This document shows positions 1-64,000 of a stretch of DNA of 64,000 bases, piece by piece. The notes below the pieces were generated by a model that was given only the letters and a program-made list of their open reading frames with translations, made no database searches and had not been told where the DNA came from. Positions within the stretch are counted from its first letter, which is position 1; the number at the start of each line of letters is the position of its first letter. A program made the position numbers and the translations under genes. Origin of the DNA: Methanobacteriota archaeon (GTDB lineage: Archaea > Thermoplasmatota > Thermoplasmata > RBG-16-68-12 > JAJISG01); NCBI GenBank assembly GCA_030594205.1, contig JAUVFR010000001.1, positions 1 to 64,000 of the forward strand, written 5' to 3'.

Positions 1-1511
1 CTACCGCAGCTCTGGCATTGTGCCTTCCGCCGTGGACCCACCTCGACGCTAACGGAACCACATCGGGGACAGGCCACCTGCTTCGGCGCAACGGGAAGCT
101 CCCCCGCGTCCTCAGGCTTAGGCTCCGCGGCCGCGCCGGGCTCCGGAGGCACCTCCGGTACTTCGGGGGCCTCGGGCGACTCGGGGAGCGCCTGCTCTTC
201 CTCAGTCAAGGCTGAGTCGGCGAGCTTGGACGCTTCGACCTCGCTCTGGAAGGACTTGACGGCTCGGTAGGCCCTCTTCGCGCGGAGGAGGGCGTTCACG
301 TAATCGTTGGACTTCACGTGCTCCAGGGCCGCTTTGAGATCTTCGATGGCCTCGTTGGCCTCGAAACCCTCGGCTCGGGCGCGGTCGATCAGGGGCTTGA
401 TCTGTCCGATGAGCTCCTTCACCTGGCTGAGCTGTCGATCCCGCAGATCGGAAACGCGCTCCATGTGCGCCTTCTGGGCCTCCAAGGAAACTCGCTCGGC
501 CTGGCTCACGAGGTCGTGGGCCTGGACAAACTCCGAGTCTTCCACCGCCTCCCGAACTTGAACCAGAAGGTCCGAGGCCTCTCCGACGTCGGCGCCGATA
601 GACCGGGCCTCTTCGATGACCGCCTCTACGGAATCCACGGCCTCCCGTATCTCCTCGATTCGGATCTCTCGGGCCTGGTGGACCAGCTCGTCCACTCCCT
701 GGATGACGCCGAGGTAATCGAACCGGTGGTTCTCCTCGAGGGCGGTGCCGGCCTTGTTCACCATGGCACGGGCGCGGGCGATGTCGCCGCCCATGGCCTC
801 GATGTTCTCCAAGGCCTTCTCTTGGGCGGCCACGTGCTCCTTCGCCTTCTTCATCTCCTTCTCGTAGAGGGAGAGGGTGGCGTCGGTCAGCTTCTCGAGG
901 AGGGCTGTACTTTCCATGACGTTGCCCTCCTGGAAGAGGACGCTCGCCTCTTTGAGGACCTTCTTGACCTTCTGACCGGGCTTTGAGGACTTCTTGGAGG
1001 TCTGCCAGATCTGCTGGGCGGACGCGATCGCAAAGGCCCAGCTCGTCTCCACGTACTCCTTAGACCGCTCCTCCATCTGGTGGACTGCGTCTCGAGCCGT
1101 GAGTATGGCTCCATCGAACCCCTTTCCACGGAACTTCGAGACGGTTTCCGATAAGTACTGGGAGGGACCCGACAGGTCGACCGTGGTGCGCAGGGCCGCC
1201 TTCAGGTGATCCTTCAGGCCCGCAGACGACTCATCCTGTGCCTCGGGCTCATGGGACTCTTCCGGAGGACCCTCTTCATGATGAGGCCCCTCGGGCTCAG
1301 GGGAGGGTTCCTCCGTGGCCGACCCGTCTTCCAGCCCGAGAATGGATGCGATTCCGGGATGGATGGAAATGACCTCGAGAATGTCTTCCCGAACCTCGAG
1401 TCCCGTCAGATCGATGGCGTGGGCTTGCGCCAGTTCACGAAGCTCCTCTTCGCCGAGGCTTTCGAGGTGCATTCGCACTGCGTGCACTAGTTCGTGGGAC
1501 GTCTCCTGCAT
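1..1511 (-). CDS. SAP-like N-terminus, long coiled-coil, C-terminal zinc ribbon protein (partial, runs off window start)
   Basis: Minus strand read directly: starts MQETSHELVHAVRMHLESLGEEELRELAQAHAIDLTGLEVREDILEVISIHPGI, then long helical region, then VACPRCGSVSVEVGPRRKAQCQSCG in the same frame. Absent from the ORF track because it is open at the edge. Homologous to CDS 42880..44328. Confidence 0.85.
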   Translation of the reverse strand, partial: MQETSHELVHAVRMHLESLGEEELRELAQAHAIDLTGLEVREDILEVISIHPGIASILGLEDGSATEEPSPEPEGPHHEEGPPEESHEPEAQDESSAGLKDHLKAALRTTVDLSGPSQYLSETVSKFRGKGFDGAILTARDAVHQMEERSKEYVETSWAFAIASAQQIWQTSKKSSKPGQKVKKVLKEASVLFQEGNVMESTALLEKLTDATLSLYEKEMKKAKEHVAAQEKALENIEAMGGDIARARAMVNKAGTALEENHRFDYLGVIQGVDELVHQAREIRIEEIREAVDSVEAVIEEARSIGADVGEASDLLVQVREAVEDSEFVQAHDLVSQAERVSLEAQKAHMERVSDLRDRQLSQVKELIGQIKPLIDRARAEGFEANEAIEDLKAALEHVKSNDYVNALLRAKRAYRAVKSFQSEVEASKLADSALTEEEQALPESPEAPEVPEVPPEPGAAAEPKPEDAGELPVAPKQVACPRCGSVSVEVGPRRKAQCQSCG

Positions 1512-1692
1512 GGGAAACCACGTCTCACAGCGAGTTCCCAGGGTCTGGGGTTAAAGGTTTCGCGACGGCTATCAGGCACGGGAATGAGCCTCGAGGAGTG
1601 AGGCGGTCTCAGCTCCTCCGAGGGCCATCGGCCAGGGAGGTCGATTTCCTGGTCGGCGGAGGTCCATATAGGACGCCCCCAATGGTTCCCTC

Positions 1693-2928
1693 ATGGATCC
1701 GGTGGAGAGGGGGGTCCTCCGCATCGGCTGGGCCCAGGATCACATGTCAGTGCTCCGGGAGGCGACCCGGGACCTCGTGGAGGGCCAGGCCCTCAAGGGA
1801 GCGCGGGTCAGCATGGCCATGCACCTGGAGGCAAAGACCGCTGTCCTCGCCCTCCGTCTCCGGGAGGCGGGCGCCCAGGTGGTCGTGAGCTCCTGCAACC
1901 CCCTAACCACCGACGACACCGTCGCGGAGGCGCTACGGGAGAAGTTCGAACTTGTGTGCTACGCTCGGCGTGGACAGACCCGGGAGGAGTACTACGAGGC
2001 CCTCCACAAGATCCTGGACGTGGAACCCACCCTCGTCATGGACGACGGCGGGGACCTGACGCGGCTCCTGCATACCGAACGGAAGGACGTGGTGGAAGAT
2101 GTGGAGGGGGGGACGGAGGAAACCACGACGGGGGTCGTTCGCCTTCGTGCGATGGAGCGAGAGGGAGCCTTGCGCTTCCCGGTGGTGGACGTCAACGATG
2201 CCCAGATGAAATTCCTCTTCGACAACCGCTACGGCACGGGACAGTCCACTCTCGATGGCATCATGTCCGCCACGAACCTGTTGCTGGCTGGCAAGGTCGT
2301 CACAGTGGTGGGATACGGATGGGTCGGGCGGGGCATCGCCCTCCGGGCCCGAGGCATGGGGTCCCGCGTCACGGTCACCGAGGTCGACGCCGTCAAGGCG
2401 GTGGAGGCCCGCATGGACGGCTTCGAGGTCATGCCACTCCGCGACGCCGCCGCCCGCTCCGACTTCATCATCACCGCAACGGGGGTCACAGACGTCGTGC
2501 GCGAGGACCACTTGCGGGTTCTGAAGGACGGATGCGTCTTGGCCAACGCCGGTCACTTCGACGTGGAGATTTCTAAGGCAGACCTGGAAAAGCTGGCCGC
2601 CTCCCGAAGGCTGGTGCGGGAGCACGTGGAAGAGTACCGCTTCACGGACGGGCGAAAGGCCTATCTGTTGGGGGAGGGACGCCTCATCAACCTGGTTGCG
2701 GGTCAGGGCCATCCCGTGGAGATCATGGACACGAGCTTTGCACTCCAGGCCCTCGCCGTGGACCTTCTCCATCGAGAGGGTGCCAACATGGAGGCACGGG
2801 TCCACCCGGTCCCGCCGGAAATCGACGAGCGAGTCGCTCGGATTCGCCTCGAAACCCTGGGAGTTTCCATTGACGCCCTAACCGAGGATCAGCGTCGATA
2901 CGTGGATTCCTGGAAGGCGGGAACCTAG
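1693..2928 (+). CDS. ahcY: Adenosylhomocysteinase (S-adenosyl-L-homocysteine hydrolase)
   Basis: MAMHLEAKTAVL, SSCNPLTTDD, NRYGTGQSTLDGI and the NAD-binding GYGWVGRGIA motif. Confidence 0.95.
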   Translation: MDPVERGVLRIGWAQDHMSVLREATRDLVEGQALKGARVSMAMHLEAKTAVLALRLREAGAQVVVSSCNPLTTDDTVAEALREKFELVCYARRGQTREEYYEALHKILDVEPTLVMDDGGDLTRLLHTERKDVVEDVEGGTEETTTGVVRLRAMEREGALRFPVVDVNDAQMKFLFDNRYGTGQSTLDGIMSATNLLLAGKVVTVVGYGWVGRGIALRARGMGSRVTVTEVDAVKAVEARMDGFEVMPLRDAAARSDFIITATGVTDVVREDHLRVLKDGCVLANAGHFDVEISKADLEKLAASRRLVREHVEEYRFTDGRKAYLLGEGRLINLVAGQGHPVEIMDTSFALQALAVDLLHREGANMEARVHPVPPEIDERVARIRLETLGVSIDALTEDQRRYVDSWKAGT

Positions 2929-3645
2929 GTGCCCTGGAGGGCGGTCTTTCTCGACCTGGGGGGCACGCTCCTCGATCCCGCGAGCGATCATCGGGCCCAC
3001 CGTGCCATCGTCCGTTCCTTCCGGGAAGCCGCGGACGTCAGCCTCTCCGAGGAGAAACTGTGGGAACGCTACGAGCGCCTCCACCAGGAGCGCATCCGAC
3101 AGCTCGGGACGAGATGGAAGGTGGACCGCGTCATGAATCGAGAGGCGCTGAGCCAGATTCTCCGGGAGGAAGGCCGCGTCCTCGAGGAAGAGCACTGGGA
3201 GGCCTTCCAGGCGGCGTATTGGAAGGAGCACCTTCGTTGGCTCCAGATGTTCCCGGAGACCGAGGAGGTTCTGGGAGGGCTTCGGGGATTCGATGTCCAC
3301 CTAGGTCTTGTTTCCGACATCGACGAGGACTTCCTCCAGATCTGCCTCTACGTCTTCCCTCTCGATCGATTTCTTGATTCCATCACGACCTCCGAGGAGA
3401 CGGGACGGGCCAAGCCGGACCCGGCAATCTTCCGCCGTGCCCTCGCGAAGGCGGACTGCCGGCCTGAAGAGGCCATTCATGTAGGCGACTCGGCCGACCG
3501 CGACGCGGCGGGTGCGAGACGCCTCGGGATGACGACAATCCTCCTGGATGAGTCGAGCGGGGACGACAAAGCCGACTACGTGGTCCCGACACTCGGGTCC
3601 GCCTATCGGATCCTCGTGGATCTGCTCGGGAGCCCCTCCTCGTGA
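2929..3645 (+). CDS. HAD-superfamily hydrolase
   Basis: FLDLGGTLLDP, TSEETGRAKPDPAIF, HVGDSADRDAAGARRLGM; GTG start directly after ahcY stop. Confidence 0.88.
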   Translation: MPWRAVFLDLGGTLLDPASDHRAHRAIVRSFREAADVSLSEEKLWERYERLHQERIRQLGTRWKVDRVMNREALSQILREEGRVLEEEHWEAFQAAYWKEHLRWLQMFPETEEVLGGLRGFDVHLGLVSDIDEDFLQICLYVFPLDRFLDSITTSEETGRAKPDPAIFRRALAKADCRPEEAIHVGDSADRDAAGARRLGMTTILLDESSGDDKADYVVPTLGSAYRILVDLLGSPSS

Positions 3646-4568
3646 GCTTCTTGGGCGTGTTCGGTCACGTGGTCCTCGACTACATCTTGCAGGTCCCTCG
3701 CCTGCCGGCCCCGGGTACGTCCATCCAGGTGACCGCAAGGAAGCGCCACTTTGGGGGCACCGGAGGCAACCTCGCCCGGGCCGCCGCTCGGCTCGAGGTG
3801 AAGACCGCCCTGGCCTCATTCGTGGGGGAAGACTTCCCTCCAGAGTACCGAGAGGCCCTCGAGGGCGACGGCGTAGACATTGCCGACCTGCGCACCGTCG
3901 CGGGTTACGCCACGCCCACCGCCTGGGTCTTCAGCGATCCCGAGGACCGTCAGGTTGCCGTCATCGACCAAGGTCCCATGGATGCGGCCGCCGAGTTCGC
4001 TCTCCCCCGTCACACCGTCGAGACGAGCGATTGGATTCACCTGGGAACCGGGACCCCAGACTATCTCAGAAATATCCAGTCCGTGGCCCGGAAGCTCGGC
4101 AAGCGCGTCGCCTTCGACCCCGCCCAGGAAATCCATTACCGGTACAATGCCGACTCCTTCCGCGGTCTGCTCGAAGGAACCGACCTCTTCTTCGGGAACC
4201 GGGAAGAAATTGGCGTGGCCCTGGACTACCTGGGCCTCCACAGCGAGCGGGAGATGCTCGCCTGGGTCGAGACCCTCGTGGAGACTCGAGGGGGAGAGGG
4301 AAGTGTCATCTACAACCGTGAGCGGGCATGGAGAATTCCCTCCATTCCGCCGCGCGCCAAGGTGGATGTGACCGGAGCGGGGGACGCGTACCGGGCCGGG
4401 TTCTATGCGGGCCTCCAGCGTGGCCTCGAGCTGCCCCAGTGCGGCCTCCTGGGCGCCTCCGTGGCAAGTTTTAGCATGGAAACGGAGGGACCGCAGGAAG
4501 GATTGCCCCGGTGGCGCGAGGCCAACGAACGGGGCACGAGTTTCGAGGACCGAGTGACGGAGGCGTAG
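3642..4568 (+). CDS. PfkB/ribokinase-family sugar or nucleoside kinase
   Basis: GGTGGNLARAAARL and DVTGAGDAYRAGFYAGL; GTGA overlap with HAD gene. Confidence 0.9.
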   Translation: MSFLGVFGHVVLDYILQVPRLPAPGTSIQVTARKRHFGGTGGNLARAAARLEVKTALASFVGEDFPPEYREALEGDGVDIADLRTVAGYATPTAWVFSDPEDRQVAVIDQGPMDAAAEFALPRHTVETSDWIHLGTGTPDYLRNIQSVARKLGKRVAFDPAQEIHYRYNADSFRGLLEGTDLFFGNREEIGVALDYLGLHSEREMLAWVETLVETRGGEGSVIYNRERAWRIPSIPPRAKVDVTGAGDAYRAGFYAGLQRGLELPQCGLLGASVASFSMETEGPQEGLPRWREANERGTSFEDRVTEA

Positions 4569-4573
4569 GCCAG

Positions 4574-4584
4574 AAACTTTATAC
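4574..4584 (+). promoter_or_regulatory. TATA-like box upstream of stand-alone RAM-domain gene
   Basis: AAACTTTATAC about 35 bp upstream of ATG 4619. Confidence 0.55.
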
Positions 4585-4618
4585 CCACGGTAAGATAACC
4601 CGGGCTGGGAGACGGGGC

Positions 4619-4852
4619 ATGGCCATTGGCTTTGTTCTAATTAGCACGGCTCCGGCAAAGGAGCACGAGGTCTACAACGCCCTCTCCAGCATCGCGGCGA
4701 TCAAGGAATTGCATCCTCTCTTTGGGGAGTACGACCTGATCGCCAAGATTGAAGCCGATGACTTCAACGTCTTGGGTCAGATTGTCGTCGACAAGATCCG
4801 GACCATCCAAGGAGTTATCGACACGAAGACCCTGACGGGGATCCAATTCTAA
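4619..4852 (+). CDS. Stand-alone Lrp/AsnC ligand-binding (RAM) domain protein
   Basis: GFVLISTAPAKEHEVYNALSSIAAIKELHPLFGEYDLIAKIEADDF...IDTKTLTGIQF; no HTH. ORF track start at 4511 lies inside the upstream gene. Confidence 0.88.
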   Translation: MAIGFVLISTAPAKEHEVYNALSSIAAIKELHPLFGEYDLIAKIEADDFNVLGQIVVDKIRTIQGVIDTKTLTGIQF

Positions 4853-4876
4853 AAACTTGGTATAGGAGACTGGAAG

Positions 4877-5194
4877 ATGGCAATCAACGCGTTTGAACCT
4901 TGGACATTTGTTACGATCCTCATTTTGACCTTCTCCCTCTTTCTCATCATCACCGGGGCCTTCACCGCCTACTTCGGCAGCGGGAAGAGCCGGCGGATTG
5001 GGGGAGGCCTCCTGGGCGGAGGATTGGTGCTCGGACTTCTATGGGGATGGCTCAGCAGCGGGCTCGCGAACTTCATCCCGCTTCCCACGGGCCTCTTTGA
5101 GGTAATCGTGCAGAGCATCATTGTCCTCGTGGCGGCGGCCATCGGGGCCATTTTGGCCATTGGGCTCTTCCTTCTGGCCATCATGAAGTCGTAA
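4877..5194 (+). CDS. Small multi-pass membrane protein
   Basis: 105 aa with hydrophobic segments VTILILTFSLFLIITGAFTAYF and ILVAAAIGAILAIGLFLLAIM. Confidence 0.7.
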   Translation: MAINAFEPWTFVTILILTFSLFLIITGAFTAYFGSGKSRRIGGGLLGGGLVLGLLWGWLSSGLANFIPLPTGLFEVIVQSIIVLVAAAIGAILAIGLFLLAIMKS

Positions 5195-5207
5195 GACTCG
5201 GATTTCC

Positions 5208-5522
5208 GTGAAGGCCTTTCCGCGAGACGCTCCACGATTGCAGGAAACGCTCACCCTTCAGGCGAAGGGAGCGAAAGGCGCCGTCGCCGAACTGGCAGTG
5301 GAATTGACGCCGGGGCAGACGGTCAGCTATCACTGGAAGGCAGACAAGGAGGTCGAGTTCAACATCCATTCCCATCAAGGGGAGGCAGTCACCTACCACG
5401 AACGGCTCTCGCAGCGAGAGGCCGACGGAGTTTTCGGGAGCCGTACCAGCGGAGAGTACTACCTCATGTGGGAGAACGGAGACCCCGACCCCGTTGAGAT
5501 TCGCGTTGAGCTGCGACGATAA
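5208..5522 (+). CDS. Small GOLD-like/beta-sandwich hypothetical protein
   Basis: VSYHWKADKEVEFNIHSHQGEAVTYHERLSQREADGVFGSRTSGEYYLMWENGDPDPVEIRVEL resembles GOLD-type domains. Confidence 0.6.
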   Translation: MKAFPRDAPRLQETLTLQAKGAKGAVAELAVELTPGQTVSYHWKADKEVEFNIHSHQGEAVTYHERLSQREADGVFGSRTSGEYYLMWENGDPDPVEIRVELRR

Positions 5523-5567
5523 AGTCTGATTAAAGGTTTATTCGCCAGGAGCTTATGGGATTCACCC

Positions 5568-6032
5568 ATGGACGTCCTGGTAATCCTCGGAAGCAAGAGC
5601 GATGCCGACCGCGGCGAGAAGGCGGTAGCCATCCTCGAGGAGTTCGGCGTCCCGTCGAAGCTCGTCGTTGCCTCCGCCCACCGGACGCCCGATCGCCTCC
5701 GTAGGGTGGTAGAAGATTCCGATGCCCGGATCTTTGTCGCCATGGCGGGCATGTCGGCCGCGCTGCCGGGGACCGTGGCTGCCCTAACCACCCGGCCCGT
5801 GATCGGCGTCCCTCTCAGCGGCAAACTCAACTTGGACTCGGTCCTGGCGGTAACCCAGATGCCCCCTGGGATCCCGGTAGCCGCCGTCTCCCTCGACGGT
5901 GCCGAGAACGCCGCGTTGCTAGCAGTGGAAATCCTTGCCCTCGCGGACCCGGAGCTCCAGGCACGGCTTGAGGCTTACCGCGAAGGCATGCGCGAGGCAA
6001 TCGCGAAGGATTCCCAGATCGTCGGGGGGTAG
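5568..6032 (+). CDS. purE: N5-carboxyaminoimidazole ribonucleotide mutase / AIR carboxylase
   Basis: VLVILGSKSDADRGEKA, VASAHRTPDRL, MAGMSAALPGTVAALTTRPVIGVPLSG. Confidence 0.96.
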   Translation: MDVLVILGSKSDADRGEKAVAILEEFGVPSKLVVASAHRTPDRLRRVVEDSDARIFVAMAGMSAALPGTVAALTTRPVIGVPLSGKLNLDSVLAVTQMPPGIPVAAVSLDGAENAALLAVEILALADPELQARLEAYREGMREAIAKDSQIVGG

Positions 6033-6977
6033 ATGTTCTCCCCGGAGGCGTTCATCGAGGAGGCCGTGGAAGCCCTCCGGAAGGAAATCTCGGGAAAGGC
6101 CGTCATCGCCGTCTCGGGCGGGGTCGATAGCACCACCGCGGCTGTCCTCGCCTCTCGGGCCTTGGGGAAGAACCTCCGGGCGGTCTATGTGGATACCGGC
6201 CTCATGCGAGAGGGGGAACGAGAAGACGTGGACGCGACCCTCAGGAGCCTCGGGGTTCGGTACAAGGTCCTGGAGGCGGCGGATCGCTTCTTCGGGGAAC
6301 TAAAGGGCATAGTGGACCCGGAGAAGAAGCGAAAGGTCATCGGAAACACCTTCGTCCATCTCTTCGAGGAAGAGGCTCGAAAGGTCGGAGCCGAGTGGCT
6401 AATCCAAGGGACCATCGCGCCCGACTGGATCGAGAGCGGCGGGCAGCTCCGGGATCGCATCAAGACCCACCATAACGTCGCGGGGCTCCCCACGAGCATG
6501 ACCCTCGAGGTCGTGGAACCCCTCCGCGACCTCTACAAGGACGAGGTTCGCCGGGTCGCACGAGCGCTGGGCGTCCAAGTGGCGGAACGGCAGCCCTTTC
6601 CAGGACCGGGCCTCGCCGTCCGCGTGCTGGGCGAGGTCACGCACGATCGCATCGCCGTCGTTCGGGCGGCATGCGCGGTCGTGGAGGAGGAACTCGAGAA
6701 GGCGAGCGAGACAGGCCTCATGGAACGGCCTTGGCAATACTTCGCCGTTCTTCTCCCCGTCAAGTCCGTAGGGGTCGAGGGGGACGTTCGGGTGTATGGC
6801 CACACGATTGCCATCCGGGCGGTAGCCTCGACGGATGGCATGACAGCCTCCTTCTCGCCCATTCCACAGGATGTGCTCGGCCGCATGTCGACGCGGATCA
6901 CCAACGAGGTCCGAGGCGTGAATCGCATCGTCTACGACGTGACCAACAAGCCCCCGGGAACCATCGAGTGGGAGTAG
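6033..6977 (+). CDS. guaAB: GMP synthase subunit B (PP-ATPase)
   Basis: AVSGGVDSTTAAVLASRALG, QGTIAPDWIESGG, HHNVAGLP, PFPGPGLAVRVLGEV, NKPPGTIEWE. Confidence 0.95.
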   Translation: MFSPEAFIEEAVEALRKEISGKAVIAVSGGVDSTTAAVLASRALGKNLRAVYVDTGLMREGEREDVDATLRSLGVRYKVLEAADRFFGELKGIVDPEKKRKVIGNTFVHLFEEEARKVGAEWLIQGTIAPDWIESGGQLRDRIKTHHNVAGLPTSMTLEVVEPLRDLYKDEVRRVARALGVQVAERQPFPGPGLAVRVLGEVTHDRIAVVRAACAVVEEELEKASETGLMERPWQYFAVLLPVKSVGVEGDVRVYGHTIAIRAVASTDGMTASFSPIPQDVLGRMSTRITNEVRGVNRIVYDVTNKPPGTIEWE

Positions 6978-7010
6978 GTCCGTCGTCTGCCCGATCGGGC
7001 CTGCAGAAAC

Positions 7011-7020
7011 GTATTATTAT
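7011..7020 (+). promoter_or_regulatory. TATA-like box, leaderless promoter of guaAA
   Basis: GTATTATTAT about 20 bp upstream of ATG 7035. Confidence 0.5.
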
Positions 7021-7034
7021 CGGGGGCCGCCTTT

Positions 7035-7613
7035 ATGGATCGTATGCGGGTCTATGTGGTCGACAACGGCGGACAGTGGACCCATCGCGAATGGCGTGTT
7101 CTGCGGGACCTGGGCGTAGAGACGAAGATCGTTCCCAACGAGACGCCGGTGGAGGACCTCTCCGTCGATGGGCTCGTCCTATCCGGCGGCGCTCCCCGCG
7201 TGGGCCTCGACGCAGCGAAGATGGGTCGCAATGGGGACTACCTAGAGCGCGCGCCGGTTCCCATCCTGGGGATTTGCGCCGGCCACCAGTTCATGGCCCT
7301 CCACTTCGGCGGTCGTGCACGCCCCGCGGCCGTCCCCGAATTCGGACGCACCGAGGTGACGGTGGAGGATCCAGGAGACCTCTTCATCGGCCTGCCCCGT
7401 CAGCTCGTGGTGTGGGAATCCCACAACGACGAGGTAACGGAGGCCCCGTCCGGCTTTCGGACCTTGGCGAGTTCGGACACCTGCCCTGTCCAGGCGATGC
7501 AAGCTGAGGACCGACCCCTCTACGGGCTGCAGTTCCACCCGGAGGTCGAACACACGCAGTTTGGCCATCGGATTTTCGAGAACTTTCTCAGAGTGTGTAA
7601 GGACGCTCTCTAG
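7035..7613 (+). CDS. guaAA: GMP synthase subunit A (glutamine amidotransferase)
   Basis: VVDNGGQWTHREWR, GICAGHQFMA, GLQFHPEVEHTQFG. Confidence 0.94.
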   Translation: MDRMRVYVVDNGGQWTHREWRVLRDLGVETKIVPNETPVEDLSVDGLVLSGGAPRVGLDAAKMGRNGDYLERAPVPILGICAGHQFMALHFGGRARPAAVPEFGRTEVTVEDPGDLFIGLPRQLVVWESHNDEVTEAPSGFRTLASSDTCPVQAMQAEDRPLYGLQFHPEVEHTQFGHRIFENFLRVCKDAL

Positions 7614-7633
7614 CCTCGCGGGAGCAGGATGAC

Positions 7634-7846
7634 ATGACCGAGGTGGACCAGGGGAAAATCCTTCAGGAGGCCCTTAAGGACCTTCACAGGAACGAGACCT
7701 TCGAGCGCGCTCTTGGACGCATCCTTCGCCGCCACGGGAAAGGGTACAAGGAGTACGTCGAGATCATGGGGGCGGTTCGGGCCCAAGTCAACAAGGAGGG
7801 AATCGAACTCCTAGAGGCCGCACGGCGACAGTCCTCAGACGGATAG
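7634..7846 (+). CDS. Small conserved helical protein, unknown function
   Basis: 70 aa ORF in a coding gap; charged helical composition. Confidence 0.6.
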   Translation: MTEVDQGKILQEALKDLHRNETFERALGRILRRHGKGYKEYVEIMGAVRAQVNKEGIELLEAARRQSSDG

Positions 7847-8803
7847 GATCTCGGGGTTCACCAGGAACTCTGGAACGTCGCCCTCCAGAACCTTCATCAC
7901 CTGTTCGACGACAAGCAGGCCCGTCCTGCGCTGCGCCTCGTCGGTATACGCGCCGATGTGGGGGGTAAGGACGACGTTTTCCATCATAAGTAGGGGGCTA
8001 CCCGAAGGGGGCTCCCTCTCGAAGACGTCGAGAGCTGCTCCGGCAATCTGCTCGGCCTCGAGCGCCGCGATCAGCGCCTCCTCGTCCACAATGGGGCCGC
8101 GGGCAACATTGACGAGATAGGCCGTGGGCTTCATGAGGGCCAGCTGAGGGCCGGAGAGCAAGTGGTGGGTCTCCTCGGTAAGGGCGGCGTGCACGCTGAC
8201 AAAATCCGCACGTTTCAACACCTGCTCGAGGCTCGCGAGCGATATGCCCCTCTCCTGCACCGCCACAGGTTCCACATGCGGGTCGTAGGCAACCGCCTCC
8301 ATCCCGAAGTCTTGACAGATCTGGGCCACCAAGCATCCGATCCGCCCCGACCCCACGAGGCCAAGGACCTTGCCGGCAAGCTCGCCCCCCCGGAACCGGG
8401 TCTTCTCCCACCGTCCGGCCTTGGTGGTCCGATCCGCCTCGGGAATGCGCCGCGCGAGACTGAGCATGAGGCCTACGGTCAACTCAGCCACGGACTGAGA
8501 GTTCCCCCCGGGGGCGTTTACGACGGGGATCCCCCGCTCTGTCGCCGCTTTCACATCGATGTTGTCAACCCCCGCGCCGGCACGGCCCACCACACGAAGT
8601 CCGGTGTCTCGAGTCAATACGTCTCGTGTCACCTTCGTTCGGGACCGCACGATGAGCGCGTCGAAGCCCTCGATGACATCCGGCAGCTCTTCGGACGGCA
8701 CCTCCCGAACCGTAACGTCATAACCTCGACGGAGCGCCTGAAGTGCCTCTTCGTGAAGCGGATCCGTCACGAGAACCTTGGCGGGGAGGGCATCGGGTGT
8801 CAT
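7835..8803 (-). CDS. serA: D-3-phosphoglycerate dehydrogenase (short form, no ACT domain)
   Basis: VLVTDPLHEEALQALR, VVGRAGAGVDNIDVKAATERGIPVVNAPGGNSQSVAELTVGLML, LNVARG-like VNVARGPIVDEEAL. Confidence 0.93.
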   Translation of the reverse strand: MTPDALPAKVLVTDPLHEEALQALRRGYDVTVREVPSEELPDVIEGFDALIVRSRTKVTRDVLTRDTGLRVVGRAGAGVDNIDVKAATERGIPVVNAPGGNSQSVAELTVGLMLSLARRIPEADRTTKAGRWEKTRFRGGELAGKVLGLVGSGRIGCLVAQICQDFGMEAVAYDPHVEPVAVQERGISLASLEQVLKRADFVSVHAALTEETHHLLSGPQLALMKPTAYLVNVARGPIVDEEALIAALEAEQIAGAALDVFEREPPSGSPLLMMENVVLTPHIGAYTDEAQRRTGLLVVEQVMKVLEGDVPEFLVNPEILSV

Positions 8804-8923
8804 CGGAACGAACCAGGAGGACGTTGGTCATCGTGATTGGTAGAATAAGTATTGCCACCGTGACCCAGACGACAATATCCTCCCTCGTCCGACCTCAGGA
8901 TGGCGCCGGCGCGGTTCCTTCCA

Positions 8924-11900
8924 TCAAGGACTCCGCGGCGGGGGCGCGTATTCTGTCAGGGGCTTCAAAGTGAACCCGCCCTCTTTGGCCCGGGCGATGG
9001 CTTCCGTTGCGGCCCGGGCGGCCTGCACGGTCGTGATGAAAGGAATGTTGAGCTCCACGGCCAGCCTGCGCATCATGTAGCCGTCCCGACGCGCTCCGCG
9101 GCTCTCGGTGGGCGTGTTCACGATTAAGTCCACCTGCCCACCGCGCATCAGGCCGATGGCGTCCGGACTGCGGCCTTCGCTGATCCGGTAGACGGTCTCC
9201 ACCGGAATGCCGTGCGCACGCAGCGAGGTCGCCGTCCCACGGGTCGCATAGATTTTTAGCCCGAGCCCCACAAATCGATCGGCGATATCGGCGATGGCCT
9301 CTTTGTCCTCGTCCCGAACCGTCATGTACACGGCCCCTTCCATCGGGAGACGGCTCCCTGCCGCCACCATGGCCTTGTAATAGGCGCGTCCCACATCCAC
9401 ATCGAGGCCCATGACCTCTCCCGTGGACTTCATCTCCGGACCGAGGATGGCATCGATTCCCGGAATCTTCTGGAAGGGGAACACCGGGGCCTTCACAGCG
9501 ACGTGCTCCACGGCGGCCTCCCCCGTGTAGCCGAGCGACCTCAGCGTCTTCCCTAGCATGACCTTTGTGGCCACCTTGGCCAGGGGGATGCCCGTCGCCT
9601 TGGAAACGAAGGGGACGGTGCGACTCGCACGGGGGTTGGCCTCCAGAACGTACACGCGACCTTCCTTGACGGCAAGCTGGAGGTTGATGAGCCCGACCAC
9701 CTGCAGCGCCTCGCAAAGCCGACGCGTGATCTGTCGAATACGCTCAAGGACATCCTCCGAGAGCGTCTGGGGTGGGAGGACGCACGCTGCGTCTCCGGAG
9801 TGGACCCCCGCCTCCTCGATGTGCTCTTCGATGCCGCCAATGAAGACGTCGTGCCCGTCCGAGACCGCATCGACGTCCACCTCGATGGCATGGGTCAGGA
9901 ACTTGTCCACCAGGATGGGGTGTTCGCTGGACGCCTCGTGGGCCCGGATCATGAACCGTTCCAGGTCCTCCTCCCCGTGGACGATCTCCATCCCCCGGCC
10001 GCCCAGGACGTAGGAGGGCCGTACGAGGACCGGATAGCCGATGCGGGCGGCGATCTCCCGGACCTCCTCGAAGGAGAAGCCGGTGGCAAAGGGGGCTTGG
10101 TCGATGCCGAGGGTCTCGAGAAGTTCCGAGAAGCGGGCCCGATCCTCCGCCACGTCCATGGAATCGGGGGAGGTGCCGAGGATACGGCTCGGGAGGCCGC
10201 GCTCCTCTAGGGCGCGCTGAAGCGGGATCGCCAGGTTGACTGAGGTCTGCCCGCCGAATTGGAGGATGATCCCCTCCGGCTCCTCGAACTCGACGACGTT
10301 CAGGACGTCTTCCAGGGTCAGAGGATCGAAGTAGAGGCGGTCGGAGATGTCGAAGTCGGTGGAGACAGTCTCGGGGTTGTTGTTGATCAGGAGGGCGGCG
10401 TACCCCTCCTCGCGCAAGGCCATGATCCCGTGGACGCAACAGCCGTCGAACTCGATGCCCTGGGAGATGCGAATGGGTCCCGCCCCGACGATGAGGACCT
10501 TGGATCCGGACAGGGGTTCCGCCTCCGTGGTCTCCTCGTGGCAAGAGTAGAAGTAAGGCGTGGAGGCCTCGAACTCCCCGGCGCAGGTGTCGACGACCTT
10601 GAACGCGACGCGGCCGCGAAGTGCCTCCACCTCTCCCTCGGAGAGTCCGCTTATGCTGGCGAGATAACGATCCGAGAAGCCCGTCGCCTTGGCGCGACGG
10701 ATGACCGACTTCGTGGGTCCCGCCCGAATTCGTGCTTCCAGCTCCACGAGTCGGCGCATTCGCGTCAGGAAGAACGGGTCCCATCGGGTCAGGTTGGCGA
10801 GGCGTGGGAGGTCCCACCCTCGTCGAAACGCCTCGGCAATCGCGAAAACCCGTTTATCCGTCGGCCGGATCAGTTCCTCCTCCAGCCCTCCGTCGTCCCA
10901 TTCCTCAGGCTCGAGCCCTTCCTTCCCCACCTCCAAGGAACGAATCGCCTTGAGAAGGGATTCTTCGAAGCTCCGCCCGATGGCCATGACCTCTCCGGTC
11001 GACTTCATCTGGGTGCCAATCACCCGCTCCGCGTGGGGGAACTTGTCGTAGGGCCAGCGGGGAATCTTGGTGACCACATAGTCCAAGGACGGCTCGAAAA
11101 AGGCCCGGGTCTTGCGTGTCACGCTGTTGGGGATTTCATCCAGGCGGAAGCCCACCGCCAACTTGGCGGCGAGGCGGGCGATGGGGTAGCCCGTGGCCTT
11201 CGAAGCGAGAGCGGATGACCGGGACACCCGGGGGTTCACCTCGATGACCCGATACTCGTAGGTCTCGGGGTGGACCGCGAACTGAATGTTGCAGCCGCCG
11301 GCGATCCCCAGGGCGCGAATGATGCGCAGGGCGGCGCTGCGGAGGACCTGGTGGTCTCGGTCCCGGAGGGTCTGCGCGGGGGCCACCACGATGCTCTCCC
11401 CCGTGTGGAACCCCATCGGGTCCAGGTTCTCCATGGAGCAGATGGTGATGCAGTTATCCGCCCGGTCCCGCATGACCTCGTACTCATACTCTTTCCACCC
11501 GAGGACGCACTCCTCCACGAGAACCTGATGGATACGGGAATAGGAGAGGCCGATTGAGGCAATTCGCTCCAGTTCCTCGGCGGTCGAGGCGATGCCGCTG
11601 CCGGTGCCCCCGAGGGTGTACGCGGGCCGGATGATGACGGGGAGGCCGCCCAGCTCCGTGACAGCTCGCTGAGCCTCCTCCAAACTCTCGCACGAGAAAC
11701 TTTGAGGAATGGGTTCTCCAATCCGTTCCATGAGGGCCGCGAAAGCTTGCCGGTCCTCCGAGGTCTCGATGGCCGACAGGGTGGTACCGAGGAGCTCGAC
11801 GTCATATCGCTTCAGGACCCCCCGTTCGGCCAATTCGGAAGCGACATTGAGGGCCGTCTGGCCCCCCATGCCCGCCAGGAGCGCCTGGGGTCGTTCTTTC

Positions 11901-12145
11901 GCGAGGATGCGTTCGAGGAAGTCTACCTCCAGGGGCTCCAGGTAGACGGCGTCTGCCATGTCGGGGTCAGTCATAATCGTGGCCGGGTTGGAGTTAACGA
12001 GCACAACCTCAATGGCCTCCTCCCGCAGGGCACGACAGGCCTGGCTCCCGGCGTAGTCAAACTCCGCCGCTTGTCCGATCACGACCGGACCGGAGCCGAT
12101 GACCATGACCTTCCGAAGTCCCTTCTGCTTAGGCGCGATCCTCAC
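8924..12145 (-). CDS. carB: Carbamoyl-phosphate synthase large subunit
   Basis: KVMVIGSGPVVIGQAAEFDYAGSQA..., two ATP-grasp halves, C-terminal MGS domain. GTG start overlaps carA stop; the track's 1259-aa ORF has a spurious extension into carA antisense. Confidence 0.95.
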   Translation of the reverse strand: MRIAPKQKGLRKVMVIGSGPVVIGQAAEFDYAGSQACRALREEAIEVVLVNSNPATIMTDPDMADAVYLEPLEVDFLERILAKERPQALLAGMGGQTALNVASELAERGVLKRYDVELLGTTLSAIETSEDRQAFAALMERIGEPIPQSFSCESLEEAQRAVTELGGLPVIIRPAYTLGGTGSGIASTAEELERIASIGLSYSRIHQVLVEECVLGWKEYEYEVMRDRADNCITICSMENLDPMGFHTGESIVVAPAQTLRDRDHQVLRSAALRIIRALGIAGGCNIQFAVHPETYEYRVIEVNPRVSRSSALASKATGYPIARLAAKLAVGFRLDEIPNSVTRKTRAFFEPSLDYVVTKIPRWPYDKFPHAERVIGTQMKSTGEVMAIGRSFEESLLKAIRSLEVGKEGLEPEEWDDGGLEEELIRPTDKRVFAIAEAFRRGWDLPRLANLTRWDPFFLTRMRRLVELEARIRAGPTKSVIRRAKATGFSDRYLASISGLSEGEVEALRGRVAFKVVDTCAGEFEASTPYFYSCHEETTEAEPLSGSKVLIVGAGPIRISQGIEFDGCCVHGIMALREEGYAALLINNNPETVSTDFDISDRLYFDPLTLEDVLNVVEFEEPEGIILQFGGQTSVNLAIPLQRALEERGLPSRILGTSPDSMDVAEDRARFSELLETLGIDQAPFATGFSFEEVREIAARIGYPVLVRPSYVLGGRGMEIVHGEEDLERFMIRAHEASSEHPILVDKFLTHAIEVDVDAVSDGHDVFIGGIEEHIEEAGVHSGDAACVLPPQTLSEDVLERIRQITRRLCEALQVVGLINLQLAVKEGRVYVLEANPRASRTVPFVSKATGIPLAKVATKVMLGKTLRSLGYTGEAAVEHVAVKAPVFPFQKIPGIDAILGPEMKSTGEVMGLDVDVGRAYYKAMVAAGSRLPMEGAVYMTVRDEDKEAIADIADRFVGLGLKIYATRGTATSLRAHGIPVETVYRISEGRSPDAIGLMRGGQVDLIVNTPTESRGARRDGYMMRRLAVELNIPFITTVQAARAATEAIARAKEGGFTLKPLTEYAPPPRSP

Positions 12146-13239
12146 CTCCGGGGGGCTCCCCCAAACGCGTCGACCTCCTTCACGAAGTCGTGGAAAACGT
12201 AGCGGCTGTCGTGGGGACCCGGGCTCGCCTCCGGGTGGTACTGCACTGAGAGCAAAGGCAGCTCCCGGTGCCGAAATCCCTCCACCGTCCCATCGTTGAG
12301 ATTGAGGTGGGTGACCTCCAGCTCGTCCCGGAGGGTCTCCTCCCGGACGGCGAATCCGTGATTCTGAGAGGTCATCAATAATCGACCCTGCCCGACCTCC
12401 TGGACGGGCTGGTTTCCCCCTCGATGGCCAAACTTGAGCTTGTAGGTCTCCGCCCCAAGGGCGAGGCCGAGGAGCTGATGGCCCAGGCAGATGCCCAGGA
12501 TCGGCATCTCTTCCGCTAGCTCCTTCAGGGCGGGCACCACCGTCGACATCATCGCAGGATGGGCGGGGTCCCCGGGTCCGTTGGAGACTACAAGTCCGTC
12601 CGGTTCGAGTTCGCGTATCGAATCCGGCGAGGTGTCGTATGGTAGCTGGACGACCTCTCCGTGGGCGCGCAGGCATTCGATGATGCTGCTCTTCACGCCG
12701 CAATCCAGCACGGCGAAGCGGCGACTGTCCTCGCCTTCGAAACGGATCGGCCGCTCGCAGCTGACCCGGCCCACGAGATTGTGGACGTCGGGGTAGGGTC
12801 GAGCGCGAACCTCCTTCAGGAGTTCATCCGCATCCGCTCCCTCGGTGGAGAGGGCTGCTCGCAGGGTGCCATGGAGGCGCGTGGTGATGGTGAGGTGACG
12901 GGTATCCACCCCCTCGATCCCGGGAATCCCTTCTTCCCGGAGGAACGCGTCCAGACCCTTCTCGGAGCTGGGATGGGTGGGTCCCCGCCACAGCTCTCGG
13001 ACGACGAAACCCGTAGCTTGGATCCGGTCGGATTCCAAGGTCCCCGGGTCCACCCCGTAGTTCCCTATCAGCGGGTAGGTCATCAGCAGAATCTGGCCGC
13101 TGTAGGAGGGATCCGTCAGGGCCTCGCAGTAGCCCGTCATGTTCGTGTTGAAAACGAGCTCCCCGAAGACGGTGTCCGCCGTTCCAAATGCGGGTCCCCT
13201 CAGAACCTGTCCGTCTTCGAGGACCAGCAACCCGTCCAT
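12142..13239 (-). CDS. carA: Carbamoyl-phosphate synthase small subunit
   Basis: DGLLVLEDGQVLRGPAFG..., GICLGHQLLGLALGAETYKLKFGHRGGNQPV, SVQYHPEASPGPHD. Confidence 0.95.
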   Translation of the reverse strand: MDGLLVLEDGQVLRGPAFGTADTVFGELVFNTNMTGYCEALTDPSYSGQILLMTYPLIGNYGVDPGTLESDRIQATGFVVRELWRGPTHPSSEKGLDAFLREEGIPGIEGVDTRHLTITTRLHGTLRAALSTEGADADELLKEVRARPYPDVHNLVGRVSCERPIRFEGEDSRRFAVLDCGVKSSIIECLRAHGEVVQLPYDTSPDSIRELEPDGLVVSNGPGDPAHPAMMSTVVPALKELAEEMPILGICLGHQLLGLALGAETYKLKFGHRGGNQPVQEVGQGRLLMTSQNHGFAVREETLRDELEVTHLNLNDGTVEGFRHRELPLLSVQYHPEASPGPHDSRYVFHDFVKEVDAFGGAPRR

Positions 13240-13274
13240 CCGGGAGACCTTTCAAGCAATCCAGGGCCGCCTTA

Positions 13275-13772
13275 TTAGGCTTTGGACGGCACCCCTTCCC
13301 GGGCCGGCGCAACGAGGGCCGTGTACTCCTCGATCTTCGGCCGCATGCGCTCCCAGTGGGTCCCGCGCCAGTAGTGTTTGCCGCACGAAGGACACCGCCA
13401 GAAACGCTCGTGTCGCTCCCAGACGCCCTCGGGGACTGCCTGTTTTGCCGCCTCCTTCGAGGCCTCGGTCAGAACTCCGTTGCACACGGAGCAGCGGCTC
13501 ATGGGTTCACCCGCCTCAGGCGCGAGCTCCGTCAGAACCTGACGAATCTGCGCATCCAGATCGTCGCTCACAACGCAGAGCGCGCTCACGTGGCTTCGAG
13601 CGGCCAGGTCCTTGTCCCTGGTGAGCAGCACGCGTTCCTCGCGCTCGGCAAGGGTCGCGAGTTCGTCATCGTGCAAGGCCTCCGGGTAGGCGGTGTCGTA
13701 CCCCAAGAGTCGCAGCCACCGAGCGAGCGTCCCCAGCATGTGGTCGCAGAGGAATCGTGAACTACCCTCCAC
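13275..13772 (-). CDS. Mut7-C RNase domain protein
   Basis: FLCDHMLGTLARWLRLLGYDTAYPEALHDDELATLAEREERVLLTRDKDLA plus CSVCNGVL and CPSCGKHYWRGTHWERM Zn site. Confidence 0.9.
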   Translation of the reverse strand: MEGSSRFLCDHMLGTLARWLRLLGYDTAYPEALHDDELATLAEREERVLLTRDKDLAARSHVSALCVVSDDLDAQIRQVLTELAPEAGEPMSRCSVCNGVLTEASKEAAKQAVPEGVWERHERFWRCPSCGKHYWRGTHWERMRPKIEEYTALVAPAREGVPSKA

Positions 13773-14439
13773 GACCCTCCTCCGTCCCTCCCCCTTTCTG
13801 CGCCGGCTCGTAGGTCACCAAGAGGCCTTCCCCGAGAACCGTCACTTCGCGCAGGCGGAGCCGTCGCATGTCCCCTGGGCTGTCCGCCCGGTTGCCGGCG
13901 AGGAGGCTCGGCGCTCGTTCGTCCCCCATCGTCCAAGGTGCGATGTAGACGTGGAAACGGTCGACGAGACCCGCTCGCAGGAAGGACCAAGCCACGGTGC
14001 CGCCGCCCTCCACCAGAATCCGTTGGACCCCTCGCTCGGCAAGATGGCCGACTAGGCGAAGAAGGTCGATCTCTCCCGTGCCACACCGAAGAGCCTCGGC
14101 GTTCGGAAATGTCCCCGAGACGTCTTCCGCCGTCACGATCAGGGTCGCCGTCGAGCCATCCAGCACCGCGGCCCCCCTCGGCACACGCCCGGCGGAATCC
14201 AAGACTACCCGAAGGGGACTCGAACCGTCGGGGACGTGCTCCTCCTTCACGGTGAGCTTCGGGTCGTCCGCCAGGACCGTCTCGATCCCTACGACCACCG
14301 CCTGGGCTTCTGCACGGAGACGGTGGACCCGTGCAAAGTCCTCCTCCGAGGAGAGTTTCAAGGGCCTCTTTCCGGGGAGGCCGATCTTCCCGTCCAGGGT
14401 GGACGCCATATTCAAGACGATGAAAGGCCGGTCTGCCAC
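13762..14439 (-). CDS. 2,5-diamino-6-ribosylamino-4(3H)-pyrimidinone 5'-phosphate reductase (RibD-C family)
   Basis: RPFIVLNMASTLDGKIGLPG, VVVGIETVLADDPKLTV, ILVEGGGTVAWSFLRAGLVDRFHVYIAP. Confidence 0.9.
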   Translation of the reverse strand: MADRPFIVLNMASTLDGKIGLPGKRPLKLSSEEDFARVHRLRAEAQAVVVGIETVLADDPKLTVKEEHVPDGSSPLRVVLDSAGRVPRGAAVLDGSTATLIVTAEDVSGTFPNAEALRCGTGEIDLLRLVGHLAERGVQRILVEGGGTVAWSFLRAGLVDRFHVYIAPWTMGDERAPSLLAGNRADSPGDMRRLRLREVTVLGEGLLVTYEPAQKGGGTEEGRGG

Positions 14440-14507
14440 GGGTTTCCATGGGACTCCGCCGAATAAGGATTAGCGTCGGAGACAGAACGGAGAACGAGGC
14501 CTAGGGA

Positions 14508-14516
14508 TTTTAAATA
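14508..14516 (+). promoter_or_regulatory. TATA box, leaderless promoter for PAC2-family gene
   Basis: TTTTAAATA ends 26 bp before ATG 14542. Confidence 0.65.
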
Positions 14517-14541
14517 CGGGGTGCCCGGATACCCGAAATGC

Positions 14542-15300
14542 ATGGATGGGGTGCGCATTCATCTGTTCAAAGAGTTGGACCTCCGCGACTCCGTCCTGAT
14601 CGATGGCTTTCCGAGCGTCGGACTCGTGAGCTCCATCGTGGCCAACTACCTCGTGGAAATCCTTGACCTCGAGCAGGTGGGCGTGGTGGATTCGCCGCGG
14701 TTCCCCACCGTCGCTCTCGTCAAGGGTGGCGTCCCCCTCCACCCCGTTCGCATCTACGCCGGGGGCCAGGAGAACGGAGGGCGCACGGTCGTCATCTTCA
14801 TCTCCGAGTTCCAGCCGGCCGCGACGATGATCAAGGACATTGCCGACGCCGTGTTGGACTGGGCCGAGGCGAAGGAGTGCTCCCTCCTCGTCTGTCCAGA
14901 GGGCCTCATTCTGGACCGGGAATCCGGGGCCCAAGAGCATGTGATGGTGTACGGTGTCGGAAGCACCGCCGCCACCACCGCGATGCTCAAGAATAGCGAG
15001 ATTCCGATCTTCGAGGAAGGGGTCATCACCGGCGTCGCCGGGGTTCTCCTCAACGAAGGAAGGAAACGGGGCTTTGACGTGATCAGCGTCCTTTCAGAGG
15101 CGCATCCGGACTTCCCCGACGCGAGGGCAGCCGCCCGGGTCATCGAGACGGTAGACAAGGTCCTCCTCAAGATGGGGCTCGACACGAAACCGCTGTACGA
15201 AGAGGCAGGCCGCATCGAGCAGCAACTGAAGTCCTTCAACCGTCGGGCCCTCGATGGCCAGCGGCCGGAGGAGTCCCGGTCGACCTCCATGTACGGCTAG
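14542..15300 (+). CDS. PAC2-family proteasome assembly chaperone-like protein
   Basis: VRIHLFKELDLRDSVLIDGFPSVGLVSSIVANYLVEILDLEQVGVVDSPRFPTVALVKGG...EGLI; start moved from 14521 to ATG 14542 based on TATA distance. Confidence 0.85.
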   Translation: MDGVRIHLFKELDLRDSVLIDGFPSVGLVSSIVANYLVEILDLEQVGVVDSPRFPTVALVKGGVPLHPVRIYAGGQENGGRTVVIFISEFQPAATMIKDIADAVLDWAEAKECSLLVCPEGLILDRESGAQEHVMVYGVGSTAATTAMLKNSEIPIFEEGVITGVAGVLLNEGRKRGFDVISVLSEAHPDFPDARAAARVIETVDKVLLKMGLDTKPLYEEAGRIEQQLKSFNRRALDGQRPEESRSTSMYG

Positions 15301-16324
15301 GCGTCACGTGGACGCGGGTGCCTCCCTCCTCCTCCTCGGTCTGAAACTCCACATCGAGGAACCGCGAGAGGAGCCAGAAAAGAGTCTTTAGGTGTCCGGG
15401 CACCTTCCGGACGCGGAACGCAGAGGGCCCGGAGGCCAGGGACAGGTACGGGAGAAGCTGGTCCGCCGCGTGACCGTCCAGCGTCGCTTCTGCTCGAAGG
15501 TCTGCCAATAGTTCCTCCGCAGCCCTCCGCCCAACATCCTCCGCCCTTACCCCTTTCTCCGCCAGGGCTGAGGAGCCCAGGATGGTGTTCCTCGACTCGG
15601 CCCAGAGGACAATGGCTCCCCCCGGTCCCAACGCCTCCGCCTCCCCGTAAGACACCTCCTCCATGTCCATCTCCCCGCAATCCGCTAGCACCCTCAACGC
15701 GGCCCTCCTCATCCTCTGGGCGATGTGCTGCGGTAGGTTGGATACGTGTGCCCTGCCTCCCAGTCTGTAGGTTTTGCTAGGGCTTGGAAGCCGGAGCGGT
15801 GCGATAACAGACGCTGGCTCTATCCTCGCCTCAACGAGGCCGCCTCCTTTAGGGTAGTAGCCGCGCTTCAGAATACGCATTTTAGCATGGATGCCCATCC
15901 TCCCCAGCTGCCGGAGGAAGACGTGTACGAAGTAGTCTGCCGTCGGCGACCACTTTACGTCAGTGCCTCCTCGAATCCTGAGTTCCGTCGGGCCCGCCGC
16001 AAAGATAGCAGGAAGGAGGCAGGTCTGGAGAACGAGTGTCGCGCTCCCCGCGGTTCCCACGTCAATCTGGAAACTTCCCCCCTCGAGCGGACCTGGGCGG
16101 AATGTCACCTCTGGGGATCCTAGCTCCAACCCCTCCACGTCGCCGCTGCACATGGAGGCAACTAGTCTAGCTGCCGCAATGTGTTGGCTGGTTAGACCAG
16201 GATTCGGACGACGAGCCCTGATGTACGTAATCCTCACTTCCTCCCTTCTCAAGGCAGAAAAAGCAAGAGCCATCCGGAAAATCTGACCGCCTCCCTCACC
16301 ATGGGAGCCGTCGATCTCTAGCAC
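15236..16324 (-). CDS. rtcA: RNA 3'-terminal phosphate cyclase
   Basis: LEIDGSHGEGGGQIFRMALAFSALRREEVRITYIRARRPNPGLTSQHI, GYYPKGGG; GTG start. Confidence 0.93.
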   Translation of the reverse strand: MLEIDGSHGEGGGQIFRMALAFSALRREEVRITYIRARRPNPGLTSQHIAAARLVASMCSGDVEGLELGSPEVTFRPGPLEGGSFQIDVGTAGSATLVLQTCLLPAIFAAGPTELRIRGGTDVKWSPTADYFVHVFLRQLGRMGIHAKMRILKRGYYPKGGGLVEARIEPASVIAPLRLPSPSKTYRLGGRAHVSNLPQHIAQRMRRAALRVLADCGEMDMEEVSYGEAEALGPGGAIVLWAESRNTILGSSALAEKGVRAEDVGRRAAEELLADLRAEATLDGHAADQLLPYLSLASGPSAFRVRKVPGHLKTLFWLLSRFLDVEFQTEEEEGGTRVHVTPSRTWRSTGTPPAAGHRGPDG

Positions 16325-16742
16325 GACGGGACCTCCTTACCGCATTCGTGTCCTGAAGTCCGCACTGCACTCGAGGCCGGTGACCGATCTGCCATGAGAA
16401 CACTCCAGAGGAATTGGGTCTGATTCACCGACGGAAAGAACTCTTCTAAGACAAGATATCGTCGTAGGGAAGAGGGCTCCTGGGAGAATGCTGGGGATGT
16501 CGGTTGAAGTTGTACACTTGCAGGAGTCATATACCTGGGGCTCCGGGGGGCCCTACACATCAACTCTGGGTTGCGGTGGGGGCGTCCCAGTGACTTTCAC
16601 AGTGGAGAAGGTCTCAGGCACTTCTCCTCAATGAGACAGTTAGCAATTCGCAACTCAACCAGACAGATTGTCGAGGGATAGGAGAAACTCATGTGGCCAG
16701 CATCGCCGACCCCAGTCTCAGGTAGCCTGGTTTCATTGGTAC

Positions 16743-17222
16743 ATGGGTTACCCATCCCCCACGATGGAGATTGGCGGGAAGTCCTGTACCCGCCTTGATA
16801 AGGACGTCGTGGCGTACAATCTCCGCGAGAGGCTCCAACACTTCCGCACGGCCGCCAAGCTTCTCGAACGCATTGGTGACCACGCTGAGAAAATCGCCTT
16901 GGCCGTTATCAACCTAGAAGAACTCGTCCAGAATAAGGCATTCCTCGTCAGGCTCGAAAGCGCCGTTCAACTTAGCTTGGATATTTTGGAGAAGGCCTTC
17001 ACGGCGCTGATGGTCGGTGACTTGGAGATGGCTAACGAGGCCCTGGACGCCAGGGGATGGCTATCCCTGACGGTTGAGGAACTTCCCGGGAGGTGAGTGA
17101 TGCGGCATGTGCCAGACTCCTACCTCTAGCGACCATCGCGGTCAGCATCAGCCGCATTGGCGGTTTACGCCTCTGATATCGCCGAGACGGCGATAAATGG
17201 CGTCATCAGTCATGCGGAGTGA
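16743..17222 (+). pseudogene. Decayed PhoU-family regulator (C-terminal half, at least two frameshifts)
   Basis: Frame 1: LDKDVVAYNLRERLQHFRTAAKLLERIGDHAEKIALAV...DLEMANEALDA. Frame 2: SREVSDAACARLLPLATIAVSISRIGG. Frame 3 after an extra T: YASDIAETAINGVISHAE*. Together these resemble the two PhoU helical motifs. Confidence 0.7.
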
Positions 17223-17463
17223 GTGGGCTGCCTTCTCTATTGTGCTCGCCAACCTGGGCTTTGAGCTACTCGCCATACCGCGACAGAACTCCTTCAAACG
17301 CTCAACATACCGTTCTCGGGCCGCCAACAAACGTACATATTGCCCATCACTATGCGGCGTCAATGCCGGCAAGCGAATCCTACAGCTCGCCTCACAACAC
17401 GCGCTCTCCTAGGCGAGAGATTGTCTCCTGAGCACGCCGTTGTGACGCAGGAAAGGATCTCCA

Positions 17464-18402
17464 ATGTCGACGGAAATACTGGTTTGGGTTGCCTTCGGTG
17501 TTTTCGTGCTTGCCATGCTGGCCCTGGATTTGGGGGTTTTTCATCGCAAGGCACACGTCATTAGAACCAGAGAAGCCCTCCTGTGGACTGCATTCTGGGT
17601 CACCCTAGCCCTCGTCTTCAATGTGATAATCTTCTTCTGGCGGGGTCCAGCGATCGCCCTTGAATTCCTGGCCGGTTATCTAATCGAGAAGTCCCTCAGC
17701 GTAGACAACATCTTCGTCTTCCTTCTCATCTTCACCTACTTCAAAGTGCCCCGTGTCTACGAGCATAAGGTTCTCTTCTGGGGCATTCTTGGCGCGTTGG
17801 TCATGCGGCTTCTCTTCATAACCATTGGAGTGGCTCTCATCGAGCGGTTTCACGCGATCATCTACATCTTTGGTGTCGTGCTGATCGCAACCAGCATCAG
17901 GATGGCTGTGAAAAAGGGAGAGGAGATACACCCTGAAAGAAACCCCGTACTCAGGCTCTTCCGTCGACTTGTGCCGATTACGGACGACTATGTCGAAGGC
18001 AAGTTCTTGGTAAGGATATCGGGGGTTCTCTATGCCACGCCGTTGCTCGTGGTGCTCCTGGTTGTCGAGACCACGGACCTCGTTTTCGCAGTTGACTCGA
18101 TTCCCGCCATTTTCGCCATCACGCTGGACCCTTTCATCATCTACACCTCGAACGTCTTTGCGATCCTGGGGTTGAGGGCGCTATATTTCGCCCTGGCCGG
18201 GGTGATCCGAAAGTTTCGGTATCTTCACTACGGACTTGCCGCCATCCTCTTCTTCGTAGGCGCAAAGATGCTGGTGGGTGATTTCTACAAAATCCCTATC
18301 GAGGTCGCTTTGGGCGTAATCGCTGGCATGCTACTCGTCTCCATAATAGCCTCCATCGTTCGCGAGCGACTGGAATCTAAGGACAATCCTGAAGGGGGTT
18401 AA
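17464..18402 (+). CDS. TerC/Alx-family integral membrane protein
   Basis: VFVLAMLALDLGVFHRKAHVI, EFLAGYLIEKSLSVDNIFVF, ETTDLVFAVDSIPAIFAIT, SNVFAILGLRALYFAL. Confidence 0.93.
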   Translation: MSTEILVWVAFGVFVLAMLALDLGVFHRKAHVIRTREALLWTAFWVTLALVFNVIIFFWRGPAIALEFLAGYLIEKSLSVDNIFVFLLIFTYFKVPRVYEHKVLFWGILGALVMRLLFITIGVALIERFHAIIYIFGVVLIATSIRMAVKKGEEIHPERNPVLRLFRRLVPITDDYVEGKFLVRISGVLYATPLLVVLLVVETTDLVFAVDSIPAIFAITLDPFIIYTSNVFAILGLRALYFALAGVIRKFRYLHYGLAAILFFVGAKMLVGDFYKIPIEVALGVIAGMLLVSIIASIVRERLESKDNPEGG

Positions 18403-18583
18403 GCAATGCGCTGGATTAATCTGGGAGGGACAATCGCTATCTCCATGTAGCTGTGTCGGTGTTGAACGACCGCTGGGTATCGAAGACTGTTGCCCGCCGC
18501 ATGAAGTCATCCATCCCATCCCCAAATGGCACGTGGCTGCCAGTGGCATTTCTAATCCTTGGAGGCCGAGGGACTTTCCGCCA

Positions 18584-18862
18584 TCAACCCCTCCTCTCGC
18601 CCCTTCGAAAGTCCAAGTGAAGCTTGAGGAAGAGAAAGGAGAGGCCCAACATGATCGCTGCCGTCCCCAAGATAGCCGGCAGGGGCGCAGGATTATCCGG
18701 ACTGAAGGCTGCAGGAACCAGCAGTATTCCGGTGATGGCTGATAGCATTGATGCCAACAGCTGCCATGTTGGGCCCTCGCTCATGCCTTCACGACCTTCG
18801 AGGTGGCTCTTGGACATAAAGAGGTTGCGCGCCTTGAAAGCCCTGAAGTCACACTGGACCAC
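18584..18862 (-). CDS. Small two-TM membrane protein (start uncertain)
   Basis: LLASMLSAITGILLVPAAF and LPAILGTAAIMLGLSFLFL hydrophobic segments; alternative starts MSKSHLEG or MSEGPTW. Confidence 0.45.
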   Translation of the reverse strand: MVQCDFRAFKARNLFMSKSHLEGREGMSEGPTWQLLASMLSAITGILLVPAAFSPDNPAPLPAILGTAAIMLGLSFLFLKLHLDFRRGERRG

Positions 18863-18916
18863 GTCAACCTAGAGAGAGCGGCTATCGTGGATCTATCACC
18901 GCTCCTGCGCCTCAAA

Positions 18917-18988
18917 TGCGGCCGCCGGGATTTGAACCCGGGTTAGAGGCTTGGGGGGCCTCTGTCCTGACCGCTAGACCACGGCCGC
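18917..18988 (-). tRNA. tRNA-Gly (anticodon CCC), no encoded CCA, unusual C33
   Basis: Minus strand GCGGCCG-TG-GTCTAGCGGTCAGGAC-A-GAGGC(CCCCCAA)GCCTC-TAAC-CCGGGTTCAAATCCCGG-CGGCCGC-A; 7-bp acceptor, 5-bp anticodon and T stems. Confidence 0.92.
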
Positions 18989-19022
18989 GCCGCCAGCGGG
19001 AGGACCCGGGGCTATCTAAGGA

Positions 19023-19901
19023 TTAAGCAGGCCTCGGTGCATCGTCGAGACCCGTCAACTCTGCGCTTACATCCCAGAGCTGCCTCGCGAGTCCCTCATC
19101 ATAGGAGCGCCGTGAGGATGCCCTCGATTCCCGATCGACCAAGTACCCTCCGGTCACGCCCTCCATCTCGGGGGCCGTGGCGATGTACAGCACCGTCTCG
19201 GCTCCCTTCTCCGGGCTTCGCATCAGAGGCTTGAAAAGGCGAAACATGGCGGCGAAGGCTCCCTTGGCACTGTTCCCGAAGTTCGAGTTGACACCGCCTG
19301 GGTGGACACAGTTCACCGTCACGCCTCGGCCTTCAACTCGGCGGGCCAGCTCGTAGGTGAAAAGGATGATTCCCAGCTTCGATTGGTTGTACGCACCAAG
19401 GGCTCGGTATCGACGACGCGCTTGGAGGTCATCGAAGCGCATGCGGCCCATCGCGTGGGCTCCGGATGTCACGTTGACCACGCGAGCGGGCGCCGAGGCC
19501 GTCAAGATATCGAGAAGCAGGTTCGTGAGGAGGAACGGGGCCAGGTGGTTGAGGGCAAAGGTGTACTCCAATCCATCCGCCGTCTCCTTACGCGGGTTCA
19601 CCAGGGCCCCCGCGTTGTTCACGAGGACATGAAGCGATTCGAAGCTCCTGGTGATCTCGGCGGCGAGGGTTCGAATGGCCGCCTGGGACGAGAGATCGGC
19701 GAGAAGCAGGTCCACGGATGGGTTACCGGTTAAGGACTGGATTTCCGCCTGGGCGGCCTCGCCTCGCGGGCCATCGCGGCAGACCATCACAACATGCGCG
19801 CCCTGTCTCGCCAGACCGGCGGCCGTGGCCTTCCCGATGCCCGAATTCGCCCCGGTAACCACGCACGTCCTTCCCTCCATGGCGCCAATGGCTTCCACCA
19901 T
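19023..19901 (-). CDS. Short-chain dehydrogenase/reductase (retinol dehydrogenase-like)
   Basis: CVVTGANSGIGKATAAGLARQGAHVVMVCR, LVNNAGAL, YNQSKLGIILFTYELARR. Confidence 0.9.
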   Translation of the reverse strand: MVEAIGAMEGRTCVVTGANSGIGKATAAGLARQGAHVVMVCRDGPRGEAAQAEIQSLTGNPSVDLLLADLSSQAAIRTLAAEITRSFESLHVLVNNAGALVNPRKETADGLEYTFALNHLAPFLLTNLLLDILTASAPARVVNVTSGAHAMGRMRFDDLQARRRYRALGAYNQSKLGIILFTYELARRVEGRGVTVNCVHPGGVNSNFGNSAKGAFAAMFRLFKPLMRSPEKGAETVLYIATAPEMEGVTGGYLVDRESRASSRRSYDEGLARQLWDVSAELTGLDDAPRPA

Positions 19902-19973
19902 CGATACCTGAGAGGCTGTGGTCAGATATCCATAATTGCATGAGGAGAACGCGACGTTCGGTGGCGGGAGCCG

Positions 19974-20228
19974 CTACTTGACCGTTTCCAGCTGGCTAAT
20001 CACGTTCCAGATTAGGGTTCGACCGTGGAGGGGGATGTTGGGGTCGTTCGCCAACTCGTCGAGAATGAAAATGGCACTGGCAGCCCGGACATCCAAGGCG
20101 TTCTCTTTCTTCAGCAGAAGCTCCCGTGCGTTGAGGGCGCCCCGACGGATGTTGCGCGGGACCGAGGTATCCTCCGCCAGCTGGCCGAGGCCGTCGAGTA
20201 TGTGCTTAAGCCTCTCCTCCGTCTCCAC
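19974..20228 (-). CDS. UPF0147 family protein
   Basis: [26 protein letters not shown]...[28 protein letters not shown]. Confidence 0.9.
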
Positions 20229-20268
20229 CGCGCTCTCTCCGCTGCGAAATCTTGTACGCTGGCCGGAC

Positions 20269-20583
20269 TCACTGGGCCACTCCGCGCTCTTTGTATGTCA
20301 TGACCACTATTAGCGTCTTGGTGTCCTTGATTCCCGAGATGGGGGCCAGGGATTGCAGGAGAAACTCCTTCAGCTCCTTGTAGTCTCGAAACCGCGCCTT
20401 TGCTACGATGTCGGTGTCCCCGGTCACGAGGAACAGGTCCTCGATGGGTTCGAACTGGGCGATCTCCCCCGCAATCCGGTCGGCCTCCTTCGTATCGACC
20501 TTCAGGGTAACGACGGCAGAGACTTGGTGCTCGCTCAGGACGGAGGACATGACCTCCTCAATCTCTTCACTCATGGACACCAC
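20269..20583 (-). CDS. Stand-alone Lrp/AsnC RAM-domain protein (second copy in window)
   Basis: [74 protein letters not shown]; start could be 20574. Confidence 0.85.
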
Positions 20584-20660
20584 GGGGTGACATCCTTCCC
20601 GCGAGCTAATAACGTTTCTCGCCTCGAGTGCGAGCAGGTGTCGGTCTCATCCGGCCCTGG

Positions 20661-21464
20661 TTAACGCGTGGGGGCCAGAACCTCGGCGGCCGTCCCACAC
20701 TTCCGACAGAAACGGTCTCCTTCCGTGAGGGGGACACCACACGAGCGGCATCCCGAGGAATCCTTGAGGTTCGTGCCACACTTCCCGCAGAAACCGTCCG
20801 TCTTCAGGATTGGCGCGCCGCAATCGGGACACCTACGTCGGGGCTTCGCCGCCTTCGGCGCCATCCCATCCAGGAGTCTCCGACACTGCGCCGCGTAGCC
20901 CAGGGCGTCCGTGTAATCCTCCTCCTCGAACGCGGCACTCGCTTGTTGCCACAGGTCCCGGGCCTTTTTCCCCCGCTTGGAGTCCTTCTTGGTCCGCTTG
21001 ACCCGCCCCTCGATCACGCCGAGAAGAAACTTTGCCTCCAAGAAGTGCTTCGGAAACGCCTTGCCAAGGATGGGCTTGCTCTCTGGAATCTCCTCATCCC
21101 AGGCCGTGGCGTGATCTTGATGACCCTCACTCAAGGCTTCCCGGAAAGTCGCTCGCGCCCGAGTGGAAAGGGTCTCCGCCTGGTCGGGGTTTCCCTCGAG
21201 GTAGGCTTGACGGCCCTCCTGCACCAGCGCCGTGGCCTGCGGGTTCTGGAACCCTCTCTCCTGCAGCTCCCGTGAGATGGCCGTCGAGGTGATCATCGCA
21301 TTGTAGGCCCGATCGACCTTCACGACCTCGTCCTCTCGGACCTTGCGGCGTCGATGGAAGTAACCCGATCGCAAGAGACGCAACCAGAGAAAGACCCCCG
21401 CCAGGGCCACCGTCATGAGCACCATGACGATCACCACCGAGGCCAGAAACTCGTGGCTGGTCAC
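20661..21464 (-). CDS. Membrane-anchored protein with three C-terminal zinc-ribbon motifs
   Basis: N-terminal TM FLASVVIVMVLMTVALAGVFLWL; CPDCGAPILKTDGFCGKCGTNL...CRSCGVPLTEGDRFCRKCGT. Confidence 0.8.
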   Translation of the reverse strand: MTSHEFLASVVIVMVLMTVALAGVFLWLRLLRSGYFHRRRKVREDEVVKVDRAYNAMITSTAISRELQERGFQNPQATALVQEGRQAYLEGNPDQAETLSTRARATFREALSEGHQDHATAWDEEIPESKPILGKAFPKHFLEAKFLLGVIEGRVKRTKKDSKRGKKARDLWQQASAAFEEEDYTDALGYAAQCRRLLDGMAPKAAKPRRRCPDCGAPILKTDGFCGKCGTNLKDSSGCRSCGVPLTEGDRFCRKCGTAAEVLAPTR

Positions 21465-21551
21465 GAGCCCCGCTCTCGCCTTGGCCCGATAAAATCATAT
21501 CGGCCTCAGAATCGCCGGAAAAAACGAGGTGCGAACTCCCGACTTACTCCG

Positions 21552-22616
21552 CTAGGAAACGACCTTGAGGAGGGTCCCGGTCTCCTCGGCGCGGCGAAGC
21601 TCGCGGGCGATGCGACGCCCCGTGGACATCCCGGGCTCCACCAGCTCCGAGTAGGGGCTGCCCGCGACGAACAGGTTCGTCCCCGCGACGATGCGGCTGG
21701 AGATCTCGAACACCTTGAACTGCAGCTGGTCCGTCACGATGGTCTCGAGGCAGAAGGGGCCGATCATGCCCCCGAAGAGGTCCAGGGAGGCTTCCACCAC
21801 CTTCTCCCCCATCTCCATGGCCTTGGGGAGGAGAGACTCCCGCAGGACCACGGGGATGTTGCCCGTCACGACGAAGGTGGGGTAGACGCCGAGCTTCTTG
21901 AGGCCCTCCTGGGACCCCAGCTTATACATCTCGTCTATGTTGGACTCATCCCGGCGATCGACGCCCAGGACCTCCAGGGTGCCCTTGCTAAGCCGATAGC
22001 CCTCCTTCCCGAGGGGAGAGTAGAAGAAGTGAAGGTAGTAGCGGGTTCCCACGACATACTCCTGGATGATGTAGGGCTGGCTCTTGTCGACGTGCTCCAG
22101 GAAGTCGTCGTAGTTCTTGGCGATGAAGGCCCCCCGCCCCCCCTTCGCCCCGTAATACTTCACGAAGACCGGGTGGTCGATGGCATCGGGGTTGTCAATC
22201 TTCGCCGGCATGTCCACCCCCGCCTGGGAGAGCCAGTACCGCTGCTTGTCGCGGTCGGATTCCCACCCAATCACGCGACGGTTCCCGAAGGTGGGGACCT
22301 CCAGATCGACGAACGCCTTTGCTCCGAGGTACTCAACGAAGGAGCCGTGGGGGACGGCAACGGCGCCCATGTCCACGAGCTCTTCTGCGTGGCGCGGCAG
22401 GTCCTCGTATGCATCCACGATCAGGAAGTCGTCGGGGCGGGCGCGGGGGAAGGCGTCGTAAAACTTCGGCTGCTGCCCGATCGCGATGCCCAGGGTTCGG
22501 AACCCTTCCTGGCGGGCCCCGTGGAAAATCTGGAGGGAGGAATGCGAGCAGACGGTGGCCATGACGAGGTCGTCATAACCCTCCAGAATCTCCGCGATTC
22601 GCTCCCCCGTTACCAT
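21552..22616 (-). CDS. purP: 5-formaminoimidazole-4-carboxamide ribonucleotide synthetase (ATP-grasp)
   Basis: ATVCSHSSLQIFHGARQEGFRTLGI, FVKYYGAKGGRGAFIA, FEISSRIVAGTNLFVAGSPYS; start set at ATG 22616. Confidence 0.92.
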   Translation of the reverse strand: MVTGERIAEILEGYDDLVMATVCSHSSLQIFHGARQEGFRTLGIAIGQQPKFYDAFPRARPDDFLIVDAYEDLPRHAEELVDMGAVAVPHGSFVEYLGAKAFVDLEVPTFGNRRVIGWESDRDKQRYWLSQAGVDMPAKIDNPDAIDHPVFVKYYGAKGGRGAFIAKNYDDFLEHVDKSQPYIIQEYVVGTRYYLHFFYSPLGKEGYRLSKGTLEVLGVDRRDESNIDEMYKLGSQEGLKKLGVYPTFVVTGNIPVVLRESLLPKAMEMGEKVVEASLDLFGGMIGPFCLETIVTDQLQFKVFEISSRIVAGTNLFVAGSPYSELVEPGMSTGRRIARELRRAEETGTLLKVVS

Positions 22617-22639
22617 TAGAATATCATGAAGTGTGTCAT

Positions 22640-22647
22640 CTTTAAAG
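22640..22647 (-). promoter_or_regulatory. TATA box, leaderless promoter of purP
   Basis: CTTTAAAG 24 bp upstream of ATG 22616. Confidence 0.6.
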
Positions 22648-22690
22648 GTTTCCAGCACATCTTTTTAGACTTCCTGGATCCCTCTGAGAG

Positions 22691-23833
22691 GTGAAGGATA
22701 CGAGAGACCGCCCCACGATCGAGCGCTCCGCCGCCGAAGTCGCGGCGTTTCGGGCTCATCACCATCACCTTCACGAACGGGCACCAAAGGGTCAGCTCTC
22801 CGCAGTAGCCCGAGATGTGGGGGGGATCCAAGCCCAGGTGGATTCCGCCGCGAAGACATCCCTGTGGACCCGGGTCCAGGATTTGACGCCCCAGGACGTG
22901 GAGACCGCCCTCTGGGAAAAGCGAACACTGGTCAAACTCTGGATCATGCGTGGGACGGTTCACCTCCTACCGGTGCACGAGCTGAGTGTCTACCTCGCAG
23001 GCCTGCGCAGGGAGGGACTCTTTCGGGAACAGCAGTGGATGCGGCGTTATGGCCTCCGGGAGGAGGACTTCCACCTGATGCCTCGTGCCGCGGAAGAGGC
23101 CCTGGCTTCGGGCCCCCTGACTCGCCGTGAATTGGGCGAGGCGGTCGTGGAGCGGGTGGGCGAGCGGGCGAGGAAGTGGGTGGAACATGGGTACGGCGGC
23201 GTGATCCGCTTGGCCACCATCGAGGGAAAGATTTGCTTTGGCCCCAACCAGGGGCAGGAAATCACCTTCGTCCTGCTCGACGACTGGGTGGGTCGCCGGG
23301 CGACGATGCGCCCGGAGCAAGCAGAGACGGAACTGCTAAGGCGGTACCTTCATGCCTACGGCCCCGCCACCCCACAGGACTTCGCTGCTTGGTCGGGGAT
23401 GCGCATGGGGATCGTCCGAGAGATTTGGGATCGGGCGGGGGATGACCTCCAGACCGTCGTTGTCGACGAGAAAGAGTCGCAGATGCTCGCCACGGAGGTT
23501 GACGACCTGCGGGCCGAACTGGACGCCCGGACCTCGGTCCGCCTTCTCCCGTATTTCGACACCTTCCTCTTGGGGCACAATGACAAGGGACACCTCGTGG
23601 ACGAGGCGCATTACAAGCGGGTCTACCGAAAGGCAGGATGGATCTCTCAGGTGGTCCTCGTCAACGGGCAAATCGCCGGAGTCTGGACCCAGAAGGCACG
23701 GGGAAAGCGGTTGACGGTCACGGCGGAGCCGTTCGAGGTATTCGATCAGGTGGTGCGCCAGGCAGTGAAAGAGGAGGCCGCCGATCTGGGACGTTTCCTG
23801 GGTCGAGAGGCCGAGGTCGTCTTCGCTTCGTGA
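22691..23833 (+). CDS. Winged-helix DNA-binding protein, AlkZ/YcaQ-like (HTH_42) family
   Basis: VAAFRAHHHHLHERAP...VARDVGGIQAQVDSAAKTSLWTRVQDLT..LWEKRTLVKLWIMRGTVHLLPVHEL, LLPYFDTFLLGHNDKGHLVD. Confidence 0.85.
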   Translation: MKDTRDRPTIERSAAEVAAFRAHHHHLHERAPKGQLSAVARDVGGIQAQVDSAAKTSLWTRVQDLTPQDVETALWEKRTLVKLWIMRGTVHLLPVHELSVYLAGLRREGLFREQQWMRRYGLREEDFHLMPRAAEEALASGPLTRRELGEAVVERVGERARKWVEHGYGGVIRLATIEGKICFGPNQGQEITFVLLDDWVGRRATMRPEQAETELLRRYLHAYGPATPQDFAAWSGMRMGIVREIWDRAGDDLQTVVVDEKESQMLATEVDDLRAELDARTSVRLLPYFDTFLLGHNDKGHLVDEAHYKRVYRKAGWISQVVLVNGQIAGVWTQKARGKRLTVTAEPFEVFDQVVRQAVKEEAADLGRFLGREAEVVFAS

Positions 23834-23836
23834 GGC

Positions 23837-24085
23837 CTATTCCGGCGCTCCTCGTGCTTGCAGTTCCTGAATCTCCCGTTGCTGTTCGATGAGGATCGAG
23901 AGGAGGGTCGTCTCGAGGGGGTCCAGGTCGGCACAGAAGCTGGCCGCCGAAGCGTGCTGACGCGCCTTCAGGGCCACCGCGTCGAAGAGCACGCGGTCCT
24001 TCTGCCGCAAGGCACGCCGGTAGTTCGACCAAGAGCCTAGGATCCCCTCCAGGTGCAATCGATACGTGGGAACGGTCCGACCCAT
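23837..24085 (-). CDS. Small conserved archaeal MGRT(V/N)PTYR-type protein
   Basis: MGRTVPTYRLHLEGILGSWSNYRRALRQKDRVLFDAVALKARQHASAASF. Confidence 0.7.
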   Translation of the reverse strand: MGRTVPTYRLHLEGILGSWSNYRRALRQKDRVLFDAVALKARQHASAASFCADLDPLETTLLSILIEQQREIQELQARGAPE

Positions 24086-24149
24086 GGTCGTTCGAGGACG
24101 TCCCCCCACTTAAGGTCCCGAGGGGAGGAGGACGAAAGTGGCCCGACCG

Positions 24150-24932
24150 TCAGGAGAAAGCGGGGAGCTCCACCTGCCGCGTCCGACTTGTCGTGTCGCG
24201 AAGGGAGCCACGCAGGGCCTTGGGCACGACCAGGGTGCCCAGATCCATCTCCCCGTAGTCCTCGAGCACCGCCTGATCGGGCCGGACGGGGAGGAAGCGG
24301 AGGCTCCGACCCTCCTCGGGTAGGGAGAGGAGGAGACCCCCCTTGACGTAGCGAATCTGGACGGTCCGGTCCGCCATCTGGTGGAGAAGGTTTCCGATTC
24401 CCCGCCGTCGGAAGAGTTGCGACAGGCCTTGATTGGTCATCAGACCGATGAGCTCCTCCTCCTGCACCAGCTCCCGTACCTTCCGCAAGCCTCGGCGGAG
24501 CAGGTGATACACCTCCTCGTACTCCACCTCCTCGTCCAGGAAGAGATCGGGAAGGCGGGAGAGGACCAGGAGGCCCGGGCCCGCCCGCACCTCCTCCTCC
24601 AGGGACTCCAGAAGGAGGGAGGTCATCTGGTAGACCGTGAAGGCCCGGGCGACCCGGATACGACCCAGCACCTCTTGGCGGGTGCTCCCAAACCGCTTGG
24701 CGAGGGAGGCGAGGGCGTAGGGGTTGATGGAATTCCCCCCGTCCACAAAAACCGCCTCTCGGTCGAAGTCCAGCACGTGGCGGACCGTCATCGCGAAGAC
24801 GAGGTCGTGAACGAAAGGGCTGGCGCTGTTGATGAAAGTAAGACGACCCGGGGCGATGCCTCCAAGGAATCCGTCGAGGATCCGGTTCCCCGTGTAGAGC
24901 CGGGGAGGGCTGGCCCTCAGCTCCATCTCCAT
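24150..24932 (-). CDS. RecA-fold protein related to RadA/RadB with degenerate Walker A
   Basis: RILDGFLGGIAPGRLTFINSASPFVHD in place of a P-loop; LASLAKRFGSTRQEVLGRIRVARAFTVYQM matches RadA/B pattern; GLMTNQG. Confidence 0.75.
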   Translation of the reverse strand: MEMELRASPPRLYTGNRILDGFLGGIAPGRLTFINSASPFVHDLVFAMTVRHVLDFDREAVFVDGGNSINPYALASLAKRFGSTRQEVLGRIRVARAFTVYQMTSLLLESLEEEVRAGPGLLVLSRLPDLFLDEEVEYEEVYHLLRRGLRKVRELVQEEELIGLMTNQGLSQLFRRRGIGNLLHQMADRTVQIRYVKGGLLLSLPEEGRSLRFLPVRPDQAVLEDYGEMDLGTLVVPKALRGSLRDTTSRTRQVELPAFS

Positions 24933-25013
24933 GTGTCCTCCCGTCGGAACGGTCTCGCGTGTGCGACGGGATGGCGATATAAGGTCGGGGAGGAGGGGGG
25001 TGGCCGAAAGTGG

Positions 25014-25619
25014 CTACTCCTTCCGGGGCTGGGCAGCGGCTCGGGGGGCCTTTTTGAAACGGGCCACGTAGGGCTTCACGAGGAGCTCCTGCACGGCGGC
25101 CCCGGACACTCCCATCCCTACGGCCGCCGAGACGCTCAGGGTGAGGTCGTTGGTCATGAGGAAGAGACCCACCCCCGCCAGCACGGCCCCCACCAGGGCC
25201 GTGACGTAGCTCATGACGCGGTCCATGTAGTAGAAGGCGAAGGAAAAGACCACGAGCATGATGATGAGGCCCGCGATGAGGGCCAAGCTCGGCTCCAGAA
25301 CGCCGAGGTCCACGAAGCTGCGGTAGCTCAAGTAGAGGCCCAGGAACCCCGCCATCCCCGCCAGGGCGACCTCCACGAGCCAGGTGAAGGCCATGGCGCC
25401 TAGCAAGGCCCCCACGACGGCCAGGGCGATGCCCCCGAATCCAGGGAGGATGAGGGCGCCGAACTGATACCCCACCGACCCGCCGAGGACCAGACCCACC
25501 ACCGTCATCAGGCGACCCCAGATCGCCCTGCCAAGGTAGGCCAGGACGACCCCCACCGCAAGGTAAACGGAGGAGGTGAAAGAGAGAGCGAAGAAGAGGG
25601 GCTCGATGACCTGGAGCAA
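25014..25619 (-). CDS. Multi-pass membrane protein
   Basis: Repeated hydrophobic Gly-rich helices across 201 aa. Confidence 0.75.
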   Translation of the reverse strand: MLQVIEPLFFALSFTSSVYLAVGVVLAYLGRAIWGRLMTVVGLVLGGSVGYQFGALILPGFGGIALAVVGALLGAMAFTWLVEVALAGMAGFLGLYLSYRSFVDLGVLEPSLALIAGLIIMLVVFSFAFYYMDRVMSYVTALVGAVLAGVGLFLMTNDLTLSVSAAVGMGVSGAAVQELLVKPYVARFKKAPRAAAQPRKE

Positions 25620-25680
25620 GGGGCCTCAACAGAACCGGGTGGGGGTCGGCATTATAGTTTTTGGTGCTGCTCTCATTGGG

Positions 25681-27213
25681 TCAGGGTTCGAGCACCTCAT
25701 CGGTCCGGCTCGCGAGGCGATCCAGGTTCGCGTCGGTCGCGGTCCTACCCAAGAGATGGTCGCGCACGTTCAGGTCGTCGTAGCGCATGACGTCGATGAC
25801 CGTGGGGATGCGAATGGCGTCCCCCAGCACGGTCACCACCCGGGCCGGAATCGTGGAGATAATGCTCTCCCACATGGAACGGTCGGGGACGCCCGCCAAG
25901 GACGAGGTCACGTCGCTGGGCTCCTTGAGAGACATCACAAGCCGGTTGGCCAGCTGGCTCCGCACCTCGTCGTCGATCTTCGAGGGGCGCTGGTCGACCA
26001 GAGCGAGAATGAGGTTGAACTTCCGAGTCTCCCGGGCCAGTTTGCTGAATATGGTGTAGTTGGCGATGGCCGGATCCAGGAACTTGTGGGCCTCCTCCAA
26101 GAACACGATGAGGCGCGGGAACTCCTCGTTCTTGTCCGTATACAGGTCAAAGAACCGGCGCGCCAGGACGTTGGCCACGAACAAGTAGACCATCTCGTCG
26201 GTGCCGAAATCCCCGAAGTCCAATACGAGGGACTTGCCGTGCCGCACGAGGGAAACCATCGTGGAGAAGGCGTCCTTCGCGGTGGGACGGAGGAAAGGAA
26301 GGCGCTCGAGGCGGCGCACCCGCCGCTTCAGCGCGTTGAGGACCGTGGGGTGGATACGGCTCTCGTCGAACTTCTCGGGTTCCGCCTCCTCGATCGCGGC
26401 CAGGAGGTTGGTCGGCCGTCGCTTGGCGATTTCGTAAATCGCGTCGATCATGTTCTGATTCAGGTCCTGCAGGGCGACGATGAGGTCCTGGGGGCGAATC
26501 TCCTCGGCGTTGATGAGGAAAGGTCGAGCCTCCTTGTTTTTCGGGTCCAGGGATAGGATCTCCACCCGCTCCGGGAAGTAGAATTTCAACCCCTCCGTCT
26601 TGTCGGTCCGAGAGTAGATCCCATATTCCCCGTGCATGTCGAAGACGAGGACAGAACCGACGTTTCCTCCAAGGATCCCTAGGCAGACGAGCTTGTTGAG
26701 GATGGACTTGCCCATCCCCGTCCGGCCGAAGATGGCAAAGGGCTTTTCGCTGAGCCGCTCGAAGTCCAGGTGGACGTAGAACTGGGTGACGCCTCGGATC
26801 GTGCCCAGGGGGGCCGACCGAGGGGTCTTCTCATAGATGAGCTCCACGTCCGGCTCCCGGGCATGGCGGACCTCCGAGAAGTAGGGAGGGATGGTCTGCG
26901 GTTCCGACAGACGTCCCGTCTCTTTCTCGATGAGCTGGATCGGCTTGAGGACGGCCTTGGCGTAGAAGATGGGACCCCCATACCCCTCTTCGATCCCGGT
27001 GGGCATCACGGTATCCCGGAGACGGGATCCCGCCAGGCGCTCGGCGATGCGAGACGGCTCGTTGACCACGTCTTCCACGAGACAGTAGAAGTCGTAGCGG
27101 CGACCCTCGACGATGACGGGGTAACCAATCCGAAGGTCCTCCGGGTTCTCCAGGTCCAGCTTGGCCTCCAGCCCGCGGAGCGCGGAGGCGGAGACGACCT
27201 CTCCGATCTTCAC
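25681..27213 (-). CDS. herA: HerA-like DNA-end-processing helicase
   Basis: FAIFGRTGMGKSILNKLVCLGIL, VLVFDMHGEYGIY, RLIVFLEEAHKFLD; GTG start overlaps nurA stop. Confidence 0.92.
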   Translation of the reverse strand: MKIGEVVSASALRGLEAKLDLENPEDLRIGYPVIVEGRRYDFYCLVEDVVNEPSRIAERLAGSRLRDTVMPTGIEEGYGGPIFYAKAVLKPIQLIEKETGRLSEPQTIPPYFSEVRHAREPDVELIYEKTPRSAPLGTIRGVTQFYVHLDFERLSEKPFAIFGRTGMGKSILNKLVCLGILGGNVGSVLVFDMHGEYGIYSRTDKTEGLKFYFPERVEILSLDPKNKEARPFLINAEEIRPQDLIVALQDLNQNMIDAIYEIAKRRPTNLLAAIEEAEPEKFDESRIHPTVLNALKRRVRRLERLPFLRPTAKDAFSTMVSLVRHGKSLVLDFGDFGTDEMVYLFVANVLARRFFDLYTDKNEEFPRLIVFLEEAHKFLDPAIANYTIFSKLARETRKFNLILALVDQRPSKIDDEVRSQLANRLVMSLKEPSDVTSSLAGVPDRSMWESIISTIPARVVTVLGDAIRIPTVIDVMRYDDLNVRDHLLGRTATDANLDRLASRTDEVLEP

Positions 27214-28193
27214 TTCAACTCCCTTGTGACGCGGTCCAGGTATTCGTGAAAGGTCCCGTGGCGCGCCCCCTCCATGGTAGTGAGCCCGCCGATGAGCAGG
27301 GATACGGGCAACCCGAGACGGACGCCCTCCTTGACGATGGCGTCCTCGTACATTTCCCGCATCTGGCGGATGGTGACGGCGAACCGGTGGGCCTCGAAGA
27401 GGGGGCGAGGGTAACCCACACACAACGGGGAAGCGCAGTAGGCCGCGAGCTCGGCGAGGGCTCGGTCGGGGGCCTCCTTGTCGGTCCCGATGTCGACGCG
27501 GAACCACTTGGGCGCCTTGGGGTGCAACCGGGCGAAGTAGATGTCCCCATGCAGGAGCCCACGCTGTCGCCCCTCGAATTCCTCCGGCACGCGAATGAAC
27601 CCCATTCCGTCGCGGCGACGGAGTAACTCCTCATCGGTGAGCGGGGAACCAAACGCGTGGGTGGTCGAGTCCTTTGAGACCCCGACCAGCAAGTGGCCAC
27701 GCTCCTCGCATGCCCGCACCACGTCTCCCAACCGATCCGTCTCCCTTGGGAAGGAGGCCAGGCTGCCATCCAGGGCCAAGATCAAGTCTTCGTTGGCCCG
27801 AGCCGCCTGCAACGCAATCTGATGTTCGTAGTACTTCCGAAGCTCATTCACGATCTCCCGGTGCTGCTCCTTCGCCCCCCGTGTGAGACGGAAGATGGTG
27901 GCCTGGAGGTCGTCCTCGGCCACAAACCCCTCCCGTGTCGAGATCACGACGGGTTTCTCGAGCTTCTCGATGCCCTGGACCCTGCCACCGCGATAGAGGA
28001 GGGCCCCCACCTTGATCACAGCCAGCCAGAGAGAGGAGCTGTTCCAGAGAAAGCTGTAGGACCCGTCCACCGCCACGAGGTCCCGCTGGTTTTCGGCGGC
28101 CTGGAAGGGCACAACCTCGGTCGGAGGCTCGGAGTCCACGCGCTGGCTGTACTCCAAGACCCGGCTTAGTCCCTCGCGCAGATCCTCGAGCAC
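27210..28193 (-). CDS. nurA: NurA nuclease
   Basis: DLVAVDGSYSFLWNSSSLWLAVIKVGAL, LILALDGSLASFP, RVDIGTDK...; position between rad50 and herA. Confidence 0.88.
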   Translation of the reverse strand: MLEDLREGLSRVLEYSQRVDSEPPTEVVPFQAAENQRDLVAVDGSYSFLWNSSSLWLAVIKVGALLYRGGRVQGIEKLEKPVVISTREGFVAEDDLQATIFRLTRGAKEQHREIVNELRKYYEHQIALQAARANEDLILALDGSLASFPRETDRLGDVVRACEERGHLLVGVSKDSTTHAFGSPLTDEELLRRRDGMGFIRVPEEFEGRQRGLLHGDIYFARLHPKAPKWFRVDIGTDKEAPDRALAELAAYCASPLCVGYPRPLFEAHRFAVTIRQMREMYEDAIVKEGVRLGLPVSLLIGGLTTMEGARHGTFHEYLDRVTRELK

Positions 28194-28195
28194 AT

Positions 28196-30625
28196 TCAGG
28201 CGACCACCTCGGCCCGAGACTCGCCCTCGGGGGTCATCGTGACCCGAACCCGGCCGGGGAACCGTTCGGCCACCTCCGCGAGGTGGGTGATGAGGATGAC
28301 CTTCTCGAAGAAGGCCCCCATCTTGAACAGCTTGGCGACGAAGAGCTCTCGGGACCTCTCGGTATCCAGAGACCCCAGGTCTCCTTCGTCGATGAAGAGG
28401 GTCTTCATCCGCCCGTACGTCCGCCCGACCTGCGGCATGCTGGCCAGCTCCTTGGCAATGGCGAAGCGCAGGGCCGCGTTGATCTGTGTCCGTTCGCCGC
28501 CGCTGAAGACCCCCACGTCGTGCCATTCTCCGTCCACCCCCTCCACGAGGATGCGGATGCCATAGCCGCCTGACTCCTCGTGGGTCTCCAGTCGGACCCT
28601 GCGCAGACGGCCGTCTGTCAGGTCGTCCAGGTTCCGGGTCGTTTCGATTTGAAGTTCCGGCAGGAGGCGGTTGACGGCGTACATGACCACCCCCTTTCGG
28701 TGGAATACGCCGTCTTTCAGGACCGTGTAGACCTCGGCGCGGGCGCGCAGCTCCTCGAGACCTTCCTCAAGCGTCTTTAGCCTGGCCTCCAACTCCTCGA
28801 GCTCCTTGACGCGCTCCAGGGCCGCCTTCAGTTCCCCCTCCGACTGGAGGAGGGTCTTCGTCGCCTCCTCCTTCTCTCCTCGAAGGATCTCCAGTTGATG
28901 GTGCAATTCCTGAAAGCGGACTTCCGCCTTCTCCAACCCCTCGAGGGTCTGCGCATCCTCACGGAGTCCCTCTTCCAGGGCGAGGCGTTGCTCCTCCATC
29001 TCCCGGAGCTGTCCGGCGAGCCCCCCCAGCTCCTGCAGTTCGGCTTGGGCTCGGCGAAGGGTCTCTTCGGCCTCAGGCAATTGTGCCACCCTCCCCTGGA
29101 GGGTCTTGAGTCGTTCGGCCTCCGAGGGGTCGAATCCCACCGCCTCCCTCTGTCCCTGAAGTTCCTTGACCCGGGCCGTCAGCTCTCTCCGCCGCCTCCC
29201 CGATTCCGTCCGTTTCGCCTTCAGCTCCTCCCGGATGGTCCGGATCGTCTGCTGAATCTCGCTGAAGAGGAAGGTGTCCCGAGTGATGCCCTCGGTCTTC
29301 CGCCGCACCGTCTGGAGCGCCCGACGACTCTCCTCTTGTTCCCTCCCCAGGCGCTCCAGGAGAGCCCTCTGCTCCGCGAGCCACTTCATCTCCTGGTCGA
29401 TGCGATGCACCCGCTCCTCCAGGGATCCCTCCTTCCGGAGAAGCCCGAAGGCCTCCTCCACCCCCATGGCAGTGGAGAGCGTGGTGAGCCTCGCCTCGGC
29501 ATCGGCGACCTTGCGACGGAGCTCGTCCTCGACCTTGGTCGCCTCCCCTTCCGCATCCCGGAGACGGGCCTCGGCGGCTTGAATCTCCGTGGAGAGGATG
29601 GTGAAACTGTGGTGCTTCTCGAGGAGCGCCTTGACATCGGTCTCCTCCATCCGCAACGCCTCGATCTCCCTCTCGAGGGTCCCCATCTGTTCCTGGAGAC
29701 CCGGAAGGCTGCCTTGCCCGGACCGCTTTTCTTCCAATCGTCGCTCCAGCTCGGCTAGGGTCGCCTGATGCTCCTCCCGCCTCGCCCGCGTCTGGAGATA
29801 GGCCTCGTGCTCCGCCTCGCTTCGCACGAACTCCTCCTTCAGCGAGGTCAGTCGTTCCTCTACGTCCTGGAGGGCCTTGCGTTGCGTGGCGACCAGCTCC
29901 TCGAAAGACGTGGCTTCCCCACGCCGGTCGGGCAGCCTCACGACTTGGTCGCGCAGGGTCCGGGACTCCCCCGCGGTCCCCTCAATGCGAGCAAGCACCC
30001 CGTCGAGGCGCTCCTTGGCGGCCCCGGCCGCCCTCTCGAAGGTTTCCAACCGAAAGAGCTTCTGAAAGACCTCCAATCGCTTCGAAGGACTCGCCGCCCC
30101 CAGCTCCTTCATTTCCTCTTGACGCACGAAGGTGGAGTTCCGGAAGCCGTCGTAGTCCAGGCCGACGATGTCCTCGATGAGGGTCTCCAGCTGGGGGATG
30201 GTGCCGCGGAGGTGTTTGCCGTCCCGCTGCACGGTCAGATAGGACGCACCGGAAGCGTCAAGGCCCCGTCCTACCTCGAATCGGGCGCCCCCTTGGCGGA
30301 AGGCCACGCGCGCGTATCCGCTAGGCTGGACGATTTCTGAGATCCTGACGGTACGCAGGTCGGTCCGTGTGCTCCGCTTGTAGAGGGCGAAGGTGATCGC
30401 ATCGAGGATGGACGTCTTGCCTGCTCCCGTCGGGCCCGTGATGGCGGTGAAGGTCTCCGGGAAGGTGATGGGGGGCCTCGTCCTGCGGAGGTAGCGCATG
30501 AATCCTTTCATCTCGACCTCCTCGATCACCAGCCCCTCGTCAGGTGCCACGGGCCTCGACTCGACGGCGAGGTTCTCCTGCGTTTCCTGCGCGGTGCCCT
30601 CCACGAAGGACTCCAGGGTCTTCAT
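28196..30625 (-). CDS. rad50: Rad50/SbcC-like SMC ATPase lacking cysteines
   Basis: ITGPTGAGKTSILDAITFALY, FSGGERTQINAALRFAIAKEL, MKTLFIDEGDLGSLD; no Cys in 809 aa. Confidence 0.92.
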   Translation of the reverse strand: MKTLESFVEGTAQETQENLAVESRPVAPDEGLVIEEVEMKGFMRYLRRTRPPITFPETFTAITGPTGAGKTSILDAITFALYKRSTRTDLRTVRISEIVQPSGYARVAFRQGGARFEVGRGLDASGASYLTVQRDGKHLRGTIPQLETLIEDIVGLDYDGFRNSTFVRQEEMKELGAASPSKRLEVFQKLFRLETFERAAGAAKERLDGVLARIEGTAGESRTLRDQVVRLPDRRGEATSFEELVATQRKALQDVEERLTSLKEEFVRSEAEHEAYLQTRARREEHQATLAELERRLEEKRSGQGSLPGLQEQMGTLEREIEALRMEETDVKALLEKHHSFTILSTEIQAAEARLRDAEGEATKVEDELRRKVADAEARLTTLSTAMGVEEAFGLLRKEGSLEERVHRIDQEMKWLAEQRALLERLGREQEESRRALQTVRRKTEGITRDTFLFSEIQQTIRTIREELKAKRTESGRRRRELTARVKELQGQREAVGFDPSEAERLKTLQGRVAQLPEAEETLRRAQAELQELGGLAGQLREMEEQRLALEEGLREDAQTLEGLEKAEVRFQELHHQLEILRGEKEEATKTLLQSEGELKAALERVKELEELEARLKTLEEGLEELRARAEVYTVLKDGVFHRKGVVMYAVNRLLPELQIETTRNLDDLTDGRLRRVRLETHEESGGYGIRILVEGVDGEWHDVGVFSGGERTQINAALRFAIAKELASMPQVGRTYGRMKTLFIDEGDLGSLDTERSRELFVAKLFKMGAFFEKVILITHLAEVAERFPGRVRVTMTPEGESRAEVVA

Positions 30626-31806
30626 CCTAGGACCTCCCGGAGAATCTCCTCCCCGTCCCGCAGGATGTCCTCCATCCGGGCGTGGTCCGCGTAGTTCAGC
30701 TCCACGTACTCTCGAAAGAGGCGGAGGGGGTCCAGGGTGAACTCGGGCGCGGAGACCTTCTCCCGCTCCCGGTACCGATACGCCACGTCATAGTGGAAGG
30801 CCCCGGAGAGGCGGCGCGCCACGGCGGTCTCGTCGATCCGTTGCCTCTGGCCCTCGTCCAGGCGGACCTGGAGCCGCAACAGGGCCCCTTCGAGGTCCTC
30901 CGGGAGGGCCTTGAGGATCGATTCGGTGGCGTCCTCCCCTCCGAGGTCGATTTCCACCTTGATCATGGGTCGTGTGGGAAGGGGGTGAAACGTCCAGCTC
31001 TCGGTCGGGCGGTACGTGAGGAAGCCTTTGTCATCCCCCTCCTCTCCCCAATCCACTCGCTCGGGGGCACCCACGTACACGATGCGATCGCCTACCGTCT
31101 GGTGGAGGTGAATGTGTCCAAAGATCCCGAGCTCGACGGCCTCCGGGATCCCGTCGAGGCGCAGGGAAAACTCGCCGGGTAGCACCTCGGGAGAGGCCGT
31201 GGAACGCACCAGGGCCCCCTCCACATAGTAGTGGCCGAATAGCACGACATGGTCGCTCTGAGCCTCCTCTGCCCGCCTCCGCATCCACTCCTGGAGCATC
31301 CGACGTCCGAGCTCGAAAGTCTGTTCCGGGGGCACCTCCTCCCCGAGTCGTTCACGGACACGGTCGAGAATCTGCTCAGGATGCAGGTACGGGAGAAGGA
31401 GGGCGGTGACGGTCTCCCCCTCGACGGTCACATCTCGGACGGCCGGTTCCCGGAAGACCTCGACGTGGGGGTAGCCACGGAAATCCTCTAGGGAAGTCCC
31501 GCGCGCCCACATGCGGGGCTGGTCGTGGTTACCCGCGATGAGCCACGTCGTGATGTGGGCCTCGCCGAGGGGTTCGATGACATCCCGGCGCACCTGCTCT
31601 CGGAAGGTGGGGCTCACGTGGGTCCGGTCGAAGAGATCCCCGGTTACCACGAAGACGTCGGCGTCCTTCGCGATGGCGTACTGAGCGGCCCGAACGAAGT
31701 TCGCGTGGAGATCGAGCGACCGGGCCGAGACGCCCGTCTCGGGGTCCAAGCGATAGGGAAAGTTCACACCTTCGTGAACGTCGGAGACCGCGACGAGACC
31801 TCCCAT
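30622..31806 (-). CDS. mre11: Mre11 nuclease
   Basis: AVSDVHEG, VTGDLFDRTHVSP, LIAGNHDQPRM, FGHYYVEGA, GIFGHIHLHQ; ATGA overlap with rad50. Confidence 0.93.
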   Translation of the reverse strand: MGGLVAVSDVHEGVNFPYRLDPETGVSARSLDLHANFVRAAQYAIAKDADVFVVTGDLFDRTHVSPTFREQVRRDVIEPLGEAHITTWLIAGNHDQPRMWARGTSLEDFRGYPHVEVFREPAVRDVTVEGETVTALLLPYLHPEQILDRVRERLGEEVPPEQTFELGRRMLQEWMRRRAEEAQSDHVVLFGHYYVEGALVRSTASPEVLPGEFSLRLDGIPEAVELGIFGHIHLHQTVGDRIVYVGAPERVDWGEEGDDKGFLTYRPTESWTFHPLPTRPMIKVEIDLGGEDATESILKALPEDLEGALLRLQVRLDEGQRQRIDETAVARRLSGAFHYDVAYRYREREKVSAPEFTLDPLRLFREYVELNYADHARMEDILRDGEEILREVLG

Positions 31807-31875
31807 CCGGCGGCCCTACCAGGCCAAATCCCTTATAGCCTTGAGGGAGAGGTCATCGAAAGTACTCTTCCTCGG

Positions 31876-34800
31876 TTACGGAACAGGTCTGCGTCTGCTG
31901 GCGCCCCGCACGAACCCAATCGCCCTCCTAATCGCGGCCCGTGCTATGGCCGTGATCCGACGCAGGACCCTCGCCTTCGATTCGATCAGATCCCGCATGA
32001 GCATAGAAGTCGCCCGGAGAAGGCGGCGCGCGGTGCGGACAGGGATGGGCAACCACCAGACGAGCTTGCCCGGGATGGACCGATACTCCACCTGCGGCGT
32101 CGGGGCGAGAGGCGAGGATGCATGGGCGGTGGGCTGAGGTGCCTCTCTCGAGGCGAACGGCGCCGACTCGCCCCAGATGAGGGGCAAGAGGTGCCGAATC
32201 CCTCGGGTTTCGTTCATATCGCCGACCCAGGCGGCCAGGAGGGTCCCGAACTCGGCCTCAATCGATTGGGACAACGTGGCGACACGGCGCTCCAAGAGAC
32301 GGCTTTCCTGGCCCTGATAGACCACTGCAACGTAGTGATACGTCCCCTGTTCGATGAGGATGTTGAAGTTCTCAAACCGAAGGCCTCGCATCGAGCCTTC
32401 CGTGCCCCGGGCGAAGGCCTCCTGCACGAAGCCCTGTACGGCTTCGAACATCGCCGCGAGGATGTCCCGGTCCGTGTCCGGGGTCAGCGTCCGGGATTGG
32501 TGGGCGACCAGGATGCCCTTTCGATGAATCACGAAAACCTCCTCGATTCGCAGCTCGGGGTGTCGCAGGCGGCGGTTGACATAGTAGGCGGCGAAGACGG
32601 CGGGGATGAGGAGCAGCAACAGGAAGATCCACGATGGGAGGGGGATCGCGCCGCTCCCCAGGAATCGAACGAAGACCTGGTTGCTGAAGACGGTCAGGGG
32701 GGGGCTCCCCTCCCCATCCGTGAAGGCCACCGCGAGGACGAACGACTCAAGACTGGGGCCCTCATTGACCCGGAGTCGAACCTGAATGTGGATCTGGTCG
32801 GTGGGGGCCAGGGAGGCGATTCGCCAGCTTACGAGTCCGGCCGAGGTGGTGACCTCCAGGGTTCCGTTTTGACTGACGAAGGCCGCCCCCGGAGGAAGGG
32901 TCATGTTCAGCCAACCCGAGCCGTCCGCACGCCCCGTGTTTTCGACCGTGATCTCGAGGACAAACTCGGAGCCGACCCGCACGCTCGTATCGGAAGCTCG
33001 GAGGTCGACCGCCAGGATGGGGGCTAAGAGGGTAACAACGCCGGCGTCCCCGGCCCCGAGGAGGGGATTCCCGTTTCCGTCCGTCACCTCCCAATTGATC
33101 CGAACCTGCATGGCCAAGCCGTCCTCCAGGCCCCGGATCACGCGAAGTCGGGCCACGAGTGAGTGCGCGCCGGGGTCGACGTCGGTGAGCCAGATGTCGA
33201 ACCCTTCCGCTGAGAATGTGGTGGTCTGGGCGGGGAAGATGTCCATGAGCTCGTAGTGACCGTCCAGACTCCAGTTGACCCAGGCGCGGAGCGCGCGGCC
33301 AGAACCGGTGTTGTTGAAGTACAAGATGGCCAGGACCACGTCTCCGCGTTCCGCTTCCAGGCGATCGAGGCGAAGCACCGGGGAAATGGCCGGGATCTGG
33401 ATCGTGGACTCCGTGTTGACGACCTGGGGCGGGCGCGACCTGCCGCCCCCATCCTCGTGGGAGACCCGGAGCGTGGTCTGGACGGAGGCGAGGTCCGGGG
33501 TTCCGAGAGCAACGCGGACGGTCCATTCGAAGGTACGCTGTTGCCCCGGTGTCAGGAGGGGCACCGTCCACCAGAGGACACGCGCGCCTGTGTCGTACGT
33601 TCCGGAAGGCGTAGAGGCAAGGTAGCTGGCGTTGGTGTCAATCGACGCCTCGAGAAGGACATTCTGGACGTTCCCCGGGCCGAGGTTCTCGACTGATGCG
33701 TTGAGCGTCAGGATGTCCCCAGGGTCCACCGTCGTGGAACTCGAGACCAACGTGAGATCGAGGACCGGGGGAAAGACCCCGAACTCCATGTGTTCCCCTG
33801 TGGCGGCCGTCGGATGCGTCACGACCGCGACACCGTCGGTGGTGACAATCTCGGCGTTCCAAGAGCCCGGGTCGTTGTAGGCACCCGGCGTCGTGTTCGT
33901 GGGGTCGTTGCTCCCGCCAATCTGGCTGCCCAGGGTGAAGGCGAGATCGAAGGCGAACCCGACGACGAGAGAGCCGTTCAGGATGGCCGACCCGCTGCTG
34001 GCGACCGCGCTGTAGCTCGCATCGCCCTCAACCACACTCCACTCGTCGACGGAGGCATTTCCCGGATCCAACGCGTCCTCGTACCGGAGTTCGATGCGGA
34101 AGCTGCTGCCGTTCGTCTGTGCACCGTACGGCAGCTCGGGTGTCACGTTCCCGTCGTACCAGAGGCGGAGGGAAACGCTCCCATCCGTGCCGATGTCTGA
34201 CCAACCGTCTTCGTCGCTGACGTTGAACAGGAAGTGATACGGAGTGCCGACCTCCAGCTGGTCTCCGGCTCGGGACGTCCCGGCCCCGTCCTCGAGACGG
34301 AAGTCGGACACCCGGGGGGCTGCGTTGTAGTTCACCCTCACGGTCAGGTAGTCCAAGCGCGCGCCGGATTCGTTCGTCCCCACCCGGACGCGCAGGTTGG
34401 CATCGCTTACCCTCGTGGGATCCCAGGCGGTGGCGGAGGTGAAGTCTAAGAACTCCACCGTATCGTCGTCGACCGATTTGTTCGAGGCCGTCTGGTTCGT
34501 TGCCCAGGTCGATCCGCCGTCCCACGAAACGGTCACGTTCAGGATGGCCCGCGCGTTGAGACGGTACCACTCCACACCCACCTCGACCCTGTTCACGGTG
34601 TCCTGCGGGCCCAGGTCCAGTCCAAAGTCGAACCAGGCCGTGTCGTTTTTCCCGGGGCCTCGTAGAGACAGGCTCCAGACAATCAGATCACTTCGGATGC
34701 CCGCCGTGTTGTCCTCGTTCCTCCCAATGGCCGCGGTCCCGGACGCTGTGGCCCGGTAGCGCACCTTCCAGGTCGTCGTCGCGGAGATTTGCTCCGCGTG

Positions 34801-36156
34801 GACCATTAAGGTCGGCTGCTGGTCGCGGCTCGCGTCGAACCCGTTGTCGTTCTCGTATTCGCCGCTGTCTGTCCGGTAGCTCACGCCTGCGGTGTCATCT
34901 CGGAGTTCCGCCGTGGCAGTGTTGGCGGCGCTGAAGCCCAATACCGCGTTGGCGAGCACGACAACGGGCTCTGGCTGGTTGGGCGTATATGGCGCGTCCA
35001 GGCCTGCGAAGTCTACGAAACTCGTGCTTGTCGTCTGGGCTCCGCTCGTATCCGTGGATTGGACGATCTGGTCGAAGCTGGACGCGCTTAGGACGACGAT
35101 CCTCCCTCGCCGGAAGTCCGCCCCTGGGTTGGCACGGGACCGAGCGTCGACCTCGAAGGTCCGGCTGCCCGATCCGAGGGTCACGAGCTGGGCCTTTGCG
35201 AAGTTGTAGGAATCTCGATTGTCTTCCCATTCCTGATGGTAGGCCGAACCCAGGTTGGCACCGTCGGCGCGAAAGCGAACCCGCGCCGCTTCCGAGGTTC
35301 CGCTGCCGCCGTTGGTCCTCCCCTCTGCGGACATCAGGACCAGGTAGTCGCCGGCGTCCGGAAGGCTGAAGGTGCCGGTCAGCAGGCCCACCCAGGAGCC
35401 TGTCGGGGCGTCCGTCACGTTCCAGGCATCCCCGTTGCGGACCTCCAGCCAGTAATCCACCCCTTCAGTCAGATTGCCGAGGGGGACGGCAACAATGGCC
35501 ATGGCGCCGGCGTAGCACGTATCCCCCCCGGTGACACACCGAAACCGGAAGCGTAGAGTGCTCGTCCCGTCTCCCGTTACCATGTAGAATCCGGTGGTCT
35601 GCCCGCCGCCCCAGTGGTTGTTGAATCCACGCCCTTCCCCGACGCCGCGGGCAATGACCGTCGTGCCGAACTCCAGCACCAACTCGCTCACCGCAGAGGT
35701 ATCACTCCCTCCGTGGTTCCCGGAGTAAATCAGGAGGTAGTCCTCGCCGGCCGCCAGGGCCGACGTTTCCGCGTTCGCGGGTTGGAGGGAGGTGGAAGAG
35801 GTGCTTTGCTGCAGATCCTGGAAGGCCGTGATGGGTGTGAGGGTGCCATTCCCGTCCCCCGCCTGGTTGGCCTCCGCATAGATGTCATCAGAGGCGGTGG
35901 CATTCCCACAGGCCGTCCAATTGTTGCCGAAAGCGGCGCACTGGCTCGCCTCCTCCACCTTCTCGACTCCCCCCGCCAGGCCAACTGGCGGTATGTAGTC
36001 CGCGAGGAAAGGGACCGCTAGCGCGGTGAGCAGGAGGCAGAAGACCAGGAGTCCCACTCGCCACGGATTCCTCGTCCGGAGCGCTCGGACTGGCGGATAG
36101 GGCACAACCGATGAGTCCCAGGACTTGTGGCAAATAGGTTTCTTCCCAGTTATCAA
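31876..36156 (-). CDS. Giant surface protein: signal/TM, beta-sandwich repeats, CARDB/DUF11-like domains, TM, cytosolic longin/roadblock-like domain
   Basis: TM WRVGLLVFCLLLTALAVPFLADY; LVSSSTTVDPGDILTLNASVENLGPGNVQNVLLEASID; TM SWIFLLLLLIPAVFAAYYV; IEEVFVIHRKGILVAHQSRTLTPDTDRDILAAMFEAVQGFVQEAF. Confidence 0.85.
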   Translation of the reverse strand: MITGKKPICHKSWDSSVVPYPPVRALRTRNPWRVGLLVFCLLLTALAVPFLADYIPPVGLAGGVEKVEEASQCAAFGNNWTACGNATASDDIYAEANQAGDGNGTLTPITAFQDLQQSTSSTSLQPANAETSALAAGEDYLLIYSGNHGGSDTSAVSELVLEFGTTVIARGVGEGRGFNNHWGGGQTTGFYMVTGDGTSTLRFRFRCVTGGDTCYAGAMAIVAVPLGNLTEGVDYWLEVRNGDAWNVTDAPTGSWVGLLTGTFSLPDAGDYLVLMSAEGRTNGGSGTSEAARVRFRADGANLGSAYHQEWEDNRDSYNFAKAQLVTLGSGSRTFEVDARSRANPGADFRRGRIVVLSASSFDQIVQSTDTSGAQTTSTSFVDFAGLDAPYTPNQPEPVVVLANAVLGFSAANTATAELRDDTAGVSYRTDSGEYENDNGFDASRDQQPTLMVHAEQISATTTWKVRYRATASGTAAIGRNEDNTAGIRSDLIVWSLSLRGPGKNDTAWFDFGLDLGPQDTVNRVEVGVEWYRLNARAILNVTVSWDGGSTWATNQTASNKSVDDDTVEFLDFTSATAWDPTRVSDANLRVRVGTNESGARLDYLTVRVNYNAAPRVSDFRLEDGAGTSRAGDQLEVGTPYHFLFNVSDEDGWSDIGTDGSVSLRLWYDGNVTPELPYGAQTNGSSFRIELRYEDALDPGNASVDEWSVVEGDASYSAVASSGSAILNGSLVVGFAFDLAFTLGSQIGGSNDPTNTTPGAYNDPGSWNAEIVTTDGVAVVTHPTAATGEHMEFGVFPPVLDLTLVSSSTTVDPGDILTLNASVENLGPGNVQNVLLEASIDTNASYLASTPSGTYDTGARVLWWTVPLLTPGQQRTFEWTVRVALGTPDLASVQTTLRVSHEDGGGRSRPPQVVNTESTIQIPAISPVLRLDRLEAERGDVVLAILYFNNTGSGRALRAWVNWSLDGHYELMDIFPAQTTTFSAEGFDIWLTDVDPGAHSLVARLRVIRGLEDGLAMQVRINWEVTDGNGNPLLGAGDAGVVTLLAPILAVDLRASDTSVRVGSEFVLEITVENTGRADGSGWLNMTLPPGAAFVSQNGTLEVTTSAGLVSWRIASLAPTDQIHIQVRLRVNEGPSLESFVLAVAFTDGEGSPPLTVFSNQVFVRFLGSGAIPLPSWIFLLLLLIPAVFAAYYVNRRLRHPELRIEEVFVIHRKGILVAHQSRTLTPDTDRDILAAMFEAVQGFVQEAFARGTEGSMRGLRFENFNILIEQGTYHYVAVVYQGQESRLLERRVATLSQSIEAEFGTLLAAWVGDMNETRGIRHLLPLIWGESAPFASREAPQPTAHASSPLAPTPQVEYRSIPGKLVWWLPIPVRTARRLLRATSMLMRDLIESKARVLRRITAIARAAIRRAIGFVRGASRRRPVP

Positions 36157-36330
36157 GAGGCTGCCTATTGGGACCGTCTTCGAGGCGTCGTCAGCGGTTC
36201 TCCCTCAGGGGCCCCGCACGCGGGAAGCGTGCTTGTGCCCTTGGTAGACCTCCTCCCACCGATCTTCCAACGCCTCCTGGAGTGCCCCCATCGCTCAGGG
36301 GGAGGTCGAACCCCCACGTGGGGTCGCGCG

Positions 36331-36537
36331 TCAGAGTCCGTCCGTCCCCGTGGCGAACTCGATGGCGAGGACCTCATGGAAGTCGCTGCCCTTGGGCATC
36401 ATCGTGGTGAACACGGCACCGATGTCCTCGAGGCGGACGAAGGAACGCCTCAGGCCCTTCGAGACCCTCACGCCCTCCTTCCCGATCTCCTCGTCCTGGC
36501 TTCGCCAGAGCAGGCCGAGCAGGAAGGGTAGGAGCAT
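36331..36537 (-). CDS. Small hypothetical protein
   Basis: GVRVSKGLRRSFVRLEDIGAVFTTMMPKGSDFHEVLAIEFATG; protein-like, fills a coding gap. Confidence 0.45.
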   Translation of the reverse strand: MLLPFLLGLLWRSQDEEIGKEGVRVSKGLRRSFVRLEDIGAVFTTMMPKGSDFHEVLAIEFATGTDGL

Positions 36538-36623
36538 AGGGAAGCAACCTCCGGCGGCCTAATACCTCTGTCTTCCGGGGCCTCCGCGCCGCCATCCTTT
36601 TGCGTGCCTCCCCCATCGCCTAG

Positions 36624-37298
36624 GTGGTGTCCCTCCGAGCCTCGACCCATCCCCGCATCCATCGAGACGGGTCCGTGCTCTTCACCCCCAATCTCCTCCC
36701 CGGGACGACGGTCCACGGGGAACGACTCCTCCGGGAGGGGGGCCGGGAGTACCGCGCGTGGTCTCCGCGACGAAGCAAATTGGCGGCGCTTCTTCTCCTC
36801 GACCCGCACCCCTTCGCCCTCGAGAAGGACGCGCCCATCCTCTACCTCGGAGCGGGCACGGGCACGACGGCCAGTCACCTGTCGGACCTCGTACCCCAGG
36901 GCGCTGTCTATGCGGTCGAAATGGCGCCTCGTGCCTTCGAAAAACTCCTCCGACTCGCCGAGGTGCGCCACAACATCGTGCCCATTATGGCCGACGCTCG
37001 GCATCCGGAGGCGTACCGGGGCCTGGTGGGCGAAAGCGACTTCCTCTATCAGGATGTCGCCCAGCGCGACCAGGCCGGGATTCTCCTCCGCAACCTGCCC
37101 CTACTCCGGGAGGCCGGCCTCGCCATCCTGATGGTCAAGGCTCGGAGTGTCGATGTGACGGCGGAGCCGGAAGCCGTGTTCGAGCGAGCACGCAGAGAAC
37201 TGGAGGGAGCCGGGGCCCATGTGCACCGCGTGGTCCCCCTCTCGCCGTACCAGAAGGACCACGCCGCTCTCCTCCTCCGGCCAGGTCAGACCCGTTAA
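36624..37298 (+). CDS. flpA: Fibrillarin-like rRNA/tRNA 2'-O-methyltransferase
   Basis: EYRAWSPRRSKLAALLL, ILYLGAGTGTTASHLSDLVPQGAVYAVEMAPRAFEKLL, LYQDVAQRDQA, VKARSVDVT. Confidence 0.95.
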   Translation: MVSLRASTHPRIHRDGSVLFTPNLLPGTTVHGERLLREGGREYRAWSPRRSKLAALLLLDPHPFALEKDAPILYLGAGTGTTASHLSDLVPQGAVYAVEMAPRAFEKLLRLAEVRHNIVPIMADARHPEAYRGLVGESDFLYQDVAQRDQAGILLRNLPLLREAGLAILMVKARSVDVTAEPEAVFERARRELEGAGAHVHRVVPLSPYQKDHAALLLRPGQTR

Positions 37299-37340
37299 AT
37301 ACGTCGATTCCCTAGAAGCTCAACCCGAGGAAACGACCTG

Positions 37341-37796
37341 ATGGCACGGATGCATCGAAGAAGGAGGGGGAAGTCCTCTTCCACGCGCCCCCACCTCGAG
37401 AAACCGCCCGCCTGGGCCGGTACCAAGCCGAAAGAGGTGGAGAAGCTCGTGAACAGGCTGCACCAAGAGGGCCTCCAGAGCGCCGAAATCGGCATCCGAC
37501 TGCGGGACCAGTACGGGATTCCCAGTGTGAAGCTCCTGACGGGAAAGGCCCTCACGCAGATCCTCCGGGAAGGAGGCGCGGAGATGGACCTCCCGGAGGA
37601 TCTCAGCAACCTGATGGAGAAGGCCCTCCGATTGACCACCCACCTCGCGGAGCACCGGCGAGACATTCACAATCGGCGCAGCCTGGACCTCGTGGAGGCC
37701 AAGATCCGGCGCCTGGCACGGTACTACAAGCGGGAGGAGGTCCTTCCCGCGGACTGGGAGTACAGGCGCCGGGCGACCGAACTGCAGATGCGGTAG
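37341..37796 (+). CDS. rps15: 30S ribosomal protein S15
   Basis: MARMHRRRRGKSSSTRP, GLQSAEIGIRLRDQYGIPSVKLLTGKALTQIL, RDIHNRRSLDLVEAKIRRLARYYK. Confidence 0.95.
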   Translation: MARMHRRRRGKSSSTRPHLEKPPAWAGTKPKEVEKLVNRLHQEGLQSAEIGIRLRDQYGIPSVKLLTGKALTQILREGGAEMDLPEDLSNLMEKALRLTTHLAEHRRDIHNRRSLDLVEAKIRRLARYYKREEVLPADWEYRRRATELQMR

Positions 37797-37809
37797 GTGG
37801 GCTCCAAGC

Positions 37810-39171
37810 GTGAGCTGGATCGAGGACGGGCTGCCCGAGGGGATGGGGAAGCACCTCGGACGGGCCGTCGAGGCCGTCCGTGAGGCGGATCGCGTCCGCA
37901 TTCTCTGTCATTACGATGCCGATGGAACGGCCGCCGCCGCCGTGCTGACCCGGGCCCTCCTGCGGCAGAACCAGGAGGTGCACACCACCCTATCCCACGT
38001 GCTCAATCCGGATCGCCTGGAACGGGCGACCGAGGGCGCGGTGGACCTCCTGCTGGTAGGTGACATGGGGAGCGCCCAGGTGGACCTCTTGGAGGAGGTC
38101 AAGACCCCCGTGGTGGTTCTGGACCACCACCAGCCCCTCCGGGACTCCGAAACGGTCATCCAGCTGAATCCCCACTTCTTCGGCCTCCAAGGGACGCGGG
38201 ATGCGTGTGGGGCGACCATTTCCTTCTTGCTGGCCACGGCCCTGGACGAAGCCAACCTGGACCTGGCGGGAGTCGCCCTCGTGGGATGCATCGGGGACCG
38301 CCAGCACATCGGGGGCTTCAAAGGCATCAACGCCCTCCTCTTCAACCGGGCGATGGAACGAGACATCCTTCGGGCCGAATCCGCGCCCGCCTTGGCGGAC
38401 CTTCCCCTGGCCGAGGCCCTGCACTACTCCGTGGGCCCCTACTTTCGGGGCCTCTCGGGACGCGAGGAGGCAATCCAGGAGTTCATCTCCGAGTTGGGGC
38501 TCGATCCGAGACAGCGCATCCACGACATGGACTCGGCCGGACGGGAGCACCTTCTGTCGGCCCTCAGCCTTCGCTTGATCCAGCAGGAAATCCGTCCGGA
38601 AACGGTTCAGCACCTGGTGGAAAAGAAGTACTGGTATCCGCCCTACGAGGTCTACGTGGACGACCTGGAGTCCCTCGTGAACGCGAGCTCGCGGCAGGGC
38701 GCCGAGTCCTTGGGATTGGCCCTGATCCTAGGGGACTTCCGCGGATGGGAGGAGGCAGGAGGGCTCCGGGAGGAGCATTGGTCCGCCGTGCTCCGTGGGC
38801 TCCACAAGGTCGAGGAGGAGGGGGCCTTTGCGAGGGAGCACACGCAGTTCTTTTACGCGGAGGGGCCCACCCTCGCGGGATCGGTGGCGGGGGTGGCCAT
38901 GCGGTACCTCCTGGATCAAGAGAAACCGACCCTCGGCCTGGCGGTGGTGGACGAAACCACCAAGGTGTCCGCCCGCGGGACCGACTACCTCATTAGCCAG
39001 GGCGTGAACCTGGCAGAGGCCCTCCGAGAAGGCGCCCAGGCCGTCGGTGGCTCGGGCGGGGGTCACAACATCGCCTCCGGCGCCACCATTCCGAAGGGGA
39101 AGGAGGAAGGTTTCCTCGAGGTCGTGGACATGGTGGTCGGCCGCCAGCGGGCGAGCGCGTCAGAGGCTTGA
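37810..39171 (+). CDS. DHH-family RecJ-like phosphoesterase/exonuclease
   Basis: RILCHYDADGTAAAAVLTRAL, LLVGDMGSAQVD, VVLDHHQPL, AVGGSGGGHNIASGATIP. Confidence 0.92.
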   Translation: MSWIEDGLPEGMGKHLGRAVEAVREADRVRILCHYDADGTAAAAVLTRALLRQNQEVHTTLSHVLNPDRLERATEGAVDLLLVGDMGSAQVDLLEEVKTPVVVLDHHQPLRDSETVIQLNPHFFGLQGTRDACGATISFLLATALDEANLDLAGVALVGCIGDRQHIGGFKGINALLFNRAMERDILRAESAPALADLPLAEALHYSVGPYFRGLSGREEAIQEFISELGLDPRQRIHDMDSAGREHLLSALSLRLIQQEIRPETVQHLVEKKYWYPPYEVYVDDLESLVNASSRQGAESLGLALILGDFRGWEEAGGLREEHWSAVLRGLHKVEEEGAFAREHTQFFYAEGPTLAGSVAGVAMRYLLDQEKPTLGLAVVDETTKVSARGTDYLISQGVNLAEALREGAQAVGGSGGGHNIASGATIPKGKEEGFLEVVDMVVGRQRASASEA

Positions 39172-39196
39172 GGGCCGCGTCATCACGTCACGCGCC

Positions 39197-39748
39197 TCAA
39201 TAGTCCTCCAAGAGTCGAAGCCAAGTCTCCCGGTCCAGGTCCCGACGGACCGCCCCGTCCTGGAGAACCTCGAGATTGCGCTCCAGCAGGGCGAGTTCCT
39301 TAGATTCCATCGCCTGCGGATTGATCGGAAGGAGGACGATGGTGGGGTGCGGGTCAACGAGATCGTGGAGGTACTCCACGAACAGAAGGGTCCGCGCGAA
39401 CTCGTTGTGAAACATGAGGTACTCGAGCCCGTCCAGAAGAACCACGCTCGGGCCGTTCTCGTTCAGGAAACCGTCGATGAGGCGGTTGAGACCGGCTAGG
39501 GCGGCGGGATTGTGAACCCCTTCCCCGGGTGTGTGACTCAGCCAAACATGGCGTGCGGGGGCGAGGGCCTCCTCCTTCTTCACCTGGGCGGGAGGACGCC
39601 GGGAAATCAGGAGTCCGGCTCGGTCTTCCTGGAGAAGGAGGGCAAAGAGGCGGTAGCTCAATCCAGGGCGTGCCTCCTCGAGGAGGTAAAGACCCTCCTC
39701 CATCGGCAGGCCGGACCCGACCTTCGGAGTCCTTGGCTCCTCTCCCAT
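39197..39748 (-). CDS. DUF835 domain protein
   Basis: EEGLYLLEEARPGLSYRLFALLLQEDRAGLLISRRPPAQVK...VWLSHTPGEGVHNPAALAGLNRLIDGFLNENGPSVVLLDGLEYLMFHNEF; GGAGG 6 nt before ATG 39748. Confidence 0.85.
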   Translation of the reverse strand: MGEEPRTPKVGSGLPMEEGLYLLEEARPGLSYRLFALLLQEDRAGLLISRRPPAQVKKEEALAPARHVWLSHTPGEGVHNPAALAGLNRLIDGFLNENGPSVVLLDGLEYLMFHNEFARTLLFVEYLHDLVDPHPTIVLLPINPQAMESKELALLERNLEVLQDGAVRRDLDRETWLRLLEDY

Positions 39749-39843
39749 GCTCCTCCAGAGCGGGAATCCGATGCCTGAAATATCAAGTTTGAGGCGCCGA
39801 CCCAGTGAAAGAACGAACCGACGTTCCTCCCCCCCCAAGGGCA

Positions 39844-40299
39844 TCAACGACCTCGGGCGCGCTCGTCGCGCAGGGTCATGCACGTGCTCGTCGCGCGGGC
39901 GATGAGGTGTCCTTCGGCGTCCTCGACATCGCACTCTGTCAATCCGACCGAGCGTCCCGCGTGGACGATCTTGCCCACGGCCTTGAGATGCCCCGTCCAG
40001 AACGGGCGCAGGTAGTTGACCTTCAATTCCAAGGTCGCAAAGCTCTCTCCAGCCTCCAGGGTGCTGGCGTAGGCGAGACCCATGGCCGCATCCGCGATGT
40101 CGCACAGGATGCCGCCGTGGAGGGTGCCCATCGGGTTCGCGTGCTCCTCTGAGGCGTCCAACGACACGACTGCCTGTCCAGCCTCGATAGACACCAAGCG
40201 GAACCCGATCAGCCGGGCGACCGGGGGTTGAGGGAGCTCGCCTTGTATGATCTTGCGACCCATCTCGAGCATCGTTTGGGACTCGTTTCTTCGCGACAT
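39844..40299 (-). CDS. PaaI-type hotdog-fold thioesterase
   Basis: SLDASEEHANPMGTLHGGILCDIADAAMGLAYAST. Confidence 0.88.
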   Translation of the reverse strand: MSRRNESQTMLEMGRKIIQGELPQPPVARLIGFRLVSIEAGQAVVSLDASEEHANPMGTLHGGILCDIADAAMGLAYASTLEAGESFATLELKVNYLRPFWTGHLKAVGKIVHAGRSVGLTECDVEDAEGHLIARATSTCMTLRDERARGR

Positions 40300-40325
40300 C
40301 GGATACCACCCCGATTACGGAGGGG

Positions 40326-41489
40326 TCAGCGGGCCAAGGACGCCTCCAGGCTCTCGATCAAGGGTTTGGCGGGCACATCCTGCAAGGAAATGATCGTGGT
40401 CTTCCCGGTCACGCCTTCCCCGGAGGGCTTGGCGACAACGAATCCCAAGAGGTCCAGGTCCTGCAGGTACTTCCAGAACTGGGTGTGTCTCCGCTTGTTC
40501 GCTCCGTATTCCTCGCACACCACGGCATAGGCCTCTTCCGCCTCCCCCGTGGTGACGTACGCCTTCTTCTCCAGCTTCCGGGCGATGGCCAGGAGGGCCA
40601 TCCTCTTCGGGCGGTCGAGACCCTCGAGGGACTCCCGGCTGAGGAGGGCGTGGGTCACCGCACGGGCCTCCCGGACCTGCTCCGGACGGACCTCGCGTAG
40701 GTTCTCGTCCAGTGCCAGCTCCCCCGCCTTCTGCAGGATCTCGATGGCGTAGCGGGCATCCCCGCCTTCTGCGGCGATGTCGGCGATGAGTTGCACCACG
40801 TCCTCCGGCACCACGTCGGGAAAGAAGGCCGTCTTCACCCGGTCATCGAGGATGTCCACCAACTCCTCCTGGCTGTACTTGCCGAACTCCACCATGTTGC
40901 TCCGGCGAAACGTGCTCAGTGTGGCGGGATCCAGGAACGGTAAGACGTCCCGTTGGGAGATGAGGACGACACTGACGCTCCCCTGGGGGGCCTCGTACTC
41001 CTCGTCGAAGCGGGTAAGGGCATAGATGAGATCCGAGCTCTTTCGAATGAGGACGTCCGCCTCGTCCAAGACGACGATCATGTGGGCGTGGGAGCGCTCC
41101 AGGTGTTTACGTAGGGCACTCAGCTTCTCGGGGATGGAGAACCCTCGGTCGGGGTACCGATCGTCCCACGTCTTGAGGATGGCCAACAGAACCGCGTCGT
41201 CCGTCATGCGTTGGCGGCAGTTGACGAGGACGTGGCGGACCGTCCGGTTCTTTCGCGCCGCTTCCTGCTCGAAGTCCAGGGCGAACCGCGTCGAGAGGTG
41301 GGTCTTCCCCGTCCCCACGTGACCGACTAGGAAGGCGTTCTGGGAGACGCGGGCCTCGAGAAGGGGCCGGAAGAGGGTCTCCAGGGCCTTCCGCTGCTTC
41401 TCCCGATGGGGCATCCGCTTCGGGACGTAATCGAATGAAAGCTTCCGGATGTCCTGGAAGATGGGACGCCCGCTGGCTCGAACCATCAT
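40326..41489 (-). CDS. orc1: Orc1/Cdc6-type replication initiator
   Basis: FLVGHVGTGKTHLSTRFALDF, MIVVLDEADVLIRKSSDLIYALTRFDEE, EILQKAGELA, C-terminal winged helix. Confidence 0.92.
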   Translation of the reverse strand: MMVRASGRPIFQDIRKLSFDYVPKRMPHREKQRKALETLFRPLLEARVSQNAFLVGHVGTGKTHLSTRFALDFEQEAARKNRTVRHVLVNCRQRMTDDAVLLAILKTWDDRYPDRGFSIPEKLSALRKHLERSHAHMIVVLDEADVLIRKSSDLIYALTRFDEEYEAPQGSVSVVLISQRDVLPFLDPATLSTFRRSNMVEFGKYSQEELVDILDDRVKTAFFPDVVPEDVVQLIADIAAEGGDARYAIEILQKAGELALDENLREVRPEQVREARAVTHALLSRESLEGLDRPKRMALLAIARKLEKKAYVTTGEAEEAYAVVCEEYGANKRRHTQFWKYLQDLDLLGFVVAKPSGEGVTGKTTIISLQDVPAKPLIESLEASLAR

Positions 41490-41507
41490 TCGATTAGCCA
41501 GAAGAGC

Positions 41508-41516
41508 CGATAAAAA
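41508..41516 (-). promoter_or_regulatory. TATA box of orc1/cdc6 gene
   Basis: TTTTTATCG on minus strand, about 20-27 bp upstream of ATG 41489; the track's ORF start ATG (41519) abuts the TATA box itself. Confidence 0.6.
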
Positions 41517-41569
41517 CATTGTCCCCCGGAGCCCGCAAAGATACTTCCGGTCATTCGGATAGACCTTTC

Positions 41570-42397
41570 GTGTCCGAAGGGGAACCCCCCCGATCCCGAG
41601 GGGAATCGGCCGAAACCCGTCGCGTGCGCGGGTACACCCGCATGTATTGGGAGAAGGAGGTTCCTGTGCTCAAGACCTTCGGCCTGCGGGACGGACTATC
41701 GGTGGTGGAACTGGGGTCCGGGCCCGGCATCGTGACGGATCTTCTGCTGCGCCTCCTCCCGGAGCTCACAATCACCTCCATCGAACTTCGTGAGGAGGCG
41801 GTTGTCCAGGCCCGGGCGTATCTCCGCGATCGGGGACACGTGGGCGTTCGTGTCGTACGGGCGGACGTCCTCGAAACGAGCCTTCCCGACAACGCGTTCG
41901 ACTTCGCCTACGCGCGCCTCGTCTTTCGCTACCTCCCGGACCCTTTGGGGGCCATCCGGGAGGCCGTTCGCCTTCTCAAGCCCGGAGGGACATTGGTCAT
42001 CTCCGACATCGACCTCGACCTGTGGGGACTTTTCGAGCCTCCGATACCGGAACTGAAGCCCGCCCTCGATGCCTACGGTCGGATGTTGGCCGCGCGACGC
42101 GGAGACGCCCGCATTGGTCGTCGGCTGGTACGGCTCCTCGAGGCGGCGGGCCTAACGCGGACGGGAATCGAGGCCGTCGCGACCACGAGCGCGGACCTCG
42201 CCGAGGGGAGGAGCATGGGGACCTTCCTCGCCCCCATCGGTTTGGGCCGTCTCGAGCGGATGGTCCAAGGCGGCTGGCTGACGGCGCGGGAGAGGGACCA
42301 TGCACGCAACGGATGGAAACGCTTTCTCGCGAGCCCCTCCCCCTTCGTCCTGAAGGTCATGCTTGTGGCCGGCGCGACGAGAGCGAGGGCTGACTGA
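41570..42397 (+). CDS. Class I SAM-dependent methyltransferase
   Basis: VVELGSGPGIVTDLLLRLLPELTITSIELREEAV, FAYARLVFRYLPDPLGAIREAVRLLKPGGTLVISDID; GTG start. Confidence 0.85.
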   Translation: MSEGEPPRSRGESAETRRVRGYTRMYWEKEVPVLKTFGLRDGLSVVELGSGPGIVTDLLLRLLPELTITSIELREEAVVQARAYLRDRGHVGVRVVRADVLETSLPDNAFDFAYARLVFRYLPDPLGAIREAVRLLKPGGTLVISDIDLDLWGLFEPPIPELKPALDAYGRMLAARRGDARIGRRLVRLLEAAGLTRTGIEAVATTSADLAEGRSMGTFLAPIGLGRLERMVQGGWLTARERDHARNGWKRFLASPSPFVLKVMLVAGATRARAD

Positions 42398-42461
42398 TTC
42401 CCTGGACCGGATCCCCCCAGCGGCTCCCGTGAGGGCATCCTTTTGACCTCCGCCTAGTCTG

Positions 42462-42815
42462 ATGAGGGGCATGACGGAGGAGGAGGCCCGGGGTGCCCTT
42501 GTGAAGAACACCCTGGGCCTGGTTCACGCCGAGGATCTCTTGGTGGACGCCGTCCAGGATTTGCTCCGAGAGGAGGTGAAGCGGTACATCCGAGACCGGC
42601 TCGACGAGCGACCCGCCCTGAAACAGGAGCTGAAGCGCGGGGTCGCGGCCCTCATGGAGGCCAAGGTGCGGGAGGCATCGTCCCTCGTTCTCATGGCCAA
42701 GGCGGCCGCGAAGCTCGGAGTCGAGCTCGTCCCGGCTCACCTTCGCGAGGAAGTGGCGAAGGAACTCGTGGACGCCCTTGAGCGGGATATCGCCACGGTT
42801 CTCGAGGGAAAGTAG
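42462..42815 (+). CDS. Hypothetical helical protein
   Basis: 117 aa charged helical ORF, syntenic gap filler upstream of SAP/zinc-ribbon gene. Confidence 0.6.
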   Translation: MRGMTEEEARGALVKNTLGLVHAEDLLVDAVQDLLREEVKRYIRDRLDERPALKQELKRGVAALMEAKVREASSLVLMAKAAAKLGVELVPAHLREEVAKELVDALERDIATVLEGK

Positions 42816-42846
42816 TCCGCGATCGGCCGGCGAACTAACGACGAAA

Positions 42847-42855
42847 CTTTTAAAC
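42847..42855 (+). promoter_or_regulatory. TATA box, leaderless promoter
   Basis: CTTTTAAAC 25 bp upstream of ATG 42880. Confidence 0.6.
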
Positions 42856-42879
42856 GAACTCTCTGGCAAGGCTCGGCGG

Positions 42880-44328
42880 ATGGCTCAGAAGCCGATGCGC
42901 CGCTCGGAGGAGTGGGCTCCTCCGCTTCCCGGAGACGCCCCCTCCGAGGACGATGAAGAGGTCGAGGAGGCCTCGCCCCTCGCGGAGCTGGATGCGTCGG
43001 CTCTCCGGGAGGCGCTCAGCGCCCTCACCGTCCCGGAGCTTCGGTCTCAGGCCAAGGCCTGGGGAGTCAGCCTCCAGGGCAGACGTCGGAAGGCCGACCT
43101 AATCAATCTGCTCGTGGAGGCCAAGGGGGGCGAGGGAAAGCCCGCCCCTTCGGAAGCACCCGCCGAGTTGGTCCTGGAGGACATTCGTCCGAGCTCCGAT
43201 CCGCCGTTCGGCCAGTTGGAGGACCTCTGGATCGAGGCCGCCAACCGTATCGATCGCGGGGACTATCGGTCGGCCATCGCCCTTTCCCGCGACGCCCTGA
43301 ACCTGGTGGGCGAGTGGACCAAGCGATACATGGAAGGGACCTGTGCCCGGGCCCTCCTGGCAGCCCGGAAACTGGCGACGCGTTACGGCAACAACGACTC
43401 GACCCGGGCCTTCCAGGCGACTATCGACGACGCCCAGAAGGCATTTGACGCGGGGAACCTCCTCCGATGCTCTCGGCTGGTGAGGGATCTGCAGCGCCTG
43501 ATCGCCGACCTGCACATGGAGGAGGTGGGCATGATCCGGGACCTCCTCGAGGAGCGGGAGGCGGCGCTCCGAGAACTGGGAGGCCTGCGTATTAACCTGA
43601 GCGAGGCCCAGGAACTCCTGACGAGAGCCGACGAGGTCTCCACGCTAGGGAACCGCGAGAAGGCCATGAAGCTGGTCCATCAGTTCGACGAGACCGTCGA
43701 GAAACTCCGGACCCGGCGGATCGAGGAACTCAAGGATTACCTGACAGTCGTGGAGTCCCGCATCGAGGAGACGGAGGCCCTCGGGCCCTCCCTGACCGGC
43801 CCTCGCAAGCTCGCAAAACAGGCGTGGGCCGCGCTGGAGCGGAACGAACTCGTGCTGTGCGAGGAGATCGCTCGCCGTTGTGAGACGGCCGTGTTGGAAT
43901 CGCAGCGCGGCCACATCGACCGTGCCATGGCCATGCGTCGGGAATACTTCTCCCAGGTCCGGGAACTCGTGGCGCGCCTGAAACCCACCCTGAAGGAGGC
44001 CAACGCCTACGGGATCGATATCGAGGAGCCCAAGGCCCTCCTTCGCGGGGCCCTCGAGCTCTTTCGGCGCAACGAGTACTTGGGCGCTCTCGCGAAGGCG
44101 GAGGCAGCCAAGCGAGCGGTCGACGCCATCCTACCGCGGGTCATCGAGCGGCGGACCGGCCACGGGGTGGAGAAGCCGACGGTCGGCGTCTGCCGCGCCT
44201 GCGGATCCGAGAGGGTCGCCTTCCACGACGACGGGTGGGCGAGCTGCCGGGCCTGTGGTCATCGGTTGCGTTGGCACAAGGAATTCCCGCGTCTCCTCAC
44301 GATGCTTCGGAATCGCCTGAAACGGTGA
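42880..44328 (+). CDS. SAP domain, coiled-coil, C-terminal zinc ribbon protein
   Basis: LSALTVPELRSQAKAWGVSLQGRRRKADLINLLVEA (SAP); coiled coil; CRACGSERVAFHDDGWASCRACGHRL. Confidence 0.85.
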   Translation: MAQKPMRRSEEWAPPLPGDAPSEDDEEVEEASPLAELDASALREALSALTVPELRSQAKAWGVSLQGRRRKADLINLLVEAKGGEGKPAPSEAPAELVLEDIRPSSDPPFGQLEDLWIEAANRIDRGDYRSAIALSRDALNLVGEWTKRYMEGTCARALLAARKLATRYGNNDSTRAFQATIDDAQKAFDAGNLLRCSRLVRDLQRLIADLHMEEVGMIRDLLEEREAALRELGGLRINLSEAQELLTRADEVSTLGNREKAMKLVHQFDETVEKLRTRRIEELKDYLTVVESRIEETEALGPSLTGPRKLAKQAWAALERNELVLCEEIARRCETAVLESQRGHIDRAMAMRREYFSQVRELVARLKPTLKEANAYGIDIEEPKALLRGALELFRRNEYLGALAKAEAAKRAVDAILPRVIERRTGHGVEKPTVGVCRACGSERVAFHDDGWASCRACGHRLRWHKEFPRLLTMLRNRLKR

Positions 44329-44373
44329 TTCGCCAGGTGGAACGCTTTTCTAACGTCGCCCCCTACGTGGCCC

Positions 44374-45312
44374 ATGGAGCCTCCGCTGGACCGGGAGGTC
44401 CAGGACTACGCCCTGGAGGCCAGCGCGAGTTGCCGCGAGCTCGTCGACCAGATGGCGCGGGCGGGAGGATTCACGGCGGTCAAACTGGCCCGGGCCCGGG
44501 ATATCCTCCGGGCCATGATCGAAGACAAGGAGTGCACCACGTTCCTCTCCTTCCCGGCCGCGCTCATGGCCACAGGATGTCGTGGCGTCCTCCGAGACCT
44601 CGTCCGGCGAAAGATGGTAGATGTGGTGGTCACGACCTGCGGCACCCTCGACCACGACTTGGCGCGAACGAGGGGGGCCTACTACCACGGTGCCTTCTCG
44701 ATGGACGACGCCGCGCTTCACGACGCGGGCGTCTTCCGGTTGGGCAACGTCCTCGTGCCTTCCAAGACGTACGGGACCGGGTTGGAACGAACCCTCCGCG
44801 CCTTCTTCCAGGCGTTATGGGAAAAGGGCGAGCGAAAGCTGAGTGGGTGGAAGTTGCTGGAGCTGGCGGGGGATCGGTTGGGCGACGAGTCCTCCCTGCT
44901 CTATTGGTGTGCCCGCCGCGGGATCCCCGTCATCGTGCCCGCCCTGACCGACGGGGCCTTCGGATACCACCTCTGGAGCTTCGGACAGGAGCACCCGGAG
45001 TTCGTGGTGGACCCGATGCAGGACGAGACCCTGTTGTCGGATCGTGTATTCCAATCCAAGCGCACGGGGGCCTTGATCATCGGAGGCGGCGTCTCCAAGC
45101 ACCACGTCCTCTGGTGGAACCAATTCGGTGACGGGTTGGACTACGCCGTCTACCTGACGACGGCCGTAGAGCACGACGGGAGCTTGTCCGGCGCGCGTCT
45201 CCGGGAGGCCGTCTCCTGGGGTAAGGTGGGCGTCGACGCCAAGCGAGTCACCGTCGAAGGCGACGCGAGCCTCTTGCTCCCCCTCCTCCACGCCTCGTTG
45301 GCCGAAGGGTGA
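44374..45312 (+). CDS. dys: Deoxyhypusine synthase
   Basis: VVTTCGTLDHDLAR, GALIIGGGVSKHHVLWWNQFGDGLDYAVYLTTAVEHDGSLSGARLREAVSWGKV. Confidence 0.96.
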   Translation: MEPPLDREVQDYALEASASCRELVDQMARAGGFTAVKLARARDILRAMIEDKECTTFLSFPAALMATGCRGVLRDLVRRKMVDVVVTTCGTLDHDLARTRGAYYHGAFSMDDAALHDAGVFRLGNVLVPSKTYGTGLERTLRAFFQALWEKGERKLSGWKLLELAGDRLGDESSLLYWCARRGIPVIVPALTDGAFGYHLWSFGQEHPEFVVDPMQDETLLSDRVFQSKRTGALIIGGGVSKHHVLWWNQFGDGLDYAVYLTTAVEHDGSLSGARLREAVSWGKVGVDAKRVTVEGDASLLLPLLHASLAEG

Positions 45313-45321
45313 GGCGATTTC

Positions 45322-45843
45322 GTGGAGATGCCCGATTCTCTCCGCACCCTCGTCAATCACTATGGCCGGGTGCCCCACTTCAAGCGGACATGGGAAGCAC
45401 CCGGAGAAAAGGTCCGCGAACTGCAGCGCGTCGAGGGGGGCAACATCGGAGGGGTGGGGCTCATCTGGAACCGAACGGGCCAGGTCCTCCTCCTCCGACA
45501 CGGCCTCGGTTCGGGTTGGGGACGGGAGTGGGTGACCCCGGGAGGCGGAGCCCTTCCCGGAGAGAGCCCGGAGGAGACGTTCCTCCGAGAGGTCGGGGAG
45601 GAAGTCAACCTTCGGGTCCGGATCCTCGACCTGACCCGCACCTTCGACCTCACGGTCACAGACGGGTGCAATGCGGCCCAGGGATTCCTCTTCCAGTTTG
45701 AGGCCGAGGCTCTATCCGAGGAGGCCGTCCCAGGGATGGGTATCGAAGCGGTCCGGTGGTTCGATGCGCTCCCGGGGAGCATGGCCTTCCGCGAGGACTA
45801 CGTAGAGGCTTTCCGCCGGCGCAAGCCCACCTTCGACCCGTGA
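45322..45843 (+). CDS. NUDIX hydrolase
   Basis: WVTPGGGALPGESPEETFLREVGEEVNL Nudix box. Confidence 0.92.
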   Translation: MEMPDSLRTLVNHYGRVPHFKRTWEAPGEKVRELQRVEGGNIGGVGLIWNRTGQVLLLRHGLGSGWGREWVTPGGGALPGESPEETFLREVGEEVNLRVRILDLTRTFDLTVTDGCNAAQGFLFQFEAEALSEEAVPGMGIEAVRWFDALPGSMAFREDYVEAFRRRKPTFDP

Positions 45844-45903
45844 GCCGGTCCGACGCGAAGTCACGTCTTTATCTAACGCCCCCGCTTCCAAGCTCGAACA
45901 ACG

Positions 45904-46902
45904 GTGCCGGAGCTCCGTAAGGACTACGTGACGGATACCTGGGTGGTCTTCGCCCCCGATCGCGCGCAGCGCCCCATCGAAACCCAAGGCACCGTGAGCC
46001 TGGCCACCGCCCCGGAGGAGTGTCCCTTCTGTCCCGGCCACGAGCACATGACGCCCCCCGAAGTCCTCGCATACCCTTCGAATGCGTCTGACGGCTCGGC
46101 GTGGCGCGTTCGGTGCGTCCCGAACCGGTTTCCCGCGCTCACCCCGGACGGCGAAGTGCGAGCCAAAAGCGACGGGCTCTTTCATTCTCTGGAGGGTGTC
46201 GGGGTCCACGAAATCATCGTGGAGACACCCGACCACACCAAGGACTTCTCCGCCCTTGCGAAGGGCCAGATCCAGGAAGTCCTCCGCGCGTACGCGGCCC
46301 GTACGGCGGACTTGGCCCAGGACCCCCGCCTGGCGTACATCCTAATCTTCAAGAATCACGGGGCGGAAGCGGGGGCTTCCCTCTTCCACGCCCACAGTCA
46401 GCTGATCGCCACGCCCATGGTGCCGCGGCGCATCAAGGACGAGCTCCGGGGAGCGGAGGCCTTCCGGGCGGAGAATGGGGCGTGCGCCTACGATAGAATC
46501 CTGCAAGCGGAGTTGGATGCCTCGGCCCGGATCGTCTTGGCCAACGAGGACTTCGTGGTCCTGTGCCCTTTCGCCTCCCGGTTTCCCTTCGAAGTCTGGG
46601 TCCTGCCGCGAACGCACCGGGTCCACTTCGATTCGATCAGCACCCGCGAGAGGCGGGCATTGGCGGGCCTCCTCAAGGACACCCTAGGACGACTGAACAC
46701 CCTCTTCCGGAATCCCGCCTTCAACTGGTACATCCACACGGCGCCCAGCGACGGCGGGGACTACGCCCACTATCACTGGCACCTCGAACTCACCCCGCGG
46801 CTCTCCAAGAGGGCGGGATTCGAGCGGGGGACGGGCTTCTACATCAACTCGGTCCCGCCGGAAGACGCCGCGCATCTTCTACGGCAGGCGGGCGAGGCGT
46901 AG
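45904..46902 (+). CDS. galT: Galactose-1-phosphate uridylyltransferase family (HIT-like)
   Basis: ELRKDYVTDTWVVFAPDRAQRP, CPFCPGHE, HEIIVETPDH, GASLFHAHSQLIATPMVPRRI. Confidence 0.9.
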   Translation: MPELRKDYVTDTWVVFAPDRAQRPIETQGTVSLATAPEECPFCPGHEHMTPPEVLAYPSNASDGSAWRVRCVPNRFPALTPDGEVRAKSDGLFHSLEGVGVHEIIVETPDHTKDFSALAKGQIQEVLRAYAARTADLAQDPRLAYILIFKNHGAEAGASLFHAHSQLIATPMVPRRIKDELRGAEAFRAENGACAYDRILQAELDASARIVLANEDFVVLCPFASRFPFEVWVLPRTHRVHFDSISTRERRALAGLLKDTLGRLNTLFRNPAFNWYIHTAPSDGGDYAHYHWHLELTPRLSKRAGFERGTGFYINSVPPEDAAHLLRQAGEA

Positions 46903-46920
46903 CCACTCCGCGCAACGCGT

Positions 46921-48267
46921 CTACGGCCACCCCTCCCCGAAGACGGCCGCTCCGGAGATGGTGTCCCCAAGGCCCACGGTGTAGCGCGGGCGATCCACCA
47001 ACCGTGTCGGCACAATCACCAGCTCCTCCCGTCGGTGCCACCCGTCCTCCAGGAAGGCCGAGCGGGCGGTGCCGCTAAGGCCCATCCCGCGGGCAAGGGT
47101 CTCCATGGCAGCCAGGCCCCGTTCCGCCAGCGGAACCTTCAAGGCCCGGGGGAGAACCCGAGGGTCGGGGCTCCGACCCAAAAGGGCCTGTCCCGTGCCC
47201 ACCAGCGCGGCGAACAAGTGCGATCGCCGCACCCGCTCCACCGGATGGGGGCTAAGCGTCAGGTAGTACCCGAGCGTGTGCATGTTGACCCGCGGGACTC
47301 CCAGGGCCCGCAGAAGGTACATGGCTTCCAGCTGCCGGACGGGATCCTCGCGGACCGACTCCCAGTTGGGGAGACCCAGCAAGAAAGCCAGATCCGCTAG
47401 CTCCGCCTCGTTCACACTGAGGCTGTCGAGGAGCGGCACGATCTCGTCCAGAACTGCTTCCCGCTTGCGGAGGTCGGGAGTCGAAGTCATCTCGAGATGC
47501 ACGGCCAGCTTCGGGTTCGTCGCCTTCGCGGTTCGGATATGGTCCCGTACGCGACGAAAGCTCTCCTCGAAATCCTCGCCCATGTGGTTCAGCCCCGCAA
47601 TGAAGAAGAGATCCGACGCCCGACCCGCTTCGGACAAGGCCTGTTCCCACTCGGGATGGAACTGGATCCGTGTCTTGGGGGCCGCGATGAGCCGGTTGGC
47701 CCGGGGGGACGGTCCGTCTCCAAATGCGAGTCCCTTCGGATACTCCAGGATGTAGTGCGCTTCCGGGGCACACTCCCAATAGAACTCTTCGGCCGAGGCG
47801 TACTCCACGCTCCCGGCAAGCCGCAAGGGAACCTGGGCCGACGTGCCCTCGTACAGGGAGGCCAACTCCCAATTGAACCTGTCCGGATGAACGAGGATGC
47901 GGGCGGCCCCGAAATTGGAGAGGAGGCGGGCCACCGTCAGCACCTGGCCTCCCGAACGGCGCTCGAAGCCCCCGAGACCCTCCAAGAACCCGATCACGCC
48001 GTCCGAACAGAGCACCTCGAGGGCCAAGCCGTGGGTGATGGAATGGGCAAGGGCTTCCGCCAGATCCTCAAGGTCCTCCACCTCCTTGGCAAAGAGGGGA
48101 GGCACCGCCGTCGGAGACGGCAGCCGGGCAAGCCAGGATTCGTCGAGGAGACGGACCCGGTCGATCACGGAATTGTAGGCGAGGAGGGCCCGCGTCCCGC
48201 GGAGGGGGTTCTGCCTCGAGACGACACCGTAGTGTTCTTCCCAGCGCCGTTGGACGCGATCCCGCAA
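46921..48267 (-). CDS. ADP-dependent glucokinase/phosphofructokinase family
   Basis: FFIAGLNHMGEDFEESFRRVRDHI, VHLEMTSTPD, SLSVNEAELADLAF, YTVGLGDTISGAAVF. Confidence 0.9.
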   Translation of the reverse strand: MRDRVQRRWEEHYGVVSRQNPLRGTRALLAYNSVIDRVRLLDESWLARLPSPTAVPPLFAKEVEDLEDLAEALAHSITHGLALEVLCSDGVIGFLEGLGGFERRSGGQVLTVARLLSNFGAARILVHPDRFNWELASLYEGTSAQVPLRLAGSVEYASAEEFYWECAPEAHYILEYPKGLAFGDGPSPRANRLIAAPKTRIQFHPEWEQALSEAGRASDLFFIAGLNHMGEDFEESFRRVRDHIRTAKATNPKLAVHLEMTSTPDLRKREAVLDEIVPLLDSLSVNEAELADLAFLLGLPNWESVREDPVRQLEAMYLLRALGVPRVNMHTLGYYLTLSPHPVERVRRSHLFAALVGTGQALLGRSPDPRVLPRALKVPLAERGLAAMETLARGMGLSGTARSAFLEDGWHRREELVIVPTRLVDRPRYTVGLGDTISGAAVFGEGWP

Positions 48268-48380
48268 GGAAACCGACCCTTGGCTGAGCGGGAAAGGGGT
48301 TCCCCTTAGTTAATCCACCGGGGACCCGGGTCAACAAAAGGCCTAAAGGCCTTGCTTCCCCATCGCGGGCGGGGGAATCC

Positions 48381-49010
48381 ATGAAACTCATGCCAGGTGT
48401 TCATCTCATCGAGACCATGGCCCAATGCGCCCTGCTGACGGACGACCGGCTCGTTCTGGTGGACACGGCCTACACCGCGGGGGCGCCCGACGTCTTCGCG
48501 TACCTGAAGGAGGTCGGGTACAAACCCACGGACATCGGGAGCATCGTCATCACACACGTCCATCCGGATCACGTCTCGGGCCTGGCCGGGCTGGTGGAGG
48601 CTTCGGAGGCGGAGGTCGCCTCGCATCGGATCGAGGCCGAGTTTATCTCGAAGCGGAAGAACTACCCCGGGGGCCGGGTCCTCCCCCATGATGCCGTGGA
48701 CGTGGACGTCCTGCTCGAGGATGGGGGCCGATACCAGGAACTCACGGTAATCCACGCCCCGGGGCACACCCCAGGCAACATCGCCCTCCTGGATGAGAGC
48801 CGTGGTTTGCTCATCGCGGGAGACAGCATGAAGACCGAAGGGGGCCAGATCGGCCCGATGGTGGACCGGAACAACATCGACCCGGCGGAGCACCGCGATT
48901 CCATGAAGAAGATCGCGGGGTTCGAGTTTGAGGCTCTCATCGTGGGCCATGGCGAGCCGATGACTTCCGGGGCCCGCGACCGACTCAGAGAGGCCGTGGC
49001 GAAACTCTAG
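48381..49010 (+). CDS. MBL-fold metallo-hydrolase
   Basis: IVITHVHPDHVSGLAGLVE, HAPGHTPGNIALLDESRGLLIAGDSM. Confidence 0.92.
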   Translation: MKLMPGVHLIETMAQCALLTDDRLVLVDTAYTAGAPDVFAYLKEVGYKPTDIGSIVITHVHPDHVSGLAGLVEASEAEVASHRIEAEFISKRKNYPGGRVLPHDAVDVDVLLEDGGRYQELTVIHAPGHTPGNIALLDESRGLLIAGDSMKTEGGQIGPMVDRNNIDPAEHRDSMKKIAGFEFEALIVGHGEPMTSGARDRLREAVAKL

Positions 49011-49792
49011 CCGTCCCTGTCCTCCCTGTCGGCGGCCGCGATACGCCGCGAGGCGTATCGGTAAAAGGAGTGGAGCCCATCGCGGATGCGCTCGAGATCG
49101 GCCTCCTCGTCCTCCGTCCGATAGACGCGTAAGGCCGACCGAATCAACGCATGCCACTGCCGGGGAAGCTCTTCCAGGGCCCAATCGGCCGCCGCGACCT
49201 TGGAGATGGCCACGTCCTTCGTCCCCCACGTGTAGACCAGGCGGCACAGGTTGAGCACGCAGTAGAAGGGGTAGTGGTCGAGGTGTGCTTCGATGAACCT
49301 TCGCTCGTCGTCTAGCGCCCGCGCCATCTCCGGCCAGGTTGCGGGGGGAGACAGGATCGCCGGGTCCGGTCCCACGAGGACCAAGACGGCCCCCCGATGG
49401 ATGTGTTCCCGGTGGAGGGCCCACGCCCCGTCGGCGGCGGACGTCCAGAGCTCTTCGCCCCCCGCCCCGACCAGATTCTCGGGAGGGTCCGGAAGCTGCG
49501 CCTTCGAGAGGGGCAGATAGAAGCCGTCCAGGTGCTCGGCGTAGCGGTACTCGCCCACCAAGAGGCGATGCATATCGCGTAGGGCTGCGACCTCCGACTC
49601 CTGCAGCTCGTGCCGGACGACGACGTGAAAGTCAAGGTCCACACGATCGGGAACGAAACCTGGGAACGCGATGGAGCCGCCGAAGTAGATGCCTACCAGG
49701 TTGTCCCCCAGGGCGTCCCCGAGCCGCTCCCGGAAACGTCGAAGGAGGCGTCGGACGCCCCGTGGGAGATGATCCAGACTCGACCCCTTCAA
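49007..49792 (-). CDS. Nucleotidyltransferase, DUF4111/aminoglycoside adenylyltransferase-like
   Basis: VGIYFGGSIAFPGFVPDRVDLDFHVVV; helical C-terminus FYCVLNLCRLVYTWGTKDVAISKVAAADWAL. Confidence 0.75.
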   Translation of the reverse strand: MKGSSLDHLPRGVRRLLRRFRERLGDALGDNLVGIYFGGSIAFPGFVPDRVDLDFHVVVRHELQESEVAALRDMHRLLVGEYRYAEHLDGFYLPLSKAQLPDPPENLVGAGGEELWTSAADGAWALHREHIHRGAVLVLVGPDPAILSPPATWPEMARALDDERRFIEAHLDHYPFYCVLNLCRLVYTWGTKDVAISKVAAADWALEELPRQWHALIRSALRVYRTEDEEADLERIRDGLHSFYRYASRRIAAADREDRDG

Positions 49793-49839
49793 GGTGGCAA
49801 TCCACGGGGGAAGGGGTTAAGTCGATATCGCAGTGCGCG

Positions 49840-50826
49840 ATGAGGAGACGCTTGGGGCAGCAAGAGGAGGTCCTCCCGTGGCTCCTGGCCTCGGAGGACC
49901 CGTCAATCCGCTATCTGACTCTTCGCGACCTCCTGGAGGAAGCGGACGACAGCGCGCGGGTTCGGCAGGCGGCCGCGGAAATCCTGGAAGGACCGCGGGT
50001 TGACGCCCTGCTATCCGGGCAAGAAGCCGACGGGGGCTTCGGCGTCCCCCCTTACCAGAAGTGGAAGGGTGCCCACTGGCGTCTCGTTTCTCTAGTGGAG
50101 CTGGGGGTCCCCCCGGGAGACCCCCGTCTCACGGCGGCGGCAGAACAGGTCCTGAGGTGGCTCACGGGGGGCTCCCATCGGGAGCGCATCCTGACGGTCA
50201 ACGGCCTGACGAGGGTTCACGCATCCATGGAGGGCAACGCCCTCGCGGCCTGCAGCCGCCTTGGTCTCGCCGAGCGCTCAGAGGTCCGGCTCCTCGCCGA
50301 CTCCCTCGTCGAGTGGCAGTGGCCCGATGGCGGTTGGAACTGCCGGGAGGGGGAGGAGGTGCACCACGCCTCCTTCTACGAGAGCTTGGCCCCACTCTGG
50401 GGACTCGTCGAGTTTCATCTTGCCACGGGCGACCGGAAGACCCTGGATGCGGCGCGGCGGACGGCGGAGTTCTTCCTCCGGCATCGCCTCTTCCGATCCG
50501 AACGGACCGGGGAAATCATCAATCCGGAGTGGTTGAAGCTGCACTACCCCCTCTATTGGCACTACGACATCCTGCAGGGTCTGCGAATGCTGGCCCTCGT
50601 CACACCGCTCGACGAGCCTAGGACCCAGGAAGCGCTGGACGTGTTGGAGAAGCGACGGCTCCCCGATGGCCGATGGAGGCCGGGGGCGTACTATTGGTAT
50701 CCGCCCGGACGCAAAACGTCCAATGTGGAGGTCGTCGATTGGGGCCGAGGGGGACCCAACCGCATGATCACCCTGAACGCCCTGCGCGTCCTGAAAGCAG
50801 CCGGGCGAGCGGACCCGCCTTCCTAG
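49840..50826 (+). CDS. Prenyltransferase/squalene-cyclase-fold (alpha-toroid) protein
   Basis: QEADGGFG, WPDGGWNCREG, RRLPDGRWRPG repeats; ATG 49840, upstream ORF extension is antisense to the preceding gene. Confidence 0.7.
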   Translation: MRRRLGQQEEVLPWLLASEDPSIRYLTLRDLLEEADDSARVRQAAAEILEGPRVDALLSGQEADGGFGVPPYQKWKGAHWRLVSLVELGVPPGDPRLTAAAEQVLRWLTGGSHRERILTVNGLTRVHASMEGNALAACSRLGLAERSEVRLLADSLVEWQWPDGGWNCREGEEVHHASFYESLAPLWGLVEFHLATGDRKTLDAARRTAEFFLRHRLFRSERTGEIINPEWLKLHYPLYWHYDILQGLRMLALVTPLDEPRTQEALDVLEKRRLPDGRWRPGAYYWYPPGRKTSNVEVVDWGRGGPNRMITLNALRVLKAAGRADPPS

Positions 50827-51131
50827 TCCGGTGCCAGTACCACTTCGTAGTGCGTTGACGTTTGATCATAGCGCGAGAGAAGGGCCCGTGCCTCCTCCGG
50901 GACCACGGCCGTCTTATGGTCCTCCCCGGCGAACCGCCGAACGGCGTCCATCGAATCCCAGAGGGTCAGGGTGACGAACTCCACCCCCTCCTCCACCTCC
51001 CGGCGGAGGGCGTACGCCCCTCGGTACCCCTCAATCCTGCGGATGCCTGGCAACACTCTGTTCCGAAGCAGTTCCTCGTACGCATCCGCCTTATCCGCAG
51101 CGGTCCAACCCCGCCATAGCCGACCAATCAT
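50823..51131 (-). CDS. Antibiotic biosynthesis monooxygenase (ABM)-like dimeric alpha-beta barrel protein
   Basis: MIGRLWRGWTAADKADAYEELLRNRVLPGIRRIEGYRGAYALRREVEEGVEFVTLTLWDSMDAVRRFAG. Confidence 0.8.
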   Translation of the reverse strand: MIGRLWRGWTAADKADAYEELLRNRVLPGIRRIEGYRGAYALRREVEEGVEFVTLTLWDSMDAVRRFAGEDHKTAVVPEEARALLSRYDQTSTHYEVVLAPD

Positions 51132-51178
51132 GCCATCGCCTCCCGATATGGACCCCAGGTCCGGCTCGGAGATAGTCT

Positions 51179-51499
51179 TTGCACAGACTAATCGCGGTTC
51201 GCGTCCCGTGCCAAGCGAATCCATTTCAGTGCGGTCTCGACATCTTCGGCTCGAAGAACTGGTGCGACGAGGCGACTACCCCACGCCTCTCCGAAGCCGT
51301 CAGAGATTCCATCGACCGCCTCCTTGCGGCGAAGTCTTCTCCGGACCACCTCGAGCGCGTCACCCTGGACCTTCCCAGGGGACGGGTCGGGGACCTCCAT
51401 CAGCTCGTGCGGAGCAGGGACTCCGTCAGCTTGGAGGATACAATCCGGAATGCGATCCGCAAGCATGTCCGGGGACGAATCGAGGAATCCCGGCAGTAA
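51179..51499 (+). CDS. Putative ribbon-helix-helix protein (N-terminus uncertain)
   Basis: ERVTLDLPRGRVGDLHQLVRSRDSVSLEDTIRNAIRKHVRGR fits a beta-alpha-alpha RHH; TTG start is doubtful. Confidence 0.45.
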   Translation: MHRLIAVRVPCQANPFQCGLDIFGSKNWCDEATTPRLSEAVRDSIDRLLAAKSSPDHLERVTLDLPRGRVGDLHQLVRSRDSVSLEDTIRNAIRKHVRGRIEESRQ

Positions 51500-51505
51500 C
51501 CGGCC

Positions 51506-53347
51506 TCAGAATTCGGGTCTTCGGCTGATCTCCCGCGGGAAGTAAAGGGGACGGAAGGGCGCGCCCAAGGTACGCTCCCCGATCTCCTCCCGCAACTCCT
51601 CCAGGGTCATCACCCGGTCTTTGTCCGCCTGGCGGTCGTAGACGTTGAGCGCCCTGGTCTCAGCCTGGGCCTCCCGCTCTCCCACGACAATGACGTACCC
51701 GACCCAATCCTGCTTGGCTTCCCGGACCTTCTTGCCGACCGTGGTGCTACGGTCATCCACGCCCACTCGGATGCCCACCAAGGCGTTGGCCATCTCCTCG
51801 ACCAACTCGCCGTGGTCCTCCCCGACCGGAAGAAAACGCACCTGCTCGGGGTTGAGCCATAGGGGCAGGTTTCCCTTGTGGCCGGCCTTCTCCGCCGCCA
51901 CCGCGGTATCCAGGATGGTGTACAGGTAGCGCTCCACGCTCCCCAGGATGGCGCTGTGAAGGATGATGGGGTGACGCCGCTTCCCCTCCTCGTCGACGTA
52001 CGTGATGCCAAACCGCTCCGCGTTCCCCACGTCGATCTGGACCGTGGCGATCTCCCGGGCCCGCCGCTCGGCGTCCTCGATCATGTACTCCACGTTCACC
52101 GTCCAGTAGAAGTTCTGGCCGGGCGGGTAGATGTTGATGAGTCCCTCCTTCCCCTCGTGCTTCAACATCTCTAGGATGAGGTCCTTGTTTTCCTGGTAGG
52201 CCTCCGGGGACGAGACGTTGACCAGCATCTCATAGTCTCGTCCCATCGCGGCGGCCTCCTGTGCGATTCGGTCATGAAGGCGCAGAAACCAGTCGTATGC
52301 CTCCGGCGGATCCCGGCAGAGGACATGCAAGTCCGGCATGTTCAGACGCCGCACGCGGAAGAGGAGACTCGTCTCGCCCGACTGTTCGAACCGGTAGGCA
52401 TCCGCGACCTCGAAGGCCCCCAGGGGCAACTGCCGGTAGCTGATCGTCCAGTCGGCCATGTTGCTGAACTGCTGGTGGCAGGCGGCATAACGGAGGACGA
52501 AGGACCGCTTGTCCGTCTCCACGGTGTACAGGCGGTCGCCGAAGAGTTCCGCATGCTCGGCCACGGCCCGTTCCGCCAGGTCGAACATGTTCGTGCCCCG
52601 CAACGGATAGACGGGCAGGCCGAGGTCCTGGGCCACCTGATGCGCGTAGTCCGCCACGAGGTCGAACATCAAACTGGCCTTGGGGTCGTACCGCATGTGG
52701 CCGGTGTCGCTTAGGGACTCCCACTTGAAGCCGAACTTCCGGGTGAGGCGATGGTATCCCGGCTCCCCGGTGGGGGGGTACTCCTCCTTGAGCGCCTCCT
52801 TGCGGACCATCACGTCGAAAGCCTCCCGCTCGCTCGTGTATTTCTCCGGCTCCACCTCCTCCCCGCCCACCGTGAGGACGAGGAACGCGTGGGGTTTTTC
52901 CTCCGGGGGGGAAACCACAGCCTCTTCCAAGGTGACCTCGCGGGAGAGCTCCGAGAGGGGGTGGCCCTTCGCGGCGAGGTCGAAGGCCTTGTACCAGCCG
53001 AAGGGAGAACGGTGGACCTCGAGGTCCCGATCCCGCACGGCCTCCTCCAGCCGCTCGAAAATCTCCCGCGCCTTCTCGGGTCGGGCAAGCGAAGAGCTGA
53101 GGTGGGCGTACGGGTACAGGACGATCTGGGTCTCCTTCAGCTGGGTGGCGACGTCTTCGATTTCGTCGGCGGCCTTCTTGGCGATGGCGGCCGGATTCGC
53201 CTCGTCCCCCTTCTCCGCCGAGATGAAGCAGACGAGGCTGTCACCGAAGCTCCCCTTGAGCTCCGCGTCGGTTGCTTCCTCGGCGTACCTTGTCTTCTTC
53301 GTGGCCTCGTACTCGAAGCGGTCAGCGTGAATGAACAGAATCCGCAT
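51506..53347 (-). CDS. thrS: Threonyl-tRNA synthetase with archaeal-type N-terminal editing domain
   Basis: MRILFIHADRFEYEATKKTRYAEEA, RYAACHQQFSNMADWTISYRQLPLGAFEVADAYRFEQSGE; track ORF to 54412 is antisense extension through folP. Confidence 0.95.
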   Translation of the reverse strand: MRILFIHADRFEYEATKKTRYAEEATDAELKGSFGDSLVCFISAEKGDEANPAAIAKKAADEIEDVATQLKETQIVLYPYAHLSSSLARPEKAREIFERLEEAVRDRDLEVHRSPFGWYKAFDLAAKGHPLSELSREVTLEEAVVSPPEEKPHAFLVLTVGGEEVEPEKYTSEREAFDVMVRKEALKEEYPPTGEPGYHRLTRKFGFKWESLSDTGHMRYDPKASLMFDLVADYAHQVAQDLGLPVYPLRGTNMFDLAERAVAEHAELFGDRLYTVETDKRSFVLRYAACHQQFSNMADWTISYRQLPLGAFEVADAYRFEQSGETSLLFRVRRLNMPDLHVLCRDPPEAYDWFLRLHDRIAQEAAAMGRDYEMLVNVSSPEAYQENKDLILEMLKHEGKEGLINIYPPGQNFYWTVNVEYMIEDAERRAREIATVQIDVGNAERFGITYVDEEGKRRHPIILHSAILGSVERYLYTILDTAVAAEKAGHKGNLPLWLNPEQVRFLPVGEDHGELVEEMANALVGIRVGVDDRSTTVGKKVREAKQDWVGYVIVVGEREAQAETRALNVYDRQADKDRVMTLEELREEIGERTLGAPFRPLYFPREISRRPEF

Positions 53348-53425
53348 CCGGATTCGAGGAGGGGCTTCGCGTATTAAAGAGAGGGCGAAGGGCCGTGACG
53401 CTCCCCTTCCGCGGTCCGCCCTGGG

Positions 53426-53434
53426 GGTTTTTAG
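53426..53434 (+). promoter_or_regulatory. TATA-like box, leaderless promoter of folP-like gene
   Basis: GGTTTTTAG 25 bp upstream of ATG 53459. Confidence 0.5.
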
Positions 53435-53458
53435 TCCAGCTGGGCCTTGATTGCTCGT

Positions 53459-54661
53459 ATGTTCAACGCCCACGTCCTGGAACTCCCGGAGGCCCGGGAC
53501 GTGAACCAGGCCTTGCAGGCAGTGGGCGTCCAGACCCAGGGTCAACCCATCCTCCGGCGAAAGGGGCTCTTCCGCATCGTCCGGCTCCAGGGGGTGGGCT
53601 ATCGAGAGGCTCTCATTGCGAAGCAGGAGATGCTGGGGGCCGGCGGAGATGCGGCCACCCCCAAGGGGACGGTGGAGTTCACCTCCGACGAGGGGGACGT
53701 CATCCTCCTGGGGACCCCGCAACACTTCAAGCGCTTCTTGTCGAAAATGAAGCACCAGCCCTTCCGGTCCGCCACCCTCGCCGCCGAGGTGGAGGAGGCC
53801 CTCACGCACTACGATCGGGAAGCCTACGTCCTCCGTTTCCCCGAGGCCGAACTCCCCCTCTCCCGGACCGTCGTGATGGGCATCCTCAACGTGACCCCGG
53901 ACTCCTTCGCCGATGGGGGGGAGTACGACGAACCCCAGGCGGCCATCGACCGGGCTCGTGCCATGGTGGAGGAGGGGGCCGGCCTCGTCGACGTCGGGGC
54001 GGAGTCCACCCGTCCGGGCAGCGATCCGGTGAGCGCCGCGGAGGAGTGGAAACGCCTCGAACCCGTGCTCGCCGGGGTCGTCGACCAGGTGGACGTGCCC
54101 GTCTCCGTGGACACGTACAAGCCGGAGACGGCCGCCAAGGCGTTGGATCTCGGGGCGACCATGGTGAACGACGTGACGGGCCTTCGGGACCCCAAAATGA
54201 TCGGCCTGGTGGCCCAGCACGACGTCCCCGCGGTCCTCATGCACATGCTCGGGGAGCCGAAGACGATGCAGAAGAAGCCCGAGTACGACGACGTCGTCGC
54301 CGACATTGTGCGCTTCCTGCGGGCGCGAGTCGCGGACGCGATGGAGGGGGGCGTAGACCCGGAGAAGCTCGTGGTGGACCCGGGGGTCGGATTCGGCAAG
54401 ACGGCCGAGCACAATCTCCAGATCCTGCGCCAGCTTGGGGCCTTCCGGAGCCTGGGTCGTCCTATCTTGGTGGGGGTCTCCCGTAAGACCTTCCTCGGAA
54501 GGTTGTTGGATGCCGAGGTCGAGGAACGACTCGAGGGGGGTCTGGCAGCCGCCGTGCTAGCGGCCCATCACGGTGCCCACATCCTCCGTACCCATGACGT
54601 GAAGGAGACCGTCCGGGCCCTCGCCGTCGCCGACGCCATCCTGGGAAGGGGTTCGACTTAG
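53459..54661 (+). CDS. folP: Dihydropteroate synthase-family protein with N-terminal extension
   Basis: VVMGILNVTPDSFADGGEYDEPQAAIDRARAMVEEGAGLVDVGAESTRPGSDPVSAAEEWKRLEPVL; about 135 aa N-terminal extension. Confidence 0.9.
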   Translation: MFNAHVLELPEARDVNQALQAVGVQTQGQPILRRKGLFRIVRLQGVGYREALIAKQEMLGAGGDAATPKGTVEFTSDEGDVILLGTPQHFKRFLSKMKHQPFRSATLAAEVEEALTHYDREAYVLRFPEAELPLSRTVVMGILNVTPDSFADGGEYDEPQAAIDRARAMVEEGAGLVDVGAESTRPGSDPVSAAEEWKRLEPVLAGVVDQVDVPVSVDTYKPETAAKALDLGATMVNDVTGLRDPKMIGLVAQHDVPAVLMHMLGEPKTMQKKPEYDDVVADIVRFLRARVADAMEGGVDPEKLVVDPGVGFGKTAEHNLQILRQLGAFRSLGRPILVGVSRKTFLGRLLDAEVEERLEGGLAAAVLAAHHGAHILRTHDVKETVRALAVADAILGRGST

Positions 54662-54674
54662 CCCCGGTGATCGT

Positions 54675-56741
54675 GTGACCCAGGCTTCCCCCCGCCTGTT
54701 GCTAAAGGGCGGCAACGGGTTCCTCTTCTCAAACCCCCACGGCGACATCACGCAGCCCCGCGAAGGTGAGGGGCTCTATTGGGAGGACACGCGACACCTC
54801 AGTCGGTACACCCTATCCCCGTGGCCCTACCGATTCGCCCTCGTCGAGGCAGAGACGCCCGAGCCGTTCCGCGCACGGTTCGAGTTCGTGGTCAACCGGC
54901 CCCCGGAGTCACCCCTTCACGTGATTCGAGAACGCGTGCTGGGACCCGACCTATTGGAGACGTTCCGCGTTCTGAACCCCGAGGACATCCAAACCTCTCT
55001 GGTCCTTCGGCTCGTCTTTCGTGCCGACTTTGCTGACATCTTTGAAGTCCGGGGGATGGTCCCGCCCCGTCGGCGGGTTCCCCACACCGAACTGTCGGGG
55101 GGCGCCGTCCTCTTCTCCCGAACAGGGGACGACGGGGTCCTGCGGTGGACACGCCTCACCTTCAATCCCCTCCCGAATCGTCTCAACCGCGCGCGGGTTG
55201 TCTGGGACCTCTACCTCCCGGCCCGGTCGGAAATCGTACTCTCCGCACGGGTGGAAAGCGGCACCGGGGAACCCCCTCGGGAACAGAGACTGGCCCCCCT
55301 TGACTCAGTCGTCGATGAGATCCGCAGAATCCGATCGAGCCAGCGAGGGGCCTGGGGACGTGTCGAGGGGGAGGGCCCCCTAGCGGACTGGACCCACCAC
55401 GCCACGGAGGACCTCCTGACTCTCCTCATCCAGGTGGATGGACTTGCGGTTCCCGCAGCCGGCCTGCCCTGGTATGCCACCCTCTTCGGTCGTGACAGCC
55501 TCATCGTCGGTCTTCAGACGGTGCACCTGAATCCCCGGCTGAGCATGGAGATCCTTCAGGCGCTCGGGAACCACATGGGACGACGATATGACCCCTTCCG
55601 GGCCGAGGAGCCCGGCAAGATCCTCCATGAACTCAACCGCGGCGAACTGGCCGTGTCCGGTGCGACGCCGTACGGCCCCTATTACGGAACGGTCGACGCC
55701 ACGGCCCTGTTCCTCTGCCTCTTCCACGAGGCCTACCGCTGGACGGCGGATCTGGTCTTTTGCCGTGCTCTCTATCCCTTCGGGAAGGGAGCAGCTCACC
55801 ATCTGATTGAGCAGCTCCACGGTCCTATGGGATTCCTGAACTACGTGGGAGGGGACCCTCCGGCCCTCCGACATCAGGGTTGGAAGGACGGTGAGGTGGG
55901 AATCCTCCAGCCCGATGGCCGCCAGCCCGAGCCGCCGGTGGCGCCCTGCGAGGCCCAGGGGTATGCCTTCTGGGGGCTTCGCGGTCTTGCGGAGGTCGCC
56001 AGGGCCCTCGGCGAAGACGAAGACGCGGCGGCCTGGACGGCGGAGGCCGAGGCGCTGCGAGCGCGGTTTCACCCTGCCTTCTGGATGCCCGAGGAAGAGA
56101 CCTACGCCATCGCCCTTGACGGCCGAGGCGAACGCATCGCCCTCGTCGCCTCCAACCCCGGACACCTGCTGATGTGCGGCCTGCTTACCCAGACCCAGGC
56201 AGACCGGGTCGCCGATCGGCTCTTCGTGGAGGACCTGCAATCCGGTTGGGGAATTCGGACGCTCTCCGCGCGGGTCCCGTACTACGACCCCAACAGCTAC
56301 CATCACGGGTCCGTATGGCCGCACGACACCTCCCTCGTGGCCTTCGGGCTGGCGCGTTCGAGTCGTTCGAGTGAAGCCTCCCACCTCTTCGAGAACCTCC
56401 TCGCGGCCGCGACGAGCTTCCCACGAACCCGGCTGCCGGAACTCTTCGGGGGGCAGCGTCGAAAGGGCGACGCACCAGTCCGTGTTTCTCAGGCGTGCGA
56501 CCTCCAGGCCTGGGCCTCGGGCGTCCCCTTGCTCGCGACGCGTGCCCTTCTCGGCATGGAAGCCGACGCTGGGGCGGAGACCCTTCGACTCCGTCCTTAC
56601 CTGCCGTCCGCGCTCTCCCCCTTCCGTCTGGGCCCCCTTCGGGTCGGTGCTTCACGCATCGAGATCCAGGCCCAGGGCCAGGGAGAGGATTCCGAGGTTC
56701 GGGTCCGGACCCTCTCGGGACCCGAGCTTGCCTTGGTTTGA
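54675..56741 (+). CDS. Amylo-alpha-1,6-glucosidase / glycogen-debranching-type glycoside hydrolase
   Basis: NGFLFSNPHGDITQPREGEGLYWEDTRHLSRYTL, GLPWYATLFGRDSLIVGLQ, YHHGSVWPHDTSLVAFGLAR. Confidence 0.9.
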   Translation: MTQASPRLLLKGGNGFLFSNPHGDITQPREGEGLYWEDTRHLSRYTLSPWPYRFALVEAETPEPFRARFEFVVNRPPESPLHVIRERVLGPDLLETFRVLNPEDIQTSLVLRLVFRADFADIFEVRGMVPPRRRVPHTELSGGAVLFSRTGDDGVLRWTRLTFNPLPNRLNRARVVWDLYLPARSEIVLSARVESGTGEPPREQRLAPLDSVVDEIRRIRSSQRGAWGRVEGEGPLADWTHHATEDLLTLLIQVDGLAVPAAGLPWYATLFGRDSLIVGLQTVHLNPRLSMEILQALGNHMGRRYDPFRAEEPGKILHELNRGELAVSGATPYGPYYGTVDATALFLCLFHEAYRWTADLVFCRALYPFGKGAAHHLIEQLHGPMGFLNYVGGDPPALRHQGWKDGEVGILQPDGRQPEPPVAPCEAQGYAFWGLRGLAEVARALGEDEDAAAWTAEAEALRARFHPAFWMPEEETYAIALDGRGERIALVASNPGHLLMCGLLTQTQADRVADRLFVEDLQSGWGIRTLSARVPYYDPNSYHHGSVWPHDTSLVAFGLARSSRSSEASHLFENLLAAATSFPRTRLPELFGGQRRKGDAPVRVSQACDLQAWASGVPLLATRALLGMEADAGAETLRLRPYLPSALSPFRLGPLRVGASRIEIQAQGQGEDSEVRVRTLSGPELALV

Positions 56742-56824
56742 TCGGTGCCAGTTTCACCCACCTCCTCCCTCCCGCCACTTAAGGCGTCCCTCCGTGGGAG
56801 TCCGTCCAGACGGGGCCGGAGGAC

Positions 56825-59005
56825 ATGGAAGGCTGGATCATTGACGCCTATGCGGACTACCAGCGGGACTCCCTCGTCACCTGGCTCTGGACGCCCGGGG
56901 GCGTTCGCCGCATCGAGGATCCCGCGTACCGGCCCCGCTTCTACATCCACGGGGGGCGGGGCGACCTCGAGATCATGAAGCGCCGGTTGGGGCGGCTCGA
57001 CCGGGTGGAGGAGGTGGAGTGGGCCTCCAAGAAGATCGACATCCGGTCCACCGAACCGGTACCCGTCCTGGACGTCCTCCCCCGCCACTACCGGGACCTC
57101 CACCCTCTGGCGGAGCTGGTGAACCGGGAGGGGCAGTTCCACGACTTCCGCCTCTACGACGTGGACCTGCGGCACAACCAGCGGTACTTCCTCCAACACG
57201 ACATCTTCCCCCTGAGCCGGACGGCGTACAACGGGACCTGGAAACGACTGGAGGAGCCCTTCGCCCTGGAGTACGAGCTCCCGCCCCTGAACACGCAGGC
57301 ATTGGACGTCCAGGTGGATGCGCCCGAGGGGCTCCCCCGTTACGAGGACCGTCTCCGCACGGCCCGACTCGGGGAAACGGTGCTGGAGGGCTCCGAGGAG
57401 GCGATCCTGGAGGATCTCAACCAAACTCTGCGGGAGGAGGACCCGGACATCCTCCTGACCGTGAACGGCGACCCCTTCGTCCTCCCCTACCTGCTTCAGA
57501 AAGCGGAGTCACATGGTGTAGATCTCGTGCTGGGGCGAGAACGACAGCGATTCCGGCACGGGGAGGGGAAGAGCTACTTCACCTACGGCAAGATCGTCTA
57601 CAAGCCGACCCAGTACCTCCTCCGGGGCCGCCTCCACCTGGATGCAAATCACTTCGCCCACCGGGAGAGCGGTCTCCACGGGCTCGCGGAGATGTCCCGG
57701 CTGGCCCGCCTGGTCCCCCAGGAGATGCTCCGGCTCACCCCCGGGACGGCCATCACGGCCATGCAGGTGAACGAGGCCCACTGGCAGGGCTACGTCGTCC
57801 TCTGGAAGAAGAACCTGCCTGAGGTCTTCAAGACGGCGGAGTCCCTCGTCCTCTGCGACCGGGGCGGCTTCATCCTGGAGCCACAGGTCGGCATCCACGA
57901 GGGGATCGTGGAGGTGGACTACGCCTCCCTCTACCCCCAGATCATGCGTACGTACAACATCTCGCCGGAGACCATCTTCTGTCCCTGCTGCAAGGAAGAT
58001 GGCATGGTGGCGCCGGCGATCGGGCACCACACGTGCGTACGTCGGAGAGGGCTCATCCCGGTCTATCTGGACCCGGTCTTGGAGAGGAAGAAATACTACA
58101 AACAGAAAAAGAAGGAAGCAGGACCGAACCAGGCGGTCTACGAGGCCCGGGACTGCATCCTGAAGTGGATGCTCGTAACTTCATTTGGATACATGGGATA
58201 TTCGAACGCCCGCTACGGCCGTATCGAGTGCCATGAGGCCATCAACGCCTACGCCCGGGAACTCCTCGTCCGGAGCGTGCACATTGCCGAGGCCCACGGC
58301 TACGAGGTCATCCATGGCATCGTCGACTCCCTCTGGCTTCGCCCCTTGCCCGGCCACGCCTCCGTGGAGGAGGTCGTGCAGCGCATCCAGGACGACATCG
58401 GCCTCCCCCTCGACCTGGAGGGCGTCTACCGCTGGGTCATCTTTTTACCCTGTAAGACCACGGGCGTGGGGGCCCTGAATCGCTACTACGGCCTCCTCGA
58501 GGACGGGGAGATGAAGCTGCGCGGCATCGAAGTGCGGCGGCACGACACGCCGCCCTTCGTTGTCCAGGCCCAGACGGGCATGCTGGAGGTCTTTCGCCAG
58601 GCCCAGAACGCCCGGGAGTTTCAGGACGCGATCCCCGCGGCCCTTCAAGTCCTCCGGGAGGCCGCCGGGAACCTCCGAAAGGGTCGCGTCCCGCTGGAAG
58701 ACCTGGTTATCTCCAAGGTCGTCACGAAACCGCTGGAGGATTACGTGGTCCTGAACTACACCGCCGCGGCGTTACGGCAGCTGAAGGCCCGCGGCTTCAA
58801 GACGGAGCCGGGGGAGTACATCCGCTACGTCATCACGGACCGGAGGACCCGGGACTACCGGCGGAAGGTGAAGTTCGCCGCCTTCCTCCAAGAGGGGGAC
58901 ACGCCGGATGAATGGGAATATCTCCGACTCCTGGCAAGGTCGGGGGAGACCCTCCTGGCTCCCTTCGGCTACACGGAGGAGGGGCTCCTCCCGGAGCTAA
59001 GCTAG
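56825..59005 (+). CDS. Family B DNA polymerase with atypical catalytic motifs
   Basis: Motif A EVDYASLYPQIM; motif B region LKWMLVTSFGYMGYSNARYG; motif C position IHGIVDSLWL; ExoII position LTVNGDPFVLPYL. Confidence 0.88.
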   Translation: MEGWIIDAYADYQRDSLVTWLWTPGGVRRIEDPAYRPRFYIHGGRGDLEIMKRRLGRLDRVEEVEWASKKIDIRSTEPVPVLDVLPRHYRDLHPLAELVNREGQFHDFRLYDVDLRHNQRYFLQHDIFPLSRTAYNGTWKRLEEPFALEYELPPLNTQALDVQVDAPEGLPRYEDRLRTARLGETVLEGSEEAILEDLNQTLREEDPDILLTVNGDPFVLPYLLQKAESHGVDLVLGRERQRFRHGEGKSYFTYGKIVYKPTQYLLRGRLHLDANHFAHRESGLHGLAEMSRLARLVPQEMLRLTPGTAITAMQVNEAHWQGYVVLWKKNLPEVFKTAESLVLCDRGGFILEPQVGIHEGIVEVDYASLYPQIMRTYNISPETIFCPCCKEDGMVAPAIGHHTCVRRRGLIPVYLDPVLERKKYYKQKKKEAGPNQAVYEARDCILKWMLVTSFGYMGYSNARYGRIECHEAINAYARELLVRSVHIAEAHGYEVIHGIVDSLWLRPLPGHASVEEVVQRIQDDIGLPLDLEGVYRWVIFLPCKTTGVGALNRYYGLLEDGEMKLRGIEVRRHDTPPFVVQAQTGMLEVFRQAQNAREFQDAIPAALQVLREAAGNLRKGRVPLEDLVISKVVTKPLEDYVVLNYTAAALRQLKARGFKTEPGEYIRYVITDRRTRDYRRKVKFAAFLQEGDTPDEWEYLRLLARSGETLLAPFGYTEEGLLPELS

Positions 59006-59081
59006 CCTGCGCCCGTCCAACCTCAATCATGAAGGAAGAGTTCGATCCAGTTGCCATCAGGACCGGCGTGAGGCATCATAG

Positions 59082-59621
59082 CTATACTCTCTCTTCCTGG
59101 GCATCCAACTCGAGAACCATGTCACTGTAGGAGCCCGCCACGAGGTCCTTCTCGAAGATGCGTAGGGAACTCCGTAGCTCGGCAAATTCGGATTCGGCCC
59201 GAACGGCTTCTTCGTGTGAGTCGATTACCCTTTCGAACTCGAGGAAGGTCCCAAGGCCGTCCACCTCGTCCAAGTGGACTTGCACCTCGCCCCATCGGAA
59301 GATACGACGCCGCTTCCGCACTTCCACGAGGATACCGAGAGCTTCGCGAAGGAGGCCGAGGAGGCCGGTGGCATCGGCGACGGGGAGTAAGAACACCCGA
59401 CTCCGTTTTGGGTACGGTCGATCCTCCCGCTGGTAGTAAATCAACGTGCCCTCGTCCTTCCCTTCCACGTTCCGAAGCTTGAGACGACCCTTTCCGACGT
59501 GGAAATAGGTGTCCTTCTGCCGGACATCCGAGATGAAAGTCGCGTGTCGCGTGCACCAGGCCTCCGCCCAGACCAGGTCCGCGAGATGTGCCTTGAGCTC
59601 CAGAAGACGCTTCTCCCCCAT
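59082..59621 (-). CDS. CYTH-domain protein (class IV adenylate cyclase/ThTPase-like)
   Basis: KDTYFHVGKGRLKLRNVEGKDEGTLIYYQRED, EVQVHLDEVDGLGTFLEFERVI. Confidence 0.88.
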   Translation of the reverse strand: MGEKRLLELKAHLADLVWAEAWCTRHATFISDVRQKDTYFHVGKGRLKLRNVEGKDEGTLIYYQREDRPYPKRSRVFLLPVADATGLLGLLREALGILVEVRKRRRIFRWGEVQVHLDEVDGLGTFLEFERVIDSHEEAVRAESEFAELRSSLRIFEKDLVAGSYSDMVLELDAQEERV

Positions 59622-59646
59622 CGCGCGGAGAAGGAGGGGAGGGGTC

Positions 59647-60114
59647 CTAAGCCTTCAGGCCCGGGGCCACCTCGACGGTGCACTCCGTCTCGTTCAGGGT
59701 TGCCAGTAGATTCTCGAGGGCGCCTTCCTCCACAGGGACCAGCCAGGCCCGGGCGACGGCGTCGAAGGTCCGACCGGGAACCTTCTTGATTGCCTGGACG
59801 AGACTGCGATTGTACTCGAATCGAATGAGATACTGGTCTCCGCTCTGTTCCACGGTTATCTGGGGACGGGCCTCGGGCGGAACGACGGCACGTTCGTGCA
59901 TGTCCGCCAACTCCTCGTCCATCTCCACTTCCGCGCCCTCCGCCTCTAGGGTCGCCAAGGCGTCGGCGTAGTAGTGGATAGGAATTGTCCACTCCTTCGT
60001 CATGGGGTCGTAGCGCCTCCGATCGAGGGTCTTCACCGCGCGCACGAGGAGTAGATCGTAGTCGAAACTCAGGACCGCCTCATCCCCCCGCCGACGCATG
60101 GTTACACGCGTCAT
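59647..60114 (-). CDS. Stand-alone tandem HARP-like domain protein
   Basis: LSFDYDLLLVRAVKTLDRRRYDPMTKEWTIPIHYYADALATLEAEG and YLIRFEYNRSLVQAIKKVPGRTFDAVARAWLVPVEEGALENLLATL. Confidence 0.65.
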   Translation of the reverse strand: MTRVTMRRRGDEAVLSFDYDLLLVRAVKTLDRRRYDPMTKEWTIPIHYYADALATLEAEGAEVEMDEELADMHERAVVPPEARPQITVEQSGDQYLIRFEYNRSLVQAIKKVPGRTFDAVARAWLVPVEEGALENLLATLNETECTVEVAPGLKA

Positions 60115-60133
60115 TGTGTGGGGAACAATCAGG

Positions 60134-60143
60134 CCTATAAAGG
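60134..60143 (-). promoter_or_regulatory. TATA box, leaderless promoter
   Basis: CCTTTATAGG about 20-29 bp upstream of ATG 60114. Confidence 0.6.
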
Positions 60144-60176
60144 GCCGAAGTGGGGGTGGGTGAAAGTGCTTCGCCC

Positions 60177-60698
60177 TCACGGCCGCTCGGACTGCAGGTC
60201 TCGGGATCGCAGGACGGCCTCGAGGCCGATTCCCATCTCCCGAAGGCTCTCCGCTCCCCCCTCCTCTCGATCCACGACGCAGACCGCACGCTCGACCTGC
60301 GCCCCCTCGCCCCGCAGGACTTCGGCGGCCCGTTGAATCGTTCCTCCGGAGGTGGCCACGTCCTCCACGAGGAGCACCTTCTCCCCAGCCCGGATTTCCC
60401 CCTCGTAGGCTCGCCCCGTCCCATGGCCGCGGGCCTTCTTGCGAAGAATGACGTAAGGAAGCCCCGTTTCCAGGGCCAGGGCCACGAGGAGAGGGACGGC
60501 GCCCAGCTCCGTCCCCGCCAGGCGCTGGACCCCCGCCGTGTAGGGGACCAAACGCTGCACCACCCGACGGAGGAGGACGGGGTCCGTGAAGGCGGCCTTC
60601 AGGTCCACGTAGAAGGAGCTCTTCTTCCCGGAGGTCAGGGTGAAGTCTCCGAACTTCAGCGCTCCCTTCTCGACGAGGGCCTCCACTAGGTTCACCAT
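60177..60698 (-). CDS. pyrE: Orotate phosphoribosyltransferase
   Basis: GDFTLTSGKKSSFYVDLKAAF, VLLVEDVATSGGTIQRAAEVLRGEGA. Confidence 0.94.
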   Translation of the reverse strand: MVNLVEALVEKGALKFGDFTLTSGKKSSFYVDLKAAFTDPVLLRRVVQRLVPYTAGVQRLAGTELGAVPLLVALALETGLPYVILRKKARGHGTGRAYEGEIRAGEKVLLVEDVATSGGTIQRAAEVLRGEGAQVERAVCVVDREEGGAESLREMGIGLEAVLRSRDLQSERP

Positions 60699-61252
60699 GG
60701 CACCTTCTTCTTCCCCATCCGGTAGCCGAGGAGGTTGATGGCCCGGTGGAGGGGTGGAGTCACGATGATGATCAGCGCCAGGCCCAGCGCGGCCTGGCCG
60801 AGGAGGTAGTGCTCCGCCACCCAGGCCGGAAAGGCCAACCCCGTCACGAGGAACGCGCCGATCACGAAGTCGTATTGGTCGAGGATGGGGGCCTTCCCCC
60901 CGCGGTCGGTGCCCCAGCGCCGCTTCAGGAAACTGCCCAGGAGATCCCCCAGAAGAGCCCCGAAGGAGAGGGCGGCCACGATCCCGAGGAAGACCGGAAA
61001 GGGGCCATAGGAGAAGGGCGTCCCCGGGTAGAGCAAGGTGGTCGCCCACATGATCGTCCCAAGGGCGATGCCGATGAGTCCCCCGCCGATGAAACCCCGC
61101 CAGGTCTTCCCGTCCCCGAAGAGACGTCGCTTGTCGCGGAGCGTGACCCCGAAATCCACGGGGGTGCCCCCGCCCAACAGCGCCGCCGCCGGGTTCGCGA
61201 CATAGGCGGGGAGGAAGAACCAGAAGGCCAGGAGCAGGGTGAGGAGGACCAC
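60692..61252 (-). CDS. carS: CDP-2,3-bis-(O-geranylgeranyl)-sn-glycerol synthase (CDP-archaeol synthase)
   Basis: FFLPAYVANPAAALLGGGTPVDFGVTLRDKRRLFGDGKTWRGFIGG. Confidence 0.94.
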   Translation of the reverse strand: MVLLTLLLAFWFFLPAYVANPAAALLGGGTPVDFGVTLRDKRRLFGDGKTWRGFIGGGLIGIALGTIMWATTLLYPGTPFSYGPFPVFLGIVAALSFGALLGDLLGSFLKRRWGTDRGGKAPILDQYDFVIGAFLVTGLAFPAWVAEHYLLGQAALGLALIIIVTPPLHRAINLLGYRMGKKKVPW

Positions 61253-61323
61253 TGCGTCCCTATGACGGAGCGCCCTATTTCAGCCTCACGACGTTTTCAA
61301 CCGAGATAACCGATACCGCACCG

Positions 61324-61331
61324 CTTTATAG
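61324..61331 (+). promoter_or_regulatory. TATA box, leaderless promoter of KaiC-like gene
   Basis: CTTTATAG 23 bp upstream of ATG 61354. Confidence 0.6.
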
Positions 61332-61353
61332 CGACCGCCCAGAGGGTTCGCCA

Positions 61354-62100
61354 ATGGTGGAGCGCGTTCCCACCTTCGTGGAGGGGTTCGACCGGGCCCT
61401 GGGCGGGGGTATCCCCGAGGGAAGCGTCGTCCTCGTCTGCGGGACCCCCGGGACCATGAAGACGTCCCTCGTCTTCAGCGTCCTCTACCACAATGTCCAA
61501 GAGAAGGGCCGGAAGGCGCTCTTCGTGACCTTCGAACAGGGGTACGAGGATCTCAAGGCCAGCATGGAGGAGCTGGGGATGGGCGACCTCGACGGCATGG
61601 AACTCTACATCCTCGATCTCGGACGGATCCGGCGAGAGCATCGGGAGCAGGACAACCAGAAGGATTGGCTGGAGGCGCTGCAGGAGTACATCACCAAGCG
61701 GGTCCACGACCACGACTTCGACCTGCTGGCCATCGACGCCCTCTCCGGGCTTTACTCCCTGAGCGAGATGGAGAACCCGCGGCGCGACCTCTTTCACTTT
61801 TTCGCCTTCCTCCGGGACTTAGGGCCCACCTGTTTTCTCATCTCCGAGATCCCCTTCCACTCCCGCCGCCTCGTGGCGTATGAGGAGGACTTCCTCTCGG
61901 ACGGCGTCTTCCTCCTGCAACACGCCGAGGTGGGGGACAGCGATGTTCAGCTCCGCATCCGGTGCGTGAAGCTCCGCCGGGCGAAGCACGCCCAGAACTA
62001 CTTCGCGTTGGTGTGGGGCCCGAAGCGGTTCATGGTTACCTCCATCATCGCACGGACGGGGGACCGACGGCGCCGGCGGGCCGAACCCGCCTCATGGTGA
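61354..62100 (+). CDS. KaiC/RadA-like (RAD55 family) ATPase
   Basis: VPTFVEGFDRALGGGIPEGSVVLVCGTPGTMKTSLVFSVLYHNVQEKGRKALFVTFEQ. Confidence 0.9.
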   Translation: MVERVPTFVEGFDRALGGGIPEGSVVLVCGTPGTMKTSLVFSVLYHNVQEKGRKALFVTFEQGYEDLKASMEELGMGDLDGMELYILDLGRIRREHREQDNQKDWLEALQEYITKRVHDHDFDLLAIDALSGLYSLSEMENPRRDLFHFFAFLRDLGPTCFLISEIPFHSRRLVAYEEDFLSDGVFLLQHAEVGDSDVQLRIRCVKLRRAKHAQNYFALVWGPKRFMVTSIIARTGDRRRRRAEPASW

Positions 62101-63972
62101 GGCGACCCGCACCGTCTCCGGCGGGTTCAGGTGTTCCCGGATGGCCCGAGACGGGTCCTCCGTCAGGACCATGGGGCCTAGAGCCCGCTTGAATAAGGGC
62201 GCCCGGCGGTCGAGGATGATGACGATGCCTCGGTCCCGTTCGGAGCGAATCAGGCGTCCCATGCATTGGAGGAGGCGGCGGGTCGTGGGAGCCAGGACTC
62301 CATACTCCCATCCCTTCTGGAACTTCCAGTCGTAGTAACGTACTAGGGCACGGAGAGCCGCCGTGGGTTTAGGGTAGGGGATGCCTACCAGCACGACCAC
62401 CTCCAGCTCCCGATCGGGGAAGTCGAGGCCCTCGGAGACCCGGCCCCCCACGACGGCGAAGAGGGCGGCGGTGGATCGTCGAAAGGCGTCCAAAGACCGC
62501 ATGAGCGCGGCCTGGTCCATGCCGCGCCGCTCCACGAAAACGGGTACCTGACTCTCGCGCCGCAGGTCCAAGAACGACTCCAAGAGCCGGTAGCTCGGGA
62601 ACAGGAAGAGGGTGTTCCGCCGGCAATCTCGGAGGAGGATCCGTACCTCGTCCCGGAGACGGGCCATCGCCTCGGGGGTCTCATGCAGCTCCTGATAGCG
62701 AGTCGTCACGTGGTCGCGATACACCACACGGCGATTCTCGGGCGGGAAGGGACTGGGAAAGGCCCGAAGGAGCGTGTCGGGGGGAAGCCCCAGGGTATCC
62801 CGGTACTCCTCGAGGGGCGCGAGGGTCCCCGACATATGGAGGGAGGCATGGCAGGCGCGGATCGGCTCCGCCACCCAGGAAGGGTCGAGGCAGTACGCAT
62901 GGAGGGCCGGGCGTTCCCCTCCGAGGATCAGCTTGGCGTACGCCAGGTCTTCCGTGGTCATCCAACGGAGGAGGTTCTGGGCGACCCCCAGGGTGTGGGA
63001 TCGCGGTAACGACCCCGTCCGCCTTCGGACCTCCCGGATCGCTTCCCCGGCGGCGGCCAGGGACCCGAGCATTCCTCGCAGTTGGGAGGTGGTGATGGCG
63101 AACTCTTGCATCGCCCGTCCCTCCAACGCCAGCGGGGGGAGGAAGCCGTCCTCCTCGATGACGTATTCCGCGGCCAGGTCGCGCAGGCCACCAGCGACGA
63201 TCTCCAGGAGGTCGAAGGCACTAACCCCCTCGGCCACCTCCGGGTCCCCGTAGTCCATGAGCTCCTTCTCGGCTCGCTCTACCGCCTTCGCGGAGACGCG
63301 GAAGGAACCGACATCTCGGCAATGGGCAGGAAGGTTGTGGGCCTCGTCCACGATGAGGAGGACGTCCTCTGGAGGCCGGGCGAGCGTCTCCAACAACGTC
63401 CTCCGCAGATTCGGTTCGAAGAAGTAGACGTAGGGGGCGGTGATCATTCGCGCCTGGGATGCGAGGACTCTGTTCAGCTCGTAGGGGCAAATGCCCTGCG
63501 CCCGGAAGTGGGCTCGGGCCTCCTCGGCCGTTGGATGGGTCTCTTGGACCCACCGTCGCATGGCCTCTCCGTCTCCCTCGAGGAGACCCCGGAAGAAGCG
63601 GCACCCCTCTTTCCCCGCGAGGACCTCCTCCTTCCGATCCCGACAAAAATGAGAGAGCTCGTCGGCGGACCCGGGCCCCAGGTGTCGATCCTCCGCGAGG
63701 AGGCAGAGACGCTGGCGCCCTTGCAACGCGATACCGAAGGGGCCCAGCTTGCGCAACTCGAGCATGACCTGCCGCTGCTGCGAGTTTGTGCGCACCAAGT
63801 AGAGGACGACCCTGTCCTCCTCCTCGGCCTGCGTGAGGGCGGCATAGAGGGCGCACACCGTCTTCCCCGATCCGGTCCCAGCCTGAAGCACGAGGTGTCC
63901 TCCCTCGAGGGCCCGTTCCATGAGGCCCAGCGTCTGCCTTTGAAGAGGCCGTGGCGGGTAGGGGAACCGCAT
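62092..63972 (-). CDS. XPD/Rad3-family superfamily 2 DNA helicase (Fe-S type)
   Basis: QAGTGSGKTVCALYAAL, LLIVDEAHNLPAHCRD, four Cys (RLCLL, HFCRD, GCRFF, GICPYE), MGRLIRSERDRG. Confidence 0.93.
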   Translation of the reverse strand: MRFPYPPRPLQRQTLGLMERALEGGHLVLQAGTGSGKTVCALYAALTQAEEEDRVVLYLVRTNSQQRQVMLELRKLGPFGIALQGRQRLCLLAEDRHLGPGSADELSHFCRDRKEEVLAGKEGCRFFRGLLEGDGEAMRRWVQETHPTAEEARAHFRAQGICPYELNRVLASQARMITAPYVYFFEPNLRRTLLETLARPPEDVLLIVDEAHNLPAHCRDVGSFRVSAKAVERAEKELMDYGDPEVAEGVSAFDLLEIVAGGLRDLAAEYVIEEDGFLPPLALEGRAMQEFAITTSQLRGMLGSLAAAGEAIREVRRRTGSLPRSHTLGVAQNLLRWMTTEDLAYAKLILGGERPALHAYCLDPSWVAEPIRACHASLHMSGTLAPLEEYRDTLGLPPDTLLRAFPSPFPPENRRVVYRDHVTTRYQELHETPEAMARLRDEVRILLRDCRRNTLFLFPSYRLLESFLDLRRESQVPVFVERRGMDQAALMRSLDAFRRSTAALFAVVGGRVSEGLDFPDRELEVVVLVGIPYPKPTAALRALVRYYDWKFQKGWEYGVLAPTTRRLLQCMGRLIRSERDRGIVIILDRRAPLFKRALGPMVLTEDPSRAIREHLNPPETVRVASP

Positions 63973-64000
63973 CGTGAGGCCACCGGAGGGGCGCTAAAAA

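What the first reader, a model, noticed from the sequence alone, without database searches (positions are those of the whole stretch)
56825..59005. Family B polymerase with altered motif C (GIVDS for YGDTDS) and disrupted exonuclease motifs
Seen directly: motif A is intact (DYASLYPQIM). The motif C position reads IHGIVDSLWL, replacing the first Asp of the canonical DTD pair with Ile. The motif B region has TSFGYMGY instead of NSxYGYxGY. The ExoII position reads VNGDPFVLPYL where active enzymes have an Asp after Phe (NGDxFD), and the likely ExoI position LDVQVD lacks the DIE acidic pair. Families of archaeal PolB with inactivated active sites are known from the literature. This copy is a mixed case: motif A and the distal Asp are retained. 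It may be structural, regulatory or a low-activity polymerase.
Basis: partly seen in the sequence, partly recalled or inferred. Interest (0 to 1): 0.72.

Follow-up and report, generated by a model that had tools for sequence, protein, structure and literature searches.

The report
Archaeal PolB2 lesion-bypass DNA polymerase
This gene encodes an ordinary member of a known archaeal polymerase family (PolB2), once thought dead but since shown in Sulfolobus to be an active DNA-damage-tolerance enzyme; the unusual point is that its two usual partner genes sit 33 kb away, beside a double-strand-break repair cluster, instead of next to it.

Summary
In detail: ORF 56825-59005 (+, 726 aa) is a family B polymerase with motif A intact, motif C HGIVDS, and degraded exonuclease motifs. 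It is not a one-off mixed case. It is PolB2 (group B2; Sulfolobus Dpo2). HGI(V/I)DS, the motif A Asp and a D(K/R) motif are invariant in 20 homologues down to 35% identity, and HGIVDS is also present in haloarchaeal PolB2s. A tree puts it in a 100/100-supported PolB2 clade. The replaced first Asp of DTD is not the metal ligand; Sulfolobus PolB2s with HxxxD are active, proofreading-deficient extender polymerases. The most likely role is therefore translesion/mismatch extension, not a dead subunit.

Both PolB2-mutasome partners lie in the same window, 32.7 kb away on the other strand: iRadA (24150-24932) and PPB2 (23840-24085, MGRT N-terminus). In related families all three genes form one block after Mre11-Rad50-NurA-HerA. 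In this family the block is broken between PPB2 and PolB2, and iRadA-PPB2 stay with the break-repair cluster.

The genome also encodes PolD, a canonical PolB and a Y-family polymerase. Side finding: relatives carry inteins at motif B, and three share a +1 frameshift there. Verdict: new member of a known kind.

The parts
56825..59005 (+). polB2: family B DNA polymerase, PolB2 (B2) group, 726 aa
   Evidence: AlphaFold model pLDDT 87.6, best PDB matches archaeal PolB3 in replicative state, TM up to 0.74
57302..57319 (+). ExoI position LDVQVD (canonical DIE reads DVQ): degenerate
   Evidence: not conserved among relatives
57464..57481 (+). ExoII position NGDPFV, catalytic Asp replaced by Val219
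57857..57862 (+). D345-R346, the D(K/R) motif specific to PolB2
   Evidence: D345 invariant in 20 sequences, also DRGG in haloarchaeal PolB2; in a low-confidence loop of the model
57917..57937 (+). motif A DYASLYP with metal-binding D365
58163..58201 (+). motif B K447-...VTSFGYMGY; relatives carry inteins between T452 and S453 (window 58180/58181); none here
   Evidence: local GC3 minimum at 454-456
58313..58330 (+). motif C HGIVDS (HxxxD): H497 and metal-binding D501 kept, first Asp is I499
24150..24932 (-). iRadA: inactive RadA/Rad51 paralogue, partner of PolB2; no Walker A P-loop
   Evidence: Rad51 family 26.8 bits; model matches Rad51/RadA core; orthologous to the gene upstream of polB2 in relatives
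24255..24275 (-). clamp (PCNA)-binding-like motif QAVLEDY near the C-terminus of iRadA
   Evidence: QxxL(D/E)(D)(F/Y)-like, Q220 invariant in 14 iRadAs; sequence match only
23837..24085 (-). PPB2 (arCOG07300 type): 82 aa, N-terminus MGRT, partner of PolB2
   Evidence: orthologous to the gene immediately upstream of polB2 in relatives and in haloarchaea; single copy in genome
25681..31806 (-). Mre11 (30622-31806), Rad50 (28196-30625), NurA (27210-28193), HerA (25681-27348): break-repair cluster next to iRadA-PPB2
   Evidence: ORFs and HerA family match; synteny with relatives. Mre11, Rad50 and NurA named from sequence and order, not from a family search

Best explanation
The gene encodes PolB2, an active, proofreading-deficient B-family polymerase that extends mismatched or lesion-containing primer ends. 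D365 and D501 hold the catalytic metals; the missing first Asp of DTD is tolerated, as in Sulfolobus Dpo2. It most likely works with iRadA (an ATPase-dead RadA paralogue carrying a clamp-binding-like tail) and a PPB2 trimer as the known PolB2 mutasome. Here those two partners are encoded 33 kb away, after a rearrangement that cut the ancestral iRadA-PPB2-PolB2 block. The adjacency of that block to Mre11-Rad50-NurA-HerA in this order suggests use during break or fork repair. Shown: sequence, clade, partner genes, synteny. Inferred: activity, complex formation, pathway.
For: Motif C HGI(V/I)DS, D365, K447 and D345 invariant over 20 homologues. PolB2 clade 100/100 including haloarchaeal PolB2s that have HGIVDS and an MGRT-type PPB2 next door. 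Purifying selection: third codon positions hold 321 of 579 differences to the nearest relative. NCBIfam best models are the PRK05761.1-2/-4 type B polymerases, while the genome's canonical PolB scores best to Pol II models. Whole polymerase fold predicted well and closest to replicative archaeal PolB structures. iRadA and PPB2 found and confirmed by orthology and, for iRadA, structure. Ancestral order Mre11-Rad50-NurA-HerA-iRadA-PPB2-PolB2 in families f2, f3, f5, f6. Biochemistry of homologues from PMC8764526; complex from PMC11791011.
Against: No activity data for this protein; none seen for any Thermoplasmatota PolB2 in the papers read. The query falls below the NCBIfam cut-offs (454.8 of 516 bits). 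No co-transcription is possible between polB2 and its partners here. The link to break repair rests on gene order only and is absent in some relatives (f4 G004, f2 G017).
Confidence: 0.85

Rival explanations
1. Catalytically dead PolB kept as a structural or regulatory subunit of the replicase (the 2008 proposal).
For: Loss of the first Asp of DTD, of ExoI/ExoII acids and of the canonical motif B Asn; original proposal in PMC2527604.
Against: Both metal ligands, the motif B Lys and motif A are invariant; homologues with the same HxxxD motif are robust polymerases (PMC8764526); PolB2 is needed for targeted mutagenesis in S. islandicus (PMC11791011).
Confidence: 0.07
2. Active polymerase that, after separation from its partner genes, works alone or in a different complex, for example as a general repair polymerase.
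For: polB2 is 32.7 kb from iRadA-PPB2 and on the other strand here, and the two parts are likewise apart (on different contigs) in the sister genus G001.
Against: All three genes are conserved in both f1 genomes (PolB2 75%, iRadA 68%, PPB2 72% identity), the partners are single-copy here, and the D(K/R) motif that contacts PPB2 in published models is retained.
Confidence: 0.12
3. Decaying pseudogene.
For: Degenerate exonuclease motifs; three relatives have a frameshift in the same gene.
Against: Full-length ORF and purifying selection; full-length or near-full-length PolB2 matches in most genomes of the order.
Confidence: 0.01

Closest known systems
Archaeal PolB2 / Dpo2 (B2 group; Sulfolobus islandicus and S. 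solfataricus Dpo2)
   Same: HxxxD motif C, D(K/R) motif, lost ExoI and mutated ExoII, partners iRadA and PPB2 (family features from PMC8764526, PMC11791011)
   Different: Window protein keeps most of the exonuclease domain's length, whereas Sulfolobus Dpo2 is the smallest known PolB2; partner genes are not adjacent
Haloarchaeal PolB2 (e.g. Haloarcula marismortui pNG600 WP_011222486.1)
   Same: HGIVDS, DRGG, same clade; upstream PPB2 with MGRT
   Different: 33% identity; partner-like genes directly upstream and orc1/cdc6 nearby
Archaeal PolB3 (Pyrococcus abyssi, KOD)
   Same: Overall fold, TM up to 0.74
   Different: PolB3 has YxDTD, NSxYG and an active exonuclease
Bacterial G2 PolB2 operons
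   Same: Same three-gene system per PMC11791011
   Different: Bacterial, iRadA-PPB2-PolB2 order fixed, lexA nearby (from the paper; not examined here)

Membership tests
PolB2 (B2 group) | Motif C HxxxD instead of YxDTD | tested here: met
   HGIVDS
PolB2 (B2 group) | Conserved D(K/R) motif before the palm | tested here: met
   D345-R346, D345 invariant
PolB2 (B2 group) | ExoI not conserved, ExoIII missing | tested here: met
   ExoI DVQ and variable, ExoII Asp replaced; ExoIII not separately located
PolB2 (B2 group) | Monophyly with known PolB2 | tested here: met
   100/100 clade with haloarchaeal PolB2; the tool warns of long branches between groups; no Sulfolobus sequence could be included
PolB2 (B2 group) | iRadA and PPB2 partners encoded nearby | tested here: inconclusive
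   Both present in single copy but 33 kb away on the other strand; adjacent in relatives
PolB2 (B2 group) | Polymerase active, exonuclease-free, mismatch extender | not testable with these tools
   Needs biochemistry; known only for Sulfolobus homologues (PMC8764526)
Canonical PolB3/PolB1 replicase | YxDTD, NSxYG and DIE motifs | tested here: not met
iRadA | RadA/Rad51 core, no N-terminal helical domain, no ATPase site | tested here: met
PPB2 (arCOG07300) | Small helical protein with MGRT N-terminus next to polB2/iRadA | tested here: met
   helicity itself not predicted here

The most novel reading that the evidence does not exclude
In this Thermoplasmatota order PolB2 expression may be gated at motif B itself: inteins sit at T452|S453 in many relatives, and three genomes share a +1 frameshift (UUU C GGN) one codon later with no other decay. 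That could be a programmed +1 frameshift, which would be new for archaea, or repeated homing-endonuclease repair scars. In addition the PolB2 mutasome may act directly with Mre11-Rad50-HerA-NurA in break repair.
Probability: 0.12. Interest if true: 0.65.

Novelty: new member of a known kind. Interest (0 to 1): 0.27.

Why it matters
It adds a Thermoplasmatota case to the re-reading of 'inactivated' PolB2 as a translesion polymerase. It gives a natural experiment in which the mutasome genes have been pulled apart yet all kept, and it ties the system by gene order to break-end resection, a link not seen in the PolB2 papers read here.

Tried and rejected
KaiC-like ATPase at 61354-62100 considered as iRadA and rejected: intact P-loop and KaiC family match. 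A Pfam call failed on wrong coordinates, as did an alignment; both were repeated. The single genome-contig scan gave only two named Thermoplasmata MAGs. Phylum-wide pattern search for the intein-free +1 frameshift in 390 genomes found nothing, so it is confined to one genus in the genomes sampled. The order-level pattern hits G001, G010, G022, G027 and G029 are in-frame codons ending in T followed by TTC GG, not frameshifts. Promoter/terminator scan uninformative for an archaeon. Multimer modelling of PolB2-iRadA-PPB2 was not available.

Full report
OBSERVATION. It matches the Pfam DNA_pol_B and DNA_pol_B_exo1 families and, by sequence, solved archaeal PolB chains such as P. abyssi PolB at 2.7e-53. 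Column by column, D365 falls on the motif A Asp. Y-I-D-T-D-G of P. abyssi falls on H497-G-I499-V-D501-S, so the first Asp is Ile and the second is kept. ExoI DIE of the genome's own canonical PolB reads DVQ here, and the ExoII catalytic Asp reads Val219.

IDENTITY. A search of 61 relatives found matches to the query in 58 (some of these only to the canonical paralogue), with 75% identity to the nearest (same family) and 35-57% to the other families aligned. In a 20-sequence alignment D365, K447, H497, G498, I499, D501, S502 and D345 of the D(K/R) motif are invariant. Haloarchaeal plasmid-borne proteins annotated 'type B DNA-directed DNA polymerase' (33% identity) have the same HGIVDS and DRGG and an upstream small protein starting MGRT/LGRT/VGRT. 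An IQ-TREE tree puts all of these in one PolB2 group with 100/100 support, apart from ten canonical PolBs of the same class and P. abyssi PolB3 (the tool cautions about long branches). The window protein is therefore PolB2, and its motif C is the fixed state of that family, not an individual oddity.

FUNCTION. PolB2 was named inactivated in 2008 from the same motif losses (PMC2527604). Later work found S. islandicus and S. solfataricus Dpo2 comparable to the replicase Dpo1 in primer extension, without exonuclease, and efficient at extending mismatches and lesion-paired ends. It also noted that the second Asp of motif C is the metal ligand while the first points away (PMC8764526). [quoted passage not shown] islandicus (PMC11791011). 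The predicted structure of the window protein is a complete B-family polymerase (pLDDT 87.6) closest to replicative-state archaeal PolB3 (TM 0.73-0.74). The most likely mechanism is two-metal catalysis through D365 and D501 with a relaxed, non-proofreading active site. This is inferred from homologues.

PARTNERS. PMC11791011 describes a PolB2 complex with PPB2 (small, helical, MGRT N-terminus) and iRadA (RadA without ATPase site). The immediate neighbours of polB2 here are a glycogen-debranching-type enzyme upstream and CYTH, HARP-domain, PyrE and other genes downstream, none of them a partner. A scan of the window for MGRT ORFs found PPB2 at 23840-24085 (-), with iRadA directly upstream at 24150-24932 (-). 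In relatives their orthologues lie just before polB2. iRadA matches Rad51 weakly, lacks a P-loop, models as a RadA/Rad51 core without the N-terminal domain, and keeps a QxxL(D/E)(D)(F/Y)-like tail resembling a clamp-binding motif. Each partner is single-copy in the genome.

ARCHITECTURE. In families f2, f3, f5 and f6 of the order the gene order is Mre11, Rad50, NurA, HerA, a membrane protein, iRadA, PPB2, PolB2, then often a HARP-domain gene, PyrE/CarS-like genes, KaiC and XPD-like helicase. In the window both flanks are preserved but separated. Mre11-Rad50-NurA-HerA-iRadA-PPB2 lie on the minus strand at 31.8-23.8 kb. PolB2 with its downstream neighbours lies at 56.8-64 kb. The sister genus G001 shows the same two separate neighbourhoods, on two contigs. 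A rearrangement, probably an inversion, thus cut the block between PPB2 and PolB2 in this family. All three genes persist, which argues that they still work together in trans. The break-repair neighbourhood is a contextual hint only. It was not mentioned in the PolB2 papers read (Mre11 does not occur in PMC11791011).

OTHER POLYMERASES. The same genome has a canonical PolB with YGDTDS, PolD large subunit and small-subunit family match, and a Y-family polymerase. PolB2 is therefore neither the only candidate replicase nor the only possible translesion enzyme.

SIDE FINDING. In several relatives polB2 is interrupted at T452|S453 inside motif B by in-frame inserts of 165-528 aa with intein-like ends. 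Splicing-domain matches pass the curated cut-off in three of four tested, and two of these also match LAGLIDADG domains. Three genomes (G005, G026 without intein, G025 with one) have +1 frameshifts at TTT C GGN one codon later. They are diverged from each other (78-82% DNA identity in the C part), each closest to in-frame relatives, and show the same codon-position pattern as intact genes. Candidate causes are programmed +1 frameshifting or endonuclease-repair scars. The published review knows only one proven frameshift in archaea, a -1 case (PMC8211752). The window copy has neither intein nor frameshift, but its GC3 falls from 0.88 to 0.36 at exactly this site, consistent with past conversion or intein loss.

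VERDICT. Real and correctly read motifs; known family; new member with a split mutasome locus.

Noticed in passing
Relatives L047-L051, L053-L058 (genomes G009, G010, G020, G023, G025, G029, G032, G007, G051, G038, G019): Inteins in polB2 at motif B, between the residues matching window T452 and S453; mini-inteins of about 165-200 aa and larger ones of 467 and 528 aa with LAGLIDADG domains. By alignment the site is one residue downstream of the N|S site I recall for PolB3 inteins (from memory, not tested).
   Followed up: partly
L046:5077, L051:5744, L052:3674 (genomes G005, G025, G026): Shared +1 frameshift TTT C GGN TAY in motif B of polB2, no upstream start for the second half, no other decay; UUU-to-UUC slippage before CGG is chemically plausible.
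   Followed up: partly
window 58163-58201: Local drop in GC3 (0.36 against 0.88 for the gene) at the intein insertion site, also the gene minimum in five related genomes of families f1, f4, f5.
   Followed up: partly
window 22691-23833: AlkZ-like DNA glycosylase (226 bits) convergent with PPB2.
   Followed up: no
window 59647-60180: Small protein with two HARP (HepA-related) domain matches close to polB2, with a similar gene in the neighbourhood in families f1, f2 and f3.
   Followed up: no
L104 (G049:C1:874500-880000): A second, divergent 612-aa PolB with YVDTDG in a relative, on a very long branch next to P. abyssi PolB3.
   Followed up: no
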